Of a stretch of 64,000 bases of DNA, positions 1 through 64,000 are shown one piece after another; positions within the stretch are counted from its first letter, which is position 1, and every line of letters begins with the position of its first letter. Made by a program: the position numbers and the translations under genes. Source of the DNA: Cognatiluteimonas lumbrici (GTDB lineage: Bacteria > Pseudomonadota > Gammaproteobacteria > Xanthomonadales > Xanthomonadaceae); the NCBI RefSeq assembly GCF_006476065.1, contig NZ_ML636798.1, positions 1,934,207 through 1,998,206 of the forward strand, in the 5' to 3' direction. Below the pieces are notes generated by a model. It ran no database searches, was not told the origin of the DNA, and was given only the letters and a program-made list of their open reading frames with translations.

Positions 1-729
1 CATGGTCTTGGTCTCGTGGTCGGAGTTCACCGACAGCGCATCGATCGCCTTGGCGACGCGGTCGGCCTGGTCGACGTCGGCCACGCGCACCACGTACCAG
101 CCGACGTCGCCGTCCACGTACGGGGTCGACTCCTCGAAGTACTTGTAGTGCAGCAACAGCATCTGGTCGAACCAGGCCTGCGAGTCCTCGTCGGCCACGC
201 GGACGGTGCCGACGATGTCGAAGGCCCAGTTCTTGCTGCCGTCCGCGTTCGGGAAGATCGTGGACTGCAGCGGGATCTTCTGCCCGACCTCCCAGCCGAA
301 GCGCTGCATCAGCTTCTCGCCGACCAGGACGCCGGTGCGGGTGGCGTCGAACCGGGCGCGCTCCGCCGGATCCACCTGCATCTCCGGGAACAGGTCGAGG
401 TAGTTCGGCGCGACCGCGAAGCTGAAGATCTGGTTGCGCGGGTCCTGGTAGGCCCCGCCGAACCAGTTGGCGTACGAGACGGCACTGACGCCGTCCACCC
501 GTTCGATCCGCGGCAGCAGCGAGATCGGCAGCGTCTGGATGAACGACAGCCGCGACTGCGTCTGCAGCCGTTGCGCGCCGTTGGCGGTCTGCCCCGCCTG
601 CGCGAAGCTGCTGCGCACGCCGTCGAGCAGGCCGAACAGCAGGAACGCGGCCAGGATCGAGACCAGGGTCAGGAAGGTGCGGGTCTTGCGCCGGAACAGC
701 GCCGCCCAGATCAGGTGCATGTACTTCAT
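1..729 (-). CDS. ABC transporter permease, MacB/FtsX family (3' end missing)
   Basis: The visible 243 codons begin with a cytoplasmic stretch (LIWAALFRRKTRT) followed by one membrane helix (LTLVSILAAFLLFGLLDGV). A periplasmic region then resembles the MacB core domain (VGEKLMQRFGW, WAFDIVGTVRVADED). The C-terminal FtsX-type helices lie beyond the window edge. Family knowledge: such permeases couple ATP hydrolysis to export of peptides, antibiotics or lipids from the periplasmic side. The gene lies 28 nt downstream of a MacB-type ATPase gene and behind an HlyD-like adaptor gene, so the three form one tripartite exporter. The ATG at 727-729 is the first in frame after the ATPase stop. The substrate cannot be told. 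Confidence 0.85.
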   Translation of the reverse strand, partial: MKYMHLIWAALFRRKTRTFLTLVSILAAFLLFGLLDGVRSSFAQAGQTANGAQRLQTQSRLSFIQTLPISLLPRIERVDGVSAVSYANWFGGAYQDPRNQIFSFAVAPNYLDLFPEMQVDPAERARFDATRTGVLVGEKLMQRFGWEVGQKIPLQSTIFPNADGSKNWAFDIVGTVRVADEDSQAWFDQMLLLHYKYFEESTPYVDGDVGWYVVRVADVDQADRVAKAIDALSVNSDHETKTM

Positions 730-757
730 GTGTCTTGCCCCCGTGTCAGTGGGCGGC

Positions 758-1447
758 TCAGGCCGCGTGGACGACCTGTTCGACCAGGGTGCCCTTGTCG
801 AGGTGCAGGGTGTGGCTGGCGTACTCGGCGGCCTTCGGGTCGTGGGTGACCATCACGATGGTCTTGCCGTGCTCGCGGTTGAGCGTCTGCAGCAGGCCCA
901 GGATCTCCTCGGCCGACTGGCGGTCGAGGTCGCCGGTGGGCTCGTCGCAGATCAGCAGGGTCGGGTCGGAGACGATCGCGCGCGCGATCGCGACGCGCTG
1001 CTGCTGGCCGCCGGACAGTTCGTTCGGCTTGTGCGACCTGCGGTCGGCCAGCCCGACCAGGGTCAGCGCGATCTCCGCGTTGCGCTTGCGCTGGGCGCCG
1101 GACAGGTTGGTCAGCAGCAGCGGCAGCTCGACGTTGCGCTGCGCGCTCAGCATCGGCATCAGGTTGTAGAACTGGAACACGTAGCCGACGTTCTGGCTGC
1201 GCCAGTGCGCGAGCTGCCCGGCCTTCATGGCGTCGATGCGCTGGCCGTCCACGGAAATCTCGCCGCCGGTCGGGGTGTCGAGCCCGCCGATCAGGTTGAG
1301 CAGCGTGGTCTTGCCCGAGCCGGACGGCCCCATGAGGGCGACGAAGTCGCCGGCGGCGATGTCCAGGTCCAGGCCGTGCAGCACGTCGACCCGCTCCGGG
1401 CCGCGCTGGTAGGTCTTGGTGAGGTTGCGGATGCTGACCAGTGCCAT
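758..1447 (-). CDS. ABC transporter ATP-binding protein, MacB/LolD type
   Basis: A 229-residue nucleotide-binding subunit with all core motifs: Walker A GPSGSGKTT, Q-loop FQFYNLMP, signature LSGGQQQRVAIARA, Walker B LLICDEPTGDLD and H-loop VMVTHDP. The DEPTGDLD form and the short length are typical of the LolD/MacB branch that powers FtsX-like permeases. It should act in the cytoplasm as a dimer with the downstream permease. The upstream adaptor gene is separated from it by a 48-nt gap that holds a REP-like palindrome. That gap could uncouple adaptor expression from ATPase expression. Substrate unknown. Confidence 0.93.
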   Translation of the reverse strand: MALVSIRNLTKTYQRGPERVDVLHGLDLDIAAGDFVALMGPSGSGKTTLLNLIGGLDTPTGGEISVDGQRIDAMKAGQLAHWRSQNVGYVFQFYNLMPMLSAQRNVELPLLLTNLSGAQRKRNAEIALTLVGLADRRSHKPNELSGGQQQRVAIARAIVSDPTLLICDEPTGDLDRQSAEEILGLLQTLNREHGKTIVMVTHDPKAAEYASHTLHLDKGTLVEQVVHAA

Positions 1448-1458
1448 ATGCCTTGTCC

Positions 1459-1494
1459 TGTAGGAGCGGCGCTAGCGCCGCGATTCGAGAATCG
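1459..1494. repeat. REP-like palindrome plus a second dyad inside an operon
   Basis: TGTAGGAGCGGCGCTAGCGC begins a hairpin element of the type repeated several times in this window. It is followed directly by a perfect dyad, CGATTCGAGAATCG (1481-1494), that abuts the stop codon of the adaptor gene. Read in the direction of the minus-strand operon, this block lies between adaptor and ATPase genes. It could act as an mRNA stability or partial termination element (inference). Confidence 0.8.
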
Positions 1495-1495
1495 G

Positions 1496-2743
1496 TTACT
1501 GCGAAACCACCACCCGGCTCCCGTCGGCCAGCGAGGCCGGCGGATCCAGGACCACCTCTTCGCCCGCGGAGAGCCCGGACAGCACCTGCTGCCCGTTGCC
1601 GCCGAGCGCGCGGCCGACCTCGACCTCGCGCAGTTCCACTTCCTCGCCGTCGCCGGCGAGCACGAAGGCGACGTCGCGGCCGTCGCGTTCGGCGATCGCG
1701 CGGGCCGGTGCGCGCACGCCGCGCGGTGCCGCGGCCTGCTCCTGCTCCGGTGGCTTCTCGAGGAAGCTGACCGCGACGCCCATCTCGGGAACGATGCGCT
1801 CGTCGCGCTCGTCAAGCGCGATGCGCACCTTGACCGTGGCCTTGCCGCGGTCGGCGGCGGGGACGATCGCGATCACGTGCGCCGGGATCTTCCAGTCCGG
1901 ATAGGCGTTGAGCGTGGCCTGCACCGGCATCCCCGGCTTGACCCGGCCGATGTACTGCTCGCCGACGTCCACCTCGACCTCGAGCGAATCCATGTCCACG
2001 ATCGTGCCGATGCCGGTGCGGGTGAAGCCGCCGCCGGCCGACAGCGGCGACACGATCTCGCCCGGCTGCGCGGCCTTGGCGATGACCACGCCGGCGAACG
2101 GCGCGCGCACGATGGTGTGGTCCACGCCCAGGCGCGCGATCTCGAGCTGGTCGGCGGCGACCCCGGCGTTGCGGCGGGTGGTGGCGAGTTGCGCACGCAG
2201 CGCGTCGCGCGCGGCGACCGCCTGTTCGTATTGGGCCTTCGATACCAGCTGCTGCTCGACCAGCGCGCCCAGCCGCCGTGCCTGCGACTCGGCCTCCCGC
2301 AACTGCGCCTCGACGCCGGCGACCGCGCTGCGCGCGGCCGCGAGCTGCGCCTCGGCCAGCTCGCGCTGGGCGGCGGCGTCCACCGGGTCGAGCGTGGCCA
2401 GCACCTCGCCGGCCTCGACCTGCTGGCCTTCCTCGATCAGCACCTCGCGCACCTTGCCGGTGACCTTGGCCGAGACCGTCGCCATGCGCCGGGCGACCAC
2501 GTAGCCGGTGGCGTCGAGCACGGACGCGGCGCTGGTGCCGGTGGTGCTGCCGATCGCGACCACGGTTTCGGTGCGCACCTCGACCGGGTCGGGCCGCCCG
2601 AACAGCCACCAGCCGGCCAGCGCCAGCAGCAGCACCGCCAGCGCGGCGACGCCGACGCCGATCCACAGCCCCGGGCGCGGCGGCGGAGGCGGTGCCTTGC
2701 GGTCGATGCGGAGTTCCTTCAGCAGTTCGGAGGAAGCGTTCAT
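1496..2743 (-). CDS. HlyD/MacA-like periplasmic adaptor subunit
   Basis: About 415 residues. A Pro-rich cytoplasmic start (KAPPPPPRPG) leads into one anchor helix (WIGVGVAALAVLLLALAGWWLF). Then come a biotinyl-lipoyl half-motif (VSAKVTGKVREVLIEEGQQV), an Ala/Glu/Arg-rich alpha-helical hairpin, a second lipoyl half (IVRAPFAGVVIAKAAQPGE) and beta-barrel and membrane-proximal domains. Adaptors of this family link an inner-membrane transporter to an outer-membrane channel. Gene order adaptor-ATPase-permease marks a MacAB-type exporter. An in-frame ATG 14 codons further upstream is possible, but neither start has a clear Shine-Dalgarno. The divergent ABC-2 operon shares its upstream region. Confidence 0.88.
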   Translation of the reverse strand: MNASSELLKELRIDRKAPPPPPRPGLWIGVGVAALAVLLLALAGWWLFGRPDPVEVRTETVVAIGSTTGTSAASVLDATGYVVARRMATVSAKVTGKVREVLIEEGQQVEAGEVLATLDPVDAAAQRELAEAQLAAARSAVAGVEAQLREAESQARRLGALVEQQLVSKAQYEQAVAARDALRAQLATTRRNAGVAADQLEIARLGVDHTIVRAPFAGVVIAKAAQPGEIVSPLSAGGGFTRTGIGTIVDMDSLEVEVDVGEQYIGRVKPGMPVQATLNAYPDWKIPAHVIAIVPAADRGKATVKVRIALDERDERIVPEMGVAVSFLEKPPEQEQAAAPRGVRAPARAIAERDGRDVAFVLAGDGEEVELREVEVGRALGGNGQQVLSGLSAGEEVVLDPPASLADGSRVVVSQ

Positions 2744-2845
2744 GCGGTCCAGTGAATGGCGGAAAAGGTCGCTAGTTTGCCCCATGCACGAGCGACGCCC
2801 GTGCCGCGACCCGATGGCGCCAGACTAGGGACGGACGCGCGGCGG

Positions 2846-2863
2846 GTCACGTGACGCCTGTCA
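2846..2863. promoter_or_regulatory. Overlapping dyads, candidate response-regulator operator
   Basis: GTCACGTGAC (2846-2855) is a perfect 10-bp palindrome. It overlaps TGACGCCTGTCA (2852-2863), a second dyad with 4-bp arms and a 4-nt spacer. The site lies 60-77 nt before the ABC-2 ATPase start, in the divergent region shared with the MacAB-like adaptor. NarL/DesR-type regulators bind dyads of this size, and one is encoded at the end of the ABC-2 operon, so autoregulation is the simplest reading (inference). Confidence 0.45.
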
Positions 2864-2922
2864 TGCGATTCGCCTGATGGTACCGACTGCCGGCCGGCGG
2901 CCGCGGCCGGCATCGTGGCTCC

Positions 2923-3881
<959 letters not shown>

Positions 3882-3882
<1 letters not shown>

Positions 3883-4664
3883 TGGATGTCGCATCCCACA
3901 CCCTGTCCCCGGACGCACCGATGCCGCGCGCCCGCGTGCTGCGCGCCTACGCGCAGGAAGCCCGCTCGGAAGTCCTGCGCTACCTGCGCGAGCCGGCCTT
4001 CCTGCTGCCGATCATGCTGTTCCCGGCCGTGTTCTACCTGATGTTCGGCGTGGTGCTGAATCGGGGCAACGCGGACGTCGCGCGCTACCTGCTGGCCAGC
4101 TACAGCACGTTCGCGGTGATGGCGCCGGGCCTGTTCGGGTTCGGCGTCTCGCTGGCGCTGGAGCGCGGCGAAGGACTGCTCGAACTCAAGCGGGCCTTGC
4201 CTATGCCCCCGGGCGCCTACCTGCTGGGAAAGCTGCTGATGGCGGTGCTGGTGGCGCTGGCGGTGGGGACGCTGCTGATTGGCCTGGCGGTCGCGCTGGC
4301 GGGGCTGGAGCTGACGCCGGCGCAGGCCGCGCGCCTGCTGCTGGTGGACGCGTTCGGCGTGGTGCCGTTCTGCGCCCTCGGCCTGCTGGTCGGCACCTGG
4401 GTCAAGGGGCAGGGCGCGCCGGCGCTGCTCAACCTGGTGTACCTGCCGCTCGCCTTCCTGTCCGGGCTCTGGTTCCCGCTGCACATGATGCCGGAGGTGC
4501 TGCAGCGGATCGCGCCGCTGTGGCCCAGCTACCATCTCAACGAACTGTCGCTGGCGGCGGTGGGGATGGGGCGTCCGGCGTCGCCGTGGCGCGTGCTGGT
4601 GCTGGCGCTGTTCGCGCTCGCCTGCCTGCTGCTTGCCGCGCGGCGGCTGCGGCGGCACGGTTGA
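3882..4664 (+). CDS. ABC-2 type transporter permease
   Basis: 260 residues with six predicted membrane helices, for example FLLPIMLFPAVFYLMFGVVL, LLMAVLVALAVGTLLIGLAVAL, FGVVPFCALGLLVGTWV and LVYLPLAFLSGLWFPLHMMP. The last matches the conserved fifth-helix region of ABC-2 permeases (P-L-x-F-x-S-G-x-x-x-P). It forms the membrane half of the exporter with the ATPase encoded just before it, whose stop codon it overlaps. The kinase gene begins 14 nt further on. The length is normal for the family and no break is visible. Confidence 0.92.
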
Positions 4665-4678
4665 AGTAGGATCGCGCC

Positions 4679-5833
4679 GTGGCCCCGATGCTCCGCCGCT
4701 GGTTCACCCCCGCGCCCGATTCCGCGGTCGCGGACACGATGCGTTGCGGCAGGTCGCCGTGGCAGGACGCGGTCCACCTGCTGTGGTCGGCGTGGCTGTT
4801 CATCACCCCGCTGTTCGGCGGCGACGGCTACACCGCGCAGTGGCTCGTGCTGACGCTCGTCTCCTATCCGCTGTTCCTGCTGCTGTATGCGCGCGTGCTG
4901 CTGGCGCCGCGACGGCGCAGCATCTTCTACGCGCTGGGCATGGTCGCGCTGTCGCTGGTGCTCCTGCGCTGGTACCCCTCCGGCCTGAGCTACTTCGTGT
5001 TCGGCTGCGTGATGCTTCGGATCACCACCCGGGTGCCGCTGTGGCGCTACCTGCTGGAAGTCGTCGCGCTCAACGCCGCGCTCGCCGCGGTCATCGTGCT
5101 GCTCGGATTCCCGTGGCAACTGCTGGCCTGGATGCTGCCGATGACGCTGGTGATCGGCACCATCGTCAGCGTCGACGTCGCCAACCACCATCGGGAGGCG
5201 GCGCTGCGGCTGTCGCAGGACGAGGTGCGGCGGCTGGCGGCCACGGCCGAGCGCGAGCGCATCGGCCGCGACCTGCACGACCTGCTCGGGCATACCCTGT
5301 CGCTGATCACCCTCAAGCTGGAACTCTCGCGCAAGCTGCTCGACCGCGACCCGGGCGCCGCGCGCCAAGAGATCGTCGAAGCGGAGAAGGTCGCGCGCCA
5401 CGCGCTGGCGGAGGTGCGCAGCGCGGTCACCGGGATCCGCTCGGCCGACCTGGCCGCCGAACTCGCCTCGGCGCGGCTGCTGCTCGAATCCTCCGGCATC
5501 GCCCTGGACTACGAGCCGACGCCGTCGCTTCCGGCCGAGACCGAGCGCACCCTGGCGCTGGTGCTGCGCGAAGCCGCGACCAACATCGCGCGCCACTCGC
5601 AGGCCAGCATCGCGCGTGTCGCCTTCGATGCCGGCGGCGGGCGGTTGCGGATGCGCGTGTCCGACGACGGCCGTGGCTGCAGCCGCGGCGAGGGCAACGG
5701 CCTGGCCGGCATGCGCGAGCGCGTGCGCCAGCTCGGTGGCCGCCTGGTGCTGGCGTCCACGCGCAGCGGCACCTCGCTCGAGATCGAGGTACCGCTGGCG
5801 GCCGGCGTCGCGCCCGCCGTGGAGCACGCATGA
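4679..5833 (+). CDS. Sensor histidine kinase, DesK/NarL family (HisKA_3)
   Basis: 384 residues from a GTG start. About six hydrophobic segments fill residues 30-165 and leave almost no periplasmic domain, as in DesK-like intramembrane sensors. The H-box ERERIGRDLHDLLGHTLS puts the phospho-accepting His at about residue 200. The ATPase domain follows, with REAATNIARHS (N-box) and DDGRGCSRGEGNGLAGMRER (G-box). The stop overlaps the start of the response regulator (ATGA). The pair probably senses membrane state or a membrane-active compound and controls the ABC-2 exporter in the same operon (inference from architecture and linkage). Confidence 0.92.
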   Translation: MAPMLRRWFTPAPDSAVADTMRCGRSPWQDAVHLLWSAWLFITPLFGGDGYTAQWLVLTLVSYPLFLLLYARVLLAPRRRSIFYALGMVALSLVLLRWYPSGLSYFVFGCVMLRITTRVPLWRYLLEVVALNAALAAVIVLLGFPWQLLAWMLPMTLVIGTIVSVDVANHHREAALRLSQDEVRRLAATAERERIGRDLHDLLGHTLSLITLKLELSRKLLDRDPGAARQEIVEAEKVARHALAEVRSAVTGIRSADLAAELASARLLLESSGIALDYEPTPSLPAETERTLALVLREAATNIARHSQASIARVAFDAGGGRLRMRVSDDGRGCSRGEGNGLAGMRERVRQLGGRLVLASTRSGTSLEIEVPLAAGVAPAVEHA

Positions 5834-6432
5834 TCCGCGTGCTGCTGGCCGAGGACCAGGCGATGGTGCGCGGCGCGCTGTCGGCACTGCTGTCGCTGGA
5901 GGAAGACATCGAGGTGCTGGGCTCCGCGGCCGACGGCGAGGCCGCGTGGCGCGAGCTGCAGCGCCTGCGCCCGGACGTGCTGGTCACCGACATCGAGATG
6001 CCGGGCCTCACCGGGCTGGACCTGGCGCAGCGCGTGCAGCGCCACGAGCTGCCGGTGCGGGTGGTGATCCTGACCACGTTCGCGCGGCCGGGCTTCCTGC
6101 GGCGCGCGCTGGACGCCGGCGTGCGCGGCTACCTGCTCAAGGACGCGCCGGCGGAACAGCTCGCCGACGCCATCCGCAACGTGCACCGCGGCGGCCGCGC
6201 GATCGACGCGGAGCTGGCGGTCGATGCCTGGGGCGAGAGCGATCCGCTCAACGACCGCGAGCGCCAGGTCCTGCGCCTGGCCGGCGACGGCCTGTCCGCC
6301 GGCGACATCGCGACGCTCCTGAACCTGTCCGCGGGCACCGTGCGCAACTACCTCAGCGAGGCGATCGGCAAGCTCGGCGCCGGCAACCGGATCGAGGCGT
6401 TCCGCACCGCGCGGCAGAAGGGCTGGCTCTGA
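5830..6432 (+). CDS. Response regulator, NarL/DesR family
   Basis: 200 residues. The receiver domain (about 1-120) has the acidic pocket LLAEDQ, phospho-acceptor Asp54 in VLVTDIEMPG, a Thr switch residue (VVILTTFA) and Lys in YLLKDAPAEQ. The C-terminal LuxR-type helix-turn-helix (about 137-200) reads LNDRERQVLRLAGDGLSAGD then LSAGTVRNYLSEAIGKLG. It is translated by overlap with the upstream kinase gene. A likely target is the dyad region in front of the ABC-2 ATPase gene. It is followed by REP-like palindromes rather than a classical T-tract terminator. Confidence 0.94.
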   Translation: MIRVLLAEDQAMVRGALSALLSLEEDIEVLGSAADGEAAWRELQRLRPDVLVTDIEMPGLTGLDLAQRVQRHELPVRVVILTTFARPGFLRRALDAGVRGYLLKDAPAEQLADAIRNVHRGGRAIDAELAVDAWGESDPLNDRERQVLRLAGDGLSAGDIATLLNLSAGTVRNYLSEAIGKLGAGNRIEAFRTARQKGWL

Positions 6433-6438
6433 CTCTGC

Positions 6439-6519
6439 GGGAGCGGCCCTTGGCCGCGATCGCGCGCAAGGCGCGCTCCCACAAGGTTGCAGGGGTCGCG
6501 GCGCCAGCGCCTCCTACAG
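6439..6519. repeat. Cluster of REP-like palindromes between convergent genes
   Basis: GGGAGCG (6439-6445) pairs with CGCTCCC (6474-6480) around a GC-rich core. A second, inverted unit (GTCGCGGCGCCAGCGCCTCC, 6495-6514) ends at TACAG inside the 3' end of the aminopeptidase gene. The block separates two convergent genes and probably ends or stabilises both transcripts. It belongs to the same family as the elements at 1.46, 15.6, 16.5, 16.8, 38.1 and 51.7 kb, though diverged. Confidence 0.7.
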
Positions 6520-7884
6520 GAACCGCTTTTTCAGCATCGCCCAGGCCGAGCGCAGGCCCTGGGCCTCGCCGCCGCAGGGGCGGCCGGGGCGATCGTTGTC
6601 GTTCCAGGCGTAGACGTCCAGGTGCGCCCACGGCTGCGCCTCGGGCACGAAACGCTCGAGGTACAGCGCGGCGGTGATGCTGCCGCCCATGCGCGAGCTG
6701 CCGGAGTTGGCGATGTCGGCGACGTGGCTGGTCAGGTAGCGCAGGTACGGGCGCCACAGCGGCATGCGCCACACCGGGTCGCGCTGCGCCATGCCGGCCT
6801 CGAGCCACTGCGTGGCGACCGCATCGTCGTTGGCGTACAGCGCCGGCAGGTCCGGGCCGAGCGCGATGCGCGCGGCGCCGGTCAGGGTGGCGAAGTCGAG
6901 CAGCAGCGCGCGCGGCTGCTCGCAGGCGAAGGCGAGCGCGTCGCACAGCACCACGCGGCCCTCGGCGTCGGTGTTGTCGATCTCGACCGAGACGCCCTTG
7001 CGCGTGGCGACGACCTCGCCGGGGCGGTAGGCCAGCGGGCCGATCACGTTCTCGACCGCGGGCACCAGCAGGGTCAGGTGCACCGGCAGGCGGCGCGCCA
7101 TCACCAGGCCGGCGAGCGCGATCGCGTGCGCGCTTCCGCCCATGTCCTTCTTCATGTTGCGCATGCCGTCGCCGGCCTTGACGTTGAGCCCGCCGGTGTC
7201 GAAGCACACGCCCTTGCCGACCAGCGCGAGCCCGGGGTGCGCCGGGTCGCCCCATTCGAGCTGCAGCAGCCGCGGCGCACGGTGCGAGGCGCGCCCGACC
7301 GCATGGATCGCGGGAAAACCCTGCTCCAGCAGTGCGTCGCCGACCACGGCGGTGAAGCGCGCCCCGTGGATCCCGGCCAGTGCTTCCATCTCGCCGTGGA
7401 GCTGCTCCGGCCCCATGTGCTCGGTCGGCGTGTTGACCAGGTCGCGCACGCGCAGGCAGGCCGCGAGCACGTCGTCGGTTTCCGCATCCGGCGCGCCCAG
7501 CACCAGGCGTGCGGGCGGGCGCAACGGCTTGCGGTAGCGGGTGAACCGGTAGCTGCCCAGGCCCCAGCCGAGCTGCAGCGCGCGCAGTGCTTCCTGGTCC
7601 AGGCCATCCTCGACGCGCCAGTCGCCCTCGGGCAGTGCGAACGGGGCGTGGGCGTAGCTGTACGGATCGCGCGCGTCGCCGACGCCGAGCACCGCGCCGG
7701 CGATGCCGTCGTCGCCGGGGAGCAGCAGCACGCTGCCCGCGGCCGCCTCGAAGCGGTTGGCTTCCATCCACTGGCCGAGCGAAGCCGGCTGGCGGTCGCG
7801 CCAGGCCGCGACCCGCTCGCGGTCCACGATGTGCAGCGACCGCGCCGCGGCCGGGGAGCGGGTGGATCCTTGCGTTGCGTTCAT
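6514..7884 (-). CDS. M17 family leucyl aminopeptidase
   Basis: 456 residues. The C-terminal catalytic half carries the family signature NTDAEGR and metal-binding stretches VGKGVCFDTGGLNVK and KKDMGGSAHAIALAG. The N-terminal half lacks a signal peptide, so the enzyme is cytosolic. M17 enzymes are hexameric dinuclear-zinc (or manganese) peptidases that release N-terminal residues from short peptides. This is the shorter subtype, distinct from the roughly 500-residue PepA. The start overlaps the stop of the HAD phosphatase gene (ATGA), implying coupling. The REP cluster begins inside its last codons. Confidence 0.93.
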   Translation of the reverse strand: MNATQGSTRSPAAARSLHIVDRERVAAWRDRQPASLGQWMEANRFEAAAGSVLLLPGDDGIAGAVLGVGDARDPYSYAHAPFALPEGDWRVEDGLDQEALRALQLGWGLGSYRFTRYRKPLRPPARLVLGAPDAETDDVLAACLRVRDLVNTPTEHMGPEQLHGEMEALAGIHGARFTAVVGDALLEQGFPAIHAVGRASHRAPRLLQLEWGDPAHPGLALVGKGVCFDTGGLNVKAGDGMRNMKKDMGGSAHAIALAGLVMARRLPVHLTLLVPAVENVIGPLAYRPGEVVATRKGVSVEIDNTDAEGRVVLCDALAFACEQPRALLLDFATLTGAARIALGPDLPALYANDDAVATQWLEAGMAQRDPVWRMPLWRPYLRYLTSHVADIANSGSSRMGGSITAALYLERFVPEAQPWAHLDVYAWNDNDRPGRPCGGEAQGLRSAWAMLKKRFL

Positions 7885-8612
7885 GCGACGCCCTGTCGTT
7901 GGTCGGGGTGCGCGTCCAGCCAGTCGGCCAGCGCGGCGAGGGAGGGGACTTCGAGGTCGGGGCGCAGGTCGTCGCGCGGCCAGGAACGGCTGACGCCGTC
8001 GTCGCCGGCGCGGTTGATCCAGCACGCGCGCAAGCCGGCGCGGTGGGCGCCGAGCACGTCCATCTCGATGTCGTCGCCGACGTGCAGCACCTTGCCGGGC
8101 GCGACGCCCAGGCGCTCGCACGCGGCGTGGAAGATGCTGGCGTCGGGCTTGGCGCGGCCGTGCTCGCGCGCGCCGAGCTGGAAGCGGAACACGTGCATCA
8201 GCCCGATGCGCGAGAGGTCCGCGTTGCCGTTGCTGAGCGCGGCCAGCGGCAGCTTCGCCGCCATGCGGTCGAGCGCCTCGAGGCTGTCGGCGTAGTGCTC
8301 GACCTCGCAACGCGCGGCGAAGAACGCATCGAATGCGGGTTCGGCCAGGGCGACGTCGTCGCCGGCTTCCTCGAACATCCGCTCCAGCGCGATCAGCCGC
8401 TGTCGGGTGAAGTCGTGCGCCAGGTGCGGGTGCTCGGCGGCGACCGCGTCGCGCAGTTCGCGCATCTTCGGCAGCGGCCAGCGTTCGGCGGTCCGCGGCG
8501 CGTGCTCGCGCAGCCAGTCGGCCAGGACCCTTTCGGCGCGCACCATGACCGGCGCGATCGGCCAGACGGTGTCGTCGAGGTCGAGGGTGATGGCGCGGAC
8601 GGGGAAGCTCAC
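7881..8612 (-). CDS. HAD-superfamily phosphatase, YigB/YjjG-like
   Basis: 243 residues from a GTG start. HAD motif I is ITLDLDDTVWPI (nucleophile and acid/base Asp), motif II LAALSNGN, motif III Lys in RAKPDASIF and motif IV HVGDDIEMDVLGAHRAG. The helical cap between motifs I and II is of the C1 type. YigB-type members dephosphorylate FMN and other small phosphates, but the exact substrate here is inferred only loosely. The gene ends within the first codon of the aminopeptidase gene. A 38-nt gap separates it from the PerM-like gene upstream. Confidence 0.88.
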   Translation of the reverse strand: MSFPVRAITLDLDDTVWPIAPVMVRAERVLADWLREHAPRTAERWPLPKMRELRDAVAAEHPHLAHDFTRQRLIALERMFEEAGDDVALAEPAFDAFFAARCEVEHYADSLEALDRMAAKLPLAALSNGNADLSRIGLMHVFRFQLGAREHGRAKPDASIFHAACERLGVAPGKVLHVGDDIEMDVLGAHRAGLRACWINRAGDDGVSRSWPRDDLRPDLEVPSLAALADWLDAHPDQRQGVA

Positions 8613-8650
8613 GGGTTCGATTGTATCGTGCGCGAGGCGCGCTCCCGCGG

Positions 8651-9730
8651 CTATTCCAGCAGCTTCGCCCAGCCTTCCAGGCCCTCGATCCGCGACAGCA
8701 CGATCTTGCAGCACACCAGCAGCGGCACCGCCAGCAGCAGGCCGATGATCCCCCACGCCCAGCCGAACACCATCAGCGCCAGGATCAGCACCAGCGGCGA
8801 CAGCGCCATGCGCGCGCCGAGCACGATCGGGGTGATGATCTGGCCCTCGAGGGTGTGCAGGACCAGGTAGACGATGGCGGGCAGCAGCGAGTGCCAGGTG
8901 TCGTCGAAGGCGACGAAGCCCATCAGCAGCATCATCAGGATGCCGATCAGCGGGCCGACGTAGGGCGCGAAGTTGAGCAGCGCCGCCATCGTGCCCCACA
9001 GCAGCGCCTCGTCGCCGGGCACGCCGATCCAGTACAGCGCGGCCGCCAGCGCCAGCCCGACCAGGCCGTTGATCAGGCTGATGGTGAGGACGTAGCGCGA
9101 GATCTCGTATTCGATCGACTGCAGGATCTCGACCGTCAGCTTCTTCTGCTGGCGCCCCGGCAGCAGCGCGATCGCGTTCCGCTGCAGGCTCTGCCCGTAG
9201 ACCATGAAGAAGAACGTGAGCAGCACCACCGCCAGCACCGCGGCGATCATGCGCGGGGTCGCCGTCAGGGTCTCGTAGGTGCCGGGGCGGGTCGCGACCA
9301 CCTGCGGCTTGGCCTCGCCGTCGTCGCCGCCGGCCGCGCGCGCGATGTTCTCCGCCGCCTCGTTGGCCTCGCGCACGGGCTTGGCGAGGTCGCGCAGCTT
9401 GGGTGCGAGCTGGCGCATCTCGCGCGGCACCTGCTGGATCCATTCGCTCGCCGGCGCGATCAGCTGCTGCGCGAGCAGGCCGGTGCCGACCAGGCCGAGC
9501 ACCAGCACGAGCAGCGCGCTGACGAAGCGCGGCACGTACAGCCGCTGCAGCACGCGGATGATCGGGTTGCCGATCAGTGCGAAGAACATCGCCAGCAGCA
9601 CCGGCAGCACCAGCCCCTGGGCCGCCCACAGGGTGAACCCGACCGCCAGCGTGGCCAGGATCACCAGCGCGGTGGAGGCCCGCGGTCGCGGGCGCGAGGC
9701 GACGGCGGGTTCGATGGGCGGGGTGGCCAT
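8651..9730 (-). CDS. AI-2E/PerM family membrane transporter
   Basis: 359 residues. It begins with a short basic cytoplasmic tail, then two hairpin helices (TALVILATLAVGFTLWAAQG, VLPVLLAMFFALIGNPIIRV) and another helix. A soluble insert is rich in Arg/Glu/Ala (residues about 105-170), and at least five more helices follow, including LINGLVGLALAAALYWIGV and GLLLAVPLLVCCKIVL. That layout and the terminal leucine-rich segment fit the AI-2E transporter (TqsA/PerM/YhhT) family. True autoinducer transport is documented for few members. It sits 9 nt after the YqjK-like gene and likely shares its transcript. Confidence 0.88.
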   Translation of the reverse strand: MATPPIEPAVASRPRPRASTALVILATLAVGFTLWAAQGLVLPVLLAMFFALIGNPIIRVLQRLYVPRFVSALLVLVLGLVGTGLLAQQLIAPASEWIQQVPREMRQLAPKLRDLAKPVREANEAAENIARAAGGDDGEAKPQVVATRPGTYETLTATPRMIAAVLAVVLLTFFFMVYGQSLQRNAIALLPGRQQKKLTVEILQSIEYEISRYVLTISLINGLVGLALAAALYWIGVPGDEALLWGTMAALLNFAPYVGPLIGILMMLLMGFVAFDDTWHSLLPAIVYLVLHTLEGQIITPIVLGARMALSPLVLILALMVFGWAWGIIGLLLAVPLLVCCKIVLSRIEGLEGWAKLLE

Positions 9731-9739
9731 GGTGGCGGC

Positions 9740-10132
9740 TCAGGGCAGGCCGGCTTCGCGGTAGCGGCGCTGGGTGTCCTCGGGCGTCGTCATCGGCGCC
9801 TGCGCGGGCGCGGCCACCTCGCCGGGCTCGCCGGCCGCGGCTTCCGCCGCAGCCTCCGCTTCGCCCGCCGCGGCCTGCGCGCTGCCGCCGGCGAACAACC
9901 CGGCCAGCGCACTGGCCAGTTGCAGCGCGCCGCCGCCGCCGACCTTGCGCAACGGCTCGGCGCTGCCGACCGCAAGCCCGGACGCCAGGCCCGCGAGCAC
10001 GATCCGGCCGGGCGTCCACAGCGCGCGCCAGGAGTCGGAGAACTGGCGCCAGTCCGCGACCGTGCGCCGTTCCTGCGCCTCGAGCGCGGCCTCGGCCTGG
10101 TGCACCTTCTCGATCAAGGCTTCGAAGCCCAT
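9740..10132 (-). CDS. Small YqjK-like membrane-associated protein
   Basis: 130 residues. An N-terminal charged helix (IEKVHQAEAALEAQERRTVA) is followed by a Trp-rich stretch (DWRQFSDSWRALW), a hydrophobic segment (RIVLAGLASGLAVGSA) and an Ala/Glu-rich low-complexity tail. The start was placed at the ATG preceded by AAAGGA. I do not recognise a firm family. Position after DUF883 (YqjD-like) and holin-superfamily III (YqjE-like) genes, and the layout of charged helix plus Trp/Arg-rich membrane segment, make a YqjK-like role plausible (inference from synteny). Confidence 0.72.
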   Translation of the reverse strand: MGFEALIEKVHQAEAALEAQERRTVADWRQFSDSWRALWTPGRIVLAGLASGLAVGSAEPLRKVGGGGALQLASALAGLFAGGSAQAAAGEAEAAAEAAAGEPGEVAAPAQAPMTTPEDTQRRYREAGLP

Positions 10133-10163
10133 GTCCGGATCCTTTGCCGTGTGTTCGCTTGGG

Positions 10164-10691
10164 TCAGGGTGGCGTGACATCGACACCCAGTCCCTTCTTG
10201 ACCGGCTGCTCTTCGGTGGCATCGCGGACCGCCTCGGCGGCGTCCTCGGCCGACACGCCCGAACCGGCGTCCGGCATCAGCCCGGCCAGCTCGCCGACGC
10301 CCAGGCGCGCGAGCTGCCGCCGGCTCGCCTTGAGCCGGGTGTGCTCGAAGTAGCCCATCGCCGTGCGCATGCCCCAGAACGCCACCGCCGCGCTGAGCGC
10401 CCCCGCCAGCAGCAGCGCCAGCGACCAGGGCAGGCCGAGCCCGGCGGCGAGCCAGGTGACGAGCGCCGCCATCAGCAGCAACCAGGCCGAGGCGCCGAAT
10501 GCGATCGCGACCCCGGAGAAGGCCAGCGTGCGCCCGAACGCGCTGCGCGCCAGCGAGACATCGGCGGCGAGCAGGATGCGCAGTGCCTTGCCGGCATCGC
10601 GGCCGGCCGACAGCGTCGCCCGTCCGGTATCGCGCAGTTCGCGCAGCGCCTCCTCGATGCCGGGCGGGTTCTCGTCCCGCGGCTCGCTCAT
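10164..10691 (-). CDS. Phage-holin-superfamily III (YqjE-like) membrane protein
   Basis: 175 residues. A cytoplasmic amphipathic start (IEEALRELRDTGRATL) precedes two closely spaced helices (LAFSGVAIAFGASAWLLLMA and WSLALLLAGALSAAVAFWG). An acidic C-terminal tail ends in VTPP. Despite the family name there is no phage context. In E. coli the homologue YqjE is encoded next to YqjD, exactly as here, and is linked to stress and stationary phase. Its start lies 6 nt after the DUF883 gene stop. Confidence 0.82.
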   Translation of the reverse strand: MSEPRDENPPGIEEALRELRDTGRATLSAGRDAGKALRILLAADVSLARSAFGRTLAFSGVAIAFGASAWLLLMAALVTWLAAGLGLPWSLALLLAGALSAAVAFWGMRTAMGYFEHTRLKASRRQLARLGVGELAGLMPDAGSGVSAEDAAEAVRDATEEQPVKKGLGVDVTPP

Positions 10692-10696
10692 GCCGC

Positions 10697-11059
10697 TTAC
10701 TTGCTGTTGCCGCGGGCCAGCTTGGCGATGATCCAGCCGGCGGCGAAGGCCATGCCGAACGAGGCCAGCGGGCGCTCGCGGATCAGGTCGGCGGCGCTGT
10801 CGACCAGGTCGCGGCCCTTGTCCATCAGTGCGTCCACCTGCTCGCGGCTGGCGGCGCCTGCCTGTTCCAGCGCGGCGATGCCGGCGAGCGCGCCGTCGGC
10901 GAGCTCGGACTTCACCTGCGCCTTGCCCAGGCGCAGCTCCTCGCCGGCGGCGCTGGCGGCGCCCTTGGCTGCCTGCCCTGCCTGGCTGGCGGCCTGCTTG
11001 ACGTGGCTGCCGGCCTCGCCAAGGTTGGTCTTGATGCTGTCGGTCGCGGTCGGGCTCAT
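10697..11059 (-). CDS. DUF883 membrane-anchored protein, YqjD/ElaB family
   Basis: 120 residues. A long Ala-rich amphipathic helix (GEAGSHVKQAASQAGQAAKG and onward) ends in a C-terminal membrane anchor preceded by the family hallmark RERPLASFG and followed by AAGWIIAKLARG. E. coli YqjD and ElaB are tail-anchored inner-membrane proteins that bind ribosomes in stationary phase. The start is fixed by a strong AGGAGA nine nt upstream. It is the first gene of a four- to six-gene minus-strand set running to the aminopeptidase gene. Confidence 0.9.
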   Translation of the reverse strand: MSPTATDSIKTNLGEAGSHVKQAASQAGQAAKGAASAAGEELRLGKAQVKSELADGALAGIAALEQAGAASREQVDALMDKGRDLVDSAADLIRERPLASFGMAFAAGWIIAKLARGNSK

Positions 11060-11131
11060 GCGTGTTCTCCTGGTGGTGAAGCCTGGGTGGTGGTGTCCGC
11101 CCATCGTGCATGGGGCCGCTGCACGGCCATG

Positions 11132-12610
11132 TCAACGCATGATCAGGTTACCGCTCGTGTTGCCCCGCACCACGCGCAGCACGAGCTGGCTCGGCGGCGT
11201 CGAGAAGCCGAGGCGGAAACCGGCGAGGTCGTCGAAGCGGCCGCTGTTGGCGGCGACGATGCGGTCGCCGGGACGCAGGCCGTTGCCGGCGGCGCGGCTG
11301 CCGGCGGCGACCTCCTCGACCACCACCCCGGACAGGCCCGACTGGCGCGCGCCGGCCGGCAGCTCGGAGAAGGTGGCGCCGGCCAGGCGCGGGTCCAGGC
11401 TGGCGCCCGGCAGCGAGCGCGGCTGCTCGCGCAGGGTCGCGGTGAGCTGCAAGGGCTCGCCGTCGCGGCGCAGGTCCAGCGTGACCCGCGCGCCGACCGC
11501 CTGCAGGCCCTCGAAGTTGCGCAGCGCGGCGCCGTCGTCGATGCGCTGGCCGTTGGCGGCGAGGATCACGTCGCCGGCCTCGACACCGGCCGCGGCCGCG
11601 GCGGAGTCGGGATAGACGCGGGTCACCAGCGCGCCGCGCGCGGCGTCGAGGCCGAGTCCCTCGGCCAGGCGCGCGTCCACGTCCTGGGTGTCCACGCCGA
11701 GCGCGCCGCGGTGGACCTCGCCGGTGGCCAGCAGCTGGCGCATGATGTCGCCGGCCAGGTTGGACGGGATCGCGAAGCCGAGGCCGATGTTGCCCGCCAT
11801 CGAACCGCGCGGGTTGAAGCTGGCGGTGTTGATGCCGACGAGCCGGCCGTGCAGGTCCACCAGCGCGCCGCCGGAGTTGCCCGGGTTGATGGAGGCGTCG
11901 GTCTGGATGAAGTTCTGGTAGCCGAGCCCGGCCAGGCCCGTGCGCCCCACCGCCGAGACGATGCCCGAGGTCACCGTCTGGCCGATGCCGAACGGGTTGC
12001 CGACCGCGACCACGAAATCGCCGACCCGCAGCTGCGCGCTGTCGGCCATCGGGATCGCGGTCAGCGGCGCGCCATCCTCGGGTACCGGGATGCGCATCAG
12101 CGCGATGTCGGTGTCCGGATCCGAGCCGATGAACTCCGCGGTGAGCGTGCGCCCGTCGCTGAGCGAGACCGACACTTCGTCGGCGCCCTCGATCACGTGG
12201 TGGTTGGTCAGCACCAGGCCGCGCCGCGCATCCACGATCACGCCCGAGCCGAGCGAACGGTTGATGCGCTCCTGGGTGAGCTCCGGGAACATGCGCCGGA
12301 AGAACGGATCGTTGCCGAACGGACTGACGCGCACGCGCTGCTGGCTGTGCACGCTGACCACCGCCGGCATCACCCGCTCCAGCATCGGCGCCAGCGAGGG
12401 CACCGGCGTGCCGGCCACGGTGGCCGGCAACGCCTCCACCTGCGCCGCCTCCGGCGTCTTCGCCTGGGCGGGGCGCAGGGATTCCTGCAGCGCGGTCGCG
12501 GCAAAGCCGCCGAAGGCCGCGGCGGCGGCCAGCGCGAGCACGAACCCGATGCGGGTCGCGCGGGCACGGGCGGAACGTGAAGCGGACGGGCGAGGGGACA
12601 TCTTCTGCAT
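11132..12610 (-). CDS. degQ: DegP/DegQ family periplasmic serine protease
   Basis: About 492 residues. A basic start and a hydrophobic segment (IGFVLALAAAAAFGGFAATA) form a signal peptide. The trypsin-like domain carries the catalytic triad in TNHHVIEG (His), DTDIALMRI (Asp) and GNSGGALVD (Ser). Two PDZ domains follow (LGVDTQDVDARLAEGLG through the RRDGEPLQL region, then SGLSGVVVEEV to the end). The enzyme degrades or chaperones misfolded envelope proteins. Upstream in-frame TTG (12619) and a downstream ATG (12601) are alternative starts; none has a good ribosome site. DegP and DegQ cannot be separated by sequence alone here. Confidence 0.92.
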   Translation of the reverse strand: MQKMSPRPSASRSARARATRIGFVLALAAAAAFGGFAATALQESLRPAQAKTPEAAQVEALPATVAGTPVPSLAPMLERVMPAVVSVHSQQRVRVSPFGNDPFFRRMFPELTQERINRSLGSGVIVDARRGLVLTNHHVIEGADEVSVSLSDGRTLTAEFIGSDPDTDIALMRIPVPEDGAPLTAIPMADSAQLRVGDFVVAVGNPFGIGQTVTSGIVSAVGRTGLAGLGYQNFIQTDASINPGNSGGALVDLHGRLVGINTASFNPRGSMAGNIGLGFAIPSNLAGDIMRQLLATGEVHRGALGVDTQDVDARLAEGLGLDAARGALVTRVYPDSAAAAAGVEAGDVILAANGQRIDDGAALRNFEGLQAVGARVTLDLRRDGEPLQLTATLREQPRSLPGASLDPRLAGATFSELPAGARQSGLSGVVVEEVAAGSRAAGNGLRPGDRIVAANSGRFDDLAGFRLGFSTPPSQLVLRVVRGNTSGNLIMR

Positions 12611-12702
12611 GGTAGGCAACGATGAATGGCGGCACTGTCAGTGTTCAGTTTCGCGCCGGCCCACGCAATCGTCGCTGAAGTGCGGAAAACGCTTCCGGCC
12701 GG

Positions 12703-12731
12703 TTGACACCCTGCCGGACCGCGGCTAGCTT
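12703..12731 (+). promoter_or_regulatory. Candidate sigma-70 promoter of nrdJa
   Basis: TTGACA (12703-12708), a 17-nt spacer and TAGCTT (12726-12731). Transcription would start near 12738, giving a leader of about 120 nt before the nrdJa ATG. The same TTGAC-17-TAGCTT layout recurs before the Yip1-like gene at 41.06 kb, which supports it as a house-style promoter. Confidence 0.6.
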
Positions 12732-12745
12732 GGAAGCCTGTGTCG

Positions 12746-12794
12746 CCACTACATCTTGGGGTTGGTGACGCAGGGCAGGCCCAAGCCTTAGGGG
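12746..12794. promoter_or_regulatory. Tandem candidate NrdR boxes
   Basis: CCACTACATCTTGGGG (12746-12761) matches the NrdR-box pattern (aCaCTATATcTTGtGt) at most conserved positions. The complement of 12779-12794, CCCCTAAGGCTTGGGC, agrees with it at 11 of 16 positions. The centres are 33 bp apart, close to three helical turns, the usual arrangement for NrdR operators. They sit just downstream of the candidate start point, where bound NrdR would block transcription. NrdR is an ATP/dATP-sensing repressor of ribonucleotide reductase genes. Confidence 0.55.
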
Positions 12795-12861
12795 TGGTGG
12801 CACAGAACACAACAATGACGCGGCGCCAGCCGCGCACGCGTTATACAGGGAGCGGGTACGG

Positions 12862-15039
12862 ATGAGCACGGTGCGACTCGAGGCGGTATCGGGCATGGAC
12901 GACGGCATCGACACGGCAACTGCCCGGGATCGCGAGATTCCGATGCAGCCCGCCTCGGTCGACATCTGGGACAAGAAGTACCGCCTCAAGACCAAGGCCG
13001 GCGAGCCCGTGGACGCCGACATCGACGGCACCTACCAGCGCGTCGCCCGCGCCCTGGCCGAGGCCGAGCCGACCCCGGAGAAGCGCCGGTACTGGAACGA
13101 GCGCTTCGTGTGGGCGCTGCGCCGCGGCGCGATCCCCGCCGGCCGCATCACCTCCAACGCCGGCGCGCTCGAGCACAAGCCCGCCACCAGCACGATCAAC
13201 TGCACCGTGTCCGGCACCATCGAGGACTCGATGGACGGCATCCTGGACAAGGTCCACGAGGCCGGCCTGACCCTGAAGGCCGGCTGCGGCATCGGCTACG
13301 AGTTCTCGACCCTGCGCCCGCGCGGCGCGTTCGTCGCCGGTGCCGGCGCCTACACCTCCGGCCCGATGTCCTTCATGGATATCTACGACAAGATGTGCTT
13401 CACGGTGTCCTCGGCCGGCGGCCGACGCGGCGCGCAGATGGGCACCTTCGACGTGTCGCACCCGGACGTGCGCGACTTCATCCGCGCCAAGCGCGAGGAC
13501 GGGCGCCTGCGCCAGTTCAACCTGTCGCTGCTGATCACCGACGGCTTCATGCAGGCGGTCGAGGACGACGCCGACTGGCCGCTGGTGTTCCCGATCAACA
13601 GCAAGGAAGCCGGCGACATCGACCTCGACAACGCCGACCAGGTGGTCTGGCGCGACTGGCCGACCCACCGCAACTACATCACCCGCGACGACGGCATGGT
13701 CGCCTGCAAGGTCTACGGCAAGGTCCGCGCCCGGCACCTGTGGGACATGATCATGGTCTCGACGTACGACTACGCCGAGCCGGGCTTCATCCTGATCGAC
13801 CGCGTCAACGAGATGAACAACAACTGGTGGTGCGAGACCATCCGCGCCACCAACCCCTGCGGCGAGCAGCCGCTGCCGCCCTACGGCGCCTGCCTGCTGG
13901 GCTCGGTCAACCTGACCAAGTTCGTGCGCCACCCGTTCACCGCCCAGGCCGAGTTCGACTGGGAGGAGTACAAGGAAGTGGTGCGCGTGTTCACGCGCAT
14001 GCTCGACAACGTGGTCGAGGTCAACGGCCTGCCGCTGGAGCAGCAGCGCGCCGAGATCATGCGCAAGCGCCGCCACGGCATGGGCTTCCTCGGCCTCGGC
14101 TCGACCGTGACCATGCTGCGCATGAAGTACGGCTCGAAGGCCTCCTGCGAGTTCACCGAGCGCATCGCCCGCGAGATGGCCGTGGCCGGCTGGGAGATGG
14201 GCCTGGAGCTGGCCCGGGAGAAGGGCCCGGCGCCGATCATGGACGAGACCTTCGAGGTCACCGCCGAGATGCTGCGCAAGCGCCCGGAGATGAAGAAGGA
14301 CGGCTGGAAGGTCGGCCAGCAGATCGCCGGCAAGGTCCTGCACGCGCGCTACAGCCGCTACATGCAGCAGGTGGCCACGGTCGCCCCGGAGCTGGTGGCG
14401 GAGCTGGCCGAGACCGGCGCCCGCTTCACCCACCACAGCTCGATCGCGCCCACCGGCACGATCTCGCTGAGCCTGGCCAACAACGCCTCCAACGGCATCG
14501 AGCCGAGCTTCGCCCACCACTACAGCCGCAACGTGATCCGCGAGGGCAAGAAGTCCAAGGAGAAGGTGGACGTCTGGTCGTACGAGCTGCTGGCCTACCG
14601 CGAGCTGGTCAACCCGAAGGCGATGCCCTTCGCCGAGGACCCCGGCGCGCGCCTGCCGGACTACTTCATCGCCGCCGACGACATCACCCCGAAGGAGCAC
14701 GTGGACGTCCAGGCCGCCGCCCAGAAGTGGGTGGACTCCTCGATCTCGAAGACCGCCAACGTCCCGACCGACTACCCCTACGAGGACTTCAAGGACATCT
14801 ACCGCTACGCCCACCAGCAGGGCCTGAAGGGCTGCACCACGTTCCGCTTCAACCCGGCCGCCTTCCAGGGCGTGCTGGTCAAGGAGCAGGACCTGGCGAA
14901 CACCCTGTACCGGTTCGAGCTGGAGGACGGCAGCGTGGTCGAGGTCAAGGGCAACGAGCAGATCGAGTACGACGGCGAGCTGCACACCGCCGCCAACCTG
15001 TTCGACGCCCTCAAAGAGGGCTATTACGGGAAGTTCTGA
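12862..15039 (+). CDS. nrdJa: Class II (B12-dependent) ribonucleotide reductase, catalytic part
   Basis: 725 residues; reduces ribonucleotides to deoxyribonucleotides using adenosylcobalamin. The thiyl-radical Cys lies in NPCGEQPLPPYG (Cys333). Cys344 in GACLLGSVNL and Cys114 in STINCTVSG fit the redox pair of the family. The protein stops at ALKEGYYGKF and lacks the C-terminal domain with the reductant Cys motif, which is encoded separately downstream, as in the split nrdJa/nrdJb of Pseudomonas. An AGGGAG ribosome site precedes the ATG. Cytosolic. The riboswitch-controlled B12 receptor elsewhere in the window fits the cofactor need. Confidence 0.96.
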   Translation: MSTVRLEAVSGMDDGIDTATARDREIPMQPASVDIWDKKYRLKTKAGEPVDADIDGTYQRVARALAEAEPTPEKRRYWNERFVWALRRGAIPAGRITSNAGALEHKPATSTINCTVSGTIEDSMDGILDKVHEAGLTLKAGCGIGYEFSTLRPRGAFVAGAGAYTSGPMSFMDIYDKMCFTVSSAGGRRGAQMGTFDVSHPDVRDFIRAKREDGRLRQFNLSLLITDGFMQAVEDDADWPLVFPINSKEAGDIDLDNADQVVWRDWPTHRNYITRDDGMVACKVYGKVRARHLWDMIMVSTYDYAEPGFILIDRVNEMNNNWWCETIRATNPCGEQPLPPYGACLLGSVNLTKFVRHPFTAQAEFDWEEYKEVVRVFTRMLDNVVEVNGLPLEQQRAEIMRKRRHGMGFLGLGSTVTMLRMKYGSKASCEFTERIAREMAVAGWEMGLELAREKGPAPIMDETFEVTAEMLRKRPEMKKDGWKVGQQIAGKVLHARYSRYMQQVATVAPELVAELAETGARFTHHSSIAPTGTISLSLANNASNGIEPSFAHHYSRNVIREGKKSKEKVDVWSYELLAYRELVNPKAMPFAEDPGARLPDYFIAADDITPKEHVDVQAAAQKWVDSSISKTANVPTDYPYEDFKDIYRYAHQQGLKGCTTFRFNPAAFQGVLVKEQDLANTLYRFELEDGSVVEVKGNEQIEYDGELHTAANLFDALKEGYYGKF

Positions 15040-15055
15040 GCCGTCAAAAAAATGC

Positions 15056-15083
15056 TTGCAGGGGGCCCGGATCGCGCTACATT
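15056..15083 (+). promoter_or_regulatory. Candidate promoter of the histone H1-like gene
   Basis: TTGCAG (15056-15061), a 16-nt spacer and TACATT (15078-15083), directly after the nrdJa stop. A GC hairpin (GCGGGCGCCCCGCCCGC) follows in the leader. This would let the H1-like gene be expressed apart from nrdJa. Confidence 0.45.
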
Positions 15084-15130
15084 CCGCGATGCGGGCGCCC
15101 CGCCCGCAACAGACCTGACGAGGAAGCACC

Positions 15131-15631
15131 ATGAGCAACGGCAACGGGGTCGCGACGACCCTGACCAGCGCCGCCGACAACGCCGCGGATGCGGTGAAGG
15201 CGATCGGCGCCAAGGTCTCCAAGACGGCCGGCAGTGCGGTGAAGTCGGCGAGCAAGACGGCGAAGAAGGCCACCACCAAGGCGAAGAAGGCGGTCGGTTC
15301 GGTCAAGAAGAAGCTGGCCACCGCGAGCGCCAACGCCAAGAAGGAAGCCAGCGCGCTGAAGGCGAAGAAGACCGGCAAGAAGGCGGCGAAGAAGTCGACC
15401 GCGAAGAAGGCCGGCGCCAAGAAGGCCGGCGCGAAGAAGGCGGCGAAGAAGTCCACCGCCCGCAAGTCGGCCGCGAAGAAGTCGACCGCCCGCAAGGCGA
15501 CGGCCAGGAAGTCGGCAGCCAAGAAGTCGACCGCCCGCAAGTCGGCGGCGAAGAAGTCGGCGGCCCGCAAGGCGCCGGCGCGCAAGGCCACGAAGAAGGC
15601 CGCGCCGAAGAAGGCGGCCCGCAGGAAATAG
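15131..15631 (+). CDS. Histone H1-like Lys/Ala-rich DNA-binding protein
   Basis: 166 residues with almost no hydrophobic core. Residues 1-60 are an Ala/Lys helix ([20 protein letters not shown]). Residues 75-166 are degenerate repeats of the types [10 protein letters not shown] and [10 protein letters not shown] ending in KKAARRK. This composition is that of bacterial H1-like and AlgP-type proteins, which bind DNA through a disordered basic tail and may affect nucleoid compaction. A GAGGAAG ribosome site precedes the ATG. Odd placement: it separates the two parts of the split ribonucleotide reductase. Repeat number is likely to vary between strains (inference). Confidence 0.85.
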
Positions 15632-15657
15632 CTGTAGGAGCGGCGCTAGCGCCGCGA
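15632..15657. repeat. REP-like GTAG-headed palindrome
   Basis: CTGTAGGAGCGGCGCTAGCG begins a hairpin element identical in core to those at 1459, 16507 and (inverted) 16778. It abuts the stop codon of the H1-like gene. Confidence 0.85.
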
Positions 15658-15669
15658 CCGGCACCACCG

Positions 15670-15696
15670 CCCCTCCCGGACAAAACCCGGGAGGGG
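15670..15696 (+). terminator. GC hairpin between H1-like gene and nrdJb
   Basis: CCCCTCCCGG (15670-15679) pairs perfectly with CCGGGAGGGG (15687-15696) around an A-rich loop. There is no following T-tract, so it is more likely an attenuator, processing or stability hairpin than a full terminator. It ends 28 nt before nrdJb. Confidence 0.5.
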
Positions 15697-15724
15697 CATC
15701 CAAACGGAACACAGGACCAGCACC

Positions 15725-16501
15725 ATGGCCGTCAGGATCGACAAGAAAATCAAGGGTTACGCCGTCGTGAAGCCGGAGGAGAAGGGCAAGGCCAAGGCCG
15801 ACGCCGTGTCCCGCGCCGAGGCCGAGTCGGAACTGCCCGCCGACAACGTGATCCAGATGCACGAGCGCATCGAGCGCCCGGAGGTCCTGGTCGGCAGCAC
15901 CTACAAGATCAAGTCGCCGCTGGTGGAGCACGCCATGTACGTGACCATCAACGACATCGTGCTCAACGCCGGCAGCGAGCACGAGCAGCGCCGCCCGTTC
16001 GAGATCTTCATCAACTCCAAGTCCATGGAGCACTTCCAGTGGATCGTCGCGCTCACCCGGATCATGTCCGCGGTGTTCCGCAAGGGCGGCGACGTCACCT
16101 TCCTGGTGGAGGAGATGAAGGCGGTGTTCGACCCCAAGGGCGGCTACTTCAAGGCGGGCGGCGTGTACATGCCCTCGCTGGTGGCCGAGCTCGGCAGCAT
16201 CGTCGAGGAGCACCTCAAGTCCATCGGCATGATCCACGACCCCGAGATGAGCGAGGAGCGCCGCGCGCTGATCGCCGAGAAGCGCGCCGCCTTCGAGGCC
16301 CGCTCAAAAAAAAACGCTGAAGTGAGCCCCGCGCCCGCCGCGGGCGACGACGAACGCGACAGCGAGAGTGTCTCGGTCACCGGCGACGGCGCCAGCTTCC
16401 CGCCCTCCGCCACCATGTGCCACAAATGCAGCACCAAGGCCGTGGTGATCATGGACGGCTGCGCGACCTGCCTGAATTGCGGCTATTCCAAGTGCGGGTA
16501 G
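15725..16501 (+). CDS. nrdJb: Class II ribonucleotide reductase C-terminal subunit
   Basis: 258 residues. The start RIDKKIKGYAVVKPEE resembles the region that follows the catalytic core in undivided NrdJ. The centre (VEHAMYVTINDIVLN to MKAVFDPKGGYF) is the TSCPD-like domain. The end, CHKCSTKAV, CATCLNCGYSKCG, is the Cys-rich tail that passes electrons to the active site of NrdJ enzymes. The protein must work with the nrdJa product. A run of eight A (about 16307-16314) precedes the acidic linker and is a slippage-prone spot. An AGGA site precedes the ATG. Confidence 0.9.
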   Translation: MAVRIDKKIKGYAVVKPEEKGKAKADAVSRAEAESELPADNVIQMHERIERPEVLVGSTYKIKSPLVEHAMYVTINDIVLNAGSEHEQRRPFEIFINSKSMEHFQWIVALTRIMSAVFRKGGDVTFLVEEMKAVFDPKGGYFKAGGVYMPSLVAELGSIVEEHLKSIGMIHDPEMSEERRALIAEKRAAFEARSKKNAEVSPAPAAGDDERDSESVSVTGDGASFPPSATMCHKCSTKAVVIMDGCATCLNCGYSKCG

Positions 16502-16506
16502 GATGC

Positions 16507-16532
16507 CTGTAGGAGCGGCGCTAGCGCCGCGA
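16507..16532. repeat. REP-like palindrome, forward copy upstream of dodecin
   Basis: Same core as the copy at 15632 (GTAGGAGCGGCGCTAGCGCC). It lies between nrdJb and the dodecin gene. Together with the inverted copy at 16778 it brackets the dodecin gene. Confidence 0.85.
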
Positions 16533-16566
16533 CCCGTCCGCTGTCACACGACGAAGGAGGCGCACC

Positions 16567-16773
16567 ATGAGCAACCACGTCTACAAGTCCCTGGAACTGA
16601 CCGGCTCGTCGAAGACGGGCAGTGACGACGCCATCCGGGTCGCGATCGAGAAGGCCTCGGAGAGCGTGCGCGACATCCGCTGGTTCCAGGTGCTGGAGAC
16701 CCGCGGGCACGTCGAGGGCGGGAAGATCGCGCACTGGCAGGTGACCATCAAGGTCGGGTTCGCGGTCGACTGA
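16567..16773 (+). CDS. Dodecin family flavin-binding protein
   Basis: 68 residues, the usual length. The pattern VYKSLELTGSSKTGSDDAIR, then the Trp of IRWFQVLETRGHVEGGKI and the closing strand HWQVTIKVGF, is that of dodecins. These form hollow dodecamers that store or buffer riboflavin, FMN or FAD; the central Trp stacks on the flavin. A strong AAGGAGG sits 6 nt before the ATG. The gene stands alone between two inverted REP-like hairpins, so its mRNA should have structured ends. Confidence 0.93.
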   Translation: MSNHVYKSLELTGSSKTGSDDAIRVAIEKASESVRDIRWFQVLETRGHVEGGKIAHWQVTIKVGFAVD

Positions 16774-16777
16774 CCGG

Positions 16778-16804
16778 GTCGCGGCGCTAGCGCCGCTCCT
16801 ACAG
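16778..16804. repeat. REP-like palindrome, inverted copy downstream of dodecin
   Basis: GTCGCGGCGCTAGCGCCGCT followed by CCTACAG, the reverse complement of the 16507 copy. It fills the gap between the convergent dodecin and GtrA-like genes and touches the GtrA-like stop codon. Confidence 0.85.
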
Positions 16805-17188
16805 TCACTTGCGGTAGACCCAGTGGCGGGAGAGCAGGAAGCCGACGACGCCGAGGCACAGCTCGACGCCCGGTTTGGCCAGCCACGCCCACTTCAGGCC
16901 CAGGTAGTCGTCGATGACGCCGACCGACCAGGTGCTGACGATGGTGGTGCCGATCCACATGGCGACGAAGCGTGCTAGCTGGGTGCGGCCGATCGCGGTG
17001 TCGTCGCCGGCGAAGGTCAGCTTGCCGTTGAGCCAGTAGCCGAGCAGGGCGCCGGCGACGCGGCCGCAGATGTTGGCCGGCTCCACGCGCATGCCGTAGT
17101 GGCTGAGCAGCACCATCACGCCCCAGTCCACCAGCCACTGGATGCCGCCGATGAGCAGGTAGTGGCGGGCGTGGCGGCCGAGGCTCAA
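16805..17188 (-). CDS. GtrA family small membrane protein
   Basis: 127 residues from a TTG start that overlaps the stop of the glycosyltransferase gene. Four membrane helices are visible, including YLLIGGIQWLVDWGVMVLLS and MWIGTTIVSTWSVGVIDDYL. The last helix ends in LLSRHWVYRK, and the NGKLTF region lies between helices; both are typical of GtrA. GtrA-like proteins are thought to flip polyprenyl-linked sugars for cell-surface glycosylation. Coupling to a membrane glycosyltransferase gene supports that role. The non-ATG start rests on the overlap and on the lack of a better candidate. Confidence 0.85.
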   Translation of the reverse strand: MSLGRHARHYLLIGGIQWLVDWGVMVLLSHYGMRVEPANICGRVAGALLGYWLNGKLTFAGDDTAIGRTQLARFVAMWIGTTIVSTWSVGVIDDYLGLKWAWLAKPGVELCLGVVGFLLSRHWVYRK

Positions 17189-19197
17189 GGCGCGCCCCCC
17201 GGCGGAATCCGCCACCACTCCGTGTTGCCGACCGTCATCTCGCGCGTCGCGCCCATCCGTTCCAGCCCCTTGCGCCGCGCGGGCGGCAGCGCCTCCGGCG
17301 CAAGGATGACCTCGGCGATGTGTTCGTCGCGCAACAGCCGCGCCCAGGCGTCGCCGCTCGGGTCCGCGTCGGCCTGCGCCGCCGCGGCGTGCAGGCGCGG
17401 CGCATACCACTCGACCGTGCGCCCGCGGCCGGCGAGCTCGGCGTGGAACGGGTGCGTCAGCAGTAGCACCGCGCCGCTGTCGGGCGCGCGTTCGCGGATC
17501 GCCGCGACCAGCAGCCGCTCGGGGGCGTAGCGCTCGAGCAGCGGCGCGTCGGCGCCGGCCGCCTTGAACGCGCGCTTGTGGATGCCCAGGTGCAGCAACC
17601 AGTAGGCGTTGGCCTGGAACAGCAGGTTCAATGCGCACAGGCCGGCGACCAGCCAGCCGGCGCGGATGCGCGGCAGCGCGCGTTGCAGCGCCAGCACCAG
17701 CGCCGGCAGCAGCAGGGCGATGCCCGGGTGCAGGTAGCGCGCGTACTGCAGCGGCAGCAGCGGCAGCGCGATCGCCAGCGTCGCGCAGACGGCGAGTCCG
17801 CGTGCGCGGCGGTCGGCGAACGCCAGCAGCCACGCGCCGGCGAGCGCCACCAGCGCGAAGCCGAGCGCGCCGTTCCAGCCCTCGAGGTAGTCCGAGGTCC
17901 GGAAGGTCAGCGACCACGGCAGCGCCGGGTCCAGGCCCTGCTGCCAGCGCGCGTCGTTGAAGCCCGTGTCCGGGAACAGCGGCGAGCGGAACACGTCGTT
18001 GAGCAGCGGCAGCACCGGGTTGCCGGTGCTCGCCCAGGCGTAGGCGTAGCTCGAGCCGCCGACGGCGACGAATGCGGCGACTGCGAGCGCGAACGCGCCG
18101 ACGCCGGGCAGGACGCCGCGTTGCCGCCAGAGGGCCCACAGGACCAACGGCGTGGCCGCGATGCCGTGCATCGGCTTGAGCGCGAACAGCAGGCCGTACA
18201 GCAGCGCACCGAGCAGCAGCCGGCGCGGCAGGCGGTCGTCGAGCACCACCACGGCAAGCGCCAGCGTGACCGCCACCGCCGGGGTCTCGGTCTGCATGCT
18301 GCCGAGCAGCCCCGCCGTCAGCGGCAGCGACGCGTACAACGCGACCACGGCCCAGCGCAGTGCGGGCACCAGGCCCAGCAACGCGCCCAGCCGCCACAGC
18401 GCACCCGCGGCGGCCGCCAACCAGGCCAGGTTGAGCGGCCCGCGCGACTCGGCGTGCGCGACGACCTGCGGGATCGCCTGCAACACGTCGCCGGCCCACG
18501 GCGCCAGCGACCACACCTGCTGCGAGACGTCGAGCGCGTAACGGCCGTGCAGCATCAACTGCCAAGGCAGGCCGAGGTGGTAGGCGAGGTCGTCGTACTG
18601 CATCGTCGGCGGCCAGCTCCCGGCCGAGGCGAGGCCGAGGGCCAGCACGGTCCAGGCGGCCGCGCGCGGCGACGCCGACACCGCGGTCCGCCAGCCGTCG
18701 CGGGCAACCGACAGCGACGCAGCCAACGCACGCCAGCGCAGCGCCACCAGCAGCAGCAGTGCCGCTAGGTAGGTCCAGCGCCCGTGCATCGGCAGCGGCA
18801 GCGTCCACCCGACCACGGTCGCGAGCAGCGCCATTCCCGCGAGCCAGGCCATGGCCGGATGCGCAACCGTGCCGGCGACCGCGCTCCCGGCGGCGAGCGC
18901 TGGCGCGGCCAGCAGCACCACCGCCAGCGTTGGCAGGATGCCCGCCATCGCCACCGCGACCAGCGCGAACACCAGCAGCAACCCGCTCGCCCACGACCAG
19001 CCGGCGAACCTGCGCAGCCCCCACGCCGGCAGCACCGCCAGGCCCGCGAGCAGCAGGCTCTCGGCCGCGCGTCCGGCCGGCAGGTGTTCCCACATCCGCG
19101 TGAGCACGAAGCCGGCGACGCACAGCAGCACGCCGGCCCAGATCGTGGCCTCGGCAAGGCGGGGTCGGTGGAAGCGGACGACGGCGGTCTGCGGCAC
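17185..19197 (-). CDS. Polytopic membrane glycosyltransferase, GT-C fold (predicted)
   Basis: 670 residues from a GTG start with AGGA upstream. At least twelve hydrophobic helices are visible, for example IWAGVLLCVAGFVLTRMW and LAIALPLLPLQYARYLHPGI. A periplasmic loop after the early helices holds TMQYDDLAYHLGLPWQ, an acidic pair of the kind used by GT-C enzymes such as the GT39/ArnT families. The C-terminal 120 residues are soluble and periplasmic. Such enzymes move sugars from polyprenyl carriers onto proteins or lipids. No close named family is recognised, and donor and acceptor are unknown. The GtrA-like gene is coupled downstream. Confidence 0.72.
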   Translation of the reverse strand: MPQTAVVRFHRPRLAEATIWAGVLLCVAGFVLTRMWEHLPAGRAAESLLLAGLAVLPAWGLRRFAGWSWASGLLLVFALVAVAMAGILPTLAVVLLAAPALAAGSAVAGTVAHPAMAWLAGMALLATVVGWTLPLPMHGRWTYLAALLLLVALRWRALAASLSVARDGWRTAVSASPRAAAWTVLALGLASAGSWPPTMQYDDLAYHLGLPWQLMLHGRYALDVSQQVWSLAPWAGDVLQAIPQVVAHAESRGPLNLAWLAAAAGALWRLGALLGLVPALRWAVVALYASLPLTAGLLGSMQTETPAVAVTLALAVVVLDDRLPRRLLLGALLYGLLFALKPMHGIAATPLVLWALWRQRGVLPGVGAFALAVAAFVAVGGSSYAYAWASTGNPVLPLLNDVFRSPLFPDTGFNDARWQQGLDPALPWSLTFRTSDYLEGWNGALGFALVALAGAWLLAFADRRARGLAVCATLAIALPLLPLQYARYLHPGIALLLPALVLALQRALPRIRAGWLVAGLCALNLLFQANAYWLLHLGIHKRAFKAAGADAPLLERYAPERLLVAAIRERAPDSGAVLLLTHPFHAELAGRGRTVEWYAPRLHAAAAQADADPSGDAWARLLRDEHIAEVILAPEALPPARRKGLERMGATREMTVGNTEWWRIPPGGAP

Positions 19198-19273
19198 CGG
19201 CGCATCCTAGCAGGCGCCACCCGGATAGAATCGCGGTCACATCGCATCGCCGCGCCGCCGCATGGGAGCCCGC

Positions 19274-20638
19274 ATGACACCACCGCTGCACGTCGTGATC
19301 CTCGTCGCCGGCGAGGGCAAGCGGATGAAGTCGGCGCTGCCCAAGGTGCTGCAGCCGGTGGCGGGGCGCCCGATGCTGGCGCACGTCATCGACACCGCGC
19401 GCGCGCTGTCGCCGTCCGCGATCCACGTCGTGCACGGCCATGGCGGCGCCCAGGTGCGCGCGGCCTTCGCCGGCGACGCCGACCTGTCGTGGGTCGAACA
19501 GGCGCAACAGCTCGGCACCGGGCACGCGGTGCAGCAGGCGTTGCCGGCGATCCCCGCGGGCTCGCGCGTGCTGGTGCTGTATGGCGACGTGCCCCTGATC
19601 ACCGCCGACACGCTGCGCAAGCTGCTGGCCAGCCCGGGCGCGCTCGCGGTGCTCGCGGCCGAGCTCGACGATCCCACCGGCTACGGGCGCATCGTCCGCG
19701 ACCCGCAGGGCAACGTCGAGCGCATCGTCGAGCAGAAGGACGCCGACGACGCCCAGCGCCGCATCGGGCTGGTCAACACCGGCGTGATCGTCGCCGACGG
19801 CAACGCGCTCGGACGCTGGCTCTCGGCGCTGCGCAACGACAACGCGCAGGGCGAGTACTACCTCACCGACGTGTTCGCGCAGGCGGCCGCGGAGTACTGC
19901 GCCGCGGAGATCGTGGTGGTCGGCGATCCGATGGAGACCGAGGGCGCCAACGATCCCTGGCAGCTGGCGCAGCTCGAGCGCGCGTTCCAGCGCCGCGCGG
20001 TGCGCGAGCTCTGCCTGCAGGGCGCGCGGGTGGCGGACCCGGCGCGCGTGGACATCCGCGGGCGCGTCAGCGTCGGGCGCGACGTGTCGCTGGACGTGGA
20101 CGTCGTGCTCGAGGGCGAGGTCGAGCTCGGCGACAACGTCAGCATCGGCCCGTTCTGCCGCCTGAAGGACGTGCGCCTGGCCGCCGGCACGGTGGTGGCC
20201 GCGCACTGCGACCTGGAGGGCGCGCGCAGCGAAGGCGCCGCGGCGATCGGCCCGTACGCGCGCCTGCGGCCCGGCACCGTGCTCGCGGAGGGCGTGCGCG
20301 TCGGCAACTTCGTCGAGACCAAGAACACGGTCATGGCCGAGGGCAGCAAGGCCAACCACCTCAGCTACCTCGGCGACGCCAGCGTCGGGCGCAAGGCCAA
20401 CATCGGCGCCGGCACCATCACCTGCAACTACGACGGCGTGAACAAGTCGCGCACCAGCATCGGCGACGGCGCCTTCATCGGCTCCAACAGCGCGCTGGTG
20501 GCGCCGGTCGAGATCGGCGAGGACGCCACCATCGGCGCCGGCTCGGTGGTCACCCACGACGCGCCGGCCGGCAAGCTCACCGTCGCCCGCGGCCGCCAGT
20601 CCACCATCGAAGGCTGGCAGCGGCCGAAGAAGCGCTAG
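19274..20638 (+). CDS. glmU: Bifunctional UDP-GlcNAc pyrophosphorylase / GlcN-1-P acetyltransferase
   Basis: 454 residues. The N-terminal uridyltransferase domain shows [30 protein letters not shown] and LYGDVPLI. The C-terminal left-handed beta-helix shows [18 protein letters not shown] and [11 protein letters not shown], with the acetyltransferase His in [10 protein letters not shown]. The product UDP-GlcNAc feeds peptidoglycan and LPS synthesis. The start was set at the ATG after GGGAG; an ATG four codons upstream is the alternative. Position one of the usual L-A-A-G motif is L-V-A-G here, a mild change. The stop shares CTAG with the convergent P-type ATPase gene. GlmS is encoded 8 kb away. 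Confidence 0.97.
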
Positions 20639-22950
20639 CGCCGGCCCAGGCGCAGGGCGTTGGCGACGACGGACACCGAGCTGAGGCTCATCGCCAGCGC
20701 CGCCAGCATCGGGCTCAGCAGGATGCCGAACGCGGGGTAGAGCACGCCGGCGGCGACCGGCACGCCGATCGCATTGTAGAGGAAGGCGAAGCCCAGGTTC
20801 TGCTTCATGTTGGCCACGGTCTCGGCCGAGATCCGCCGCGCCTCCGCGATCCGGCGCAGGTCGCCCTTCACCAGCGTCACCTGCGCGCTCGACATCGCCA
20901 CGTCGGTGCCGGTGCCCATGGCGATGCCGACGTCCGCGGCGGCCAGCGCCGGGGCGTCGTTGATGCCGTCGCCGGCCATCGCCACCACGTGGCCCTCGGC
21001 CTGCAGCCTGCGCACCAGCGCGACCTTGTCGGCCGGCGTCACCTCGCCGTGGGCCTCGTCGATGCGCAGCGCGCGCGCGACCGCGTTCGCGGTGCCTTCG
21101 GAGTCGCCGGTGGCCATGACGATGCGCATGCCTTCCCCGCGCAGCGCGTCGAGCGCCGCGGGCGTGCTGTCCTTGACCGGGTCCGCGACCGCGATGGCGC
21201 CGAGCAGCGCACCGTCGGCGGCGAGGAACATCACGCTGGCGCCCTCGCCGCGCAGGGATTCGGCCTGCTCGTTGAGCGCGCCGACCTCGATGCCCGCATC
21301 CCGCATCAACGTGCGGTTGCCCAGCAGCAACTCCCGGCCCTCGACGCGGCCGCGCACGCCTTGGCCGGTGACCGACTCGAAGTCGTGCACGGCGGACAAT
21401 CCCAGCTCGAGCCGGCGCGCCTCGGCGACGATGGCGTCGGCGAGCGGGTGTTCGCTGCCCTGGTCGAGGCTGGCGGCCAGGCGCAGCACGGTGGTGGCGT
21501 CCTGGCCGGCGGCTGGAAGCACCTCGCGGAACGCGGGGCGGCCCTCGGTGAGGGTGCCGGTCTTGTCCACCACCAGCGTGTCCACCGTGCGCAGGCGCTC
21601 GATCGCCTCGGCGTCGCGGAACAGCACGCCGGCGCCGGCGGCGCGGCCGCTGGCGACCATGATCGACATCGGCGTAGCCAGGCCCAGCGCACAGGGACAG
21701 GCGATGATCAGCACCGACACCGCGTTGAGCACCGCCCAGGTCCACGACGGCTCCGGCCCGAACAGGCCCCAGCCGAGCAGGGTCAGCAGCGCCACCGCCA
21801 GCACCGCGAGCACGAACCAGAACGACACCTTGTCGGCCAGGCGTTGCATCGGCGCGCGCGAGCGCTGCGCCTGCGCCACCAGCTGCACGATCTGCGCCAG
21901 CACCGTGGCGGAGCCGACCTGGTCGGCGCGCATCACCAGCGCGCCGGTGCCGTTGAGGGTCGCGCCGATCAGGCGGTCGCCCTCGCCCCGCGCCACCGGG
22001 ATCGGTTCGCCGGTGAGCATGGATTCATCGACGCTGGAGCGGCCCTCGAGCACGGTGCCGTCCACCGGCACCTTCTCGCCCGGGCGCACGCGCAGGCGGT
22101 CGCCGACGTGCACGTGCTCCAGCGGGATGTCCTCCTCGCTGCCGTCCTCGCGGATGCGGCGCGCGGTCTTCGGCGCCAGCCCGAGCAGTGCCTTGATCGC
22201 GGCCGAGGTCTTCGAGCGCGCGCGCAGCTCGAGCAGCTGCCCGAGCAGGGTCAGCGACACGATCACCGCGGCCGCCTCGAAGTAGACGCCGACCCGCCCG
22301 TGCTCGTGGAAGGAGGGCGGGAACAGCCCGGGCGCGAGCGTCGCGACCACGCTGTACAGGTAGGCGGCGCCGACGCCGGTCCCGATCAGCGTCCACATGT
22401 TCGGGCTGCGGTTGCGGATGGACTGCAGCCAGCGCTCGAAGAACGGCCAGCCGGCCCACAGCACCACCGGCGTGGCCAGCACCAGCTCGAGCCAGGTGCG
22501 GGTGGTGGCGTCGCCGATGCCGAGCGCGTCGCCGAACATCGCCAGCACGAACACCGCCGCGGTCAGCGGCAGCGTCCACCAGAAGCGGCGGCGGAAGTCG
22601 ACCAGCTCCGGATTCTCGCCTTCGTCCAGGGAGGGCATCTCAGGTTCCAGCGCCATGCCGCACTTCGGACACGTGCCCGGACCTTCCTGGCGGACCTCGG
22701 GGTGCATGGGGCAGGTGTAGATGGCGCCGGGGACCGCCGCCTCGGGCTCCCCGGCGCGCGGCGACAGGTACCTGCCGGGATCGGCGATGAACTTCTCGCG
22801 GCAGCGCGGGTTGCAGAAGTGGTACTCGACGCCGTCGTGCACGTGGTGGTGCGGTGTCTTCGCCGGGTCCACGGTCATGCCGCAGACCGGATCGGTGGCG
22901 GTGACGGCCGCGCCGCTGCCGTGGTCGCGGTGGGCGTGGGGGTCGGTCAT
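20635..22950 (-). CDS. copA-like: Copper-translocating P-type ATPase with N-terminal YHS and metal-binding modules
   Basis: 771 residues. A His-rich start leads to a YHS domain ([22 protein letters not shown]) and a heavy-metal-binding module ([21 protein letters not shown]). Then come eight helices with the Cu+ motif CPC ([13 protein letters not shown]), actuator TGE, phosphorylation site [11 protein letters not shown] motif (SEHPLADA) and hinge [10 protein letters not shown]. It exports Cu+ (or Ag+) from the cytoplasm. There is no classical N-terminal HMA GMxCxxC domain; the YHS and HMBD modules replace it. Its ATG overlaps the stop of the CueR-like gene, giving co-regulation. The 3' end overlaps glmU by the palindrome CTAG. 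Confidence 0.95.
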
Positions 22951-23345
22951 TGGTCGTCTCCGGAAAGGGTCCCGAGGATCGGGCAGTGCTCGAGTTCGCC
23001 GCGGCCGGGGCACGATGCGACCAGCACCTCCAGTCCACCGCGGATGCGCTGCAGTTCCGCGATCCTCGCGTCCACGTCGTGCAGCTTGGCCTCCGCTGCG
23101 CGCTTCATCCCGGCCATGTCGGCCCCGCGCCGCTCGGACAGGGCGAGCAGCTCCCCGATCTCGGACAAGGTGAAGCCCAATGCCTTGGCGCGGCGGATGA
23201 AGCGCACGCGCTCCACGTCGGGCGCGGCGTACCGGCGATAGCCGGAAAGGGTGCGCTCCGCCTCGGGCAGCAGGCCCTGCCGCTCGTAGTAGCGCACGGT
23301 GTCGATGGCCACGCCGGCCTCTCGCGCAAGCTCTCCGATCTTCAT
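22947..23345 (-). CDS. cueR: CueR/HmrR-like MerR family copper-responsive regulator
   Basis: 132 residues. The N-terminal winged helix-turn-helix reads [20 protein letters not shown] and [21 protein letters not shown] dimerisation helix follows. The C-terminal metal loop [13 protein letters not shown] has two Cys spaced as in CueR, which binds Cu+ linearly with such a pair. An in-frame ATG 20 codons upstream is less likely because it would include operator DNA. The gene leads an operon with the P-type ATPase (ATGA overlap) and is preceded by a long-spacer promoter with a central dyad, the typical MerR arrangement. Confidence 0.93.
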
Positions 23346-23386
23346 GGCGTCCGGCTCCGGACCGCCCGCAGCGGGGCAATGGAGCC

Positions 23387-23418
23387 ATTCTGCACCTTGG
23401 ACCATGGTCCAGAGTCAA
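23387..23418 (-). promoter_or_regulatory. MerR-type promoter/operator with 20-bp spacer
   Basis: On the minus strand: TTGACT (-35), a 20-bp spacer and CAGAAT (-10). The spacer holds the perfect dyad TGGACCATGGTCCA (23398-23411). Over-long spacers with a central dyad are the hallmark of promoters activated by DNA twisting by MerR-family proteins. It drives the cueR-ATPase operon and lies between it and the divergent DUF305 gene. Confidence 0.75.
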
Positions 23419-23484
23419 GCCGTGAATGTGGCTTCCACCTTCGTGGTCCTACTGTTCCGGCAACTGCCCGAGGGAGAGCGCGGG

Positions 23485-24045
23485 ATGGAGACTGGCAAGC
23501 AGAAGCAGGCGACGACGATGTGGCGCAAGTTCGCCGCGATGATCGCGACGTCCACCGTCGTCATGTTCTTCCTGATGTACCAGCTGGTCTACAGCGTCGA
23601 CCACGCCCTGTTCAGCATCAACCGCCTGGTCGCCTCGCTGGTGATGGGCTGCGTCATGGCCGTGGTCATGCTCGGCTTCATGTGGTCGATGTACGAGGGC
23701 CGCGCGAAGAAAATCGCGGTGGTCGCCGTTGCCTCGCTGCTCGGGATCGCCTTGCTGCTGGTCAACAGGAGCCAGGCGCTGGTGGGCGACGTCGCCTTCA
23801 TGAGCGCCATGATTCCGCACCACTCCATCGCCATCAACAACGCCCGCAAGGCCGGCATCAGCGATCCGCGGGTGCGCGAGCTGGCCGACGGGATCATCAC
23901 GTCCCAGGTCCGCGAGATCGCCGAGATGGAACTGCTGATCGAGGATATCCGCCGCAACGGGGAGCGCGGTCGGACCGCGCTCCCCCCGGTTTCCGCCGAA
24001 CCCACCGCGCGGATGCAGCGCGAAGCGGAGCAGGCGGTGCGATAG
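23485..24045 (+). CDS. DUF305 membrane protein, copper-island associated
   Basis: 186 residues. Three membrane helices ([57 protein letters not shown]) precede a periplasmic DUF305 segment with [20 protein letters not shown]. The paired His and Met residues are plausible metal ligands. DUF305 (CopM-like) proteins often accompany copper resistance genes and are thought to bind copper. The start was set at the ATG after AGGGAGAG. The gene is divergent from the cueR operon and convergent with the DUF411 gene. Confidence 0.85.
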
Positions 24046-24066
24046 GTGGATCGCGCCCGGCTGCGT

Positions 24067-24603
24067 TCAGTGCCGGGCGTACGGCGTGGTGCTGCCGTCG
24101 TTGGCCACCAGTTCGACCGTGTAGGGCTGGGTGCGGCCGTCCGGCGTCTCCATCCCCGGCGAGCCCATCGGCATGCCCGGGAGCACCAGGCCCCTGGCAT
24201 CCGGGCGTTCGGCGAGCAGCCGCTTCACGTCCGCGGCCGGCACGTGCCCTTCGATGAGGTAGCCGTCCACGATCGCGGTGTGGCAGGAGCCCTTGCCGGG
24301 CGGCACGCCGGCGCTGGCCTTGACCGGGCCCATGTCGGCCTCGTTGCGCGCCTCCACCGGGAAGCCGGCGTGGCGCATGTGCTCGATCCAGGCGTTGCAG
24401 CAGCCGCAGTACGGATCCTTGTGCACGACCACCAGCGGCAGCGCGGCCTCCGCGGAGGCGGATGCGTCGGCGCCAGCCGCGGCGGGAGCGGGGGCAGCCG
24501 CTGCGGAGGCCTCCGGTGCGACGGCCTCCGGAGCGGGAGGCTGCGAGCAGCCGAGCAGGGCGACGGCGAGCAGGACGGCGAGGGTCGAAGTCATCGTGTT
24601 CAT
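24067..24603 (-). CDS. DUF411 lipoprotein, putative periplasmic metal-binding protein
   Basis: 178 residues. The signal peptide ends in lipobox LLGC, so the mature protein is lipid-anchored at Cys. A long Ala/Pro linker follows (about residues 20-48). The DUF411 domain carries HKDPYCGCCNAWIEHM, PGKGSCHTAIVDGY and PGMPMGSPGME. Its Cys pair and Met-rich tail suggest Cu+ binding. DUF411 genes are commonly found with cop/cus genes. It follows copB by 5 nt and closes the copLAB operon. An ATG three codons downstream is an alternative start. Confidence 0.87.
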   Translation of the reverse strand: MNTMTSTLAVLLAVALLGCSQPPAPEAVAPEASAAAAPAPAAAGADASASAEAALPLVVVHKDPYCGCCNAWIEHMRHAGFPVEARNEADMGPVKASAGVPPGKGSCHTAIVDGYLIEGHVPAADVKRLLAERPDARGLVLPGMPMGSPGMETPDGRTQPYTVELVANDGSTTPYARH

Positions 24604-24608
24604 CCTGT

Positions 24609-25472
24609 TCAGAACCAGAAGCGGACGCCCGCGACCACGCGGGTGTCATCGGTGGGATGGCCCCCGGCCCGCCGCAGGTCGGCGGTGTTGCCGAAGGCGC
24701 GTTCGTGCGCGATGCCGACATAGGGCGCGAACCGGCGCGTCACCTCGTAGCGTAGCCGCAGGCCCGCCTCGACGGTGGCCAGGCCGGCGCCAAGGCCGCG
24801 CTGCGGATCGCTCCGGCCCCAGGCTTCGGCCCCGGCCTGCCACTGCAGGACCAGGCGGTTGGTCAGCAGGGTGTCGTACTCGGCCTCGACGGCGAGGCCG
24901 GCCTGGCCGTGGTCGCCGAGGTAGGCAGTGGCCTCGACCTCGAACTTCTGCGGCGCCAGGCCGATCACGCCGATCGCGGCATAGGTGCGCGAGGGGCCGT
25001 CCCCGACGTCGTGGCGCACGCCGACCACGCCGTCCCACCAGCGCGAGACGGCGCGGCCGTAGAACAGCTCGAGGTTGGCCGCTTCGACGCGGCCGTCCGC
25101 GGCCTCGCCCTCGCTGCGCAGCCAGGCGCGGTCGAGGTCGGTGCCGATCCACGCCGAAGCCTCCCAGGCCAGCGGGTCGTCGCCGGCGTCGGAAGTCTCG
25201 AGCCGGTCCACCAGCACGAAGGAGTGGATGTCGTCGTGCACCGCGTGGCCCGACAGCCCGGCCGGGAACGCGGCCGCGCGGTCGGCGTCAGTGAGCGGCG
25301 GGATCGGCTCGCGCGGGAGCTGTTCCGACGGCGGTGCATGCGCGTCGTGCTGCGTATGCTCCGCGTGCTCCGTCTGTTGTGCGTGCTGCGCATGGCCGGC
25401 GTGCTGAGCGAACGCCGGCGTCGACAGGGCCGCCAGCGCGGCCACCAGCAGGGTCTGGCGCATGGCGTTCAT
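24609..25472 (-). CDS. copB: Copper resistance outer-membrane protein CopB
   Basis: 287 residues. The signal peptide is MNAMRQTLLVAALAALSTPA, cut before QHAGHAQ. A His-rich segment follows (HAGHAQHAQQTEHAEHTQHD), typical of CopB and likely to hold copper. A CopB beta-barrel runs from FVLVDRLETS to the terminal aromatic VRFWF, the usual C-terminal Phe of outer-membrane proteins. CopB helps sequester or export periplasmic copper with CopA. Its start overlaps the copA stop (ATGA). Confidence 0.93.
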   Translation of the reverse strand: MNAMRQTLLVAALAALSTPAFAQHAGHAQHAQQTEHAEHTQHDAHAPPSEQLPREPIPPLTDADRAAAFPAGLSGHAVHDDIHSFVLVDRLETSDAGDDPLAWEASAWIGTDLDRAWLRSEGEAADGRVEAANLELFYGRAVSRWWDGVVGVRHDVGDGPSRTYAAIGVIGLAPQKFEVEATAYLGDHGQAGLAVEAEYDTLLTNRLVLQWQAGAEAWGRSDPQRGLGAGLATVEAGLRLRYEVTRRFAPYVGIAHERAFGNTADLRRAGGHPTDDTRVVAGVRFWF

Positions 25473-27214
25473 TCCACCACCTGCACTTCGCGGAACATGC
25501 CTGCTTCCATGTGGTACAGCAGGTGGCAATGGTAGGCCCAGCGGCCGAGTGCATCGGCGCGCACGCGGTAGCTGCGCTTGCTGCCCGGCGGCATGTCCAC
25601 GGTGTGCTTGCGCACCATGAACCGGCCGGCTTCGTCCTCCAGGTCGCTCCACATGCCGTGCAGGTGGATCGGGTGCGACATCATGGTGTCGTTGACCAGC
25701 ACGATGCGCAGGCGCTCGCCGTAATTGAGCCGCAGCGGTGCGGCATCGGCGAACCTGAGCCCGTCGAACGACCAGGCGAAGCGCTCCATGTGGCCGGTGA
25801 GGTGCAGCTCGACGGTGCGCCCGGGTTCGCGGCCGTCGGGATCGGCGAACGTGCTCTTCAGGTCGGCGTAGCGGAGCACGCGACGGCCGTTGTCGCGCAG
25901 GCCGATCCCGGGGTCGTCGAGCTTCGGTTCGGGGGTCATGGTCTGCATGTCCACCAGCGGATTCCCGGTTTCGCTGGCCGGATGCTGCTGCATGCCGGCT
26001 GCGCCATGGTCCATGCCGGCCATGCCGTGCATCGAATGCTCCATGCCGCCGTGGCCCATGTCCGCCATGGTCAGGATCGGGCGCGGGTCCGGCGCCGGCA
26101 CCGGCGCGCGCAGGCCTTCGCGCACGGCGAGCGTGCCGCTGACATGCCCGGTGCGACCCAGGTCCTGCGCGAAGATGGTGAACGCGTCCTGCCCCGTCGG
26201 TTCGACGATCACGTCGAAGGTCTCGGCGGTGGCGATGCGGAACTCGTCCACGGTCACCGGGTGGACGTACTGGCCGTCGGCGGCGACCACGGTCATCTTC
26301 AGCCCGGGGATGCGCACGTCGAAATGGGTCATCGCCGAGCCGTTGATGAAGCGCAGCCGCACCTTCTCGCCGGAGCGGAACAGCCCGGTCCAGTTGCCGA
26401 GCGAGGTGGTGCCGTTCATCAGGTAGGTGTAGGTGTTGCCGTTGACGTCCGAGAGGTCGGTCGGGGTCATCCGCATCGCGCCCCAGGCCTTGCGGTCGCG
26501 CAGGGTGGCGGCCAGGCCGTCCTCGCGGACGTCGCGCAGGAAGTCGCCGACCGTGCGCTTGGACAGGTTGTCGTAGTCGGAGCGCTTCTTGAGCCGGTCG
26601 AACAGGTCGGCGGGATCGAGGTCGGTCCAGTCGCTGAGCAGCACCACGTAGTCGCGGTCGCAGGCGAACGGCTCGGGCTCCAGCGGGTCGATGACCAGCG
26701 GCCCGTACAGCCCGGCCTGTTCCTGGAAGCCGGAGTGGCCGTGGTACCAGTAGGTGCCGGCCTGGCGCACGTCGAAGCGGTAGTGGTAGGCCTCGCCGGG
26801 CTGGATGCCGTCGAAGCTCAGCCCGGGCACCCCGTCCATGTTGGCCGGCAGCAGGATGCCGTGCCAGTGGATCGAGGCCTGGCGGCCGTGGATGGAGCCG
26901 GGCGGCAGCGCGTTGCGCACGCGCAGATTGACCGTCGTGCCTTCGCGCCAGCGCAGCAGCGGCGCCGGGATCGAGCCGTTGACGGCGATGCCGGTTCGCA
27001 CGCGCCCAGTGAAGTTGGCGGCGACCTCGCCGATGGACAGGTCGAACTCGGTGCCGGCGAGCACCTGCGGCTGGCCGGGGGACTTGAGCGCCCAGCCCGG
27101 CTTCGGCCACAGGCCGAGCGCGGCGACGGCGCCGCCAGCGGCGAGGCCCTGGACGAAGCGGCGTCGGGACATGTGCGGCAGCGCGTCGGCGCGCTGCCAG
27201 GGTACGTTGGACAT
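25469..27214 (-). CDS. copA: Copper resistance multicopper oxidase CopA (periplasmic)
   Basis: 581 residues. A twin-arginine signal is visible (SRRRFVQGLAAGGAVAALGL). Three cupredoxin domains hold the copper ligands SIHWHGILLP, YWYHGHSGFQ, HPIHLHGMW and HCHLLYHMEAGM. A Met/His-rich loop (GHGGMEHSMHGMAGMDHG) lies in the middle, as in PcoA/CopA. The enzyme oxidises Cu+ and binds extra copper in the periplasm. The start follows GGAG; in-frame ATGs 7 and 14 codons upstream are possible. It lies between copL and copB, the xanthomonad copLAB order. This is distinct from the P-type ATPase also called CopA in other species. Confidence 0.95.
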   Translation of the reverse strand: MSNVPWQRADALPHMSRRRFVQGLAAGGAVAALGLWPKPGWALKSPGQPQVLAGTEFDLSIGEVAANFTGRVRTGIAVNGSIPAPLLRWREGTTVNLRVRNALPPGSIHGRQASIHWHGILLPANMDGVPGLSFDGIQPGEAYHYRFDVRQAGTYWYHGHSGFQEQAGLYGPLVIDPLEPEPFACDRDYVVLLSDWTDLDPADLFDRLKKRSDYDNLSKRTVGDFLRDVREDGLAATLRDRKAWGAMRMTPTDLSDVNGNTYTYLMNGTTSLGNWTGLFRSGEKVRLRFINGSAMTHFDVRIPGLKMTVVAADGQYVHPVTVDEFRIATAETFDVIVEPTGQDAFTIFAQDLGRTGHVSGTLAVREGLRAPVPAPDPRPILTMADMGHGGMEHSMHGMAGMDHGAAGMQQHPASETGNPLVDMQTMTPEPKLDDPGIGLRDNGRRVLRYADLKSTFADPDGREPGRTVELHLTGHMERFAWSFDGLRFADAAPLRLNYGERLRIVLVNDTMMSHPIHLHGMWSDLEDEAGRFMVRKHTVDMPPGSKRSYRVRADALGRWAYHCHLLYHMEAGMFREVQVVE

Positions 27215-27310
27215 CGGAAGCTCCGGAAGCGTCATTTGCCGGCCTGGGCCGGGCACGGGCGCGCCGCGGGACGGGCACGCCGGAGGGCGCCGTGGGCGCC
27301 TGGGGAACGC

Positions 27311-27679
27311 TTAGCCGATGGGAGGTCGGACCGGTTGCGCCAGCGCGGTGCTGGCGTGGCCGCGGTCGGGCGCTGTCCGCAAATCCGCCGGTGCCCACGC
27401 GCCGGCCGCGGGCAGGGCCGGCGGCTGCAGCGCATGCGCGAAGCCGGTGCAGGTGCTGCAGTCGTCGCCGCAGCAGTCGGGCGCCGGCGCGGAGGGCTGT
27501 CCGTCGTGGTCCATGCCGCCGGCCCCGGGTTCGTGGCAGTCGGTGGCGTGGGAGGATTGCTGCGCCATCGCGCCGTGCATCCCGGCCGTATGCAGCGTGC
27601 CCGCCACGGCCGCGCCCGCCACGTTCAACAGGAACAGCGTAGCCAGCAGGATCCGGAACAGGGCGTGCCGCGGGAGCAT
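27311..27679 (-). CDS. copL: CopL family metal-binding regulatory protein
   Basis: 122 residues. A signal-like helix (FRILLATLFLLNVAGAAVAG) is followed by a short His/Met/Cys-rich region (HTAGMHGAMAQQSSHATDCH, DCCGDDCSTCTGF) and a Pro/Ala-rich tail. This is the composition and position of Xanthomonas CopL, a small Cys-rich protein needed for copper-induced expression of copAB. How it acts is not settled; an mRNA leader role has also been argued. It begins the copLAB-DUF411 transcript. Confidence 0.82.
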   Translation of the reverse strand: MLPRHALFRILLATLFLLNVAGAAVAGTLHTAGMHGAMAQQSSHATDCHEPGAGGMDHDGQPSAPAPDCCGDDCSTCTGFAHALQPPALPAAGAWAPADLRTAPDRGHASTALAQPVRPPIG

Positions 27680-27690
27680 GCGTGGAATCT

Positions 27691-27732
27691 ACCGCACAAC
27701 GGGGTGCGGTGGATGACCCGATTGTCATCGGG
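27691..27732. promoter_or_regulatory. Leader hairpin and overlapping dyads upstream of copL
   Basis: ACCGCA (27691-27696) pairs with TGCGGT (27705-27710). Next to it, two dyads overlap: GATGAC-6-GTCATC (27712-27729) and CCCGAT-4-ATCGGG (27717-27732). They lie 12-53 nt before the copL start, where a regulator or structured leader would act. No regulator gene is directly linked to copL, and the CueR-like protein recognises a different sequence. Confidence 0.45.
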
Positions 27733-27835
27733 ACTGAAACAGTGAATGCCAGGAATCGGCCTTTGTACCGCCGGCTGCGCTCCCAATCTCCTTCGGGCGA
27801 CATCCATCGCAACAGTCACAGAAGGAGCTCCAACA

Positions 27836-28369
27836 ATGCGCAACTCCCCCATCCTCGCCGCCTCGGTCCTCGCCATCGCCCTGGGCGCGGCGTCCTTCGG
27901 CGCCAACGCCGGCAATCCCGACGGCTTCTACGTCGGTGCCGGCGCGGGCCAGTCCATGATCGACGAGGACTTCGCCGATGACGAGGACTTTGCCTACCAG
28001 GTGTTCGGCGGCTACCAGTTCAACCGCTACCTCGGTGCCGAGGCGGCCTATACCGACTTCGGCAAGGTCGACCTGGCCGACAACGTCGGCGAGCTCGAGG
28101 CCGACACCTGGTCGCTGGTGCTGGTGGGCACCGTGCCCTTCACCGAGAAGTTCTCCGGCTACGTGAAGGCGGGCTTCCACGACTGGGACGCCGAGCTGGG
28201 TGTTCCGGACATCGGCTTCGCCGACGACAGCGGCACCGACCCGACCTACGGGCTGGGGCTGCAGTACCGCTTCACGGACAACGTCTCCCTGCGCGGCGAG
28301 TACAGCCGCTTCGAGATGGACGACGTCGACGTCGACCTGGCGCAGCTGCAGGTGCGATTCGACTTCTGA
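27836..28369 (+). CDS. Small outer-membrane beta-barrel protein (OmpA-like/Ail-OmpX type)
   Basis: 177 residues. The signal peptide is SPILAASVLAIALGAASFGA, cut after ANA. The mature part shows alternating aromatic strands of an eight-stranded barrel (GFYVGAGAGQSMI, FGGYQFNRYLGAEAAYTDFG, GLGLQYRFTDNVSLRGEYSR) and ends in Phe (VRFDF). Loops are acidic (DEDFADDEDF, MDDVDVDL). Such barrels give envelope stability or adhesion; no specific ligand is apparent. A GAAGGAG site precedes the ATG. It is monocistronic and ended by a strong hairpin. Confidence 0.88.
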   Translation: MRNSPILAASVLAIALGAASFGANAGNPDGFYVGAGAGQSMIDEDFADDEDFAYQVFGGYQFNRYLGAEAAYTDFGKVDLADNVGELEADTWSLVLVGTVPFTEKFSGYVKAGFHDWDAELGVPDIGFADDSGTDPTYGLGLQYRFTDNVSLRGEYSRFEMDDVDVDLAQLQVRFDF

Positions 28370-28397
28370 GTCGCGTCCCCGACGCGGCGATCCGCGG

Positions 28398-28428
28398 AGG
28401 CCGGTCCGGTTTTGGGCCGGCCTCTTCT
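28398..28428. terminator. Terminator between the barrel gene and glmS
   Basis: AGGCCGGTCC (28398-28407) pairs with GGGCCGGCCT (28414-28423) over ten base pairs around GGTTTT. A pyrimidine-rich CTTCT follows. It lies between convergent genes and may serve both. Confidence 0.8.
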
Positions 28429-30259
28429 ATTCCACGGTGACCGATTTCGCCAGGTTGCGCGGCTTGTCCACGTCGGTGCCGCGCGCCAGCGCGGCGTGGT
28501 AGGCCAGCAGCTGCACCGGGATCGCGTGCACGATCGGCGACAGGATGCCGGCGTGGCGCGGCGTGCGGATGACGTTGACCTGCTCCGACTCGCCGAACTG
28601 GCTGTCGGCGTCGGCGAACACGAACATCTGGCCGCCGCGCGCGCGGACTTCCTGGATGTTCGACTTCACCTTCTCCAGCAGGCTGTCGTTGGGCGCGATC
28701 ACCACCACCGGCATCGCGTCGTCCACCAGCGCCAGCGGCCCGTGCTTGAGCTCGCCCGCGGGGTAGGCCTCGGCGTGGATGTACGAGATTTCCTTGAGCT
28801 TGAGCGCGCCCTCGAGCGCGATCGGGTAGTGCATGCCGCGCCCGAGGAACAGCGCGTGGTCCTTGGGTGCGAACAGTTCCGCCCAGGCCACGATCTGCGG
28901 TTCCAGGTTGAGCGCGTGCTGGATGCTGCCGGGCAGGTGGCGCAGGCACTCCAGCAGCTCGTCTTCCTGCCGTGCGTCGAGGCGGCCGCGCAGCTTGGCG
29001 AGGGTCGCGGCCAGGGTGAACAGCGCCACCAGCTGGGTGGTGAAGGCCTTGGTCGAGGCGACACCGATCTCGGCGCCGGCGCGGGTGTAGTGCACCAGCC
29101 GGCTGGCGCGCGGGATCGCGCTCTCGGGCACGTTGCAGATGGACAGCGTGCGCGACTGCCCGAGTGACTTCGCGTACTTGAGCGCCTCCATGGTGTCGAG
29201 GGTCTCGCCCGACTGCGAGATCGTCACCACCAGCTGCTTCGGGTTGGCGACCACCTGGCGGTAGCGGTACTCGCTGGCGATGTCCACGGCGCAGGGCAGG
29301 CCGGCCAGCGCCTCGATCCAGTAGCGCGCGGTGAGGCCGGCGTAGTAGCTGGTGCCGCAGGCGAGGATCTGCACCGCCTCGATGCCCTCGAGCACGCCGG
29401 CCGCGTCCTTGCCGAACAGCTCGGCGGAGAACGCATTGTCGTCCATCAGCGCCTCGATGGTGTCGGCGACCGCGCGCGGCTGCTCGTGGATCTCCTTCTG
29501 CATGAAGTGGCGGTACGGGCCGAGCTCGAGCGAGGCCAGCGACACGTCGGACACGTGCACCTCGCGCTCGACCGGGGCGCCGTCGGCGTCGAAGATGCGC
29601 ACCGCGTCGCGGGTCAGTTCGGCGGTGTCGCCTTCCTCCAGGAAGATCACGCGGCGGGTGGACGACACGATCGCCGAGACGTCGGAGGCGACGAAGTTCT
29701 CGCCGTCGCCGAGCCCGACCAGCAGCGGGCAGCCCATGCGCGCGGCGACCATGGTGCCGGGGTCGCGCTTGTCGATCACGGCGATGGCGTAGGCGCCGTG
29801 CAGCTCGCGCACCGCCTGCTGCAGCGCGCCGACCAGGTCCGCGCCCTGCGCGCGGTAATGGTGGATCAGGTGGGCGATGACCTCGGTGTCGGTCTGCGAC
29901 TCGAAGGCGTAGCCGAGCCCGCGCAGGCGCTCGCGCTGGGCCTCGTGGTTCTCGATGATGCCGTTGTGGACGAGCGCGAGTTCGCCGTGGCTGATGTGCG
30001 GGTGCGCGTTGTCCTCGGTCACGCCGCCGTGGGTCGCCCAGCGGGTGTGGCCGATCCCGAGCGTGGCGCTGAAGCCTTCGGCGGCCGCCGCGGACTCCAT
30101 CTCGGAGACGCGCCCGGTGCGGCGCACGCGGCGTACGCCCGTGTCCGCGACCACGGCGATGCCGGCGGAGTCGTAGCCGCGGTACTCGAGCCGTTTGAGG
30201 CCCTCGATGAGCACCGGGACCACGTCACGGCCAGCGATCGCGCCGACGATTCCACACAT
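28427..30259 (-). CDS. glmS: Glutamine-fructose-6-phosphate aminotransferase
   Basis: 610 residues. The class II glutamine amidotransferase domain starts with the nucleophile Cys after Met ([14 protein letters not shown]) and shows [11 protein letters not shown] and [11 protein letters not shown]. Two SIS isomerase domains follow ([28 protein letters not shown]), with the C-terminal tail NLAKSVTVE that closes the active site. It makes glucosamine-6-phosphate, the first step to UDP-GlcNAc. The AAAGGTGG ribosome site precedes the ATG. No glmS ribozyme or sRNA target could be recognised in the short leader. The intergenic region is shared with the divergent sigma-54 operon. Confidence 0.97.
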
Positions 30260-30313
30260 GGCAAGCCACCTTTCTTCGCGGACTGGAAGTGTAGCGGGTC
30301 AGGCAGCGCCGGA

Positions 30314-30350
30314 CTGTCCGCGCCGGTGTCCGGACGGTGTCCGCGGACAC
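30314..30350. promoter_or_regulatory. Repeated GTGTCCG motifs, candidate enhancer for an NtrC-like activator
   Basis: CTGTCCG at 30314, GTGTCCG at 30326 and GTGTCCG at 30337 are direct repeats 11-12 bp apart, about one helical turn. The last is half of a perfect 14-bp palindrome, GTGTCCGCGGACAC (30337-30350). The block lies about 70-105 bp upstream of the predicted start of the sigma-54 promoter, the normal place for activator sites. The likely binder is the NtrC-like protein encoded as gene five of the same operon (inference). Confidence 0.65.
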
Positions 30351-30393
30351 CCGGCCAAGTCGTGTTCGCCGCGCCAGTGCAACGTTTCCGGCT

Positions 30394-30410
30394 TGGCACG
30401 CATCCTGCTT
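30394..30410 (+). promoter_or_regulatory. Sigma-54 (-24/-12) promoter
   Basis: TTGGCACGCATCCTGCTT contains GG at 30395-30396 and GC at 30407-30408 with exactly ten bases between, the invariant sigma-54 spacing. It matches the consensus TGGCACG-N4-TTGC at all but one position. Transcription would start near 30419, 33 nt before the adaptor ATG. Confidence 0.82.
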
Positions 30411-30451
30411 CCTGGAACGGCAGGACGCGACAGCAAGGGGACACACCAACG

Positions 30452-31729
30452 ATGGGCATCCGCGACACCTCGGGCCAGGACCGGCCCGTCGCCGCTTCCT
30501 CGGCCGCCGGGCGCCAGCGCCGGCAATGGCTGGCCTACGCCGGCGGCGGCGCGCTGGTGCTGCTGCTGGCCGGCTGGCTGCTGTCCGGCTGGGCCGCCGG
30601 CAGCCGCTCGGTGGACGCCTCGCGGCTGCGCATCGCCGAAGTCAGGCGCGGCGACCTGGTGCGCGACATTTCCGCCGAGGGCCGCGTGATCGCGGCCAAC
30701 AGCCCGACCCTGTACGCGGTCGCCGGCGGCACCGTGACCCTGCACGTGGTCGCGGGCGACGTCGTGGAGAAGGGCGACGCGCTGGCCGAGATCGACAGCC
30801 CGGAACTGCGCAGCCGCCTGGCGCAGGAAGAGGCGACGCTTGCCAGCCTCGAGGCCGAAGCCAGCCGCGCCGCGCTCGACGCGCAGCTGGCGCGTTCGGC
30901 CGCGCGGCGCACGCTCGACCAGGCCCTGATCCAGCGCCAGGCCGCCGCGCGCGACCTCGAGCGCAACACCCGCGCCTACGAGGGCGGCGCCGTCGCCCAG
31001 GTGGACGTGGCGCGCGCCGAGGACGCGCTCAAGAGCGCCGAGATCGGGCTCCAGCACGCGCGCCAGGACAGCGCCCTGCAGGATCGCGGCGCCGGCCTCG
31101 ACGTGCGCAACAAGAAACTGCTGGCGGACCGCCAGCGCGCGGTGGTCGCCGAGCTGCAGCGCCAGGTGGACGCGCTGACCCTGCGCGCGCCGTTCGACGG
31201 CCAGGTCGGCCAGGTGCAGGTGCAGCAGCGCGCCAACGTCGCCCAGAACGCGCCGGTGCTCGGGGTGGTCGACCTGACCCGCTTCGAGGTCGAGATCCGG
31301 GTGCCGGAGAGCTTCGCCCGCGACCTCGCCATCGGCATGCCGGCGCAGCTCGCCAGCGGCCGCGGCGAACCCTTCGCCGCCGAGGTCTCGGCGGTGTCGC
31401 CGGAGGTCGTGAACGGCGAAGTCACCGCGCGCCTGCGCTTCAAGGACGGGCAGCCGCCCGGCCTGCGCCAGAACCAGCGCATGTCCGCGCGGATCCTGCT
31501 CGACACCCGCCGCGACGTGCTGATGGTGGACCGCGGCCCGTTCCTGGAACAGGGCGGCGGCGCCAGCGCCTGGGTGATGGACGGCGACGTCGCCGTCAAG
31601 CGTCCGATCCGCACCGGCGCCAGCAGCCTGGGCGCGGTGGAGATCGTGGAAGGACTGCAGGAAGGGGACCGCGTCGTGGTCTCCGGCAGCGACCTGTTCG
31701 GCGATGCCGAGCGCGTGGTCGTCAACTGA
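30452..31729 (+). CDS. HlyD/MacA-like adaptor of a sigma-54-controlled exporter
   Basis: 425 residues. A cytoplasmic N-terminus and one anchor helix (WLAYAGGGALVLLLAGWLLS) lead to lipoyl half-motifs (GGTVTLHVVAGDVVEKGDAL, LRAPFDGQVGQVQVQQRANV). Between them is a long coiled hairpin (EEATLASLEAEASRAALDAQ onward). Beta-barrel and membrane-proximal domains complete the fold. It is gene one of six closely spaced genes (adaptor, ATPase, two permeases, NtrC-like regulator, kinase). The start follows AAGGGG at a rather long distance. The adaptor would bridge to an outer-membrane channel encoded elsewhere. Confidence 0.88.
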   Translation: MGIRDTSGQDRPVAASSAAGRQRRQWLAYAGGGALVLLLAGWLLSGWAAGSRSVDASRLRIAEVRRGDLVRDISAEGRVIAANSPTLYAVAGGTVTLHVVAGDVVEKGDALAEIDSPELRSRLAQEEATLASLEAEASRAALDAQLARSAARRTLDQALIQRQAAARDLERNTRAYEGGAVAQVDVARAEDALKSAEIGLQHARQDSALQDRGAGLDVRNKKLLADRQRAVVAELQRQVDALTLRAPFDGQVGQVQVQQRANVAQNAPVLGVVDLTRFEVEIRVPESFARDLAIGMPAQLASGRGEPFAAEVSAVSPEVVNGEVTARLRFKDGQPPGLRQNQRMSARILLDTRRDVLMVDRGPFLEQGGGASAWVMDGDVAVKRPIRTGASSLGAVEIVEGLQEGDRVVVSGSDLFGDAERVVVN

Positions 31730-31752
31730 AAACCAGAGAAGAGGACACCCCC

Positions 31753-32475
31753 ATGCTCGAGATGCGCCAGGTCAGCAAGGTCTACCGTACCGAACTCGTC
31801 GAAACCCACGCGCTCCGGGCGCTGGACCTGCACGTGCGCGACGGCGAGTTCGTCGCGGTCACCGGCCCCTCGGGCTCGGGCAAGACCACCTTCCTCAACA
31901 TCGCCGGCCTGCTGGAGACCTTCACCGGCGGCGAGTACCTGCTCGACGGCGAGGACGTGCGCGGCCTCTCCGACGACGCGCGCTCGAGGCTGCGCAACCG
32001 CAAGATCGGCTTCATCTTCCAGAGCTTCAACCTGATCCCGGACCTCAACCTGTTCGACAACTGCGACGTGCCGCTGCGCTACCGGGGCATGAACGCGGCC
32101 GAGCGTCGGCAGCGGATCGAGCAGGCGTTGTCGCAGGTCGGCCTCGGCTCGCGCATGAAGCACTATCCGTCCGAGCTGTCCGGCGGCCAGCAGCAGCGCG
32201 CCGCGATCGCGCGTGCGCTCGCGGGCAGCCCGCGCCTGCTGCTGGCAGACGAGCCGACCGGCAACCTCGACTCGCAGATGGCGCGCGGGGTGATGGAGCT
32301 GCTGGAGGAGATCAACGAGCAGGGCACCACCATCGTCATGGTCACCCACGATCCGGAGCTGGCCGCGCGTGCGCAGCGCAACGTGCACATCGTCGACGGC
32401 ATGGCCACCGACCTGAGCGTGGAGCCGACCCTGCTGCGCGTCGCCTCGGCCTCGCTGGCCGAGTCCAACGGCTGA
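31753..32475 (+). CDS. ABC transporter ATP-binding protein, MacB/LolD type
   Basis: 240 residues with Walker A GPSGSGKTT, Q-loop FQSFNLIPDLNLFDN, signature LSGGQQQRAAIARA, Walker [13 protein letters not shown] and H-loop VMVTHDPE. It energises the two FtsX-like permeases encoded directly after it (13 and 15 nt gaps). It belongs to the same branch as the ATPases at 0.8 and 43 kb but is clearly a separate paralogue. A C-terminal extension of about 20 residues follows the core. Confidence 0.94.
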   Translation: MLEMRQVSKVYRTELVETHALRALDLHVRDGEFVAVTGPSGSGKTTFLNIAGLLETFTGGEYLLDGEDVRGLSDDARSRLRNRKIGFIFQSFNLIPDLNLFDNCDVPLRYRGMNAAERRQRIEQALSQVGLGSRMKHYPSELSGGQQQRAAIARALAGSPRLLLADEPTGNLDSQMARGVMELLEEINEQGTTIVMVTHDPELAARAQRNVHIVDGMATDLSVEPTLLRVASASLAESNG

Positions 32476-32488
32476 GGAGGCCGCCCGC

Positions 32489-33805
32489 ATGTTCGCCTAC
32501 TACTTCGATCTGGCGTTGCGCAGCTTCCGCCGCAACAAGGCACTGACCGCGCTGATGGTGCTCGCCATCGCCCTGGGCATCGGCGCCAGCATGACCACGC
32601 TGACCATCTTCCACGTGCTCTCCGGCGACCCGATCCCGCAGAAGAGCGACCAGCTCTTCTACGTCCAACTCGACCCGGGCTCGATGGACGGCTACGTTGC
32701 CGGCGAGGAGCCCGAGGAGCAGATGACCCGCTACGACGCCGAGGAACTGCTGCGCCAGGCGCGCGGCGACCGCCAGGCGATGATGACCGGCGGCAGCGTG
32801 GCGATCGAATCGCAGAAGGAGGGCTTGGCGCCGTTCTACGCCGACGCCCGCTACACCAGCGCCGACTTCTTCCCGATGTTCGAGCTGCCGTTCCTGTACG
32901 GCAATGGCTGGAGCGCGGAGCAGGACGCGGCGCGCGCGCGGGTGGCGGTGATCAGCAAGGCGCTCAACGACAAGCTGTTCGACGGCGAGGACAGCACCGG
33001 GCGCACGGTGCGCTTCGGCGGCGCCGACTTCCGCGTGGTCGGCGTGCTCGACGCGTGGCGCCCGGTGCCCAAGTTCTACGACCTCAACGCCGGCCGCTAC
33101 GGCGAGGCGGAACAGGCCTACGTGCCGTTCTCGACCTCGCGCGACCTGCGCATGGACCGCAACGGCAGCATGAACTGCTGGCGCAGCGGCGCCAACAGCG
33201 ACGACCCCGAGGGCGAGACCGGCGTCAACGCGCCCTGCACCTGGATCCAGTACTGGGTCGAGCTCGACACGCCCGCCGAGGCCGAGGCATACCGGCAGTA
33301 CCTGGTCGACTACTCCGACCAGCAGCGCGCCGCCGGCCGCTTCCAGCGTCCGACCAACGTGCGCCTGCGCAGCGTGATGGAGTGGCTCGACTACAAGCGC
33401 GTGGTACCCAGCGACGTGCGCATGCAGGTGTGGCTGGCGTTCGGCTTCCTGCTGGTGTGCCTGCTCAACACCGTCGGCCTGCTGCTGGCCAAGTTCATGC
33501 GTCGCGCCAGCGAGATCGGCGTGCGCCGCGCGCTCGGCGCCTCGCGCCGCGCGATCTTCGCGCAGTGCCTGGTCGAGGCCGGCACCGTCGGCCTGGCCGG
33601 CGGCCTGCTCGGCCTCGGGCTCGCCCAGCTCGGCCTGTGGGCGATCCGGCAGCAGCCGACCGGCTTCGCCGACATCCTGCACCTGGACGCATCGATGCTG
33701 CTGACCACTTTCGCGCTCGCGATCCTGGCCAGCGTGCTCGCCGGGCTGCTGCCGGCCTGGCATGCCTGCCAGGTGGCGCCCGCGATCCAGCTCAAGTCGC
33801 AGTAA
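32489..33805 (+). CDS. ABC permease, MacB_PCD/FtsX type (first of two)
   Basis: 438 residues. Helix 1 (LTALMVLAIALGIGASMTTL) is followed by a large periplasmic core domain of about 260 residues (RVAVISKALNDKLF, GRTVRFGGADFRVVGVLDAW). The C-terminal FtsX domain has three helices (WLAFGFLLVCLLNTVGLLLA, EAGTVGLAGGLLGLGLAQLG, LLTTFALAILASVLAGLLPA) and the coupling sequence ASEIGVRRALGASRRAIFAQ. The GVRRALGA motif is conserved in MacB-like permeases. Pairing with a second, different permease implies a heterodimeric exporter. Confidence 0.9.
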   Translation: MFAYYFDLALRSFRRNKALTALMVLAIALGIGASMTTLTIFHVLSGDPIPQKSDQLFYVQLDPGSMDGYVAGEEPEEQMTRYDAEELLRQARGDRQAMMTGGSVAIESQKEGLAPFYADARYTSADFFPMFELPFLYGNGWSAEQDAARARVAVISKALNDKLFDGEDSTGRTVRFGGADFRVVGVLDAWRPVPKFYDLNAGRYGEAEQAYVPFSTSRDLRMDRNGSMNCWRSGANSDDPEGETGVNAPCTWIQYWVELDTPAEAEAYRQYLVDYSDQQRAAGRFQRPTNVRLRSVMEWLDYKRVVPSDVRMQVWLAFGFLLVCLLNTVGLLLAKFMRRASEIGVRRALGASRRAIFAQCLVEAGTVGLAGGLLGLGLAQLGLWAIRQQPTGFADILHLDASMLLTTFALAILASVLAGLLPAWHACQVAPAIQLKSQ

Positions 33806-33820
33806 GCACCGGAGAACGAC

Positions 33821-35047
33821 ATGGAACTGCGCCCCATCCTTTCGACCCTGCGCCGGCACAAGACCGCATCGGCGCTGATCGTGCTCGAGATCGCGCTGAG
33901 CTGCGCGATCATCTGCAACGCCATGTTCCTGATCGGCGGGCGCCTCGAGCGCATGGACCGCCCGACCGGCCAGGCCGAGGACGAGATCGTCCGCATCCAG
34001 ATCACCGGCATCGGCCAGGACGACAACGCCGCCGCCCTGACCGCCACCGACCTGGCCGCGCTGCGCGCGCTGCCGGGGGTGAAGTCGGCCAGCGTCACCA
34101 ACCAGCTCACCTTCGGCGGCAGTTCCTGGAACAGCGGCGTCAACCTCACCCAGGAACAGACCCAGGTAAACCTCAGCAGCAGCACCTACCTCGGCGACGA
34201 AAAGCTGCCGGAGACGCTTGGGCTGCAGCTCGTTTCCGGCCGCTTCTTCACCGCCGACGAAATGGTCGACTGGGACGCGTTCAGCGCCCCGGGCGCCAAC
34301 CTCGCGGTACCGGTGTCCATCATCACCCGCGACATGGCCGAGGCGTTGTGGCCGGGCGAGGATCCGCTCGGCAAGACCTACTACAGCTGGGGCGAGGGCG
34401 GCACGCGCGTGGTCGGGGTGGTGGACAAGCTCGCGCGCCCGAACGAAATGGGCGGCCCCGCGCAGTACTACTACTCGAGCATCCTGCCGCTCCGGATCCC
34501 GTTCAACGTGGGCGGCAACTACGTGCTGCGGGTGGATCCGGATCGCCGGGCGGAAACCCTCGACGCCGCGGAGCAGGCACTGCTGCGCAACGGCCCCAAC
34601 CGCATCATCCTCGAGAAGCAGACGCTCGAGGAGATGCGCAGCGACTACTATCGCCAGGACCGGGCCATGTCCTGGATGCTGGTGATCGTGAGCGTGCTGC
34701 TGCTGGTGGTGACCGCGCTCGGCATCGTCGGCCTGGCCAGTTTCTGGGTCGCGCAGCGGACCAAGCAGATCGGCGTGCGGCGCGCGCTCGGCGCCACCCG
34801 CGGCCAGGTGCTGCGCTACTTCCAGCTCGAGAACTTCGTGCTGGCCACGGCCGGCATCGTGCTCGGGATGATGCTGGCCTACGGCCTCAACCAGCTGATG
34901 ATGGAACGCGCGGAACTGCCGCGGCTGCCGGCGATCTACCTGCCGGTCGGCGCCCTGGTGCTGTGGCTCCTGGGCCAGCTCTCAGTCTTCGGCCCCGCCC
35001 GCCGCGCCGCCGCCGTCCCCCCCGCAGTCGCGACGAGGAGCGTGTAG
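33821..35047 (+). CDS. ABC permease, MacB_PCD/FtsX type (second of two)
   Basis: 408 residues with the same fold as the preceding permease but little sequence identity. Helix 1 is IVLEIALSCAIICNAMFLIG, with a periplasmic core between. C-terminal helices include WMLVIVSVLLLVVTALGIVG and FVLATAGIVLGMMLAYGLNQ, with the coupling motif TKQIGVRRALGATRGQVLRY. The Asn/Ser-rich loop around residues 95-130 is unlike the partner. It likely forms the second half of the membrane channel. The response regulator gene begins 17 nt after its stop. Confidence 0.9.
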   Translation: MELRPILSTLRRHKTASALIVLEIALSCAIICNAMFLIGGRLERMDRPTGQAEDEIVRIQITGIGQDDNAAALTATDLAALRALPGVKSASVTNQLTFGGSSWNSGVNLTQEQTQVNLSSSTYLGDEKLPETLGLQLVSGRFFTADEMVDWDAFSAPGANLAVPVSIITRDMAEALWPGEDPLGKTYYSWGEGGTRVVGVVDKLARPNEMGGPAQYYYSSILPLRIPFNVGGNYVLRVDPDRRAETLDAAEQALLRNGPNRIILEKQTLEEMRSDYYRQDRAMSWMLVIVSVLLLVVTALGIVGLASFWVAQRTKQIGVRRALGATRGQVLRYFQLENFVLATAGIVLGMMLAYGLNQLMMERAELPRLPAIYLPVGALVLWLLGQLSVFGPARRAAAVPPAVATRSV

Positions 35048-35064
35048 GGCCTTAAGCTTCGTCC

Positions 35065-36414
<1,350 letters not shown>

Positions 36415-36415
36415 G

Positions 36416-37726
36416 ATGCGCTGGCGCCAGCGGCTGCCGCTGCGCCTGCAGTTCGCGGCGCTGGCGCTGCTCTACGTGGCCGCGGCGGCCGGACTCGCGC
36501 TGCTGCTGTCGCAGTGGCTGCGGCCGCCGTGGGCGGCGTTGCTCGCGGTCGCGCTGCTGGCGCCGCTCTTGCTGTACCACGTGCAGCGGCTGTTCGCGCC
36601 GATGCGCGCGCTGTTCCGCGCGCTCGCCGGCAGCGTCGCCAGCTACCGCGACGGCGACTTCGCGTTCGGGGTCAACTGGGACGGCCGCGACGAACTTGGC
36701 GAACTGGTGGCCAGCCACAACGCACTCGGCGACGTGCTCCGCGAGCAGCGGCTGGCGCTGGTGCAGCGCGAGCTGCTGCTGGACACGATGGTGCAGAACA
36801 CGCCGGTGGCGATGGTGCTGGTGGATCCGTCGCGCCGGGTGGTCCACGGGAACATTGCCGCGCGCAAGCTGCTGGGCGATGGCCATCGGCTCGAAGGCAG
36901 GCACTTCGAGACGCTGCTCGAGGGCACGCCCGACGCGGTACGCGAGGCGTTCTCGCGCGGTGGAGACGGCATGTTCACCGTCGGCGAGGACGACGCAGAG
37001 GAGATCTTCCACCTCGCGCGGCGCCAGTTCCGGCTCAATGGCCGGCGCCACGAACTGGTGCTGCTGCGCCAGCTCACCGCCGAGCTGCGCCGCCAGGAGG
37101 TGCAGACCTGGAAGAAGGTGATCCGCGTGATCAGCCACGAACTCAACAACTCGCTGGCGCCGATCGCCTCGCTCGCGCACTCCGGCGCGGAACTGCTGCG
37201 CCGCGGCCAGCTCGAGCGCCTGCCCACCGCGCTGGCCACGATCGAGGAGCGCGCGCGCCACCTCGAGGGCTTCATCCGCGACTACGCGCACTTCGCCAAG
37301 CTGCCGGCGCCGCGGCTGCAGCCGGTGGAGTGGCGGCGCTTCATCGCGCAGCTGCGCAGCCAGGTGGAGTTCGTGGCCGAAGGCGGCAACGACGACCGCA
37401 TCGGCCGCTTCGATCCGGCGCAGCTGGAACAGGCGCTGCTCAACCTGCTGAAGAACGCGCACGAATCCGGCTCGCCGGCGCACGAGGTGAAGCTGGTGCT
37501 GCGCCGCGCCGGCGAAGGCTGGCGACTCGAGGTGCTCGACCGCGGCAGCGGCATGAACGAAGCGGTGCTCTCGAACGCGCTGCTGCCGTTCTATTCCACC
37601 AAGCGCCACGGCACCGGCCTCGGGCTTGCGCTCGCGCGCGAGATCGCGGAGGCGCACGGCGGCCGCATCGCGCTGCTCAACCGCGACCGCGGCGGGCTCT
37701 GCGTCGCGATCCACCTTCCTGACTAG
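36416..37726 (+). CDS. Membrane sensor histidine kinase, NtrY-like
   Basis: 436 residues. Two N-terminal helices (LQFAALALLYVAAAAGLALL, AALLAVALLAPLLLYHVQRL) enclose almost no periplasmic loop. A HAMP-like linker (DELGELVASHNALGDVLREQ) and a PAS domain (LDTMVQNTPVAMVLVDPSRR) follow. The H-box VISHELNNSLAPI places the phospho-His near residue 241. N-box NLLKNAHES and G boxes DRGSGM and GTGLGLALAREIAEAHGG complete the kinase. Without an outside sensor domain it may sense the exporter, the membrane or a cytoplasmic cue. It is the natural partner of the adjacent NtrC-like regulator. Confidence 0.93.
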   Translation: MRWRQRLPLRLQFAALALLYVAAAAGLALLLSQWLRPPWAALLAVALLAPLLLYHVQRLFAPMRALFRALAGSVASYRDGDFAFGVNWDGRDELGELVASHNALGDVLREQRLALVQRELLLDTMVQNTPVAMVLVDPSRRVVHGNIAARKLLGDGHRLEGRHFETLLEGTPDAVREAFSRGGDGMFTVGEDDAEEIFHLARRQFRLNGRRHELVLLRQLTAELRRQEVQTWKKVIRVISHELNNSLAPIASLAHSGAELLRRGQLERLPTALATIEERARHLEGFIRDYAHFAKLPAPRLQPVEWRRFIAQLRSQVEFVAEGGNDDRIGRFDPAQLEQALLNLLKNAHESGSPAHEVKLVLRRAGEGWRLEVLDRGSGMNEAVLSNALLPFYSTKRHGTGLGLALAREIAEAHGGRIALLNRDRGGLCVAIHLPD

Positions 37727-37847
37727 GGCACGCCTCCGCCTAACGCCTGTTTAGCTTCGGGCTCACGTTGGCACTACCGCCGATCGCGCAGTCTCGTAGT
37801 CGCCGGCACACCTCCCCCACGCCGGTTCACGACAAAGGAGAAGCGAG

Positions 37848-38033
37848 ATGGCGAACAACCAGAATCGACAGGACAACCAGCAGGGCAAGCATGCCCAGCA
37901 GGGCCAGGACAACATGCGCAAGGAAGGCCAGGGCCGGCAGGGCAGCAGCCAGGGCAGCCAGGGCAGCAACCAGCAGTCCAGCCAGGGCAGCAACCAGCAG
38001 TCCCAGCGCCGGGACCAGGGCCAGAACCGCTGA
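37848..38033 (+). CDS. Gln/Ser/Gly-rich micro-protein of unknown function
   Basis: 61 residues made almost only of Gln, Asn, Ser, Gly, Arg and Lys. Near repeats (SSQGSQGSNQQ, SSQGSNQQS) fill the C-terminal half. No hydrophobic core, signal or helix is expected, so it is intrinsically disordered. A strong ribosome site (GGAGAAGCGAG) and a perfect terminator after the stop argue that it is really expressed. Its hydrophilic composition resembles stress or desiccation-linked small proteins, but no family is recognised. It stands alone between the kinase gene and the convergent hemerythrin gene. Confidence 0.72.
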   Translation: MANNQNRQDNQQGKHAQQGQDNMRKEGQGRQGSSQGSQGSNQQSSQGSNQQSQRRDQGQNR

Positions 38034-38048
38034 CGTGCGGTAACGGAA

Positions 38049-38082
38049 CGGGCCGGAGGTCACCCTCCGGCCCGCTCTTTTT
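38049..38082 (+). terminator. Rho-independent terminator of the Gln-rich gene
   Basis: CGGGCCGGAGG (38049-38059) pairs perfectly over 11 bp with CCTCCGGCCCG (38064-38074) around a 4-nt loop, followed by CTCTTTTT. This is the clearest intrinsic terminator in the window. Confidence 0.92.
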
Positions 38083-38108
38083 CCAGGATTTTCCAGGCTT
38101 CGCCTAGC

Positions 38109-38172
38109 AGGAGCGACGGCCGTCGCGGACCGGTGTCCCCGTCGTGCCGGCCGCGGCGGTTCGCCGCTCCTG
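38109..38172. repeat. Inverted pair of REP-like hairpins
   Basis: CAGGAGCGACGGCCGTCGCG contains the palindrome GCGACGGCCGTCGC (38113-38126). The second unit GCGGCGGTTCGCCGC (38153-38167) ends in TCCTG, so the two are head to head (CAGGAGCG ... CGCTCCTG). They lie just past the hemerythrin stop and may terminate that transcript. Confidence 0.7.
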
Positions 38173-38179
38173 CGCTTCG

Positions 38180-38701
38180 CTACTGCTTGAGCTTGGTCAG
38201 GACCGCCTTGGCCCCGGTCTTGGCGGCCGCGGCGGCGATCACGGTGGCGGCTTCGGGCGACTGCTTCCAGGCTTGGTACTCCTCGTCCATCTGTGCGCGC
38301 TCCTCGGCGGTGAACAGCTCGCGCGCCATCTTGAACATCGTCTTCTCTTCTTCCTTGGCGTGGTGGTCGATCTGCTCGCCGAAGACCTTGGCGCGCCCGG
38401 CGAACATCGGGGTGTCGAAGTCGGCCGCGTGAACGTCCGGCATCACCGTCTGCTCGACCGCGCGGTGCTCCTGGATGGCCTCGGCGTGGGTCTTGAGGCC
38501 GTCGCGGTTGGCGCGTTCGGCGAAGCGCGGGTAGAACACGCTCTCCTCCCACTTCGCGTGCGGCAGCAGGTTCTCGTCGATCTTGCGCAGCAGTTCGTTG
38601 CGGGTCTTGACGCCGCGGTCGGTGGTGGACTCCATCTCCTTGAAGAGGGCACGCAGCTGGTCGTGTTCGTCCTTCAGGGTCTTGAGGATGTCGCGCGGCA
38701 T
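38180..38701 (-). CDS. Hemerythrin HHE domain protein
   Basis: 173 residues. The ligand pattern of a four-helix diiron protein is visible: LKDEHDQLRALF, LLPHAKWEESVFYP, IQEHRAVEQTV and DHHAKEEEKTMF. A C-terminal helical tail is Ala/Lys-rich. Single-domain bacterial hemerythrins bind O2 or NO, or buffer iron and oxygen stress; the precise role is not shown here. It is soluble and cytosolic and has no operon partners. The gene is monocistronic between inverted REP hairpins and btuB. Confidence 0.9.
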   Translation of the reverse strand: MPRDILKTLKDEHDQLRALFKEMESTTDRGVKTRNELLRKIDENLLPHAKWEESVFYPRFAERANRDGLKTHAEAIQEHRAVEQTVMPDVHAADFDTPMFAGRAKVFGEQIDHHAKEEEKTMFKMARELFTAEERAQMDEEYQAWKQSPEAATVIAAAAAKTGAKAVLTKLKQ

Positions 38702-38794
38702 GGTGGAACTCCTGTACGTGTCGTGGGGAGCCCCAAGCCTGTGCCGCGCGCGGTGGAAATGCCGTGAACCGTGGGCGCGTGGACCGCTCCCGGT

Positions 38795-40666
38795 TCAGGG
38801 CGCCGGTGCGTAGCGCAGGGTCAACCCATACTCGCGGCCCGGCTGTCCGTAGTAGGCGACGGTCTCGTAATCGCGGTCGAGCGCGTTGCGCAGCGCGGCC
38901 TGCAGGGTCCAGCCCCTGCCGAGCGCGGTCTCCGCGCGCAGGTCCAGCGTCGCGTACCCGGCCATGCGCAGCACGTTGCCGGCGTCGTCGAAGGCTTCGC
39001 CCCTGGCCAGCAGGGTCGCGCCCAGGCGCCAGCGGCCGAGCTCGCGGTCCACGTCCAGCCGCGCGCTGCGCCGCGCGCGCCGCGGCAGCTGCTTGCCGTC
39101 GAGCGCCGCGCTGCGGTTGCGCGCATCCAGCAGCGTCGCCTGCAGTGCCAGCTCCCAGCCGGCCAGCGTGGTGCCGCCGCCGAGTTCGAGCCCGCGGATC
39201 TCGCCATGCTCGATGTTGTTGGCCTGGAACCGCTGCGGGTCGTACACGATCAGGTCGTCGACGACGGTCCGGTAGGCGTTCGCCTGCCAGTGCCAGCCAT
39301 CCCGGCGTTGCGCGATGCCGAGCTCGCTGCTGCGCGAGGTCTCCGGGCGCAGCGCCGGGTTGCCGTAGAACGGGTAGTACAGCTCGTTGAAGGTCGGCGC
39401 CTTGAACGCGGTGCCGTGGCTGGCGCTCAGGCGCAGGCCGTCGCCGAGGTCCATGCCCCAGGCGAGGCTGCCGGTGTCGTGGCCACCGAACTGGTCGTTG
39501 TCGTCGTGGCGGGCGGCGAGCTGCACGTCGTGGCGGCCGAAGCTGCCCTGGTACTGCGCGAACCCGGCGCGGTTGCCGCGGCGCTCGTCGAAGGACGCGA
39601 AGGGGCCTTCCACGCCGCCGCTGTCGCGCGACCAGTCGGCGCCGAGGGTGAGCAATTGCGACTTCGCCAGGGTGAGGTCCGCCTGCAGGCCGGCGCTGTC
39701 GCGGCGGGTCCGGAAGCCGTCGGTCGCGGTGCCGGCGAGGTCGTTGTCGGAGCGGTCCACGTGGCGTCCCGCGGACAGGCGCAACGCGAGCCTGCCGCCG
39801 TCGTCGCGGCGCAGCTGCACGCCGGTGACCTGCTGCAGCGTGCGCGAGCGGTCGGGCAGCCCCCACGCCGGGTCGGCGTCGTACTCGTTGAGGCCCTCGC
39901 TGCGCAGCAGGCGCGCGTTGCCGCTCCAGCCATTGCCGCCGTCGAAGCCGGCGCGCAGCGAGAGTGCGTGGTTCTCGTAACCGTCGCGGTCGGGATCGGG
40001 CTGGTCCATGCCGCAACCGGCGAACACCGGCGTGGCGATGCCGCGGCAGGCGTCGATGCCGTCGCTGGACTGGTGGCTGGCGTCCACCCCGAACCACGCA
40101 TGCTCGCCGCCGATGTCGAGGCCGGCGCCCAGTTCGCGCAGGCGGTGGCTGCCGGCGCCGGCGTGGAAGCGGGTGTGCACGCCCTTGCGCGCGCCGCGGG
40201 TGAACACCTGGATGACGCCGCCGAGCGCCTCGCTGCCGTACAGGCCCGAGCGCGGCCCGCGGACGATCTCGATGCGCTCGATGAGCTCCAGCGGCAGGTC
40301 CTGCAGTGCGGTCAGCCCGGAGGTGGCGGAGCCGACGCGCACGCCATCGACGAGGAACAGGGTGTGGTCGGATTCGGTCCCGCGCAGGAACAGGGTCGAG
40401 ACCTTGCCGATGCCACCCTGGTTGGAGAGGTCGATGCCGGCGCGGCCGCGCAGCAGGTCCTGCAGCGAGCGCGCCTGGCTGCGCTCGATCTGGTCGCGGT
40501 CGATCACTTCGACCGCTGCGAGCGAGGCGTCTGCGGTGGTCGCGGTGCGGGTGGCGGTGACCAGGACGTTGTCGAGGTCGGTGGTCTGCGCCGCGGCGGC
40601 CGCGGGCAGGGCGAGGGAAACGGCCAGCGAGGCCGCGAGGATCGTCTTCCGCAATTGCATGTGCAT
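38795..40666 (-). CDS. btuB: TonB-dependent vitamin B12 receptor
   Basis: 623 residues. The signal peptide ILAASLAVSLALPAAAAAQT precedes a TonB box (DNVLVTATRT). The plug domain shows LQDLLRGRAGIDLSNQGG, LFLRGTESDHTLFLVDGV and RIEIVRGPRSGLYGSEALGG. A 22-strand barrel follows, with the TonB-receptor signature ASHGTAFKAPTFNELYYP and the closing strand REYGLTLRYAP. It imports cobalamin across the outer membrane. The cobalamin riboswitch in its leader makes the B12 assignment firm. Two in-frame ATGs (40664 and 40658 sides) are both near GGAG. The imported B12 would serve the class II RNR in this window. Confidence 0.93.
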   Translation of the reverse strand: MHMQLRKTILAASLAVSLALPAAAAAQTTDLDNVLVTATRTATTADASLAAVEVIDRDQIERSQARSLQDLLRGRAGIDLSNQGGIGKVSTLFLRGTESDHTLFLVDGVRVGSATSGLTALQDLPLELIERIEIVRGPRSGLYGSEALGGVIQVFTRGARKGVHTRFHAGAGSHRLRELGAGLDIGGEHAWFGVDASHQSSDGIDACRGIATPVFAGCGMDQPDPDRDGYENHALSLRAGFDGGNGWSGNARLLRSEGLNEYDADPAWGLPDRSRTLQQVTGVQLRRDDGGRLALRLSAGRHVDRSDNDLAGTATDGFRTRRDSAGLQADLTLAKSQLLTLGADWSRDSGGVEGPFASFDERRGNRAGFAQYQGSFGRHDVQLAARHDDNDQFGGHDTGSLAWGMDLGDGLRLSASHGTAFKAPTFNELYYPFYGNPALRPETSRSSELGIAQRRDGWHWQANAYRTVVDDLIVYDPQRFQANNIEHGEIRGLELGGGTTLAGWELALQATLLDARNRSAALDGKQLPRRARRSARLDVDRELGRWRLGATLLARGEAFDDAGNVLRMAGYATLDLRAETALGRGWTLQAALRNALDRDYETVAYYGQPGREYGLTLRYAPAP

Positions 40667-40796
40667 GGTCTCCGGCGTGCACGCCCGCACGCCAAGGGTG
40701 GTCGGGAGTTGCACGCGGAAGGCAGGCTGCGAAGGGGTCGCGTGGAGGGAGTCCGGCGACGCCGCCGCCGCGACGCCCTCCGCGCCGCAACCAGTC
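40667..40796 (-). promoter_or_regulatory. btuB leader between riboswitch and start codon
   Basis: No gene is seen here. Reading toward btuB, GGCGTG and CACGCC (complements of 40688-40693 and 40674-40679) form a hairpin that ends at the GGAG ribosome site. Further GC-rich inverted repeats lie upstream. The segment is the expected expression platform of the riboswitch; hiding of the ribosome site is more likely than termination because no T-tract is present. Confidence 0.45.
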
Positions 40797-40985
40797 TGCT
40801 CCGTGGCCGGTCTCCGGACTCGCGAGCGGGATGGTTCCCCGGGACGGCGCCTTCCCGTGCCTTGCACAGTGGCTGCCTTGAGCGGCGTGTTGCCGTCCCT
40901 TGTCTCGCTTACCGTTGCGGGGGCAGTGCCGGAATGACCGCTTGCGCGGCGTCACCGGCTTCCCGTTTCAACCCGTCGGCAGGCC
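40797..40985 (-). ncRNA. Cobalamin (AdoCbl) riboswitch
   Basis: On the minus strand the conserved blocks occur in order: GAAACGGGAAGCCGGTGACG, CACTGCCCCCGCAACGGTAA, GCCACTGTGCAAGGCACGGG and the B12 box AGTCCGGAGACCGGCC. These are the core and box of the class I cobalamin riboswitch. It represses the downstream receptor gene when intracellular adenosylcobalamin is plentiful. Ends are approximate. Confidence 0.95.
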
Positions 40986-41062
40986 GCCGCCGGGTCACCG
41001 CGAAGCGCCGTGATTGTAGCGCACGGGCCCGCCACGCGTGGTAGCGGCATGCCTTTTGGCCT

Positions 41063-41091
41063 TTGACGCTGCCCGGGACGGCCTGTAGCTT
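41063..41091 (+). promoter_or_regulatory. Candidate sigma-70 promoter of the Yip1/MacAB-like operon
   Basis: TTGACG (41063-41068), a 17-nt spacer and TAGCTT (41086-41091), 38 nt before the Yip1-like ATG. The same -10 sequence and spacing occur before nrdJa. The rest of the 41.0 kb gap, between the riboswitch and this site, shows nothing else. Confidence 0.6.
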
Positions 41092-41129
41092 GCGCGCAAC
41101 ATGGGGACGTGCCACGAGGGGGAACACAC

Positions 41130-41813
41130 ATGACACAGCTGGTAGACATCTTCCTGCAGCCGGGCAAGGCGTTCGAGGAGCTGCGCGAACAGCCGCGCTT
41201 CGCGCTGCCACTGGCGCTGCTGGCCCTGGCCTCGGCCATCCTGCCGCTCTGGTACTTCATGGCGGTGGATCCGGACTGGTACATGCAGCACATGCTGCTG
41301 GAGGCCGGACGCGAGATGAGCGCGGCCGAGCTCGAGCAGGCCCGCTCGGTGATGCCGGGCACCCAGGCGATGGCCTGGATCGGCGCCATCAGCTCGGCGG
41401 TGGTGATCGTGGTGGTCTCTTGCCTGTACGCCCTCTACCTGATGCTCGCCGGCAAGGTCACCGGCGCCGGGGTGGGCTTCAAGCGCGGCATGAGCCTGGT
41501 GTGCTGGTCGAACATGCCGGCGCTGCTGGGCATCGTGGTGGCGCTGGTGGGCGTGGCGACGATGCAGCCGAACACGGGGCTCGAATCGCTGATGCTGACC
41601 AACGTCGACCCGCTGCTGGTGCAGCTGCCGGCCGACAGCCCCTGGCGCGGCCTCGCCCGCGCCTTCAGCCTGCTCAACCTGTGGTCGTGGTTCCTGCTGG
41701 CGCTGGGCTGGCGGATCTTCGCCCGCGCAGGCTGGCTGCAGTCGGCGGTGGTCGCGCTGCTGCCGAGCGTGGTGATCTACGGCGGCATGGCGCTGTTCGC
41801 GCTCGCCAGGTAA
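41130..41813 (+). CDS. Yip1 family membrane protein
   Basis: 227 residues. The N-terminus MTQLVDIFLQPGKAFEELRE has the Yip1-type phrase (P-x-x-x-F-x-x-L). Five membrane helices follow, including FALPLALLALASAILPLWYF, VVIVVVSCLYALYLMLAGKV and SVVIYGGMALFALAR. YIP1-domain proteins of bacteria have no settled function. The start was set at the ATG after AGGGGGAA. The MacA-like gene begins 9 nt after its stop, so it is probably part of the exporter operon and may be an accessory membrane factor (inference). Confidence 0.82.
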   Translation: MTQLVDIFLQPGKAFEELREQPRFALPLALLALASAILPLWYFMAVDPDWYMQHMLLEAGREMSAAELEQARSVMPGTQAMAWIGAISSAVVIVVVSCLYALYLMLAGKVTGAGVGFKRGMSLVCWSNMPALLGIVVALVGVATMQPNTGLESLMLTNVDPLLVQLPADSPWRGLARAFSLLNLWSWFLLALGWRIFARAGWLQSAVVALLPSVVIYGGMALFALAR

Positions 41814-41822
41814 GGGCGGCCG

Positions 41823-43048
41823 ATGAAGTTCGAGAGGAAATGGCTGGCGGCCATCCTGGTGGTGGCCGTGGTCGCGCTGCCGCTGCTGGTGCGCGGCTGC
41901 CGCGGCGATTCGGCGAAGCAGGTCGAGCTGGTGACGGTGGAGGCGCGCGCCATCGATCCGACCATCCTCGCGCCCGGCACGCTGGCGTACCGCAACGAGG
42001 TGAACCTGACGTCCGAGATCACCGGCCGCGTCGCCTCCATCGCCATCAAGGAAGGCGACATGGTGCGCGAGGGCCAGGTGCTGCTTAGCCTGGATCCGGA
42101 GATCTACCGCAACGCGGTGGATCGCGCCGAGGCCGGGGTGCGCCAGGGCAGGCTGGTGATCGACCGGCAGCGGGCGACGCTGGCGTTGCGCCAGCGCCAG
42201 TTCGACCGCGCCGAGGCGCTGGTCAGGGAACGCATGATCGACCAGGGCAGCTTCGACGAGGCCCGCAACCAGCTGCAGGTGGCGCAGCTGGACCTGCGCA
42301 CCAGCCAGGAGGACTTCCGCCGCGCGCAGTCGGCGCTCGAGGACGCGCGCGAGCAGTTGTCCAAGACCACCATCCGCTCGCCGATCACCGGCCGCATCGT
42401 GTCGCTGCCGATCAAGGTCGGCGAGACCGCGGTGCCTTCCACGTCGTCGTTCGTGGGCGCGCAGCTGGCGAAGATCGCCGACACCTCGCGGATCCAGGCC
42501 GAGCTCAAGGTGGACGAGGCCGACATCGCGCGGGTGGCGGTCGGGCAGGCCGCCGACGTCTACGCCGCTGCCTACCCCGACGACGCGCTGCAGGGCCGGG
42601 TCGAGCAGATCGCGCTGGCGCCGACGGTCGAGGGCCAGGGCCGCGCCTACGAGGTGACGGTGGCGCTGGAGGTGCCGGACGGGATCGACCTGCGCTCGGG
42701 CATGAGCGTGCGCGCCGAGATCGCGCTGGGCGACGGCGCGCAACTGCCGGCGGTGCCGGTCGAGGCGATCGTCACCGAGTTCGACGAGGACCGGCAGCCC
42801 ACCCACTACGCGTGGAAGGTCGAGGACGGCAGCGCCAGCAAGGTCGAGGTGCAGGTCGGCATCGCCGACGACGCCTGGCAGTCGGTCGGCGAACCGTTGC
42901 AGGCCGGCGACACCATCGTCCGCGGCCCCGCGCGCGTGCTGCGCCAGCTGCAGGACGGCGACCGCGTCGAGCAGCGCAAGGATGGCGCCGGCGAAGGGGA
43001 AGGCGGCGACGGCGGCGAAGACGACGGGGCCGGCGCGGACGCGGAGTG

Positions 43049-43049
<1 letters not shown>
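41823..43049 (+). CDS. macA-like: MacA-like periplasmic adaptor subunit
   Basis: 408 residues. One anchor helix ([20 protein letters not shown]) is followed by lipoyl halves ([40 protein letters not shown]), a coiled hairpin and barrel domains. An acidic Gly/Glu/Asp tail ([20 protein letters not shown]) is unusual. The gene overlaps the ATPase start (TGATG). With the ATPase and permease it makes a MacAB-type tripartite exporter; in E. coli MacAB exports macrolides and heme-like or peptide substrates, but that cannot be carried over directly. Confidence 0.9.
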
Positions 43050-43740
<691 letters not shown>

Positions 43741-43744
<4 letters not shown>

Positions 43745-44964
43745 GGGGCATCCTCGCCGAAGCGTTCAAGGCGGCGTTCGCCAGCCTGATGGCGCACCGC
43801 ATGCGCAGCTTCCTCACCACCCTGGGGATCCTGATCGGCACCGCGTCCGTGATCGCGGTGATCTCGCTGGTGCAGGGGATGTCGGCGTCGATCACCGACC
43901 AGTTCTCCGACCTGGGCGGCAACACCATGACGCTGCAGGCGGTGAACGACAACGAGAACTTCCGGACCGGCAGCCTCAACTACATCACCTTCGAGGACGT
44001 CGACGCGCTCCGCTACCGGGTGCCGGGCATCGACGAGGTGGCGCCGATGATGGTGGTGCAGGCCGCGGGCGCCAGCTACAAGGGGCGCAGCAGCAATCCG
44101 CAGGTGCAGGCGACCACCGCCGAATACCAGCTGGTGCGCGCCGCGGACACCCGCTTCGGACGCTTCCTGGTGGCGGCCGACGACCGCAGCCGCTCGCGCG
44201 TGGCCGTGATCGGCGACAAGCTGCGCGAGGACCTGAAGATGCCGGAGAACCCGGTCGGCGAGTTCTTCCAGCTCGGCGGCGACTGGTTCAAGGTCATCGG
44301 CCTGATGGAGAAGCAGGGCGAGATCTTCGGCATGAGCCAGGACAACTACGCGATGATCCCGTTCTCGGTCGGGCGCGCGATGATGGGCCAGGGCAACAAG
44401 CCGATCATCGCCGCCAGCTTCACGGTGGCCAGCCTCGACCAGGCCGAGGCGGTGCGCGAGCGCGCGCGGCGCGCGGTGCGCGCCTCGCGCAAGCTCAAGC
44501 CCGGCGAGGACGACGACTTCAAGATCGAGGCCTCGGATTCGTTCCTCAAGCAGTTCGAGCAGGTCACCTCGACGATCACCGCCGTGGTCGGCGGCATCGT
44601 CGGCATCTCGCTGCTGGTCGGCGGCATCGGCATCATGAACATCATGCTGGTGTCGGTCACCGAGCGCACCCGCGAGATCGGCATCGTCAAGGCGCTGGGC
44701 GCGACCCGCAACGACATCCTCGCGCAGTTCCTGCTCGAGGCGGCGTTGCTCGCGCTGCTGGGCGGCGTCATCGGCATCGCGCTCGGCTACGCCATCGGCG
44801 CCGGCATCGCGGCGATGATCCCGGGCTTCCCGCCGGCGCGGGTGCCGGTGCTGGCGATGCTCGGCGCCGCGGGCTTCTCGGCGCTGATCGGCGTGGTGTT
44901 CGGGATCATGCCGGCCTCGAAGGCGGCGGCGATGGATCCGATCGAGGCGCTGCGCTACGAGTGA
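43741..44964 (+). CDS. MacB-like ABC permease
   Basis: 407 residues. The order is typical of MacB: helix 1 ([20 protein letters not shown]), a periplasmic core of about 220 residues ([47 protein letters not shown]) and the FtsX domain. That domain has [20 protein letters not shown], the coupling motif [20 protein letters not shown] and two last helices. This is the closest of the three FtsX-type systems here to classical MacB. It is convergent, 3 nt apart, with the TfoX-C gene. Confidence 0.93.
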
Positions 44965-44967
44965 CGG

Positions 44968-45321
44968 CTATTCGTCGTCGTCCCGCCCGTCGGCTTCGCC
45001 CGGGCCCGCGCCGTGGTGGATGGTCGTCACCGGCGCGGCGGCCGGCTTGCCGCGCGGCGGCGGCAGTTCCGCGATCGCGGCTTCCGCGGCGGCCACCAGC
45101 TCCGCCCGGCGCGCTTCGGGCACCTCCTGCCAGTGGCAGTCCTCGAGCGCGCCCTCGATCGCGTACAGCAGGTTGAGCCCCGGCTTGAAGCCGGCGCGGC
45201 GCACGCGCATGTAGGCCTCGACCGGGCCGGCCGCGGCCAGGTCCTCGTGCGTGCGCAGGCCGACCTGGCGCAGCCACGCCGCGGACTTCGGCCCGATGTT
45301 GCGCAGCTTGCGCGCGCTCAT
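44968..45321 (-). CDS. TfoX C-terminal domain protein
   Basis: 117 residues. The helix-hairpin-helix-like segment KLRNIGPKSAAWLRQVGLRT and the following EDLAAAGPVEAYMRVRRAGF match the C-terminal domain of TfoX/Sxy. The N-terminal TfoX domain needed for competence induction is absent. Stand-alone TfoX-C proteins are common and of uncertain function; the HhH-like part suggests nucleic acid binding. A disordered acidic tail ends the protein. Its start overlaps the stop of the fRMsr gene. Confidence 0.85.
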   Translation of the reverse strand: MSARKLRNIGPKSAAWLRQVGLRTHEDLAAAGPVEAYMRVRRAGFKPGLNLLYAIEGALEDCHWQEVPEARRAELVAAAEAAIAELPPPRGKPAAAPVTTIHHGAGPGEADGRDDDE

Positions 45322-45806
45322 TGGAGCGACTCCACCCAGGCGGCGGCGATCGCTTCCAGGCCGCGCGCGTCGTCGGCGTCGAAGCGCCCGGTGCGCGGGC
45401 TGTCGAGGTCGAGCACGCCCAGCAGGCTGCCGTCGGCGGCGACCAGCGGCACCACGCACTCGGATCGGGAGGCGGAATCGCAGGCGATGTGGCCCGGGAA
45501 CGCGTTCACGTCCTCGACCACCTGGGTGCTGCGGCTGCTCGCGGCCGCGCCGCACACGCCCTTGTCCAGCGCGATGCGCACGCAGGCGGGCAGGCCCTGG
45601 AACGGGCCGACCACCAGCTCGCGCCCGTCGAACAGGTAGAAGCCGCACCAGTTGAGGTCGGGCAGCGCGTGCCACAGCAGCGCGGAGAGGTTGGCGGCGT
45701 TGGCGATGCGGTCGCGCTCGCCGTGCAGCAGCGCCCGCGCCTGCGCCAGCAGCTGGCGGTACTGCTCCGGCTTGTCGCCGGTCAGCGGAATGGCATGGAA
45801 GCTCAT
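45318..45806 (-). CDS. msrC: Free methionine-(R)-sulfoxide reductase (GAF domain)
   Basis: 162 residues forming one GAF domain. The three reactive Cys of the fRMsr family are present: LPACVRIALDKGVCG (two) and GHIACDSASRSE (one). Also conserved are DLNWCGFYLFDG and VLDLDSPRTGRFD. The enzyme reduces free Met-R-sulfoxide with thioredoxin, protecting against oxidants. Cytosolic. It is coupled by overlap to the TfoX-C gene and divergent from the TMEM175-like gene. Confidence 0.93.
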   Translation of the reverse strand: MSFHAIPLTGDKPEQYRQLLAQARALLHGERDRIANAANLSALLWHALPDLNWCGFYLFDGRELVVGPFQGLPACVRIALDKGVCGAAASSRSTQVVEDVNAFPGHIACDSASRSECVVPLVAADGSLLGVLDLDSPRTGRFDADDARGLEAIAAAWVESLQ

Positions 45807-45861
45807 GCAGCCAGTGTACCCCCCCGCTGCACGCGGCCGCCCGGAGGACTAAGCTTCGCGC

Positions 45862-46587
45862 ATGGGGAACCAGGCGCCAGTGCCCGCAACGCGCGGCCAC
45901 CACCGCGGCCGCGAGGTGACGCGCATCGAGGCGTTCGTGGACGCGGCGTTCGCGTTCGCGGTGACCTTGCTGGTGATTTCCTTCGACGCCATCCCCGACA
46001 GCGTGCCGGCGCTGGTGGACGCGCTGAAGGGCGTGCCCGCGTTCGCGGCCAGCTTCGCGCTGCTGGCGATGTTCTGGTGGGCGCACGCCTCGTGGAGCCG
46101 CCACTACGGGCTCGACGACTGCCGCAGCGTCCTGCTCAGCCTGGTGCTGGTGTTCCTGGTGCTGGTCTACGTGTACCCGCTGCGGATCATCTTCAGCAGC
46201 TTCTTCGAGTTCGTCACCCGCGGCTGGATCCCGTCCTCGCTGCAGGTGCGCACCCCGGCGGAACTGCGCACGCTGTTCCTGGCCTACGCGGTCGCCTGGA
46301 CCACGCTCGGGCTGGTGGTGGTGGCGCTGTACCGGCACGCCTGGCGGCTGCGCGACGCGCTCGAGCTGACGCGCGACGAGCGGATCGCGTTGCGCGGGAT
46401 GATCGCGGCGCACTGGATGATCCCCGCGACGGGGGTGCTGGCCATGGCCTGGATCGCGATCGTCTCGCTGGCGGGACTGGCGGCGCTGTCGCCGTTCTCC
46501 GGCTTCGCGTACGGGCTGATGGGGTTCACCGGGCTGGCGGTGTCGCTGGCCGAGCGGCGCGCCGCTGCCGCGTTGCCCGCGCCATGA
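45862..46587 (+). CDS. TMEM175 family (DUF1211) membrane protein
   Basis: 241 residues with six helices. The first holds the family phrase (V)TRIEAFVDAAFAFAVTLLV, corresponding to the R-x-x-x-F-S-D-x-x-x-A filter helix of TMEM175 potassium channels; here Ser of FSD is Val (FVD). Bacterial TMEM175 proteins are tetrameric K+-conducting channels, though many with changes at this spot are untested. The C-terminus ends in an Ala-rich tail that overlaps the bioD start (ATGA). A GGAGGA lies somewhat far upstream of the ATG. Confidence 0.82.
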   Translation: MGNQAPVPATRGHHRGREVTRIEAFVDAAFAFAVTLLVISFDAIPDSVPALVDALKGVPAFAASFALLAMFWWAHASWSRHYGLDDCRSVLLSLVLVFLVLVYVYPLRIIFSSFFEFVTRGWIPSSLQVRTPAELRTLFLAYAVAWTTLGLVVVALYRHAWRLRDALELTRDERIALRGMIAAHWMIPATGVLAMAWIAIVSLAGLAALSPFSGFAYGLMGFTGLAVSLAERRAAAALPAP

Positions 46588-47252
46588 AGGGCCTTTTCGT
46601 CACCGGGACCGACACCGGCATCGGCAAGACGCTCGCCAGCTGTGCGTTGCTGCACGCGCTGCGCGCGCGCGGCTTGCGCGCGGTCGGGATGAAGCCGCTG
46701 GCCAGCGGCTGCGAGGCCACGCCCGATGGCCTGCGCAACGAGGACGCGCTCGCGCTGCAGGCGGCCAGCGACCCGCGCCCGGCCTACGCCGACGTCAATC
46801 CGTTCGCGCTGCCGGCGCCGCTGGCGCCCGAGATCGCCGCGCGCGAGGCCGGCGTGGCGGTGGCGCTGGCGCCGATGCTCGAAGCGCACGCCCGGCTGGC
46901 GGCCCGGGCCGACGCGGTGGTGGTGGAGGGCGTGGGCGGCTGGATGGCGCCACTGGCCGGCGACCTGATGCAGGCCGACCTGGTGCGCGCGCTGGGGCTT
47001 CCGGTGGTGCTGGTGGTGGGCCTGCGCCTGGGCTGCCTCAACCACGCCTACCTGAGCGCGCGCGCGATCGAGGCCGACGGCTGCCAACTCGCCGGCTGGA
47101 TCGGCACCGGGGTGGATCCGGGGATGCAACGGGTGGAGGAGAACCGCGCCCTGCTGGCGGCGCGGCTGCCGGCGCCCTGCCTGGGCTGGCTGCCATGGCA
47201 GGCCGCCCCGGACCCCGCGGCGTTCTCGGGGCTGCTCACGCTTCCCGGCTGA
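46584..47252 (+). CDS. bioD: Dethiobiotin synthetase
   Basis: 222 residues. The P-loop GTDTGIGKT near the start is the BioD signature. MKPLASGC (substrate Lys) and VVVEGVGGWMAPL, the Mg/ATP-binding Glu-Gly-Val-Gly-Gly, follow. The enzyme closes the ureido ring of dethiobiotin using ATP and CO2, the penultimate biotin step. No other bio genes lie in the window, so it is separated from the main biotin operon. It is translationally coupled to the TMEM175-like gene upstream. Confidence 0.95.
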   Translation: MKGLFVTGTDTGIGKTLASCALLHALRARGLRAVGMKPLASGCEATPDGLRNEDALALQAASDPRPAYADVNPFALPAPLAPEIAAREAGVAVALAPMLEAHARLAARADAVVVEGVGGWMAPLAGDLMQADLVRALGLPVVLVVGLRLGCLNHAYLSARAIEADGCQLAGWIGTGVDPGMQRVEENRALLAARLPAPCLGWLPWQAAPDPAAFSGLLTLPG

Positions 47253-47334
47253 AATCCACACGACTTCCGGCACGGTTGGCGCCGCCGGGGAATGGTAGAC
47301 TGCACAGTTCAGGAATCCCTCCCCCGAGGTCTGC

Positions 47335-48522
47335 ATGCACCGTTCCCTGGTTGTGCTCGCGTTGTCGACCGCGCTGTTCGCGGCCGGCTGTTCCAAGGAT
47401 GAAGCAGCTCCGGCCGGCGCGCCGGGTGGCGGCATGCCGCCTCCGGAAGTGGGCGTGGTCGTCATGCAGCCGCAGGACGTCCCGGTGGGCAAGGAACTGG
47501 TCGGCCGGCTGTCCTCGTTCCGCAGCGCGGACGTCCGCGCGCGCGTCCCGGGCGTGCTCCAGCGCCGCCTGTACGACGAGGGCAGCGACGTCCGCAAGGG
47601 CCAGCCGCTGTTCCAGATCGATCCGGCGCAGCTGAGCGCGGCCGTGTCCCAGGCCCGCGCCTCGCTGGCCCAGGCCCAGGCCACGGCGGCCAACGCCGCG
47701 GCCTTCGCCGACCGCGCGCGCGGCCTCATCGACGGCAAGTTCATCTCGCAGTCCGACTACGACAACGCGCTCGCCGCCGAGCGCAGCAGCGCCGCGGCGG
47801 TGCAGGCGGCGCGGGCCGCGCTGCAGGCCGCCGAGATCAACCTCGGCTACGCCACCGTGCGCGCGCCGATCAGCGGCCGCGCCGGCAAGCAGCAGGTCAC
47901 CGAGGGTGCGCTGGTCGGGCAGGGCGAAGCCACGCTGCTGACCACGGTCGAGCAGATCGATCCCATGTACGTGAACTTCTCGATGCCGGTCGAGGAACTG
48001 CAGCAGGTCCGCCAGGCCGCCTCCGGCGACGGCGAGCGCCGGGTGCAGCTGATCCTCCCCGGCGGACAGCCGTACAGCCACTACGCGACGCTCGACTTCT
48101 CGGGCGACGTGGTCGACCCGGCCACCGGCGCGGTCCAGCTGCGCGCGCGCGTGGCCAACCCGGACGGCGTGCTGCTGCCGGGTACCTTCGTCAGCGTCAA
48201 GGCGGTGCTCGGCGAGGAGCGCGGCGCGTTCCTGGTGCCGCAGGCGGCGGTGCAGCGCGACCCCCAGGGCGCCTACGTGCTGGTGGTCGGCGCCGACGGC
48301 AACGTCGCGCGCAAGGACATCGTCATCGAGCGCGCCCAGGGCAGCGACTGGGTGGTCCGCGAAGGGATCGCCGCCGGCGACCAGGTGATCGTGTCCGGCC
48401 TGCAGCGCGCGGTTCCCGGGCAGCCCGCCAAGGCCGCCCCGGTGGCCGCCGACGGCGCGCAGCAACCAGCACGGCCGGAGCAGCCGGCACAGGGACAGCA
48501 GCCCGCGACCACGGAGGGCTGA
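47335..48522 (+). CDS. RND efflux periplasmic adaptor lipoprotein, AcrA/MexA type
   Basis: 395 residues. The signal peptide ends in lipobox LFAAGC, so it is lipid-anchored. Lipoyl halves (VRARVPGVLQRRLYDEGSDV, TVRAPISGRAGKQQVTEGAL), a hairpin (SQARASLAQAQATAANAAAF) and barrel domains fit AcrA. The C-terminal 40 residues are Ala/Pro/Gln-rich repeats (QQPARPEQPAQGQQPA), likely disordered. A GAGG site lies before the ATG. The pump gene follows 6 nt after its stop. No TetR-type regulator is adjacent. Confidence 0.94.
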   Translation: MHRSLVVLALSTALFAAGCSKDEAAPAGAPGGGMPPPEVGVVVMQPQDVPVGKELVGRLSSFRSADVRARVPGVLQRRLYDEGSDVRKGQPLFQIDPAQLSAAVSQARASLAQAQATAANAAAFADRARGLIDGKFISQSDYDNALAAERSSAAAVQAARAALQAAEINLGYATVRAPISGRAGKQQVTEGALVGQGEATLLTTVEQIDPMYVNFSMPVEELQQVRQAASGDGERRVQLILPGGQPYSHYATLDFSGDVVDPATGAVQLRARVANPDGVLLPGTFVSVKAVLGEERGAFLVPQAAVQRDPQGAYVLVVGADGNVARKDIVIERAQGSDWVVREGIAAGDQVIVSGLQRAVPGQPAKAAPVAADGAQQPARPEQPAQGQQPATTEG

Positions 48523-48528
48523 CCCGCC

Positions 48529-51500
48529 ATGTCACGTTTCTTCATCAACCACCCCGTGTTCGCGTGGGTGATCGCGATCCTGATCACCCTCGGCGGCATC
48601 CTCGCCATCAGCGACATGGGCGTGGAGTCGTACCCGGACATCGCGCCGCCACAGGTGGTGGTCAGCGCGGCCTACCCCGGCGCCAGCGCGGAGACCACCG
48701 AGAAGGCGGTGACCCAGGTCATCGAGCAGCAGCTCACCGGCATCGACAACCTGGTGTACTTCAGCTCCTCGTCCAGCGCCTCGGGCGGCGCCGGCATCAC
48801 CCTCACCTTCGCGCCGGGCACGGACCCCGACATCGCCCAGGTGCAGGTGCAGAACAAGGTCGCGCTGGCGACCCCGCGGCTGCCGTCGGAAGTCGTGCAG
48901 CAGGGCGTGGTGGTGGCCAAGGCCAACTCCGGCTTCCTGATGGTGGTCGCGCTGCGTTCGAACAACCCGGCGTTCGACAAGAACGCGCTGTCCGACCTGC
49001 TCGCCTCCAACGTGCTCGACCAGATCGCGCGCGTGCCCGGCGTCGGCAGCACCCAGCTGTTCGGCGGCGAGTACGCCATGAACATCTGGCTCAACCCGGA
49101 GAAGCTGCGCGGCTACGGCCTGTCGGCGAGCGACGTGCTGCAGGCGGTGCGCGGCCAGAATGTGCAGTTCGCGGCCGGCAGCATCGGCTCCGAGCCCTCG
49201 TCCGAGGGCACCGCCTTCACCGCCACGGTCACCGCGGAAGGCCGTTTCAGCACCGCCGAAGAGTTCGCGAACATCATCCTGCGCGCCGACCCGTCGGGCG
49301 CGGTGGTGCGCCTGGGCGACGTCGCGCGGGTGGAGAAGGGCGCGTCTGCGTACGGCTTCGACCTGCGCTGGAACGGGCAGCCGGCGTCCGGCTTCGCCGT
49401 GCAGCTGGCCCCGGGCGCGAACGCTCTGGGCGTGGCCGAGGCGGTGCGCGAGCGCATGGACCAGCTGGCGCAGACCTTCCCCGAGGGCGTCGAGTGGTTC
49501 TCGCCGTTCGACAGCTCCGACTTCGTCGAGATCTCGATCGTCGAGGTGCTGAAGACGCTGGCCGAGGCCTTCGTGCTGGTGTTCCTGGTGATCCTGCTGT
49601 TCCTGCAGAACTTCCGCGCGACCCTGATCCCGACGCTGGTGATCCCGGTGGCGTTGCTGGGCACCTTCCTCGGCCTCTACGCCTTCGGCTTCACCGTCAA
49701 CCAGCTCACCCTGTTCGGCGTGGTGCTGGCGATCGGCATCGTGGTGGACGACGCGATCGTGGTGATCGAGAACGTCGAGCGCATCATGACCGAGGAGGGG
49801 CTGTCGCCGAAGGACGCCACGGTCAAGGCGATGGGCCAGATCAGCGGCGCGGTGGTCGCGATCACCGTGGTGCTGGCCGCGGTGTTCGTGCCCAGCGCGT
49901 TCCAGGGCGGCTCGGCCGGCGAGATCTACAAGCAGTTCGCGATCACGATCGCGCTGGCGATGGCTTTCTCCGCGTTCCTGGCGCTGGGCTTCACCCCGGC
50001 GCTGTGCGCGACCCTGCTCAAGCACACCCCGGACCACCATCGCGAGAACGTCGTCTTCCGCGGCTTCAACCGGATCTACGGCCGGGTCAGCAACACCTAC
50101 GTGCGCCACATCGGTTCGGCCATCAGCCATGCGCCGCGCTGGATGGCGGTGTTCGCGCTGCTGGCGTTGCTGTGCGGCTTCCTGCTGACGCGGATGCCGG
50201 GCAGCTTCCTGCCGGAAGAGGACCAGGGCTACGCGCTGGCGATCGTGCAGCTGCCGCCCGGCGCCTCGCTCGAGCGCACCAAGACCGTGTTCCAGGACGT
50301 GCAGGCCACGCTGGAGCAGCAGCCGGGGTTCGAGAGCATGATGGGCGTGGCCGGCTTCAGCTTCGTCGGCCAGGGCGAGAACGTCGGCATGGCGTTCATC
50401 AAGCTCCAGCACTGGGACGACCGCGACATCAGCGCGCAGGAGTTCATCCAGAACGCCAACATGGCCCTGTACGGCATCCGCGACGCGCAGATCTTCGTAA
50501 TCAACCTGCCCACGGTGAACGGCCTCGGCGCGTTCGGCGGCTTCGACATGTTCCTGCAGGATCGTGCCGGCAAGGGTCGCGACACCCTGGACCAGGCCAT
50601 GGGCCAGCTGCTCGGCGCCGCCGCGCAGAACGAGGCGGTCACCGCGGTGCGCCCGAACACGCTGCCGCCGGCGCCGCAGCTGCGGCTCGAGGTGGACCGG
50701 GTGCAGGCGCAGGCGATGGGGCTTTCGGTGGGCGACATCTACAGCGCGATCCAGTTGATGCTGGCGCCGGTGTACGTCAACGACTTCACCGACGGCGGCC
50801 GCGTCAAGCGCGTCACCATGCGCGCCGATGCCGGCTTCCGCGACAGCGCCGAGTCGCTGTCGAAGTTCTACACCCCGAGCCCGCGCGGCGCGACCGAGGG
50901 CGGCACGCCGGTGATGGTGCCGCTGTCGAACGTGGTGGATACCCGCTGGGAGGTCGCCGCGCCGTCGCTGACCCGCTACAACGGCTATGCCGCGGTCGAG
51001 ATCGTCGGCAACCAGGCGCCGGGCCACAGCTCCGGCGAGGCGATGCAGGCGATGGAGACGATCGTCGAGGAGCAGCTCCCCGAGGGCATCGGCTACGACT
51101 GGACCGGGCAGTCCTACCAGGAAATCCTGTCCGGCAGCCAGGCGCCGCTGCTGATGGCGCTGTCGATCCTGGTCGTGTTCCTCTGTCTGGCCGCGCTCTA
51201 CGAGAGCTGGTCGGTGCCGGTCTCGGTGCTGCTGGTGGTGCCGCTGGGCGTGCTCGGCGCGGTGGTGTTCTCGATGCTGCGCGGACTGCCGAACGACATC
51301 TTCTTCAAGATCGGCCTGATCACGGTGATCGGCCTGGCGGCCAAGAACGCGATCCTGATCATCGAGTTCGCGATCCAGGAACGCGCCGCCGGCAAGCCGC
51401 TGCGCCAGGGCGTCGTGGAAGCGGCGAAGCTGCGCTTCCGCCCGATCCTGATGACCTCGTTCGCGTTCATCATGGGCGTGACCCCGCTGGCGCTGTCCAG

Positions 51501-51654
51501 CGGCGCCGGCGCCAACGCCCGCCACGCGATCGGCACCGGCGTGATCGGCGGCATGCTGTTCGCCACCTTCCTCGGGCTGCTGCTGATCCCGGTGTTCTAC
51601 GTGGTCGTGCGCCGGCTGCTGGGCGACAGGATGGACGAGGCGCCCAGGACCTGA
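48529..51654 (+). CDS. RND multidrug efflux pump, AcrB/HAE-1 family
   Basis: 1041 residues, the normal length. It starts with MSRFFINHPVFAWVIAILIT. The proton-relay pair Asp-Asp lies in GIVVDDAIVVIENVERIMTE (helix 4). Pore domains follow each half, with periplasmic docking regions such as NVQFAAGSIGSEPSSEGTAF. The second half has GLAAKNAILIIEFAIQERAA (relay Lys). It exports lipophilic drugs and toxic compounds using the proton gradient. No outer-membrane channel gene follows, so a TolC-type partner must be encoded elsewhere. A perfect hairpin follows the stop by one base. Confidence 0.96.
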   Translation: MSRFFINHPVFAWVIAILITLGGILAISDMGVESYPDIAPPQVVVSAAYPGASAETTEKAVTQVIEQQLTGIDNLVYFSSSSSASGGAGITLTFAPGTDPDIAQVQVQNKVALATPRLPSEVVQQGVVVAKANSGFLMVVALRSNNPAFDKNALSDLLASNVLDQIARVPGVGSTQLFGGEYAMNIWLNPEKLRGYGLSASDVLQAVRGQNVQFAAGSIGSEPSSEGTAFTATVTAEGRFSTAEEFANIILRADPSGAVVRLGDVARVEKGASAYGFDLRWNGQPASGFAVQLAPGANALGVAEAVRERMDQLAQTFPEGVEWFSPFDSSDFVEISIVEVLKTLAEAFVLVFLVILLFLQNFRATLIPTLVIPVALLGTFLGLYAFGFTVNQLTLFGVVLAIGIVVDDAIVVIENVERIMTEEGLSPKDATVKAMGQISGAVVAITVVLAAVFVPSAFQGGSAGEIYKQFAITIALAMAFSAFLALGFTPALCATLLKHTPDHHRENVVFRGFNRIYGRVSNTYVRHIGSAISHAPRWMAVFALLALLCGFLLTRMPGSFLPEEDQGYALAIVQLPPGASLERTKTVFQDVQATLEQQPGFESMMGVAGFSFVGQGENVGMAFIKLQHWDDRDISAQEFIQNANMALYGIRDAQIFVINLPTVNGLGAFGGFDMFLQDRAGKGRDTLDQAMGQLLGAAAQNEAVTAVRPNTLPPAPQLRLEVDRVQAQAMGLSVGDIYSAIQLMLAPVYVNDFTDGGRVKRVTMRADAGFRDSAESLSKFYTPSPRGATEGGTPVMVPLSNVVDTRWEVAAPSLTRYNGYAAVEIVGNQAPGHSSGEAMQAMETIVEEQLPEGIGYDWTGQSYQEILSGSQAPLLMALSILVVFLCLAALYESWSVPVSVLLVVPLGVLGAVVFSMLRGLPNDIFFKIGLITVIGLAAKNAILIIEFAIQERAAGKPLRQGVVEAAKLRFRPILMTSFAFIMGVTPLALSSGAGANARHAIGTGVIGGMLFATFLGLLLIPVFYVVVRRLLGDRMDEAPRT

Positions 51655-51685
51655 CTGTAGGAGCGGCGCAAGCGCCGCTCCTACA
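51655..51685. terminator. Perfect REP hairpin acting as bidirectional terminator
   Basis: TGTAGGAGCGGCG (51656-51668) pairs with CGCCGCTCCTACA (51673-51685) around CAAG. It sits between the convergent RND pump and DUF3667 genes. It is a complete inverted version of the GTAG-headed element seen elsewhere; without T-tracts its terminator role is inferred. Confidence 0.75.
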
Positions 51686-51688
51686 CGG

Positions 51689-52630
51689 CTACATCGTCCA
51701 CAGCGCCAACAGGAACTGCAGCGGCCGGTAGACGAACAGGCTGGCCAGGCCGAGCGCGAGGAATGCGAGCAGGCCCAGGGTGGCGGCCCGGGCCGGGCCG
51801 CCGCCGTAGCAGCGGCGGCAGGCGAGCGCGAAGTGGACGAGGACGACCGCGAGCGAGGCGTAGCCGAAGAGCGCGCCGATGTAGCCACCGGGCAGGCCGA
51901 GCCCGCGATGGGCGAGCATGGCCAGCCACAGCAGCGGCTTGACCAACGGCATCAGCACCAGGATGAAGCTGACCAGGCCCAGCGCGACCACGAAGTGTTC
52001 CGCGTAGTAGCGGCGCGGTGGTTTCAGCCGGGTGGCCAGCCACAGCATCAGCGCCACGAAGGGCACGTGGACGATGACCAGCAGCTTGCCGATCGCGGCC
52101 GACTGCGCGTTGTAGCGTTGCTCGAACCCGGCCCCGTCGAACCGCTCGCCGCGCGCCGCGGCGGCGCTGCGCTCGATGGCAAGTGCATGCAGGAAGGCCG
52201 GTTCGGTCAGGCGGCTGTGGAACTGGCCGGGCCAGGCGCACACCGGCGCGTTGCCTGGTTCCGCGCACCACTCCGGCACCAGCTGCCGATAGGCTTCGCC
52301 GCGCACCTGGTTGTGCAACGGCAGGTCGAGGTCGGATACGACCGGCGCCAGGAAGTACAGCAGGTTGGCGAGCAGGAACAGGCGGATCGGCGAGATCCAG
52401 TATGCGCGCCGGCCATCGGACCAGTCGCGCGCGATCCGCCCGGGTTGCAGCATCAGCGCGCGCAGGCTGCGCCACAGGCGTCCGTCGAGGTCGGTGAGCG
52501 CGTCGAAGCCGTCCCGCAGCAGCGCCGCGAGGCGACGGTCCTCGGGGCGGAAGCGCCGCTGGCCGCAGCTGCCGCAGTACTCGCCTTCCATCGGCGCGCC
52601 GCAGTTGGCGCAGGCGACGCTCGGCTGCAT
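51689..52630 (-). CDS. DUF3667 membrane protein with zinc-ribbon start
   Basis: 313 residues. The N-terminus has two Cys pairs (VACANCGAPMEGEYCGSCGQ), a zinc ribbon. This is followed by the family phrase (LTDLDGRLWRSLRALMLQPG). Then come about five helices, for example SPIRLFLLANLLYFLAPVVS and GLASLFVYRPLQFLLALW. DUF3667 proteins are widespread and uncharacterised. The start was set at the ATG after AAGGGG; an upstream in-frame ATG lacks a site. It follows the cbb3 assembly genes by 64 nt on the same strand but a functional link is not shown. Confidence 0.85.
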   Translation of the reverse strand: MQPSVACANCGAPMEGEYCGSCGQRRFRPEDRRLAALLRDGFDALTDLDGRLWRSLRALMLQPGRIARDWSDGRRAYWISPIRLFLLANLLYFLAPVVSDLDLPLHNQVRGEAYRQLVPEWCAEPGNAPVCAWPGQFHSRLTEPAFLHALAIERSAAAARGERFDGAGFEQRYNAQSAAIGKLLVIVHVPFVALMLWLATRLKPPRRYYAEHFVVALGLVSFILVLMPLVKPLLWLAMLAHRGLGLPGGYIGALFGYASLAVVLVHFALACRRCYGGGPARAATLGLLAFLALGLASLFVYRPLQFLLALWTM

Positions 52631-52694
52631 CGGCCGATCCCCTTCCGATCCCCGGTGCGACCGATTGCAGCACAAATCGGTGCGGGGGCGAAGC

Positions 52695-53423
52695 TCAGGC
52701 GCGGGGCGGGACGCAGCCGAGCGCGGCGAGGATGCCGTGGAGGGCCGGGTGCTGCATCAGCCACGGCGCCGCGATCACCAGCAGCCCGGCGCCCAGCACC
52801 AGCAGCCCGGCGGCGATGCGCCAGCCGCCGCGTTGCAGGCGCTGCCCGAGGCGCGCGCCCGACCAGGTCAGCGGCACCATCAGCGGCAGGGTGCCCAGGC
52901 CGAAGGCGGCCATGGTCAGCGCACCGTTGCGCGCGTCGGCCTGGAACCAGGCCGCCGCAAGCAGCGTGGTGCTGAGCCCGCACGGCATCCAGCCCCACAG
53001 CATGCCCAGTGCAATGCGCTTGCCGGGGCCGTCCGCGGCCAGCAGCACGCGCCGTTGCAGCGGCCGCAGCCACGTCCACAGGCGTGCGCCGGGCGTGGCC
53101 TTGAAGCCCAGCGCGCGGGCGATGCCGAGCAGGCGCAGCGCGGCCACCACCAGCACCACGCCGACCGCGGCGCGCAGCGCCAGCGCCAGCCATTCCACCC
53201 GCGCGAGGTCGAGCAGTCCGTGGCCGATGCCCCCGACGATGGCGCCGGCGGCGACGTAGCCGAGCACGCGCCCCAGGTTGGGTTGCAGCGCCACCCACCA
53301 GCCGCTGCGCTTCGACAGCGCCGAGAAGCCGGTGGCGATGCCGCCGCACATGGCCGCGCAGTGCGCGCCGCCGAGCAGGCCGGCGAGCAGCGCCGCGCCG
53401 ATGGTCAGCCAGTCAATCGGCAT
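52695..53423 (-). CDS. SafE/TauE-family membrane protein linked to cbb3 oxidase
   Basis: 242 residues with six helices. The first holds LLAGLLGGAHCAAMCGGIAT and a later one MLWGWMPCGLSTTLLAAAWF. The paired HCxxMCGG and MPCG motifs are typical of the DsbD_2/SafE family members found next to ccoGHIS genes, which help copper or heme delivery to the oxidase (family knowledge, not fully settled). It overlaps ccoS by 11 nt, supporting membership in the cbb3 assembly operon. Confidence 0.88.
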   Translation of the reverse strand: MPIDWLTIGAALLAGLLGGAHCAAMCGGIATGFSALSKRSGWWVALQPNLGRVLGYVAAGAIVGGIGHGLLDLARVEWLALALRAAVGVVLVVAALRLLGIARALGFKATPGARLWTWLRPLQRRVLLAADGPGKRIALGMLWGWMPCGLSTTLLAAAWFQADARNGALTMAAFGLGTLPLMVPLTWSGARLGQRLQRGGWRIAAGLLVLGAGLLVIAAPWLMQHPALHGILAALGCVPPRA

Positions 53424-53610
53424 CGCGGTCGCGGCTTTCGGGCTGGGCCACGTCGCGCCGCGGCGCTTCGTGCTCGTCGTCGCGCAGGATGTCGATCGCC
53501 GGGGTGTCGAGGTCCTCGAACTGGCCGCGGCGCACCGCCCAGACGAAGATCCACACCGCCACGCCGATGAGCAGCAGGCTGAGCGGGATCAGCAGCAGCA
53601 GGATGGTCAT
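53413..53610 (-). CDS. ccoS: cbb3 oxidase maturation protein CcoS
   Basis: 65 residues. One N-terminal helix (ILLLLIPLSLLLIGVAVWIF) is followed by the CcoS hallmark WAVRRGQFEDLDTPAIDIL and an acidic/basic tail. CcoS is needed to insert cofactors into CcoN. The start overlaps the ccoI stop (ATGA). The tail beyond ILRDDE is longer than in many CcoS proteins and overlaps the next gene. Confidence 0.94.
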   Translation of the reverse strand: MTILLLLIPLSLLLIGVAVWIFVWAVRRGQFEDLDTPAIDILRDDEHEAPRRDVAQPESRDRDAD

Positions 53611-56012
53611 GGCGCGCGCACCCGGGTGAGCCGCAGCGCGTTGCCGGTGACCAGCAGCGACGACAGCGCCATGCCCAGCGCCGCCAGCCACGGCGTCACC
53701 AGCCCGGCCGCCGCCAGCGGCAGCGCGAGGATGTTGTAGCCCAGCGCCCAGGCCAGGTTCTGGCGCAGGACGCGGCGGCTGCGGCGCGCCACCGCGATCG
53801 CCTGCGGCAGCCGCAGCAGCGACGCGCCGGAGAGCACTAGGTCGGCCGCGCGCTGCGCCAGCGCCGCGCCCTCGCCGATCGCGAGCGAGACGTCGGCCCC
53901 GGCCAGCACCGGCGCGTCGTTGAGGCCGTCGCCGACCATCGCCACCACCCGTCCGCGCTGCTGCAGCGCGCGCACGTAGGCGAGCTTGTCCTCGGGCGAC
54001 TGGCGCGCGTGCACGGTGTCGATGTCCATGCGTTCGGCGAAGCGCCGGACCGCCGCGGCGCCGTCGCCGCTGGACAGGTGCAGCGCAAGGCCCTGCGCAT
54101 GCAGCGCGTCCACCGCGGCGCGCGCATCGGCGCGCTCGCCCTCGGCCACCTCGAAGCGCGCATGCATGCCGCTTTCGTCCGCCAGCCAGATGCCGCCGTC
54201 GTCCTCGCCGCCGGTGGCGAAACCGGCCTGGCCCAGGCGCCATCGGCGGCCGTCGACCACGCCCTCGATGCCCTGGCCCGGGACGTTGCGCAGCGCGCTG
54301 GCCGCCGGTGCGTCGGCGACCCCGGTGAACGCCGCGGCCAGCGGATGCCCGCTGTCGCGCTCGAGCGCCGCGGCGATGCGCAGCGCTTCCGCTTCGTCGA
54401 TGCCGCTGCACTGGCCGACCGCGGCGAGCCGCGGACGGCCGTCGCCCAGCGTGCCGGTCTTGTCGAAGACCACGTCGGTGGCGCGCGCCAGCGTGTCGAG
54501 GCCATCCGGGCGCACCGCGAGCACGCCCAGCTTCGCCAGCGCGCCGTGCGCGGCGGCGAGCGTCGCCGGCACCGCCAGCGACAGCGCGCAGGGGCAGCTC
54601 ACCACCAGCAGCGCGAGCGTGACCTCGAATGCGCGCGCGGGATCGTGGATGCGCCAGAACGCGTAGACCGCGCCCGCCGCCAGCAGCACGCCGACCACGA
54701 ACCAGCTCGCGATGCGCCGGGTCCCGAGCGCAAGCGCCGGTCGGTGCGCCTGCGCCTGCTCGACCAGGTGCGCGAGTTGCGCCAGCCGGGTGTCGGCGCC
54801 GACCCGGGTGACGCGCAGGCGCGCCGGCTGCTCGCGACAGGCGGTGCCGGCCAGCACCGGGTCGCCGGCGCGCTTGGCGACCGGGTGCGCCTCGCCGGTC
54901 AGCAGGGCTTCCTCGAAGCGCGCGCTGTCGTCGAGCAGCACGCCGTCGGCGGGGACCGGTTCGCCGACCGCGACGCAGGCGATGTCGCCGACCGCCAGTT
55001 CCGCCAGCGGCACCGACTCGCGGCTGCCGTCGGCGAGTTCGCGGGTCGCGAATGCGGGCCGCGCACGCGCCAGCGCGTCCACCTGCGCACTGGCGATGCG
55101 GCGCGCGCGCTGCTCCAGTTGCCGCGCCACCAGCAGCAGGAACACGAACATCACCGCGGCGTCGTACCAGACGTGCTCCGCGCCGACCACCGTGCCCCAG
55201 ACGCTGGCGAAGTAGGCCAGCAGCGTGGCGCCGGCGACCAGCGTGTCCATGCCCAGCACGCGCTGGCGGATCTCGCGCCAGGCGCCGGCGATGAACGGCC
55301 AGCCGGCCCAGAACACCACCGGGGTGGACACCAGGAAGGTGATCCAGCGGAAGAAGTCGCGCGTGGGCAGCGACATCTCGCCGCGGAAATCCAGGTAAAG
55401 CGCCTCGGCGAACATCATCGCCTGCATCGCGCCGAGCCCGGCCAGGCCGATGCGCAGCAGCGCGCGGTTGCGCTCGCGCCGGCGCTCGCGCTCGCGTGCT
55501 TCGCCGGTGGCCAGGTACGGCCGGTAGCCGAGCGAGGCCAGCCGCGCCAGCACCCGCGACAGCGGAGTGCGCGCCGGGTCCCAGGCGATCCGGATGCGGC
55601 CGGTGACGGCGTTGGCGCCGGCGTCGAGCACGCCGTCCTCGCGCACCAGCGCGCGGTCGATCAGCCAGGCGCAGGCGGCGCAGCGCATGCCGTCGCTGAG
55701 TACCGTGATCTCGCGCCCGCCCTCGATGTCGCGGGCGTGCCCGGCCAGCAGTTCCTCGCGGTCCCACACGCCGAAGTCGGCGGCGTCCGCGCGCACGCGC
55801 ATGCCGGGCTCGGTGCGCAGGCGGTAGTAGTCGTCCAGGCGCGCGTCGCGGATCCATTGCGCGGCCGCGGCGCAGCCGTCGCAGCAGAAGTCCTGCAGGG
55901 CGCCGTCGATGCGCACCCGGGCCGGTGCGTCCGGCAGCGCTTCGCCGCAGTGGTGGCAGCCAGTGGCCGCGCGCGTGCCCGCGAGCCCGGTGGCGTTCAG
56001 TGCGGCGTCCAT
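53607..56012 (-). CDS. ccoI: Copper-transporting P-type ATPase for cbb3 oxidase assembly
   Basis: 801 residues. The N-terminal metal-binding region has CHHCGEALPD, FCCDGCAAAAQW and an HMA motif MRCAACAWLI. Helices, the actuator (LLTGEAHPV), CPC (VVSCPCALSLAVP), DKTGTLGDGRP, SGHPLAAAF and GDGLNDAPVL follow. CcoI/FixI pumps copper outward for the CuB centre of cbb3 oxidase rather than for detoxification. It overlaps ccoS and lies 18 nt after the FixH gene. It is distinct from the YHS-type copper ATPase of the copper island. Confidence 0.96.
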   Translation of the reverse strand: MDAALNATGLAGTRAATGCHHCGEALPDAPARVRIDGALQDFCCDGCAAAAQWIRDARLDDYYRLRTEPGMRVRADAADFGVWDREELLAGHARDIEGGREITVLSDGMRCAACAWLIDRALVREDGVLDAGANAVTGRIRIAWDPARTPLSRVLARLASLGYRPYLATGEARERERRRERNRALLRIGLAGLGAMQAMMFAEALYLDFRGEMSLPTRDFFRWITFLVSTPVVFWAGWPFIAGAWREIRQRVLGMDTLVAGATLLAYFASVWGTVVGAEHVWYDAAVMFVFLLLVARQLEQRARRIASAQVDALARARPAFATRELADGSRESVPLAELAVGDIACVAVGEPVPADGVLLDDSARFEEALLTGEAHPVAKRAGDPVLAGTACREQPARLRVTRVGADTRLAQLAHLVEQAQAHRPALALGTRRIASWFVVGVLLAAGAVYAFWRIHDPARAFEVTLALLVVSCPCALSLAVPATLAAAHGALAKLGVLAVRPDGLDTLARATDVVFDKTGTLGDGRPRLAAVGQCSGIDEAEALRIAAALERDSGHPLAAAFTGVADAPAASALRNVPGQGIEGVVDGRRWRLGQAGFATGGEDDGGIWLADESGMHARFEVAEGERADARAAVDALHAQGLALHLSSGDGAAAVRRFAERMDIDTVHARQSPEDKLAYVRALQQRGRVVAMVGDGLNDAPVLAGADVSLAIGEGAALAQRAADLVLSGASLLRLPQAIAVARRSRRVLRQNLAWALGYNILALPLAAAGLVTPWLAALGMALSSLLVTGNALRLTRVRAP

Positions 56013-56030
56013 CGCATCACCGCCGCGTCG

Positions 56031-56582
56031 TCACGGCGCCGGACCTGCCGATGCATCGGGCGATGCGTCGACGGCCGGGGCGAGGTGCGCGGCCCGCTGG
56101 CCGCGCGGCAGGCGGCCGCGCAGGCGCCAGGCACCATCGGCGGGGGTCAGCTGCAGGTTCCAGTCGTGGCCGGCGTCCGGCAGCGTTTCCGCCTGCCAGC
56201 CGTGCTCGCCCGGGACGAGCTGCACGCTGCGGTCCTGGGCCGCGCGCAACGGATGGTGCAGCGACAGCGTCAGCGTCGCGTCGCGATCGAAGCTGCCGGT
56301 CACCGGGATCACCTCGACCATGTCGCGCTTGGCGTCCACCCGCAGCACCGCGCTCAGCGTCAGCGCCGCCGCGCGCGCGTCCGGGCCGAGCTCGGCCTGC
56401 TGCACCTGGCCGGTGCGGCGGACGTCGTCGGGGACGGCGTCCATCGGGCCGTCGCTGCCAGCGACGCGCACCATCACCAGGCCGCCGACCACCGCGGCCG
56501 CGACCAGCGCGACCACCAGCCAGACCACCGGCTGCCGCCACGGGGAGCTCGATTGCGTCGCCTGTTCGTGCTGGTCGTTCAT
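56031..56582 (-). CDS. ccoH: FixH/CcoH family cbb3 assembly protein
   Basis: 183 residues. A hydrophilic start, one helix (VVWLVVALVAAAVVGGLVMV) and a periplasmic Ig-like domain (ALTLSAVLRVDAKRDMVEVI, WNLQLTPADGAWRLRGRLPR) match FixH. A disordered Ala/Pro tail follows. CcoH takes part in cbb3 oxidase assembly near CcoI. Position between ccoG and ccoI is the standard order. Confidence 0.88.
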   Translation of the reverse strand: MNDQHEQATQSSSPWRQPVVWLVVALVAAAVVGGLVMVRVAGSDGPMDAVPDDVRRTGQVQQAELGPDARAAALTLSAVLRVDAKRDMVEVIPVTGSFDRDATLTLSLHHPLRAAQDRSVQLVPGEHGWQAETLPDAGHDWNLQLTPADGAWRLRGRLPRGQRAAHLAPAVDASPDASAGPAP

Positions 56583-56592
56583 CGTGGCTGCC

Positions 56593-58140
56593 TCACATCG
56601 GCCCGAAGAAGTTGCTGTCCACCTGCTCGCGGGCGTCGCCGTCCTCGGCCTCGACCACGAAGCGCACCGCGTGCCTGCCGCGCACGTCGCCCGGTCCGCT
56701 CACCTCCAGTGGCAGCGAGCGCACCTCGCCGGCGGCGACTTCGACCACCACCGGGGCGTCCTCGAGCGCGAGGCCGGCGGCGGAAGGCTCCAGCGTCACC
56801 CGGTAGCGGCGACCCTGGTTCTCCTTGTTTGCCAGCTTCAGCGTGTAGCCGTTGTCCACCCGGTCGCCGTCCAGGCGGTACAGGGCGTTGCGGTCGCGCA
56901 GCACCTCGGCGATCAGCGGGCTGCGGTGGCCGATGCTCCAGGCCCAGCCGCCGACCAGCGCCACCAGCAGCACCGCGTAGATGGCGATGCGCGGGCGCAG
57001 GACGCGGGTAGGCTTGCCGTCGATCGCGTTCTGGGTGGTGTAGCGGATCAGCCCGCGCGGATAGCCGAGCTTGTCCATGACGTCGTCGCAGGCGTCGATG
57101 CAGGCGCCGCAGGCGATGCACTCGTATTGCAGGCCGTTGCGGATGTCGATGCCGACCGGGCAGACCTGCACGCACATGGTGCAGTCGATGCAGTCGCCCA
57201 GCTCGTCCGGCTGGAACTTCGGCAGCGGTTCGGCCTGCACCCCGAGGTCGGCCAGGGTGATGGTGCCCGCGGCCTGCAGCCGCGCCGCCGCCGCGCTCGG
57301 ATGCTGGGTGGCCCGGAACACGTAGTCGTAGGCGGCCTGCACGTCGAGCAGCCCGCGCGCGCGCTCGAGCACCGACTTCAGGCCGCGCTTGCGCGGGCCG
57401 CGCGGCTCGCCGCGCATCGGATCGTAGGCGATGACCAGGGTGTCGCGGTCGAACATCGCGCTCTGGAAGCGCGCGTACGGGCACATGTACTTGCACACCT
57501 GCTCGCGCAGGAAGCCGGCATTGCCGAGCGTGGCGCCGCCGTAGAACAGCACCCAGAAGGTCTCCCAGCCGTTCCACTCGAACGGCCAGACGCGCGCGCC
57601 GAGATCGGTGATCGGGGTGAAGAAGCCGACGAAGGTGAAGCCCGTCCACAGCGAGAACGCGATCCACAGGGCGTGCTTGGCGCCCTTGCGCAGCAGCTTC
57701 TCGCGGGTCCAGGGACCGGCGTCCAGCTTCATCCGCTTCTGGCGGTCGCCCTCGGTCCAGCGCTCCATCCACAGGAACACTTCGGTCCACACGGTCTGCG
57801 GGCAGGCGTAGCCGCACCACAGGCGCCCGGCCAGCGCGGTGACGAAGAACAGGGTCAGCGCGAGGATCACCAGCAGCACCGCGAGCAGGCTGAAGTCCTG
57901 CGGCCAGAAGGTCAGGCCCCAGACGTGGAACTTGCGCGCGGGCAGGTCGAACAGCACCGCCTGGCGACCGTCCCACTGCAGCCACGGGAACACGTAGTAC
58001 ATGCCCAGCAGCCAGAACACCGCGGCCTTGCGCAGGCGGTCGAAGCGCCCGGAGACGTCGCGCGGGTAGACCTTGCGCTCGCTCACGTACAGCGAGTCGC
58101 CGCCGGAGTCCAGCACGTCGATGTCTATCGTCTTGCCCAA
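56593..58140 (-). CDS. ccoG: cbb3 oxidase accessory ferredoxin-like protein CcoG
   Basis: 515 residues. Helices in the N-terminal third include YYVFPWLQWDG and LLVILALTLFFVTALAGRLW, followed by CGYACPQTVW, a first Cys cluster. Two 4Fe-4S motifs lie in the middle (CIDCTMCVQVCPVGIDI, CIACGACIDACDD). A C-terminal Ig-like domain is periplasmic (VVVEVAAGEVRSLPLEVSGP). CcoG/RdxA reduces copper during cbb3 maturation. The gene lies 13 nt after the 97-residue membrane protein gene. Confidence 0.95.
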   Translation of the reverse strand: MGKTIDIDVLDSGGDSLYVSERKVYPRDVSGRFDRLRKAAVFWLLGMYYVFPWLQWDGRQAVLFDLPARKFHVWGLTFWPQDFSLLAVLLVILALTLFFVTALAGRLWCGYACPQTVWTEVFLWMERWTEGDRQKRMKLDAGPWTREKLLRKGAKHALWIAFSLWTGFTFVGFFTPITDLGARVWPFEWNGWETFWVLFYGGATLGNAGFLREQVCKYMCPYARFQSAMFDRDTLVIAYDPMRGEPRGPRKRGLKSVLERARGLLDVQAAYDYVFRATQHPSAAAARLQAAGTITLADLGVQAEPLPKFQPDELGDCIDCTMCVQVCPVGIDIRNGLQYECIACGACIDACDDVMDKLGYPRGLIRYTTQNAIDGKPTRVLRPRIAIYAVLLVALVGGWAWSIGHRSPLIAEVLRDRNALYRLDGDRVDNGYTLKLANKENQGRRYRVTLEPSAAGLALEDAPVVVEVAAGEVRSLPLEVSGPGDVRGRHAVRFVVEAEDGDAREQVDSNFFGPM

Positions 58141-58153
58141 GGAACTGCTCTGC

Positions 58154-58447
58154 CTATCGCCTGGACCCTGGCCCGTTGAAGCGGCTCGACGGCCGCAGCA
58201 GGATCCACGTGAACAGGCTGGACGACGCGGTCGCCAGCCAGAAGGTGAAAAAGCCGATCGTGTAGCCGACGCCGCGGCCGATGGCGATCCCGGGGAAGGT
58301 CATGTCGCGCAGCTCCAGCGGGTCGACGAAGGCGAAGAACACCATCGTCGCCACCCCGGCGGCGAAGAAGCTGGGCCACACGATCGCCCCGACCCGCTGC
58401 ACCAGCGGGCGGGGCGGATGGTCGAACTGTGGCTCGGGCAGCGTCAT
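58154..58447 (-). CDS. Small two-helix membrane protein within the cbb3 locus
   Basis: 97 residues. A cytoplasmic start (LPEPQFDHPPRPLVQRV) is followed by two helices (AIVWPSFFAAGVATMVFFAF and YTIGFFTFWLATASSSLFTW) and a basic tail. The start lies 5 nt after the ccoP stop; a longer reading would overlap ccoP. I do not recognise a named family. Its place between ccoP and ccoG suggests a role in oxidase assembly or stability (inference from position only). Confidence 0.78.
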   Translation of the reverse strand: MTLPEPQFDHPPRPLVQRVGAIVWPSFFAAGVATMVFFAFVDPLELRDMTFPGIAIGRGVGYTIGFFTFWLATASSSLFTWILLRPSSRFNGPGSRR

Positions 58448-58451
58448 CGGT

Positions 58452-59393
58452 TCAGTCCGATCCCGCGCGTACCGCGGCATCGCCTCCCTGGGGATTGGAC
58501 AGCGACCACACGTAGGCGGCGACCAGGCGGGCGCGGGTCTCGCCCAGCAGGTCGCCATGCGCCGGCATCGAGCCCTTGCGGCCGTGCGCGATGCTCTCGC
58601 GGATCGCCTGGGTGCTGCCGCCGTACAGCCAGTAGTCGTCGGTCAGGTCGGGCGCGCCGAGCGCGGCATTGCCCTTGCCGTCGACGCCGTGGCAGGCGAC
58701 GCAGACGCCCTCGTACAGCGGCTTGCCCTGCGCGGCCAGGTAGTTGTTGCGCAGCGATTCCGGGTTGCCGAGCGCGCGCACGTAGGCGGTCACGTAGTCC
58801 ACCGCGTTCGGGCCGCCCATGCCGGTGAGGACCTCGCCCCACGGCGGCATCACGCCCTCGCGCCCGTGCAGCACGGTCTCGAGCACGCGCTCGGGCTCGC
58901 CGCCCCAGTGCCAGATGTCGTCGGCCAGGTTGGGGTAGCCGACCGCGCCCTGCGCCGAAGAGCCGTGGCAGGTGGCGCAGGTGTTGGCGAAGATCGAGCG
59001 GCCGAGGTCGCGCGCGTGCGGGTTCGCGGCCAGCTCCGGCAGCGGCCGGCCGCGGTACGCGGAGAAGGTTTCCTCTAGGCGCGCGTCGGCGGCGGCCTTG
59101 GCCAGCGCGTGTTCGTTCTGCGAGCTCCAGCGGCCCATGCCCTCGAAAGTGCCGAGCCCGCCGTACCACAGCAGGTAGCCGACGCCGAACACGATCGCGA
59201 TGTAGAAGCCGTTGATCCACCAGCGCGGCATCGGCTTGTTGTACTCGGTGATGTCGCCGTCCCAGTAGTGGCTGGTGTCCTCCGGCTTCGGGTCGCCGGG
59301 GCGGCGCTTGGAGGTCCACCACAGCAGCCACACGCAGCCGAGGATGTTGAAGGCCGCCAGCACGGCGACGAACAGCGACCAGCCGGTGCTCAT
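58452..59393 (-). CDS. ccoP: cbb3 oxidase subunit III, diheme cytochrome c
   Basis: 313 residues. Two helices near the N-terminus (SLFVAVLAAFNILGCVWLLW, WINGFYIAIVFGVGYLLWYG) anchor two cytochrome c domains. Heme sites are CATCH and CVACH, with Met ligands in REGVMPPWGE and RKGSMPAHGD. It feeds electrons from soluble cytochrome c to the oxidase. The ATG overlaps the ccoQ stop. Confidence 0.96.
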   Translation of the reverse strand: MSTGWSLFVAVLAAFNILGCVWLLWWTSKRRPGDPKPEDTSHYWDGDITEYNKPMPRWWINGFYIAIVFGVGYLLWYGGLGTFEGMGRWSSQNEHALAKAAADARLEETFSAYRGRPLPELAANPHARDLGRSIFANTCATCHGSSAQGAVGYPNLADDIWHWGGEPERVLETVLHGREGVMPPWGEVLTGMGGPNAVDYVTAYVRALGNPESLRNNYLAAQGKPLYEGVCVACHGVDGKGNAALGAPDLTDDYWLYGGSTQAIRESIAHGRKGSMPAHGDLLGETRARLVAAYVWSLSNPQGGDAAVRAGSD

Positions 59394-59527
59394 GCCCGCG
59401 GCTCCTCTTCATCCAGCGCCAGGCGCGCGGCTTCCTCGAAGTCGCGCTTCTTGCGCGGCTGCCAGGCCCAGGCCCACAGGGCCACGAACAGCAACATCAG
59501 GGTCAGTGTGACGATTCCGGACAACAT
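59390..59527 (-). CDS. ccoQ: cbb3 oxidase subunit CcoQ
   Basis: 45 residues: one helix (SGIVTLTLMLLFVALWAWAW) then QPRKKRDFEEAARLALDEEE. Length, single helix and the R-K-x-D-F-x-E-A-A motif are those of CcoQ/FixQ, which stabilises the complex. It lies between ccoO and ccoP and its stop overlaps the ccoP start (ATGA). Confidence 0.93.
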   Translation of the reverse strand: MLSGIVTLTLMLLFVALWAWAWQPRKKRDFEEAARLALDEEEPRA

Positions 59528-59542
59528 GCTTGCAAACCCAGG

Positions 59543-60157
59543 TCAGTTCCCGCGCGGTGCGTGCTTGCCGAGGCCCTGCAGGTAGGCGACCACGGCGTCG
59601 AGTTCGGTCTTGCCGGCGACTTCGGCCGGCGCCTTTGCGATCTGCTCGTCGGTGTACGGGTCGCCGATCCGCTGCAGCGCCTTCATGCGCGCGGCGATCT
59701 CCTGGCCGTCCAGCGGCGCGTCCGCGAGCCACGGGAAGCCAGGCATGTTGGACTCCGGCACCACCGCGCGCGGGTCGATCAGGTGCACGCGGTGCCAGTC
59801 GTCCGAGTAGCGGCCGCCGACGCGCGCCAGGTCGGGCCCGGTGCGCTTGGAGCCCCACTGGAACGGGCGGTCGTACACCGACTCGCCGGCCAGCGAATAG
59901 TGGCCGTAGCGCTCGGTCTCGAAGCGCAGCGTGCGCACCATCTGCGAATGGCAGCCGTAGCAGCCCTCGCGCACGTAGACGTCGCGGCCGGCCAGCTCCA
60001 GCGGCTGGTAGGGCTCGACCCCCGGCAGCGGCTCGATCGCTTCGGCCTGGAACATCATCGGCACGATCTCGGCGAGCCCGCCGAGCGACACCGCCACCGC
60101 CACCAGCACGGCCAGCAGGCCGACGTTCTTCTCGAGTTTCTCGTGTGCAATGCCCAT
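59543..60157 (-). CDS. ccoO: cbb3 oxidase subunit II, monoheme cytochrome c
   Basis: 204 residues. One N-terminal helix ([20 protein letters not shown]) and a heme site CYGCH in [15 protein letters not shown], a hallmark of CcoO. The Met ligand is in [11 protein letters not shown]. It passes electrons between CcoP and CcoN. It starts 10 nt after ccoN. Confidence 0.96.
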
Positions 60158-60167
60158 CTTCGCGTCC

Positions 60168-61661
60168 TCAGGCCGTCGCGGTGGCTTCGTCGCCGTGCGG
60201 CGGCAGCACCGGGTTGGCGGCGACCTCGCGCGATGCCTGCCAGGTGCGCCACATGTGCCAGCCCATCAGGCCCATGCCGGCCAGGATCAGCACGCCCCCG
60301 AAGAAGCGGCCGAGGTAGTAGGGGTAGGTCGCGACCAGCGACTCGACGAAGCTGTAGGTCAGCGTGCCGTCGGGGTTGGTGGCGCGCCACATCAGGCCCT
60401 GGGTGATGCCGGCGATCCACATCGAGACGATGTAGAACACCACGCCCAGGGTGTGCAGCCAGAAGTGCACGTCGATCAGCCGGGTCGAGTGCATGCCCTT
60501 GAGCCCCAGCAGGCGCGGGTACAGGGCGTACAGCGAGCCGATCGAGATCATCGCCACCCAGCCCAGGGTGCCGGCGTGCACGTGGCCCACGGTCCAGTCG
60601 GTGTAGTGGCTGAGCGAGTTGACCGTCTTGATCGAGAGCAGCGGGCCCTCGAAGGTCGCGATCATGTAGAAGCTGATCGCCACGATCAGGAACTTCAGGA
60701 TCGGGTCGGTGCGCAGCTTGTGCCACACGCCCGAGAGCGTGAGGATGCCGTTCATCGCGCCGCCCCAGGAAGGCGCCAGCAGGATCACCGAGAACACCAT
60801 GCCCAGCGACTGCGCCCAGTCGGGCAGGGCGGTGTAGTGCAGGTGGTGCGGGCCGGCCCACATGTAGATCGAGATCAGCGCCCAGAAGTGCACGATCGAC
60901 AGGCGGTAGGAATAGATCGGCCGCTGCGCCTGCTTGGGCACGAAGTAGTACATCATCGCCAGGTAGCCGACGGTCAGCAGGAACGCCACCGCGTTGTGGC
61001 CGTACCACCACTGCGCCATCGCGTCGACCGCGCCGCTGTACACCGGGTACGACTTCCACAGGCTGGCCGGCACCACGATGTTGTTGACCACGTGCAGCAG
61101 GCCGACCGCGATCACGTAGGCGCCGTAGAACCAGTTGGCGACGTAGATGTGCTTGACCCTGCGCTTGGCGATGGTGCCGAAGAACAGCCAGCCGTAGGCG
61201 ACCCAGACCACCGCGATCAGGAGGTCGATCGGCCACTCGAGCTCGGCGTACTCCTTGCTCTGGGTGATGCCCAGCGGCAACGTGACCACCGCGGCGACCA
61301 TCGCCAGTTGCCAGCCCCAGAACACGAAGCTGGCCAGCCGGTCGCTGATGAGGCGCACGTGGCAGGTGCGCTGGACCACGTACAGCGAGGTCGCGAACAG
61401 CACCGAGCCGCCGAAGGCGAAGATCACGCCGTTGGTGTGCAGCGGGCGCAGGCGGCTGTAGGTCAGCCACGGGGTGTCGAAGTTCAGCGCCGGCCAGTAG
61501 AGCTGGGCGGCGATGAACACGCCAACGGCCATGCCGACGATGCCCCAGAACACGGTCGCGACCGCGAACTGGTGGACCACCTTGTCGTTGTAGTAGGCGG
61601 CAGGCGCAGGCGTTGCAGGACCGGCGGCCTGGGTCGCCGGCGTGGTATCGGGCAGGAGCAT
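60168..61661 (-). CDS. ccoN: cbb3 oxidase catalytic subunit I
   Basis: 497 residues with twelve helices. Conserved His ligands lie in [40 protein letters not shown] and [19 protein letters not shown]. It reduces O2 at a heme b3-CuB centre and pumps protons with high oxygen affinity. It leads the operon ccoNOQP and is preceded by an Anr/FNR-like site. An Ala/Pro-rich N-terminal extension of about 20 residues precedes the first helix. Confidence 0.97.
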
Positions 61662-61699
61662 CGGGGAACCCCGGGTTCTTCACGGATTCTTGACGCGCC

Positions 61700-61742
61700 A
61701 TTGTCGCCCAACGCGCGCTTGAATTGGCTTGACCTGGGTCAA
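61700..61742 (-). promoter_or_regulatory. Anr/FNR-type activator site and -10 of ccoN
   Basis: TTGACCTGGGTCAA (61729-61742) is a perfect palindrome of the TTGAy-N4-rTCAA type. On the minus strand GACAAT (complement of 61700-61705) lies 33 bp from its centre, the spacing of a class II activator promoter with the site at about -41.5. Transcription would start near 61694, about 33 nt before the ccoN ATG. Oxygen-limited activation is expected from the family. Confidence 0.7.
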
Positions 61743-61767
61743 GCCTCCGGGCCCCGGTCAGCCTCTG

Positions 61768-62139
61768 TTACGGCTCGCCGTGGACCGGTCCGCGGTAGCG
61801 GCAGCCGGAGGTGCAGGTTTCGTGCACCACGACCTCGGAAAGGGCCGGCAGGGCCGGCTTCAGGCGCTCCCAGATCCAGGTGGCCAGGCGTTCGCTGGTC
61901 GGGTTCTCCAGGCCCTCGACCTCGTTCAGGTAGTGGTGGTCGAGCTGCCGGTAGAGCGGCTCGAAGGCCGCCTTGATGTCGGAGAAGTCCATGATCCAGC
62001 CGGTTTCCGACCCGGGTTCGCCGGCCACGTGCAGTTCCACCGTGAACGAGTGCCCGTGCAGGCGGGCGCACTTGTGGCCCGCCGGGACGTTGGGCAGGCG
62101 GTGGGCGGCCTCGATGGTGAAGCGCTTGAAGATCTCCAT
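61768..62139 (-). CDS. queD: 6-carboxy-5,6,7,8-tetrahydropterin synthase
   Basis: 123 residues. Zinc ligands lie in AAHRLPN and ARLHGHSF. The catalytic Cys is in [10 protein letters not shown] and the conserved C-terminal part is [15 protein letters not shown]. The enzyme converts dihydroneopterin triphosphate to 6-carboxytetrahydropterin in queuosine synthesis. No other que genes are present in the window. It is read on its own after the ccoN promoter region, on the same strand as ccoN but upstream of it. Confidence 0.95.
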
Positions 62140-62217
62140 GGCCGGGGGATTCTACGCGGTGGCCGGCCGGGCCGGCGGCGCGCGTTGATAGGTGGCAGCT
62201 GCCGGACCGCGGCGTGG

Positions 62218-62259
62218 TCGACCCAAATCAACGGCCACGCCGCCGGCGCTGCTTAGGCT
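62218..62259 (+). promoter_or_regulatory. Candidate Anr/FNR-like promoter of the 86-residue gene
   Basis: TCGACCCAAATCAA (62218-62231) matches TTGAT-N4-ATCAA at eight of ten positions. TAGGCT (62254-62259) lies 32 bp from its centre, the class II activator spacing also seen at ccoN. The predicted start is near 62266, just before the AGGAGGGG ribosome site. Confidence 0.5.
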
Positions 62260-62286
62260 GGGATCCACCCGGCCAGGAGGGGAACG

Positions 62287-62547
62287 ATGGGTTCGACGCA
62301 ACCAGGGGAGCGTCTGGATCGTGGTGCGCTGTGCGTCGCGATCGAAGTGGCGGACGAAGCGGTGGCCCGGCGGCGGATGCCGCGCATGCTCTACGTGGAG
62401 CTGGTGGCCCAGCTCTACGAGGCGACGCTGGACGGCTGGCCCGTCGGCAGCCTCGTGCCGTATGCGCGGGCAATGGCCGACCAGCTGGTGCGGGGCGAGG
62501 AGCGCAGGGCCCAGCCCGTGCTGCGGCCGGTCGAGGCGGCGGTCTAG
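62287..62547 (+). CDS. Orphan 86-residue protein of unknown function
   Basis: 86 residues, charged and helical, with no signal or membrane segment. Two helices are likely (VADEAVARRRMPRMLYVELV and VPYARAMADQLVRGEERRAQ). I do not recognise a family. A strong AGGAGGGG ribosome site 4 nt before the ATG and an Anr-like promoter indicate real expression. The stop shares CTAG with the convergent AraC gene. Low-oxygen induction with cbb3 oxidase is the working guess (inference). Confidence 0.72.
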   Translation: MGSTQPGERLDRGALCVAIEVADEAVARRRMPRMLYVELVAQLYEATLDGWPVGSLVPYARAMADQLVRGEERRAQPVLRPVEAAV

Positions 62548-63548
62548 CCCGGTTGCGACGGCGGCCCGGGCTCGCCGCCCTTCTGCCGGTCGCGCACTTC
62601 GCTGGGGGTCGAGCCGAAGCGCTGCAGGAACGCGCGCTGGAACTGCCGCTCGGTCGAGAAGCCGCGGTGGTAGGCGACGTCGATGACGCGCCGCTCCGGC
62701 GACTCGCACAGGTCGCGGAACGCCGCATCCAGGCGCTTGTCGCGGATGCAGCGCTTGATCCCGCCGCTGCCGGCGAAGATCCGGTACAGCCAGGTGCGGG
62801 AGATGCCGAACCTGTGCGCGAGCATGTCCGGCCCGAGGTCGGCGTCGCCCAGGTTGGCGTCGATGTAGGCCAGGATGCTGGTGCGCAGCGGGTCGTCGTT
62901 GCCCCGCTCCCGGGCCGGGGGCGCGAAGTCGACGCACAGCTGCAGGATCGACAGGGTGGACTGCACCAGCGCCTCGAAGCGCGCCGGCGGCGCCGGCAGC
63001 GACATGACCAGCTGCTCCAGGTGCCGCGACAGCATCTTCGCCGGCAGGTCCGACGCGCGCAGGACCAGGCCGTGGACATTGCCGCGCAGCAGCCAGCGGG
63101 GCACCAGTACCGACAGGCAGGCGGCGTCGCTGGCCTCGAACTCGGCGGGGTTGCCCAGGTCCAGGAAGCCGATGTCGCCGCGGTGCAGGCCCATCTCGCC
63201 GCCTTCCGCCCGGCCCCGCACGGTACCGTGCAGGAGCAGCGACACGAGCACGTGCGAGCCGAAGCGGCTGCGCGCGATGGTCGACGCGTCGCGCACAAGG
63301 CCGCAGGCGGTGAAGCGCACCTTCGCCACGTGCAGGTCGCCCAGCGCGAAGTCGCAACCCGAACCCACGGGAGGCAGCGGCTGGCGCGCCAGCGGGCGCG
63401 CGAGGTGGCGCAGCATCATCCGCCAGTAACGGCTGCGCACGGTATCCCGGCGGACGCGCAGTTCGTTCGCCATGGGCGCAGGAAACTGCGGAATGCGGGG
63501 CAGGCGCGCGATACTGGTCATGGCCTCGCTGTCGAACCAACGGTGCAT
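62544..63548 (-). CDS. AraC family transcriptional regulator
   Basis: About 334 residues. The N-terminal sensing half resembles the AraC_binding_2 type (VSLLLHGTVRGRAEGGEMGL, GDIGFLDLGNPAEFEASDAA). The C-terminal DNA-binding domain has two helix-turn-helix units: LAHRFGISRTWLYRIFAG and VIDVAYHRGFSTERQFQRAF, with FLQRFGSTPSEVRDR as the family signature. Starts are uncertain: ATG at 63548 or 63521; the latter has GCGAGG nearby. The effector and target are unknown; the convergent 86-residue gene is a neighbour but shares no promoter. Confidence 0.85.
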   Translation of the reverse strand: MHRWFDSEAMTSIARLPRIPQFPAPMANELRVRRDTVRSRYWRMMLRHLARPLARQPLPPVGSGCDFALGDLHVAKVRFTACGLVRDASTIARSRFGSHVLVSLLLHGTVRGRAEGGEMGLHRGDIGFLDLGNPAEFEASDAACLSVLVPRWLLRGNVHGLVLRASDLPAKMLSRHLEQLVMSLPAPPARFEALVQSTLSILQLCVDFAPPARERGNDDPLRTSILAYIDANLGDADLGPDMLAHRFGISRTWLYRIFAGSGGIKRCIRDKRLDAAFRDLCESPERRVIDVAYHRGFSTERQFQRAFLQRFGSTPSEVRDRQKGGEPGPPSQPG

Positions 63549-63684
63549 CTTCGGCAAACTGCCCGGATGCGGCGCGACAATTCGTACATGAACGAACTGT
63601 CGCAAGCGAACGCTCGACTTTAGGCGATGCCCGGCGGCGCGTATCGTGCCGAACGCCACAGATATGGCGCGCGGCCCGGCCGGT

Positions 63685-64000
63685 TCACTTCTTGATCAGG
63701 AAGTCCTCGACCTTCTTGCCCTTGGCGGTATACGCGGCCAGCCAGCGCGGCTGCTTGCCGCGGCCGGTCCAGGTTTCCTTCGGGTTGGCCGGGTTGCGGT
63801 ACTTCGGCGGCACCTTGCGTCCGGTGGTCTTGCGCGCGGTGCGCCTGGCCGCGGCCTTGCGGGCCTTCGGCGCGGCGGCGCCGCCGAACAGTTCCTCGAC
63901 GGTGTAGCCCTCGGACTTGGCCAGCGCCACCAGCTTGCGGCGCACGCTGGCCGCCGGCTTGCGCTTGACCAGCGCGGTCTTGCGCTTCTTCGCCTTGGTG
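63685..64000 (-). CDS. H-NS family nucleoid protein (5' end missing)
   Basis: The visible 105 codons include a basic stretch (TKAKKRKTALVKRKPAASVR), RKLVALAKSEGYTVEELFGG, an Ala/Arg/Lys linker and the H-NS C-terminal DNA-binding domain (YRNPANPKETWTGRGKQPRW). This layout is the xanthomonad H-NS-like type, which binds AT-rich DNA and silences genes. The coding frame runs off the window, so the true start is outside. It is the second basic nucleoid protein in the window after the H1-like gene. Confidence 0.9.
   Translation of the reverse strand, partial: TKAKKRKTALVKRKPAASVRRKLVALAKSEGYTVEELFGGAAAPKARKAAARRTARKTTGRKVPPKYRNPANPKETWTGRGKQPRWLAAYTAKGKKVEDFLIKK

What the first reader, a model, noticed from the sequence alone, without database searches (positions are those of the whole stretch)
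30314..30410. Complete sigma-54 control region with one-turn-spaced GTGTCCG repeats
Seen: an ideal -24/-12 element (GG-N10-GC) 33 nt before the predicted leader ends at the adaptor ATG. Three (C/G)TGTCCG copies lie 11-12 bp apart, the last within the palindrome GTGTCCGCGGACAC, 70-105 bp upstream. Known: NtrC-like activators bind such upstream sites. Inference: the regulator encoded in gene five binds here and drives its own exporter.
Basis: partly seen in the sequence, partly recalled or inferred. Interest (0 to 1): 0.75.

Follow-up and report, generated by a model that had tools for sequence, protein, structure and literature searches.

The report
Self-regulated exporter switch with peptide partners
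The DNA switch in front of this pump operon is real and conserved, it is most likely thrown by the regulator encoded in the same operon, and in some related bacteria the same kind of switch also stands before small secreted-looking peptides of unknown function.

Summary
A sigma-54 element (30394-30409) and a tight cluster of TGTCCG/CGGACA half-sites (30314-30350) precede a six-gene operon: adaptor, ATPase, two MacB/FtsX permeases, NtrC-type regulator, kinase. In the 80 closest orthologous loci kept by the search (of 178), the sigma-54 element is present in 80 and both outer half-sites in 74. Across the order, upstream half-sites occur in 33 of 34 genomes with the regulator's orthologue and 0 of 16 without, also where the regulator is encoded far away.

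New: the site marks a small regulon. The same promoter stands upstream of trmL in 18 of 60 family loci, with a separate hydrophobic-start ORF in 16; at 59 further sites that I chose, 31 precede such an ORF of 40-100 aa, 17 of them before trmL. One ORF class is NCBIfam XAC0231; eight others tested match no family. The window's genome shows no trmL at E 1e-30 and no second site in strict scans with listed places. I propose a peptide-export circuit; cargo status is untested.

The parts
30394..30409 (+). sigma-54 (-24/-12) promoter element TGGCACGCATCCTGCT
   Evidence: GG-N10-GC in 80 of 80 orthologous loci
30315..30320 (+). outer forward half-site TGTCCG (-79 from the first T of TGGCA)
   Evidence: forward half-site at -80..-75 in 79 of 80 orthologues
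30327..30332 (+). inner forward half-site TGTCCG (-67)
30331..30336 (-). overlapping reverse half-site CGGACG (-63)
30337..30350 (.). palindrome GTGTCCGCGGACAC: forward half-site at -56 and outer reverse half-site at -50
   Evidence: reverse half-site at -53..-48 in 75 of 80 orthologues, both outer half-sites in 74 of 80
30376..30388 (+). degenerate IHF-like element AGTGCAACGTTTC
   Evidence: best match has at least 7 of 9 letters of WATCAANNNNTTR (recalled consensus) in 46 of 52 non-redundant upstream regions, 45 of these at -17/-18; only 5 of 9 here (no shuffled control run)
30420..30420 (+). predicted transcription start (inferred from the -24 position, not mapped)
   Evidence: inference
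30452..31729 (+). periplasmic adaptor (HlyD/MacA type; over the cut-off of NCBIfam RND_mfp), ribosome site AAGGGGA at 30435-30441
31753..32475 (+). ABC ATPase (best NCBIfam match DarD, below its cut-off)
32489..33805 (+). MacB/FtsX-type permease 1
33821..35047 (+). MacB/FtsX-type permease 2
35065..36414 (+). NtrC-type response regulator (receiver, sigma-54 activator domain with GAYTGA, Fis-type HTH), proposed activator
36346..36369 (+). recognition helix codons SRQALYRR of the regulator
36416..37726 (+). sensor kinase, two close N-terminal membrane segments, no periplasmic domain seen
28427..30259 (-). glmS, divergent neighbour; not needed for the operator

Best explanation
The stretch is the sigma-54 promoter plus enhancer site of an autoregulated exporter operon. 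The phosphorylated regulator of gene five binds inverted pairs of TGTCCG half-sites about 70-106 bp upstream of the start and, perhaps with IHF bending in many relatives, activates RpoN polymerase at TGGCACG-N4-CTGCT, making more exporter, regulator and kinase. The kinase has almost no periplasmic part and so probably senses within the membrane, perhaps through the FtsX-type permeases. In some relatives the same regulator probably also turns on small peptide genes, often beside trmL; the simplest reading is that Sec-exported peptides are expelled from the periplasm by this MacB-like pump. Shown (sequence): promoter, half-sites, conservation, co-occurrence with the regulator, second promoters before ORFs with hydrophobic starts. 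Inferred: binding, activation, IHF, membrane sensing. Conjecture: peptides as cargo or signal. The confidence below is for the first two sentences.
For: Sigma-54 element 80/80; both outer half-sites 74/80; 248 half-sites against 8.1 expected. Regulator orthologue and operator co-occur 33/34 against 0/16, Fisher p 3.5e-12 (genomes are related, so p overstates), including regulators on other contigs or about 1 Mb away (G033, G023, G014, G065); 4 of 4 paralogous exporters in regulator-bearing genomes lack it. Recognition helix SRQALYRR at 32 of 35 order-level loci, SRQSLYRR at 1, not found at 2 (both the one regulator of G131; another regulator, of G027, is also in the set twice). Single rpoN. 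Kinase: close N-terminal hydrophobic segments in 62 of 63 proteins read. Second promoters: 18/60 trmL loci against 0/60 on the reverse strand, 0 in shuffles and 0 of 1014 control windows; ORF of 40-100 aa with hydrophobic start after 31 of 59 chosen non-exporter sites against 117 of 3480 random positions; dN below dS in 12 of 12 pairs compared, which share sequences.
Against: No binding, start mapping or expression data. By linkage alone the association is weaker: 10 loci without a regulator in the fetched stretch had the operator, explained only by the whole-genome search. Regulator presence clusters by family, so 33/34 against 0/16 rests on few independent events. The IHF-like element is degenerate in the window. 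The window genome has no trmL match at E 1e-30 and its listed strict sites are only at the exporter (one search counted 3 matches in G000 but did not list their places). 42 of 60 family trmL loci lack the second promoter, and in the two positive loci of the window's genus the hydrophobic frame runs without a stop into trmL. Strict pattern matches were missing in 11 of 60 family genomes. Several order-level kinases have longer loops between the membrane segments (L168, L223, L225, L227).
Confidence: 0.87

Rival explanations
1. Another sigma-54 activator of the genome, not the operon's own regulator, binds the half-sites.
For: Two other strong activator domains exist in the genome.
Against: The operator co-occurs with orthologues of this regulator (57-70% identity where the whole genome was searched) and is absent in 16 of 16 genomes where that search found none or only a 43% relative; the recognition helix is nearly invariant.
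Confidence: 0.06
2. The half-sites serve the divergent gene glmS (cell-wall precursor synthesis) and only happen to lie before the exporter.
For: glmS is the divergent neighbour in 79 of the 80 family loci; an envelope function would fit.
Against: Sites are in register with the exporter's sigma-54 element; outside the family the exporter keeps the operator where no glmS was found in the stretch fetched upstream; one family locus without glmS keeps it (L061).
Confidence: 0.03
3. The second sites at trmL regulate trmL or neighbouring genes; the small ORFs are incidental or not translated. (Raised from 0.10 to 0.12 on checking, because of the two genus loci.)
For: trmL follows within 900 bp at 17 of 59 chosen sites and at the 18 family sites by construction; in L302 and L303 the hydrophobic frame runs into trmL without a stop.
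Against: All 17 have a small hydrophobic-start ORF between promoter and trmL, as have 16 of the 18 family sites; dN below dS in 12 of 12 pairs compared; similar peptides occur at sites where no trmL was found (L391, L395, L398, L404, L405, L407, L414, L418, L419); one class is a named NCBIfam family.
Confidence: 0.12
4. The small proteins are membrane modulators of the pump or of an envelope stress response, not cargo.
For: Many are 43-73 aa with one hydrophobic segment and, by eye, no clear signal-peptidase site; small regulators of pumps are known (recalled).
Against: XAC0231-type proteins have a signal-peptide-like start and several repeats downstream; C-terminal parts such as CALPPDGVVCP are conserved beyond the hydrophobic segment.
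Confidence: 0.4

Closest known systems
NtrC-type two-component operons with sigma-54 promoters and upstream enhancer sites (NtrC, AtoC, ZraR, GlrR)
   Same: Receiver, sigma-54 activator domain and Fis-type HTH, inverted half-sites upstream of a -24/-12 element, regulator and kinase in the operon
   Different: Scores are below the cut-off of each of the 25 NCBIfam models shown, of 88; the half-site TGTCCG is not one I recall for these regulators; the target is a MacB/FtsX exporter plus, in relatives, small peptide genes
MacAB-TolC and MacB-type peptide export (enterotoxin STII model; darobactin exporter)
   Same: Adaptor, ATPase and MacB/FtsX permeases; ATPase closest to DarD; MacB-type pumps take a Sec-exported peptide from the periplasm (passages of PMC5985334)
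   Different: ATPase separate from two permeases; ATPase below the DarD cut-off; no outer-membrane channel among the six operon genes; cargo unknown
BceAB transporter with its two-component system (Firmicutes)
   Same: A MacB-related transporter coupled to a two-component system whose sensing needs the transporter (passages of PMC5985334); that such kinases lack a sensing domain is recalled; kinase here
   Different: Gram-negative, sigma-54-dependent regulator, adaptor protein present; sensing through the transporter untested
Sigma-54 control of FtsX-family ABC systems
   Same: A 2025 survey (PMC12316311, passages) reports sigma-54 regulation of FtsX-like permeases, in a section that names Opitutia, as first evidence
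   Different: The passages seen do not name this operon, its operator or peptides; the terms Xanthomonad, Lysobacter and MacB do not occur in its main text
XAC0231 family protein (NCBIfam NF052303)
   Same: Two of three VQVRPSAEQ-type proteins tested match it above cut-off, the third below
   Different: Only a name: one paper search for XAC0231 found none; its promoter and link to the exporter are described here from sequence

Membership tests
sigma-54-dependent promoter | GG-N10-GC with TGGCA and TGC upstream of the gene | tested here: met
   80 of 80 orthologues
sigma-54-dependent promoter | expression lost in rpoN mutant | not testable with these tools
   rpoN gene present once; no expression data
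NtrC-type activator with upstream enhancer | receiver, AAA+ sigma-54 activator, HTH | tested here: met
   GAYTGA instead of the recalled GAFTGA, in 51 of 51 regulators that my expression matched, 19 of 70 not matched
NtrC-type activator with upstream enhancer | conserved inverted sites upstream of the -24/-12 element | tested here: met
NtrC-type activator with upstream enhancer | the operon's regulator binds those sites | tested here: inconclusive
   co-occurrence 33/34 against 0/16 supports it; binding not measured
IHF-assisted sigma-54 promoter | IHF site between enhancer and promoter | tested here: inconclusive
   46 of 52 upstream regions at least 7 of 9 letters, window 5 of 9, no shuffled control; four Bac_DNA_binding genes in the genome
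MacAB-type tripartite exporter | adaptor, ATPase, MacB periplasmic core and FtsX domains | tested here: met
MacAB-type tripartite exporter | outer-membrane channel partner | not tested
   none among the six operon genes; not searched in the genome
Bce-type sensing module | kinase with two membrane helices and almost no extracytoplasmic loop (recalled) | tested here: met
   hydropathy, 62 of 63 family proteins read; several order-level kinases have longer loops
Bce-type sensing module | kinase needs the transporter to sense | not testable with these tools
   none
darobactin exporter | DarD and DarC models over their cut-offs | tested here: not met
   DarD 263.4 bits against cut-off 375, DarC 43.7 against 450

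The most novel reading that the evidence does not exclude
A sigma-54 peptide circuit of Gram-negative bacteria: a near-loopless membrane kinase and NtrC-type regulator jointly control a MacB-like exporter and a set of fast-changing small secreted peptides (trmL-linked peptides, XAC0231 repeat proteins, CALPPDGVVCP peptides), with the pump both exporting and monitoring the peptides, a Gram-negative counterpart of the peptide-exporter-kinase circuits of Gram-positives.
Probability: 0.3. Interest if true: 0.85.

Novelty: new variant of a known kind. Interest (0 to 1): 0.6.

Why it matters
The promoter itself looks like an ordinary sigma-54 enhancer site, but its motif is distinctive enough to serve as a probe for a regulon. 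It ties a conserved exporter of unknown cargo to small proteins not connected with it before, in several families of one bacterial order, among them relatives of crop and hospital bacteria. That turns 'what does this pump carry and what does this kinase sense' into a direct test: look for the peptides.

Tried and rejected
Chance or GC-rich repetition: rejected. One-turn-spaced direct repeats as the functional unit: not supported as such; in 80 relatives the near-constant features are an outer forward half-site at about -78 and an outer reverse one at about -50, while inner half-sites follow two layouts, A (25 loci) and B (45), with 4 mixed and 6 neither; on the regulator tree (67 rows, 8 of them without an A or B label and not counted) A and B are one change apart, support 100/99. 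The operator pattern YGTCCG-N2-CGGACA alone gave no signal over its reversed control, so I used operator plus sigma-54 spacing. First ORF guesses for adaptor and ATPase were out of frame (30451 and 31704) and were replaced. Pfam: no match above cut-off for five peptides. Literature: nine searches listed no paper that its title, abstract start or the passages read show to describe this operon; most subscription papers are not held. Structure prediction of the peptides was not run because they come from loci outside the stated rule of that tool.

Selection and dropped rows: one search kept the best 80 of 178 relatives. The 20 stretches were picked by me. The 59 non-exporter sites (L391-L449) were picked by me from the sites listed (a truncated list), favouring clean ones, mostly outside the window's family (L444 of G128 and L449 of G103 are inside it; the latter comes). 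In the Fisher tests, loci with under 7.5 kb downstream and no regulator were left out, and two stretches that begin at the adaptor (L221, L222, no upstream DNA) were wrongly counted as negatives; one search replaces that test and leaves out those two, four loci of unknown regulator status (L171, L173, L198, L228) and, from the count, four paralogous exporters. One search's test for sigma-54 within 160 bp gave 32 of 34; the two misses have the element at or beyond that limit (L166, L172). Family sums for searches were added by eye.

Full report
What is there. The window carries, divergent from glmS, an operon of six genes on the plus strand: HlyD/MacA-type adaptor 30452-31729, ABC ATPase 31753-32475, two MacB/FtsX-type permeases 32489-33805 and 33821-35047, an NtrC-type response regulator 35065-36414 and a sensor kinase 36416-37726. 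Single STGTCCG words are as common in the window as chance predicts, and the sigma-54 match by itself would not convince, but the cluster of four words within 45 bp is unmatched in 200 Markov shuffles (at most two).

Conservation. A scan of named genomes with the adaptor kept the best 80 of 178 relatives, from Luteimonas, Lysobacter, Xanthomonas, Stenotrophomonas, Pseudoxanthomonas, Thermomonas, Vulcaniibacterium and unclassified kin; 79 of 80 also hold glmS on the other strand (not L061). In the window's genus 8 of 9 genomes, its own included, have an adaptor of at least 77% identity; G003 does not. All 80 loci have GG-N10-GC with TGGCA upstream of the adaptor. Half-sites YGTCCG/CGGACR are packed into -100 to -41 (248 in 52 non-redundant regions, 8.1 expected). 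A forward half-site lies at -80..-75 in 79 of 80, a reverse one at -53..-48 in 75, both in 74. Between them two layouts exist: two separate inverted pairs (A, 25 loci) or a nested layout around TGTCCGCGGACA (B, 45 loci); 4 loci are mixed and 6 neither. On the regulator tree A and B are one change apart, the 8 unlabelled rows not counted. The window's own half-sites are at -79, -67, -63, -56 and -50. Just before the -24 element, the best match has at least 7 of 9 letters of the IHF consensus (recalled) in 46 of 52, in 45 of these at -17 or -18; the window has 5 of 9; no shuffled control was run for this. A T at -7 is found in 51 of 52.

Which regulator. Of 121 genomes of the order, 71 have an adaptor homologue at E 1e-30 or better. 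I read upstream regions of those outside the window's family and of a few inside it. By linkage alone, 23 of 23 loci with the regulator in the fetched stretch have at least three half-sites, but so do 10 of those without. I then searched 30 of the genomes whole: each of the 10 holds an orthologue (64-69%) elsewhere. Altogether 33 of 34 genomes with an orthologous regulator have at least three half-sites within 260 bp upstream of the exporter (the 34th, L166, has them farther upstream), and 0 of 16 without. Four loci of unknown status were left out. In G014 and G065 the regulator is about 1 Mb away and in G033 and G023 on another contig. Four paralogous exporters in regulator-bearing genomes have no operator. 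The recognition helix reads SRQALYRR at 32 of 35 loci, SRQSLYRR at one, and was not found by my expression at two, both the one regulator of G131, whose operator is weak. The 16 negatives are 11 genomes of family f7, 3 of f4 and one each of f9 and f10, so the number of independent events is small; the unlinked cases and the paralogues carry most of the weight. The genome has one rpoN and three strong sigma-54 activator domains, two weak hits aside.

A regulon. A pattern of half-sites plus sigma-54 at the right distance matched in 49 of 60 family genomes, 93 matches against 23 for the reversed pattern (sums by eye, overlapping matches counted). I fetched 20 of these places: 8 are the exporter, 12 lie elsewhere, and all 12 precede a small ORF (55-158 aa) followed by trmL. 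Of 60 trmL loci (6 from the genus, 54 from the rest of the family sample), 18 have the promoter with at least three half-sites in the 1 kb upstream; none on the opposite strand, none in shuffles, 0 of 1014 control windows. In 16 of the 18 there is a separate ORF with a hydrophobic start: ten of 130-158 aa with repeats of the type VQVRPSAEQ, of which two of three tested match NCBIfam XAC0231 above cut-off and one below, and six of 55-102 aa. In the other two, L302 and L303 from the window's genus, the hydrophobic frame runs on without a stop into trmL. Eight peptides outside the XAC0231 class, from this family and others, matched no NCBIfam family above cut-off. The window's genome shows no trmL at E 1e-30, and its two listed strict matches are both at the exporter (one search counted 3 but did not list them; one search lists one other half-site pair, C1:428420, not tested for a promoter).

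Order-wide, the pattern gives 96 matches against 15 for the reversed control in the 18 genomes of the unnamed family f12, but 7 against 10 in the 62 genomes of families f4-f10 (sums by eye, overlapping matches counted); of the latter, 16 genomes tested lack the regulator and two (G126, G131) have it. I fetched 59 non-exporter places, chosen by me. At 31 of 59 an ORF of 40-100 aa with a strongly hydrophobic start begins within 185 nt of the promoter, against 117 of 3480 random positions; trmL follows within 900 bp at 17, all among the 31. Typical is MKFExLMLRGLFxACLxVCGLxLGAM...CALPPDGVVCPR. In 12 of 12 compared pairs of small ORFs nonsynonymous divergence is below synonymous, as expected of coding sequence (pairs share sequences). 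Other sites precede longer secreted-looking ORFs ending like RWQSFLPGVIK (L424, L428, L447; a shorter one in L442), hydrolase-like proteins (by eye), or further adaptor or permease genes (by eye), and some will be chance.

How it most likely works. The anatomy is that of a sigma-54 enhancer site (shown). The operon's regulator binding it is inferred with high confidence. The kinase has two close membrane helices and no periplasmic domain in 62 of 63 family proteins read (hydropathy only; longer loops in some order-level kinases), recalling kinases that sense through a MacB-related transporter (BceAB; passages of PMC5985334). MacB-type pumps can expel a Sec-exported peptide from the periplasm (enterotoxin STII model; same passages). 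A pump and small hydrophobic-start peptides under one switch therefore suggest that the peptides are cargo or signals; that they are membrane modulators is about as likely. The window's genome, with pump but no recognised peptide, counts against a single obligatory cargo.

What is known. The promoter type and regulator type are textbook (recalled). A 2025 survey calls its result the first evidence linking sigma-54 to FtsX-type ABC systems (PMC12316311, passages); a study of Xanthomonas campestris RpoN1/RpoN2 (PMC7280030, passages) does not hold the words HlyD, permease, MacA or glmS in its main text. No paper that the listings or passages show to describe this operon, its operator or the peptides appeared in nine searches of the held library; most subscription papers are not in it.

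Noticed in passing
L306, L311, L315, L320, L321, L323, L325, L328, L330, L331, L335, L337, L344, L355, L358, L359: In the window's family, 18 of 60 trmL loci have a second sigma-54 promoter with the same half-sites, these 16 with a separate ORF with a hydrophobic start: XAC0231-type proteins with VQVRPSAEQ-like repeats in one group, short unrelated ORFs in another.
   Followed up: yes
L302 and L303, upstream of trmL: In two genomes of the window's genus the hydrophobic reading frame after the second promoter continues in frame into trmL without a stop, as if the peptide had been fused to or lost into trmL.
   Followed up: no
L391-L449: In other families of the order the same promoter type precedes short peptides such as MKFE..CALPPDGVVCPR, often before trmL, and secreted-looking ORFs ending like RWQSFLPGVIK.
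   Followed up: partly
window 36416-37726 and orthologues: The kinase has two close membrane helices and essentially no periplasmic domain in 62 of 63 family proteins read, as in kinases that sense through a transporter.
   Followed up: partly
L059, L066, L069, L070, L079, L080, L082, L085, L111: The best match to permease 1 lies several kb farther downstream than in the window, so these operons probably carry extra permease genes between ATPase and regulator; one adaptor and one ATPase may serve several permease pairs.
   Followed up: no
L033-L112 upstream regions: Operator layouts A and B differ by one change on the regulator tree while the outer half-sites stay in place in 74 of 80 loci.
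   Followed up: yes
G000 whole genome: The window's genome has 2.36 Mb, among the smaller of its 9 genus genomes searched, shows no trmL at E 1e-30, and has one rpoN and three strong sigma-54 activator domains.
   Followed up: partly
L295 (G012), and G174 by the position of its operator: The exporter operon sits directly after trmL instead of beside glmS.
   Followed up: no
L280-L288, about 90-150 nt after the sigma-54 element: The leader of the longer trmL-linked genes holds a conserved stretch like TTGACC...TACTACCTTACTACCACACC, possibly a second, sigma-70-type promoter.
   Followed up: no
regulator orthologues: The loop that contacts sigma-54 reads GAYTGA rather than the usual GAFTGA (recalled) in 51 of 51 regulators matched by the expression used; 19 of 70 were not matched by it.
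   Followed up: no
window 24609-27256 (-), 38795-40867 (-), 27746-28369 (+), 41823-43049 (+): Neighbouring genes: CopB and multicopper oxidase, a TonB-dependent receptor, an outer-membrane barrel protein, and a second HlyD-type adaptor.
   Followed up: no
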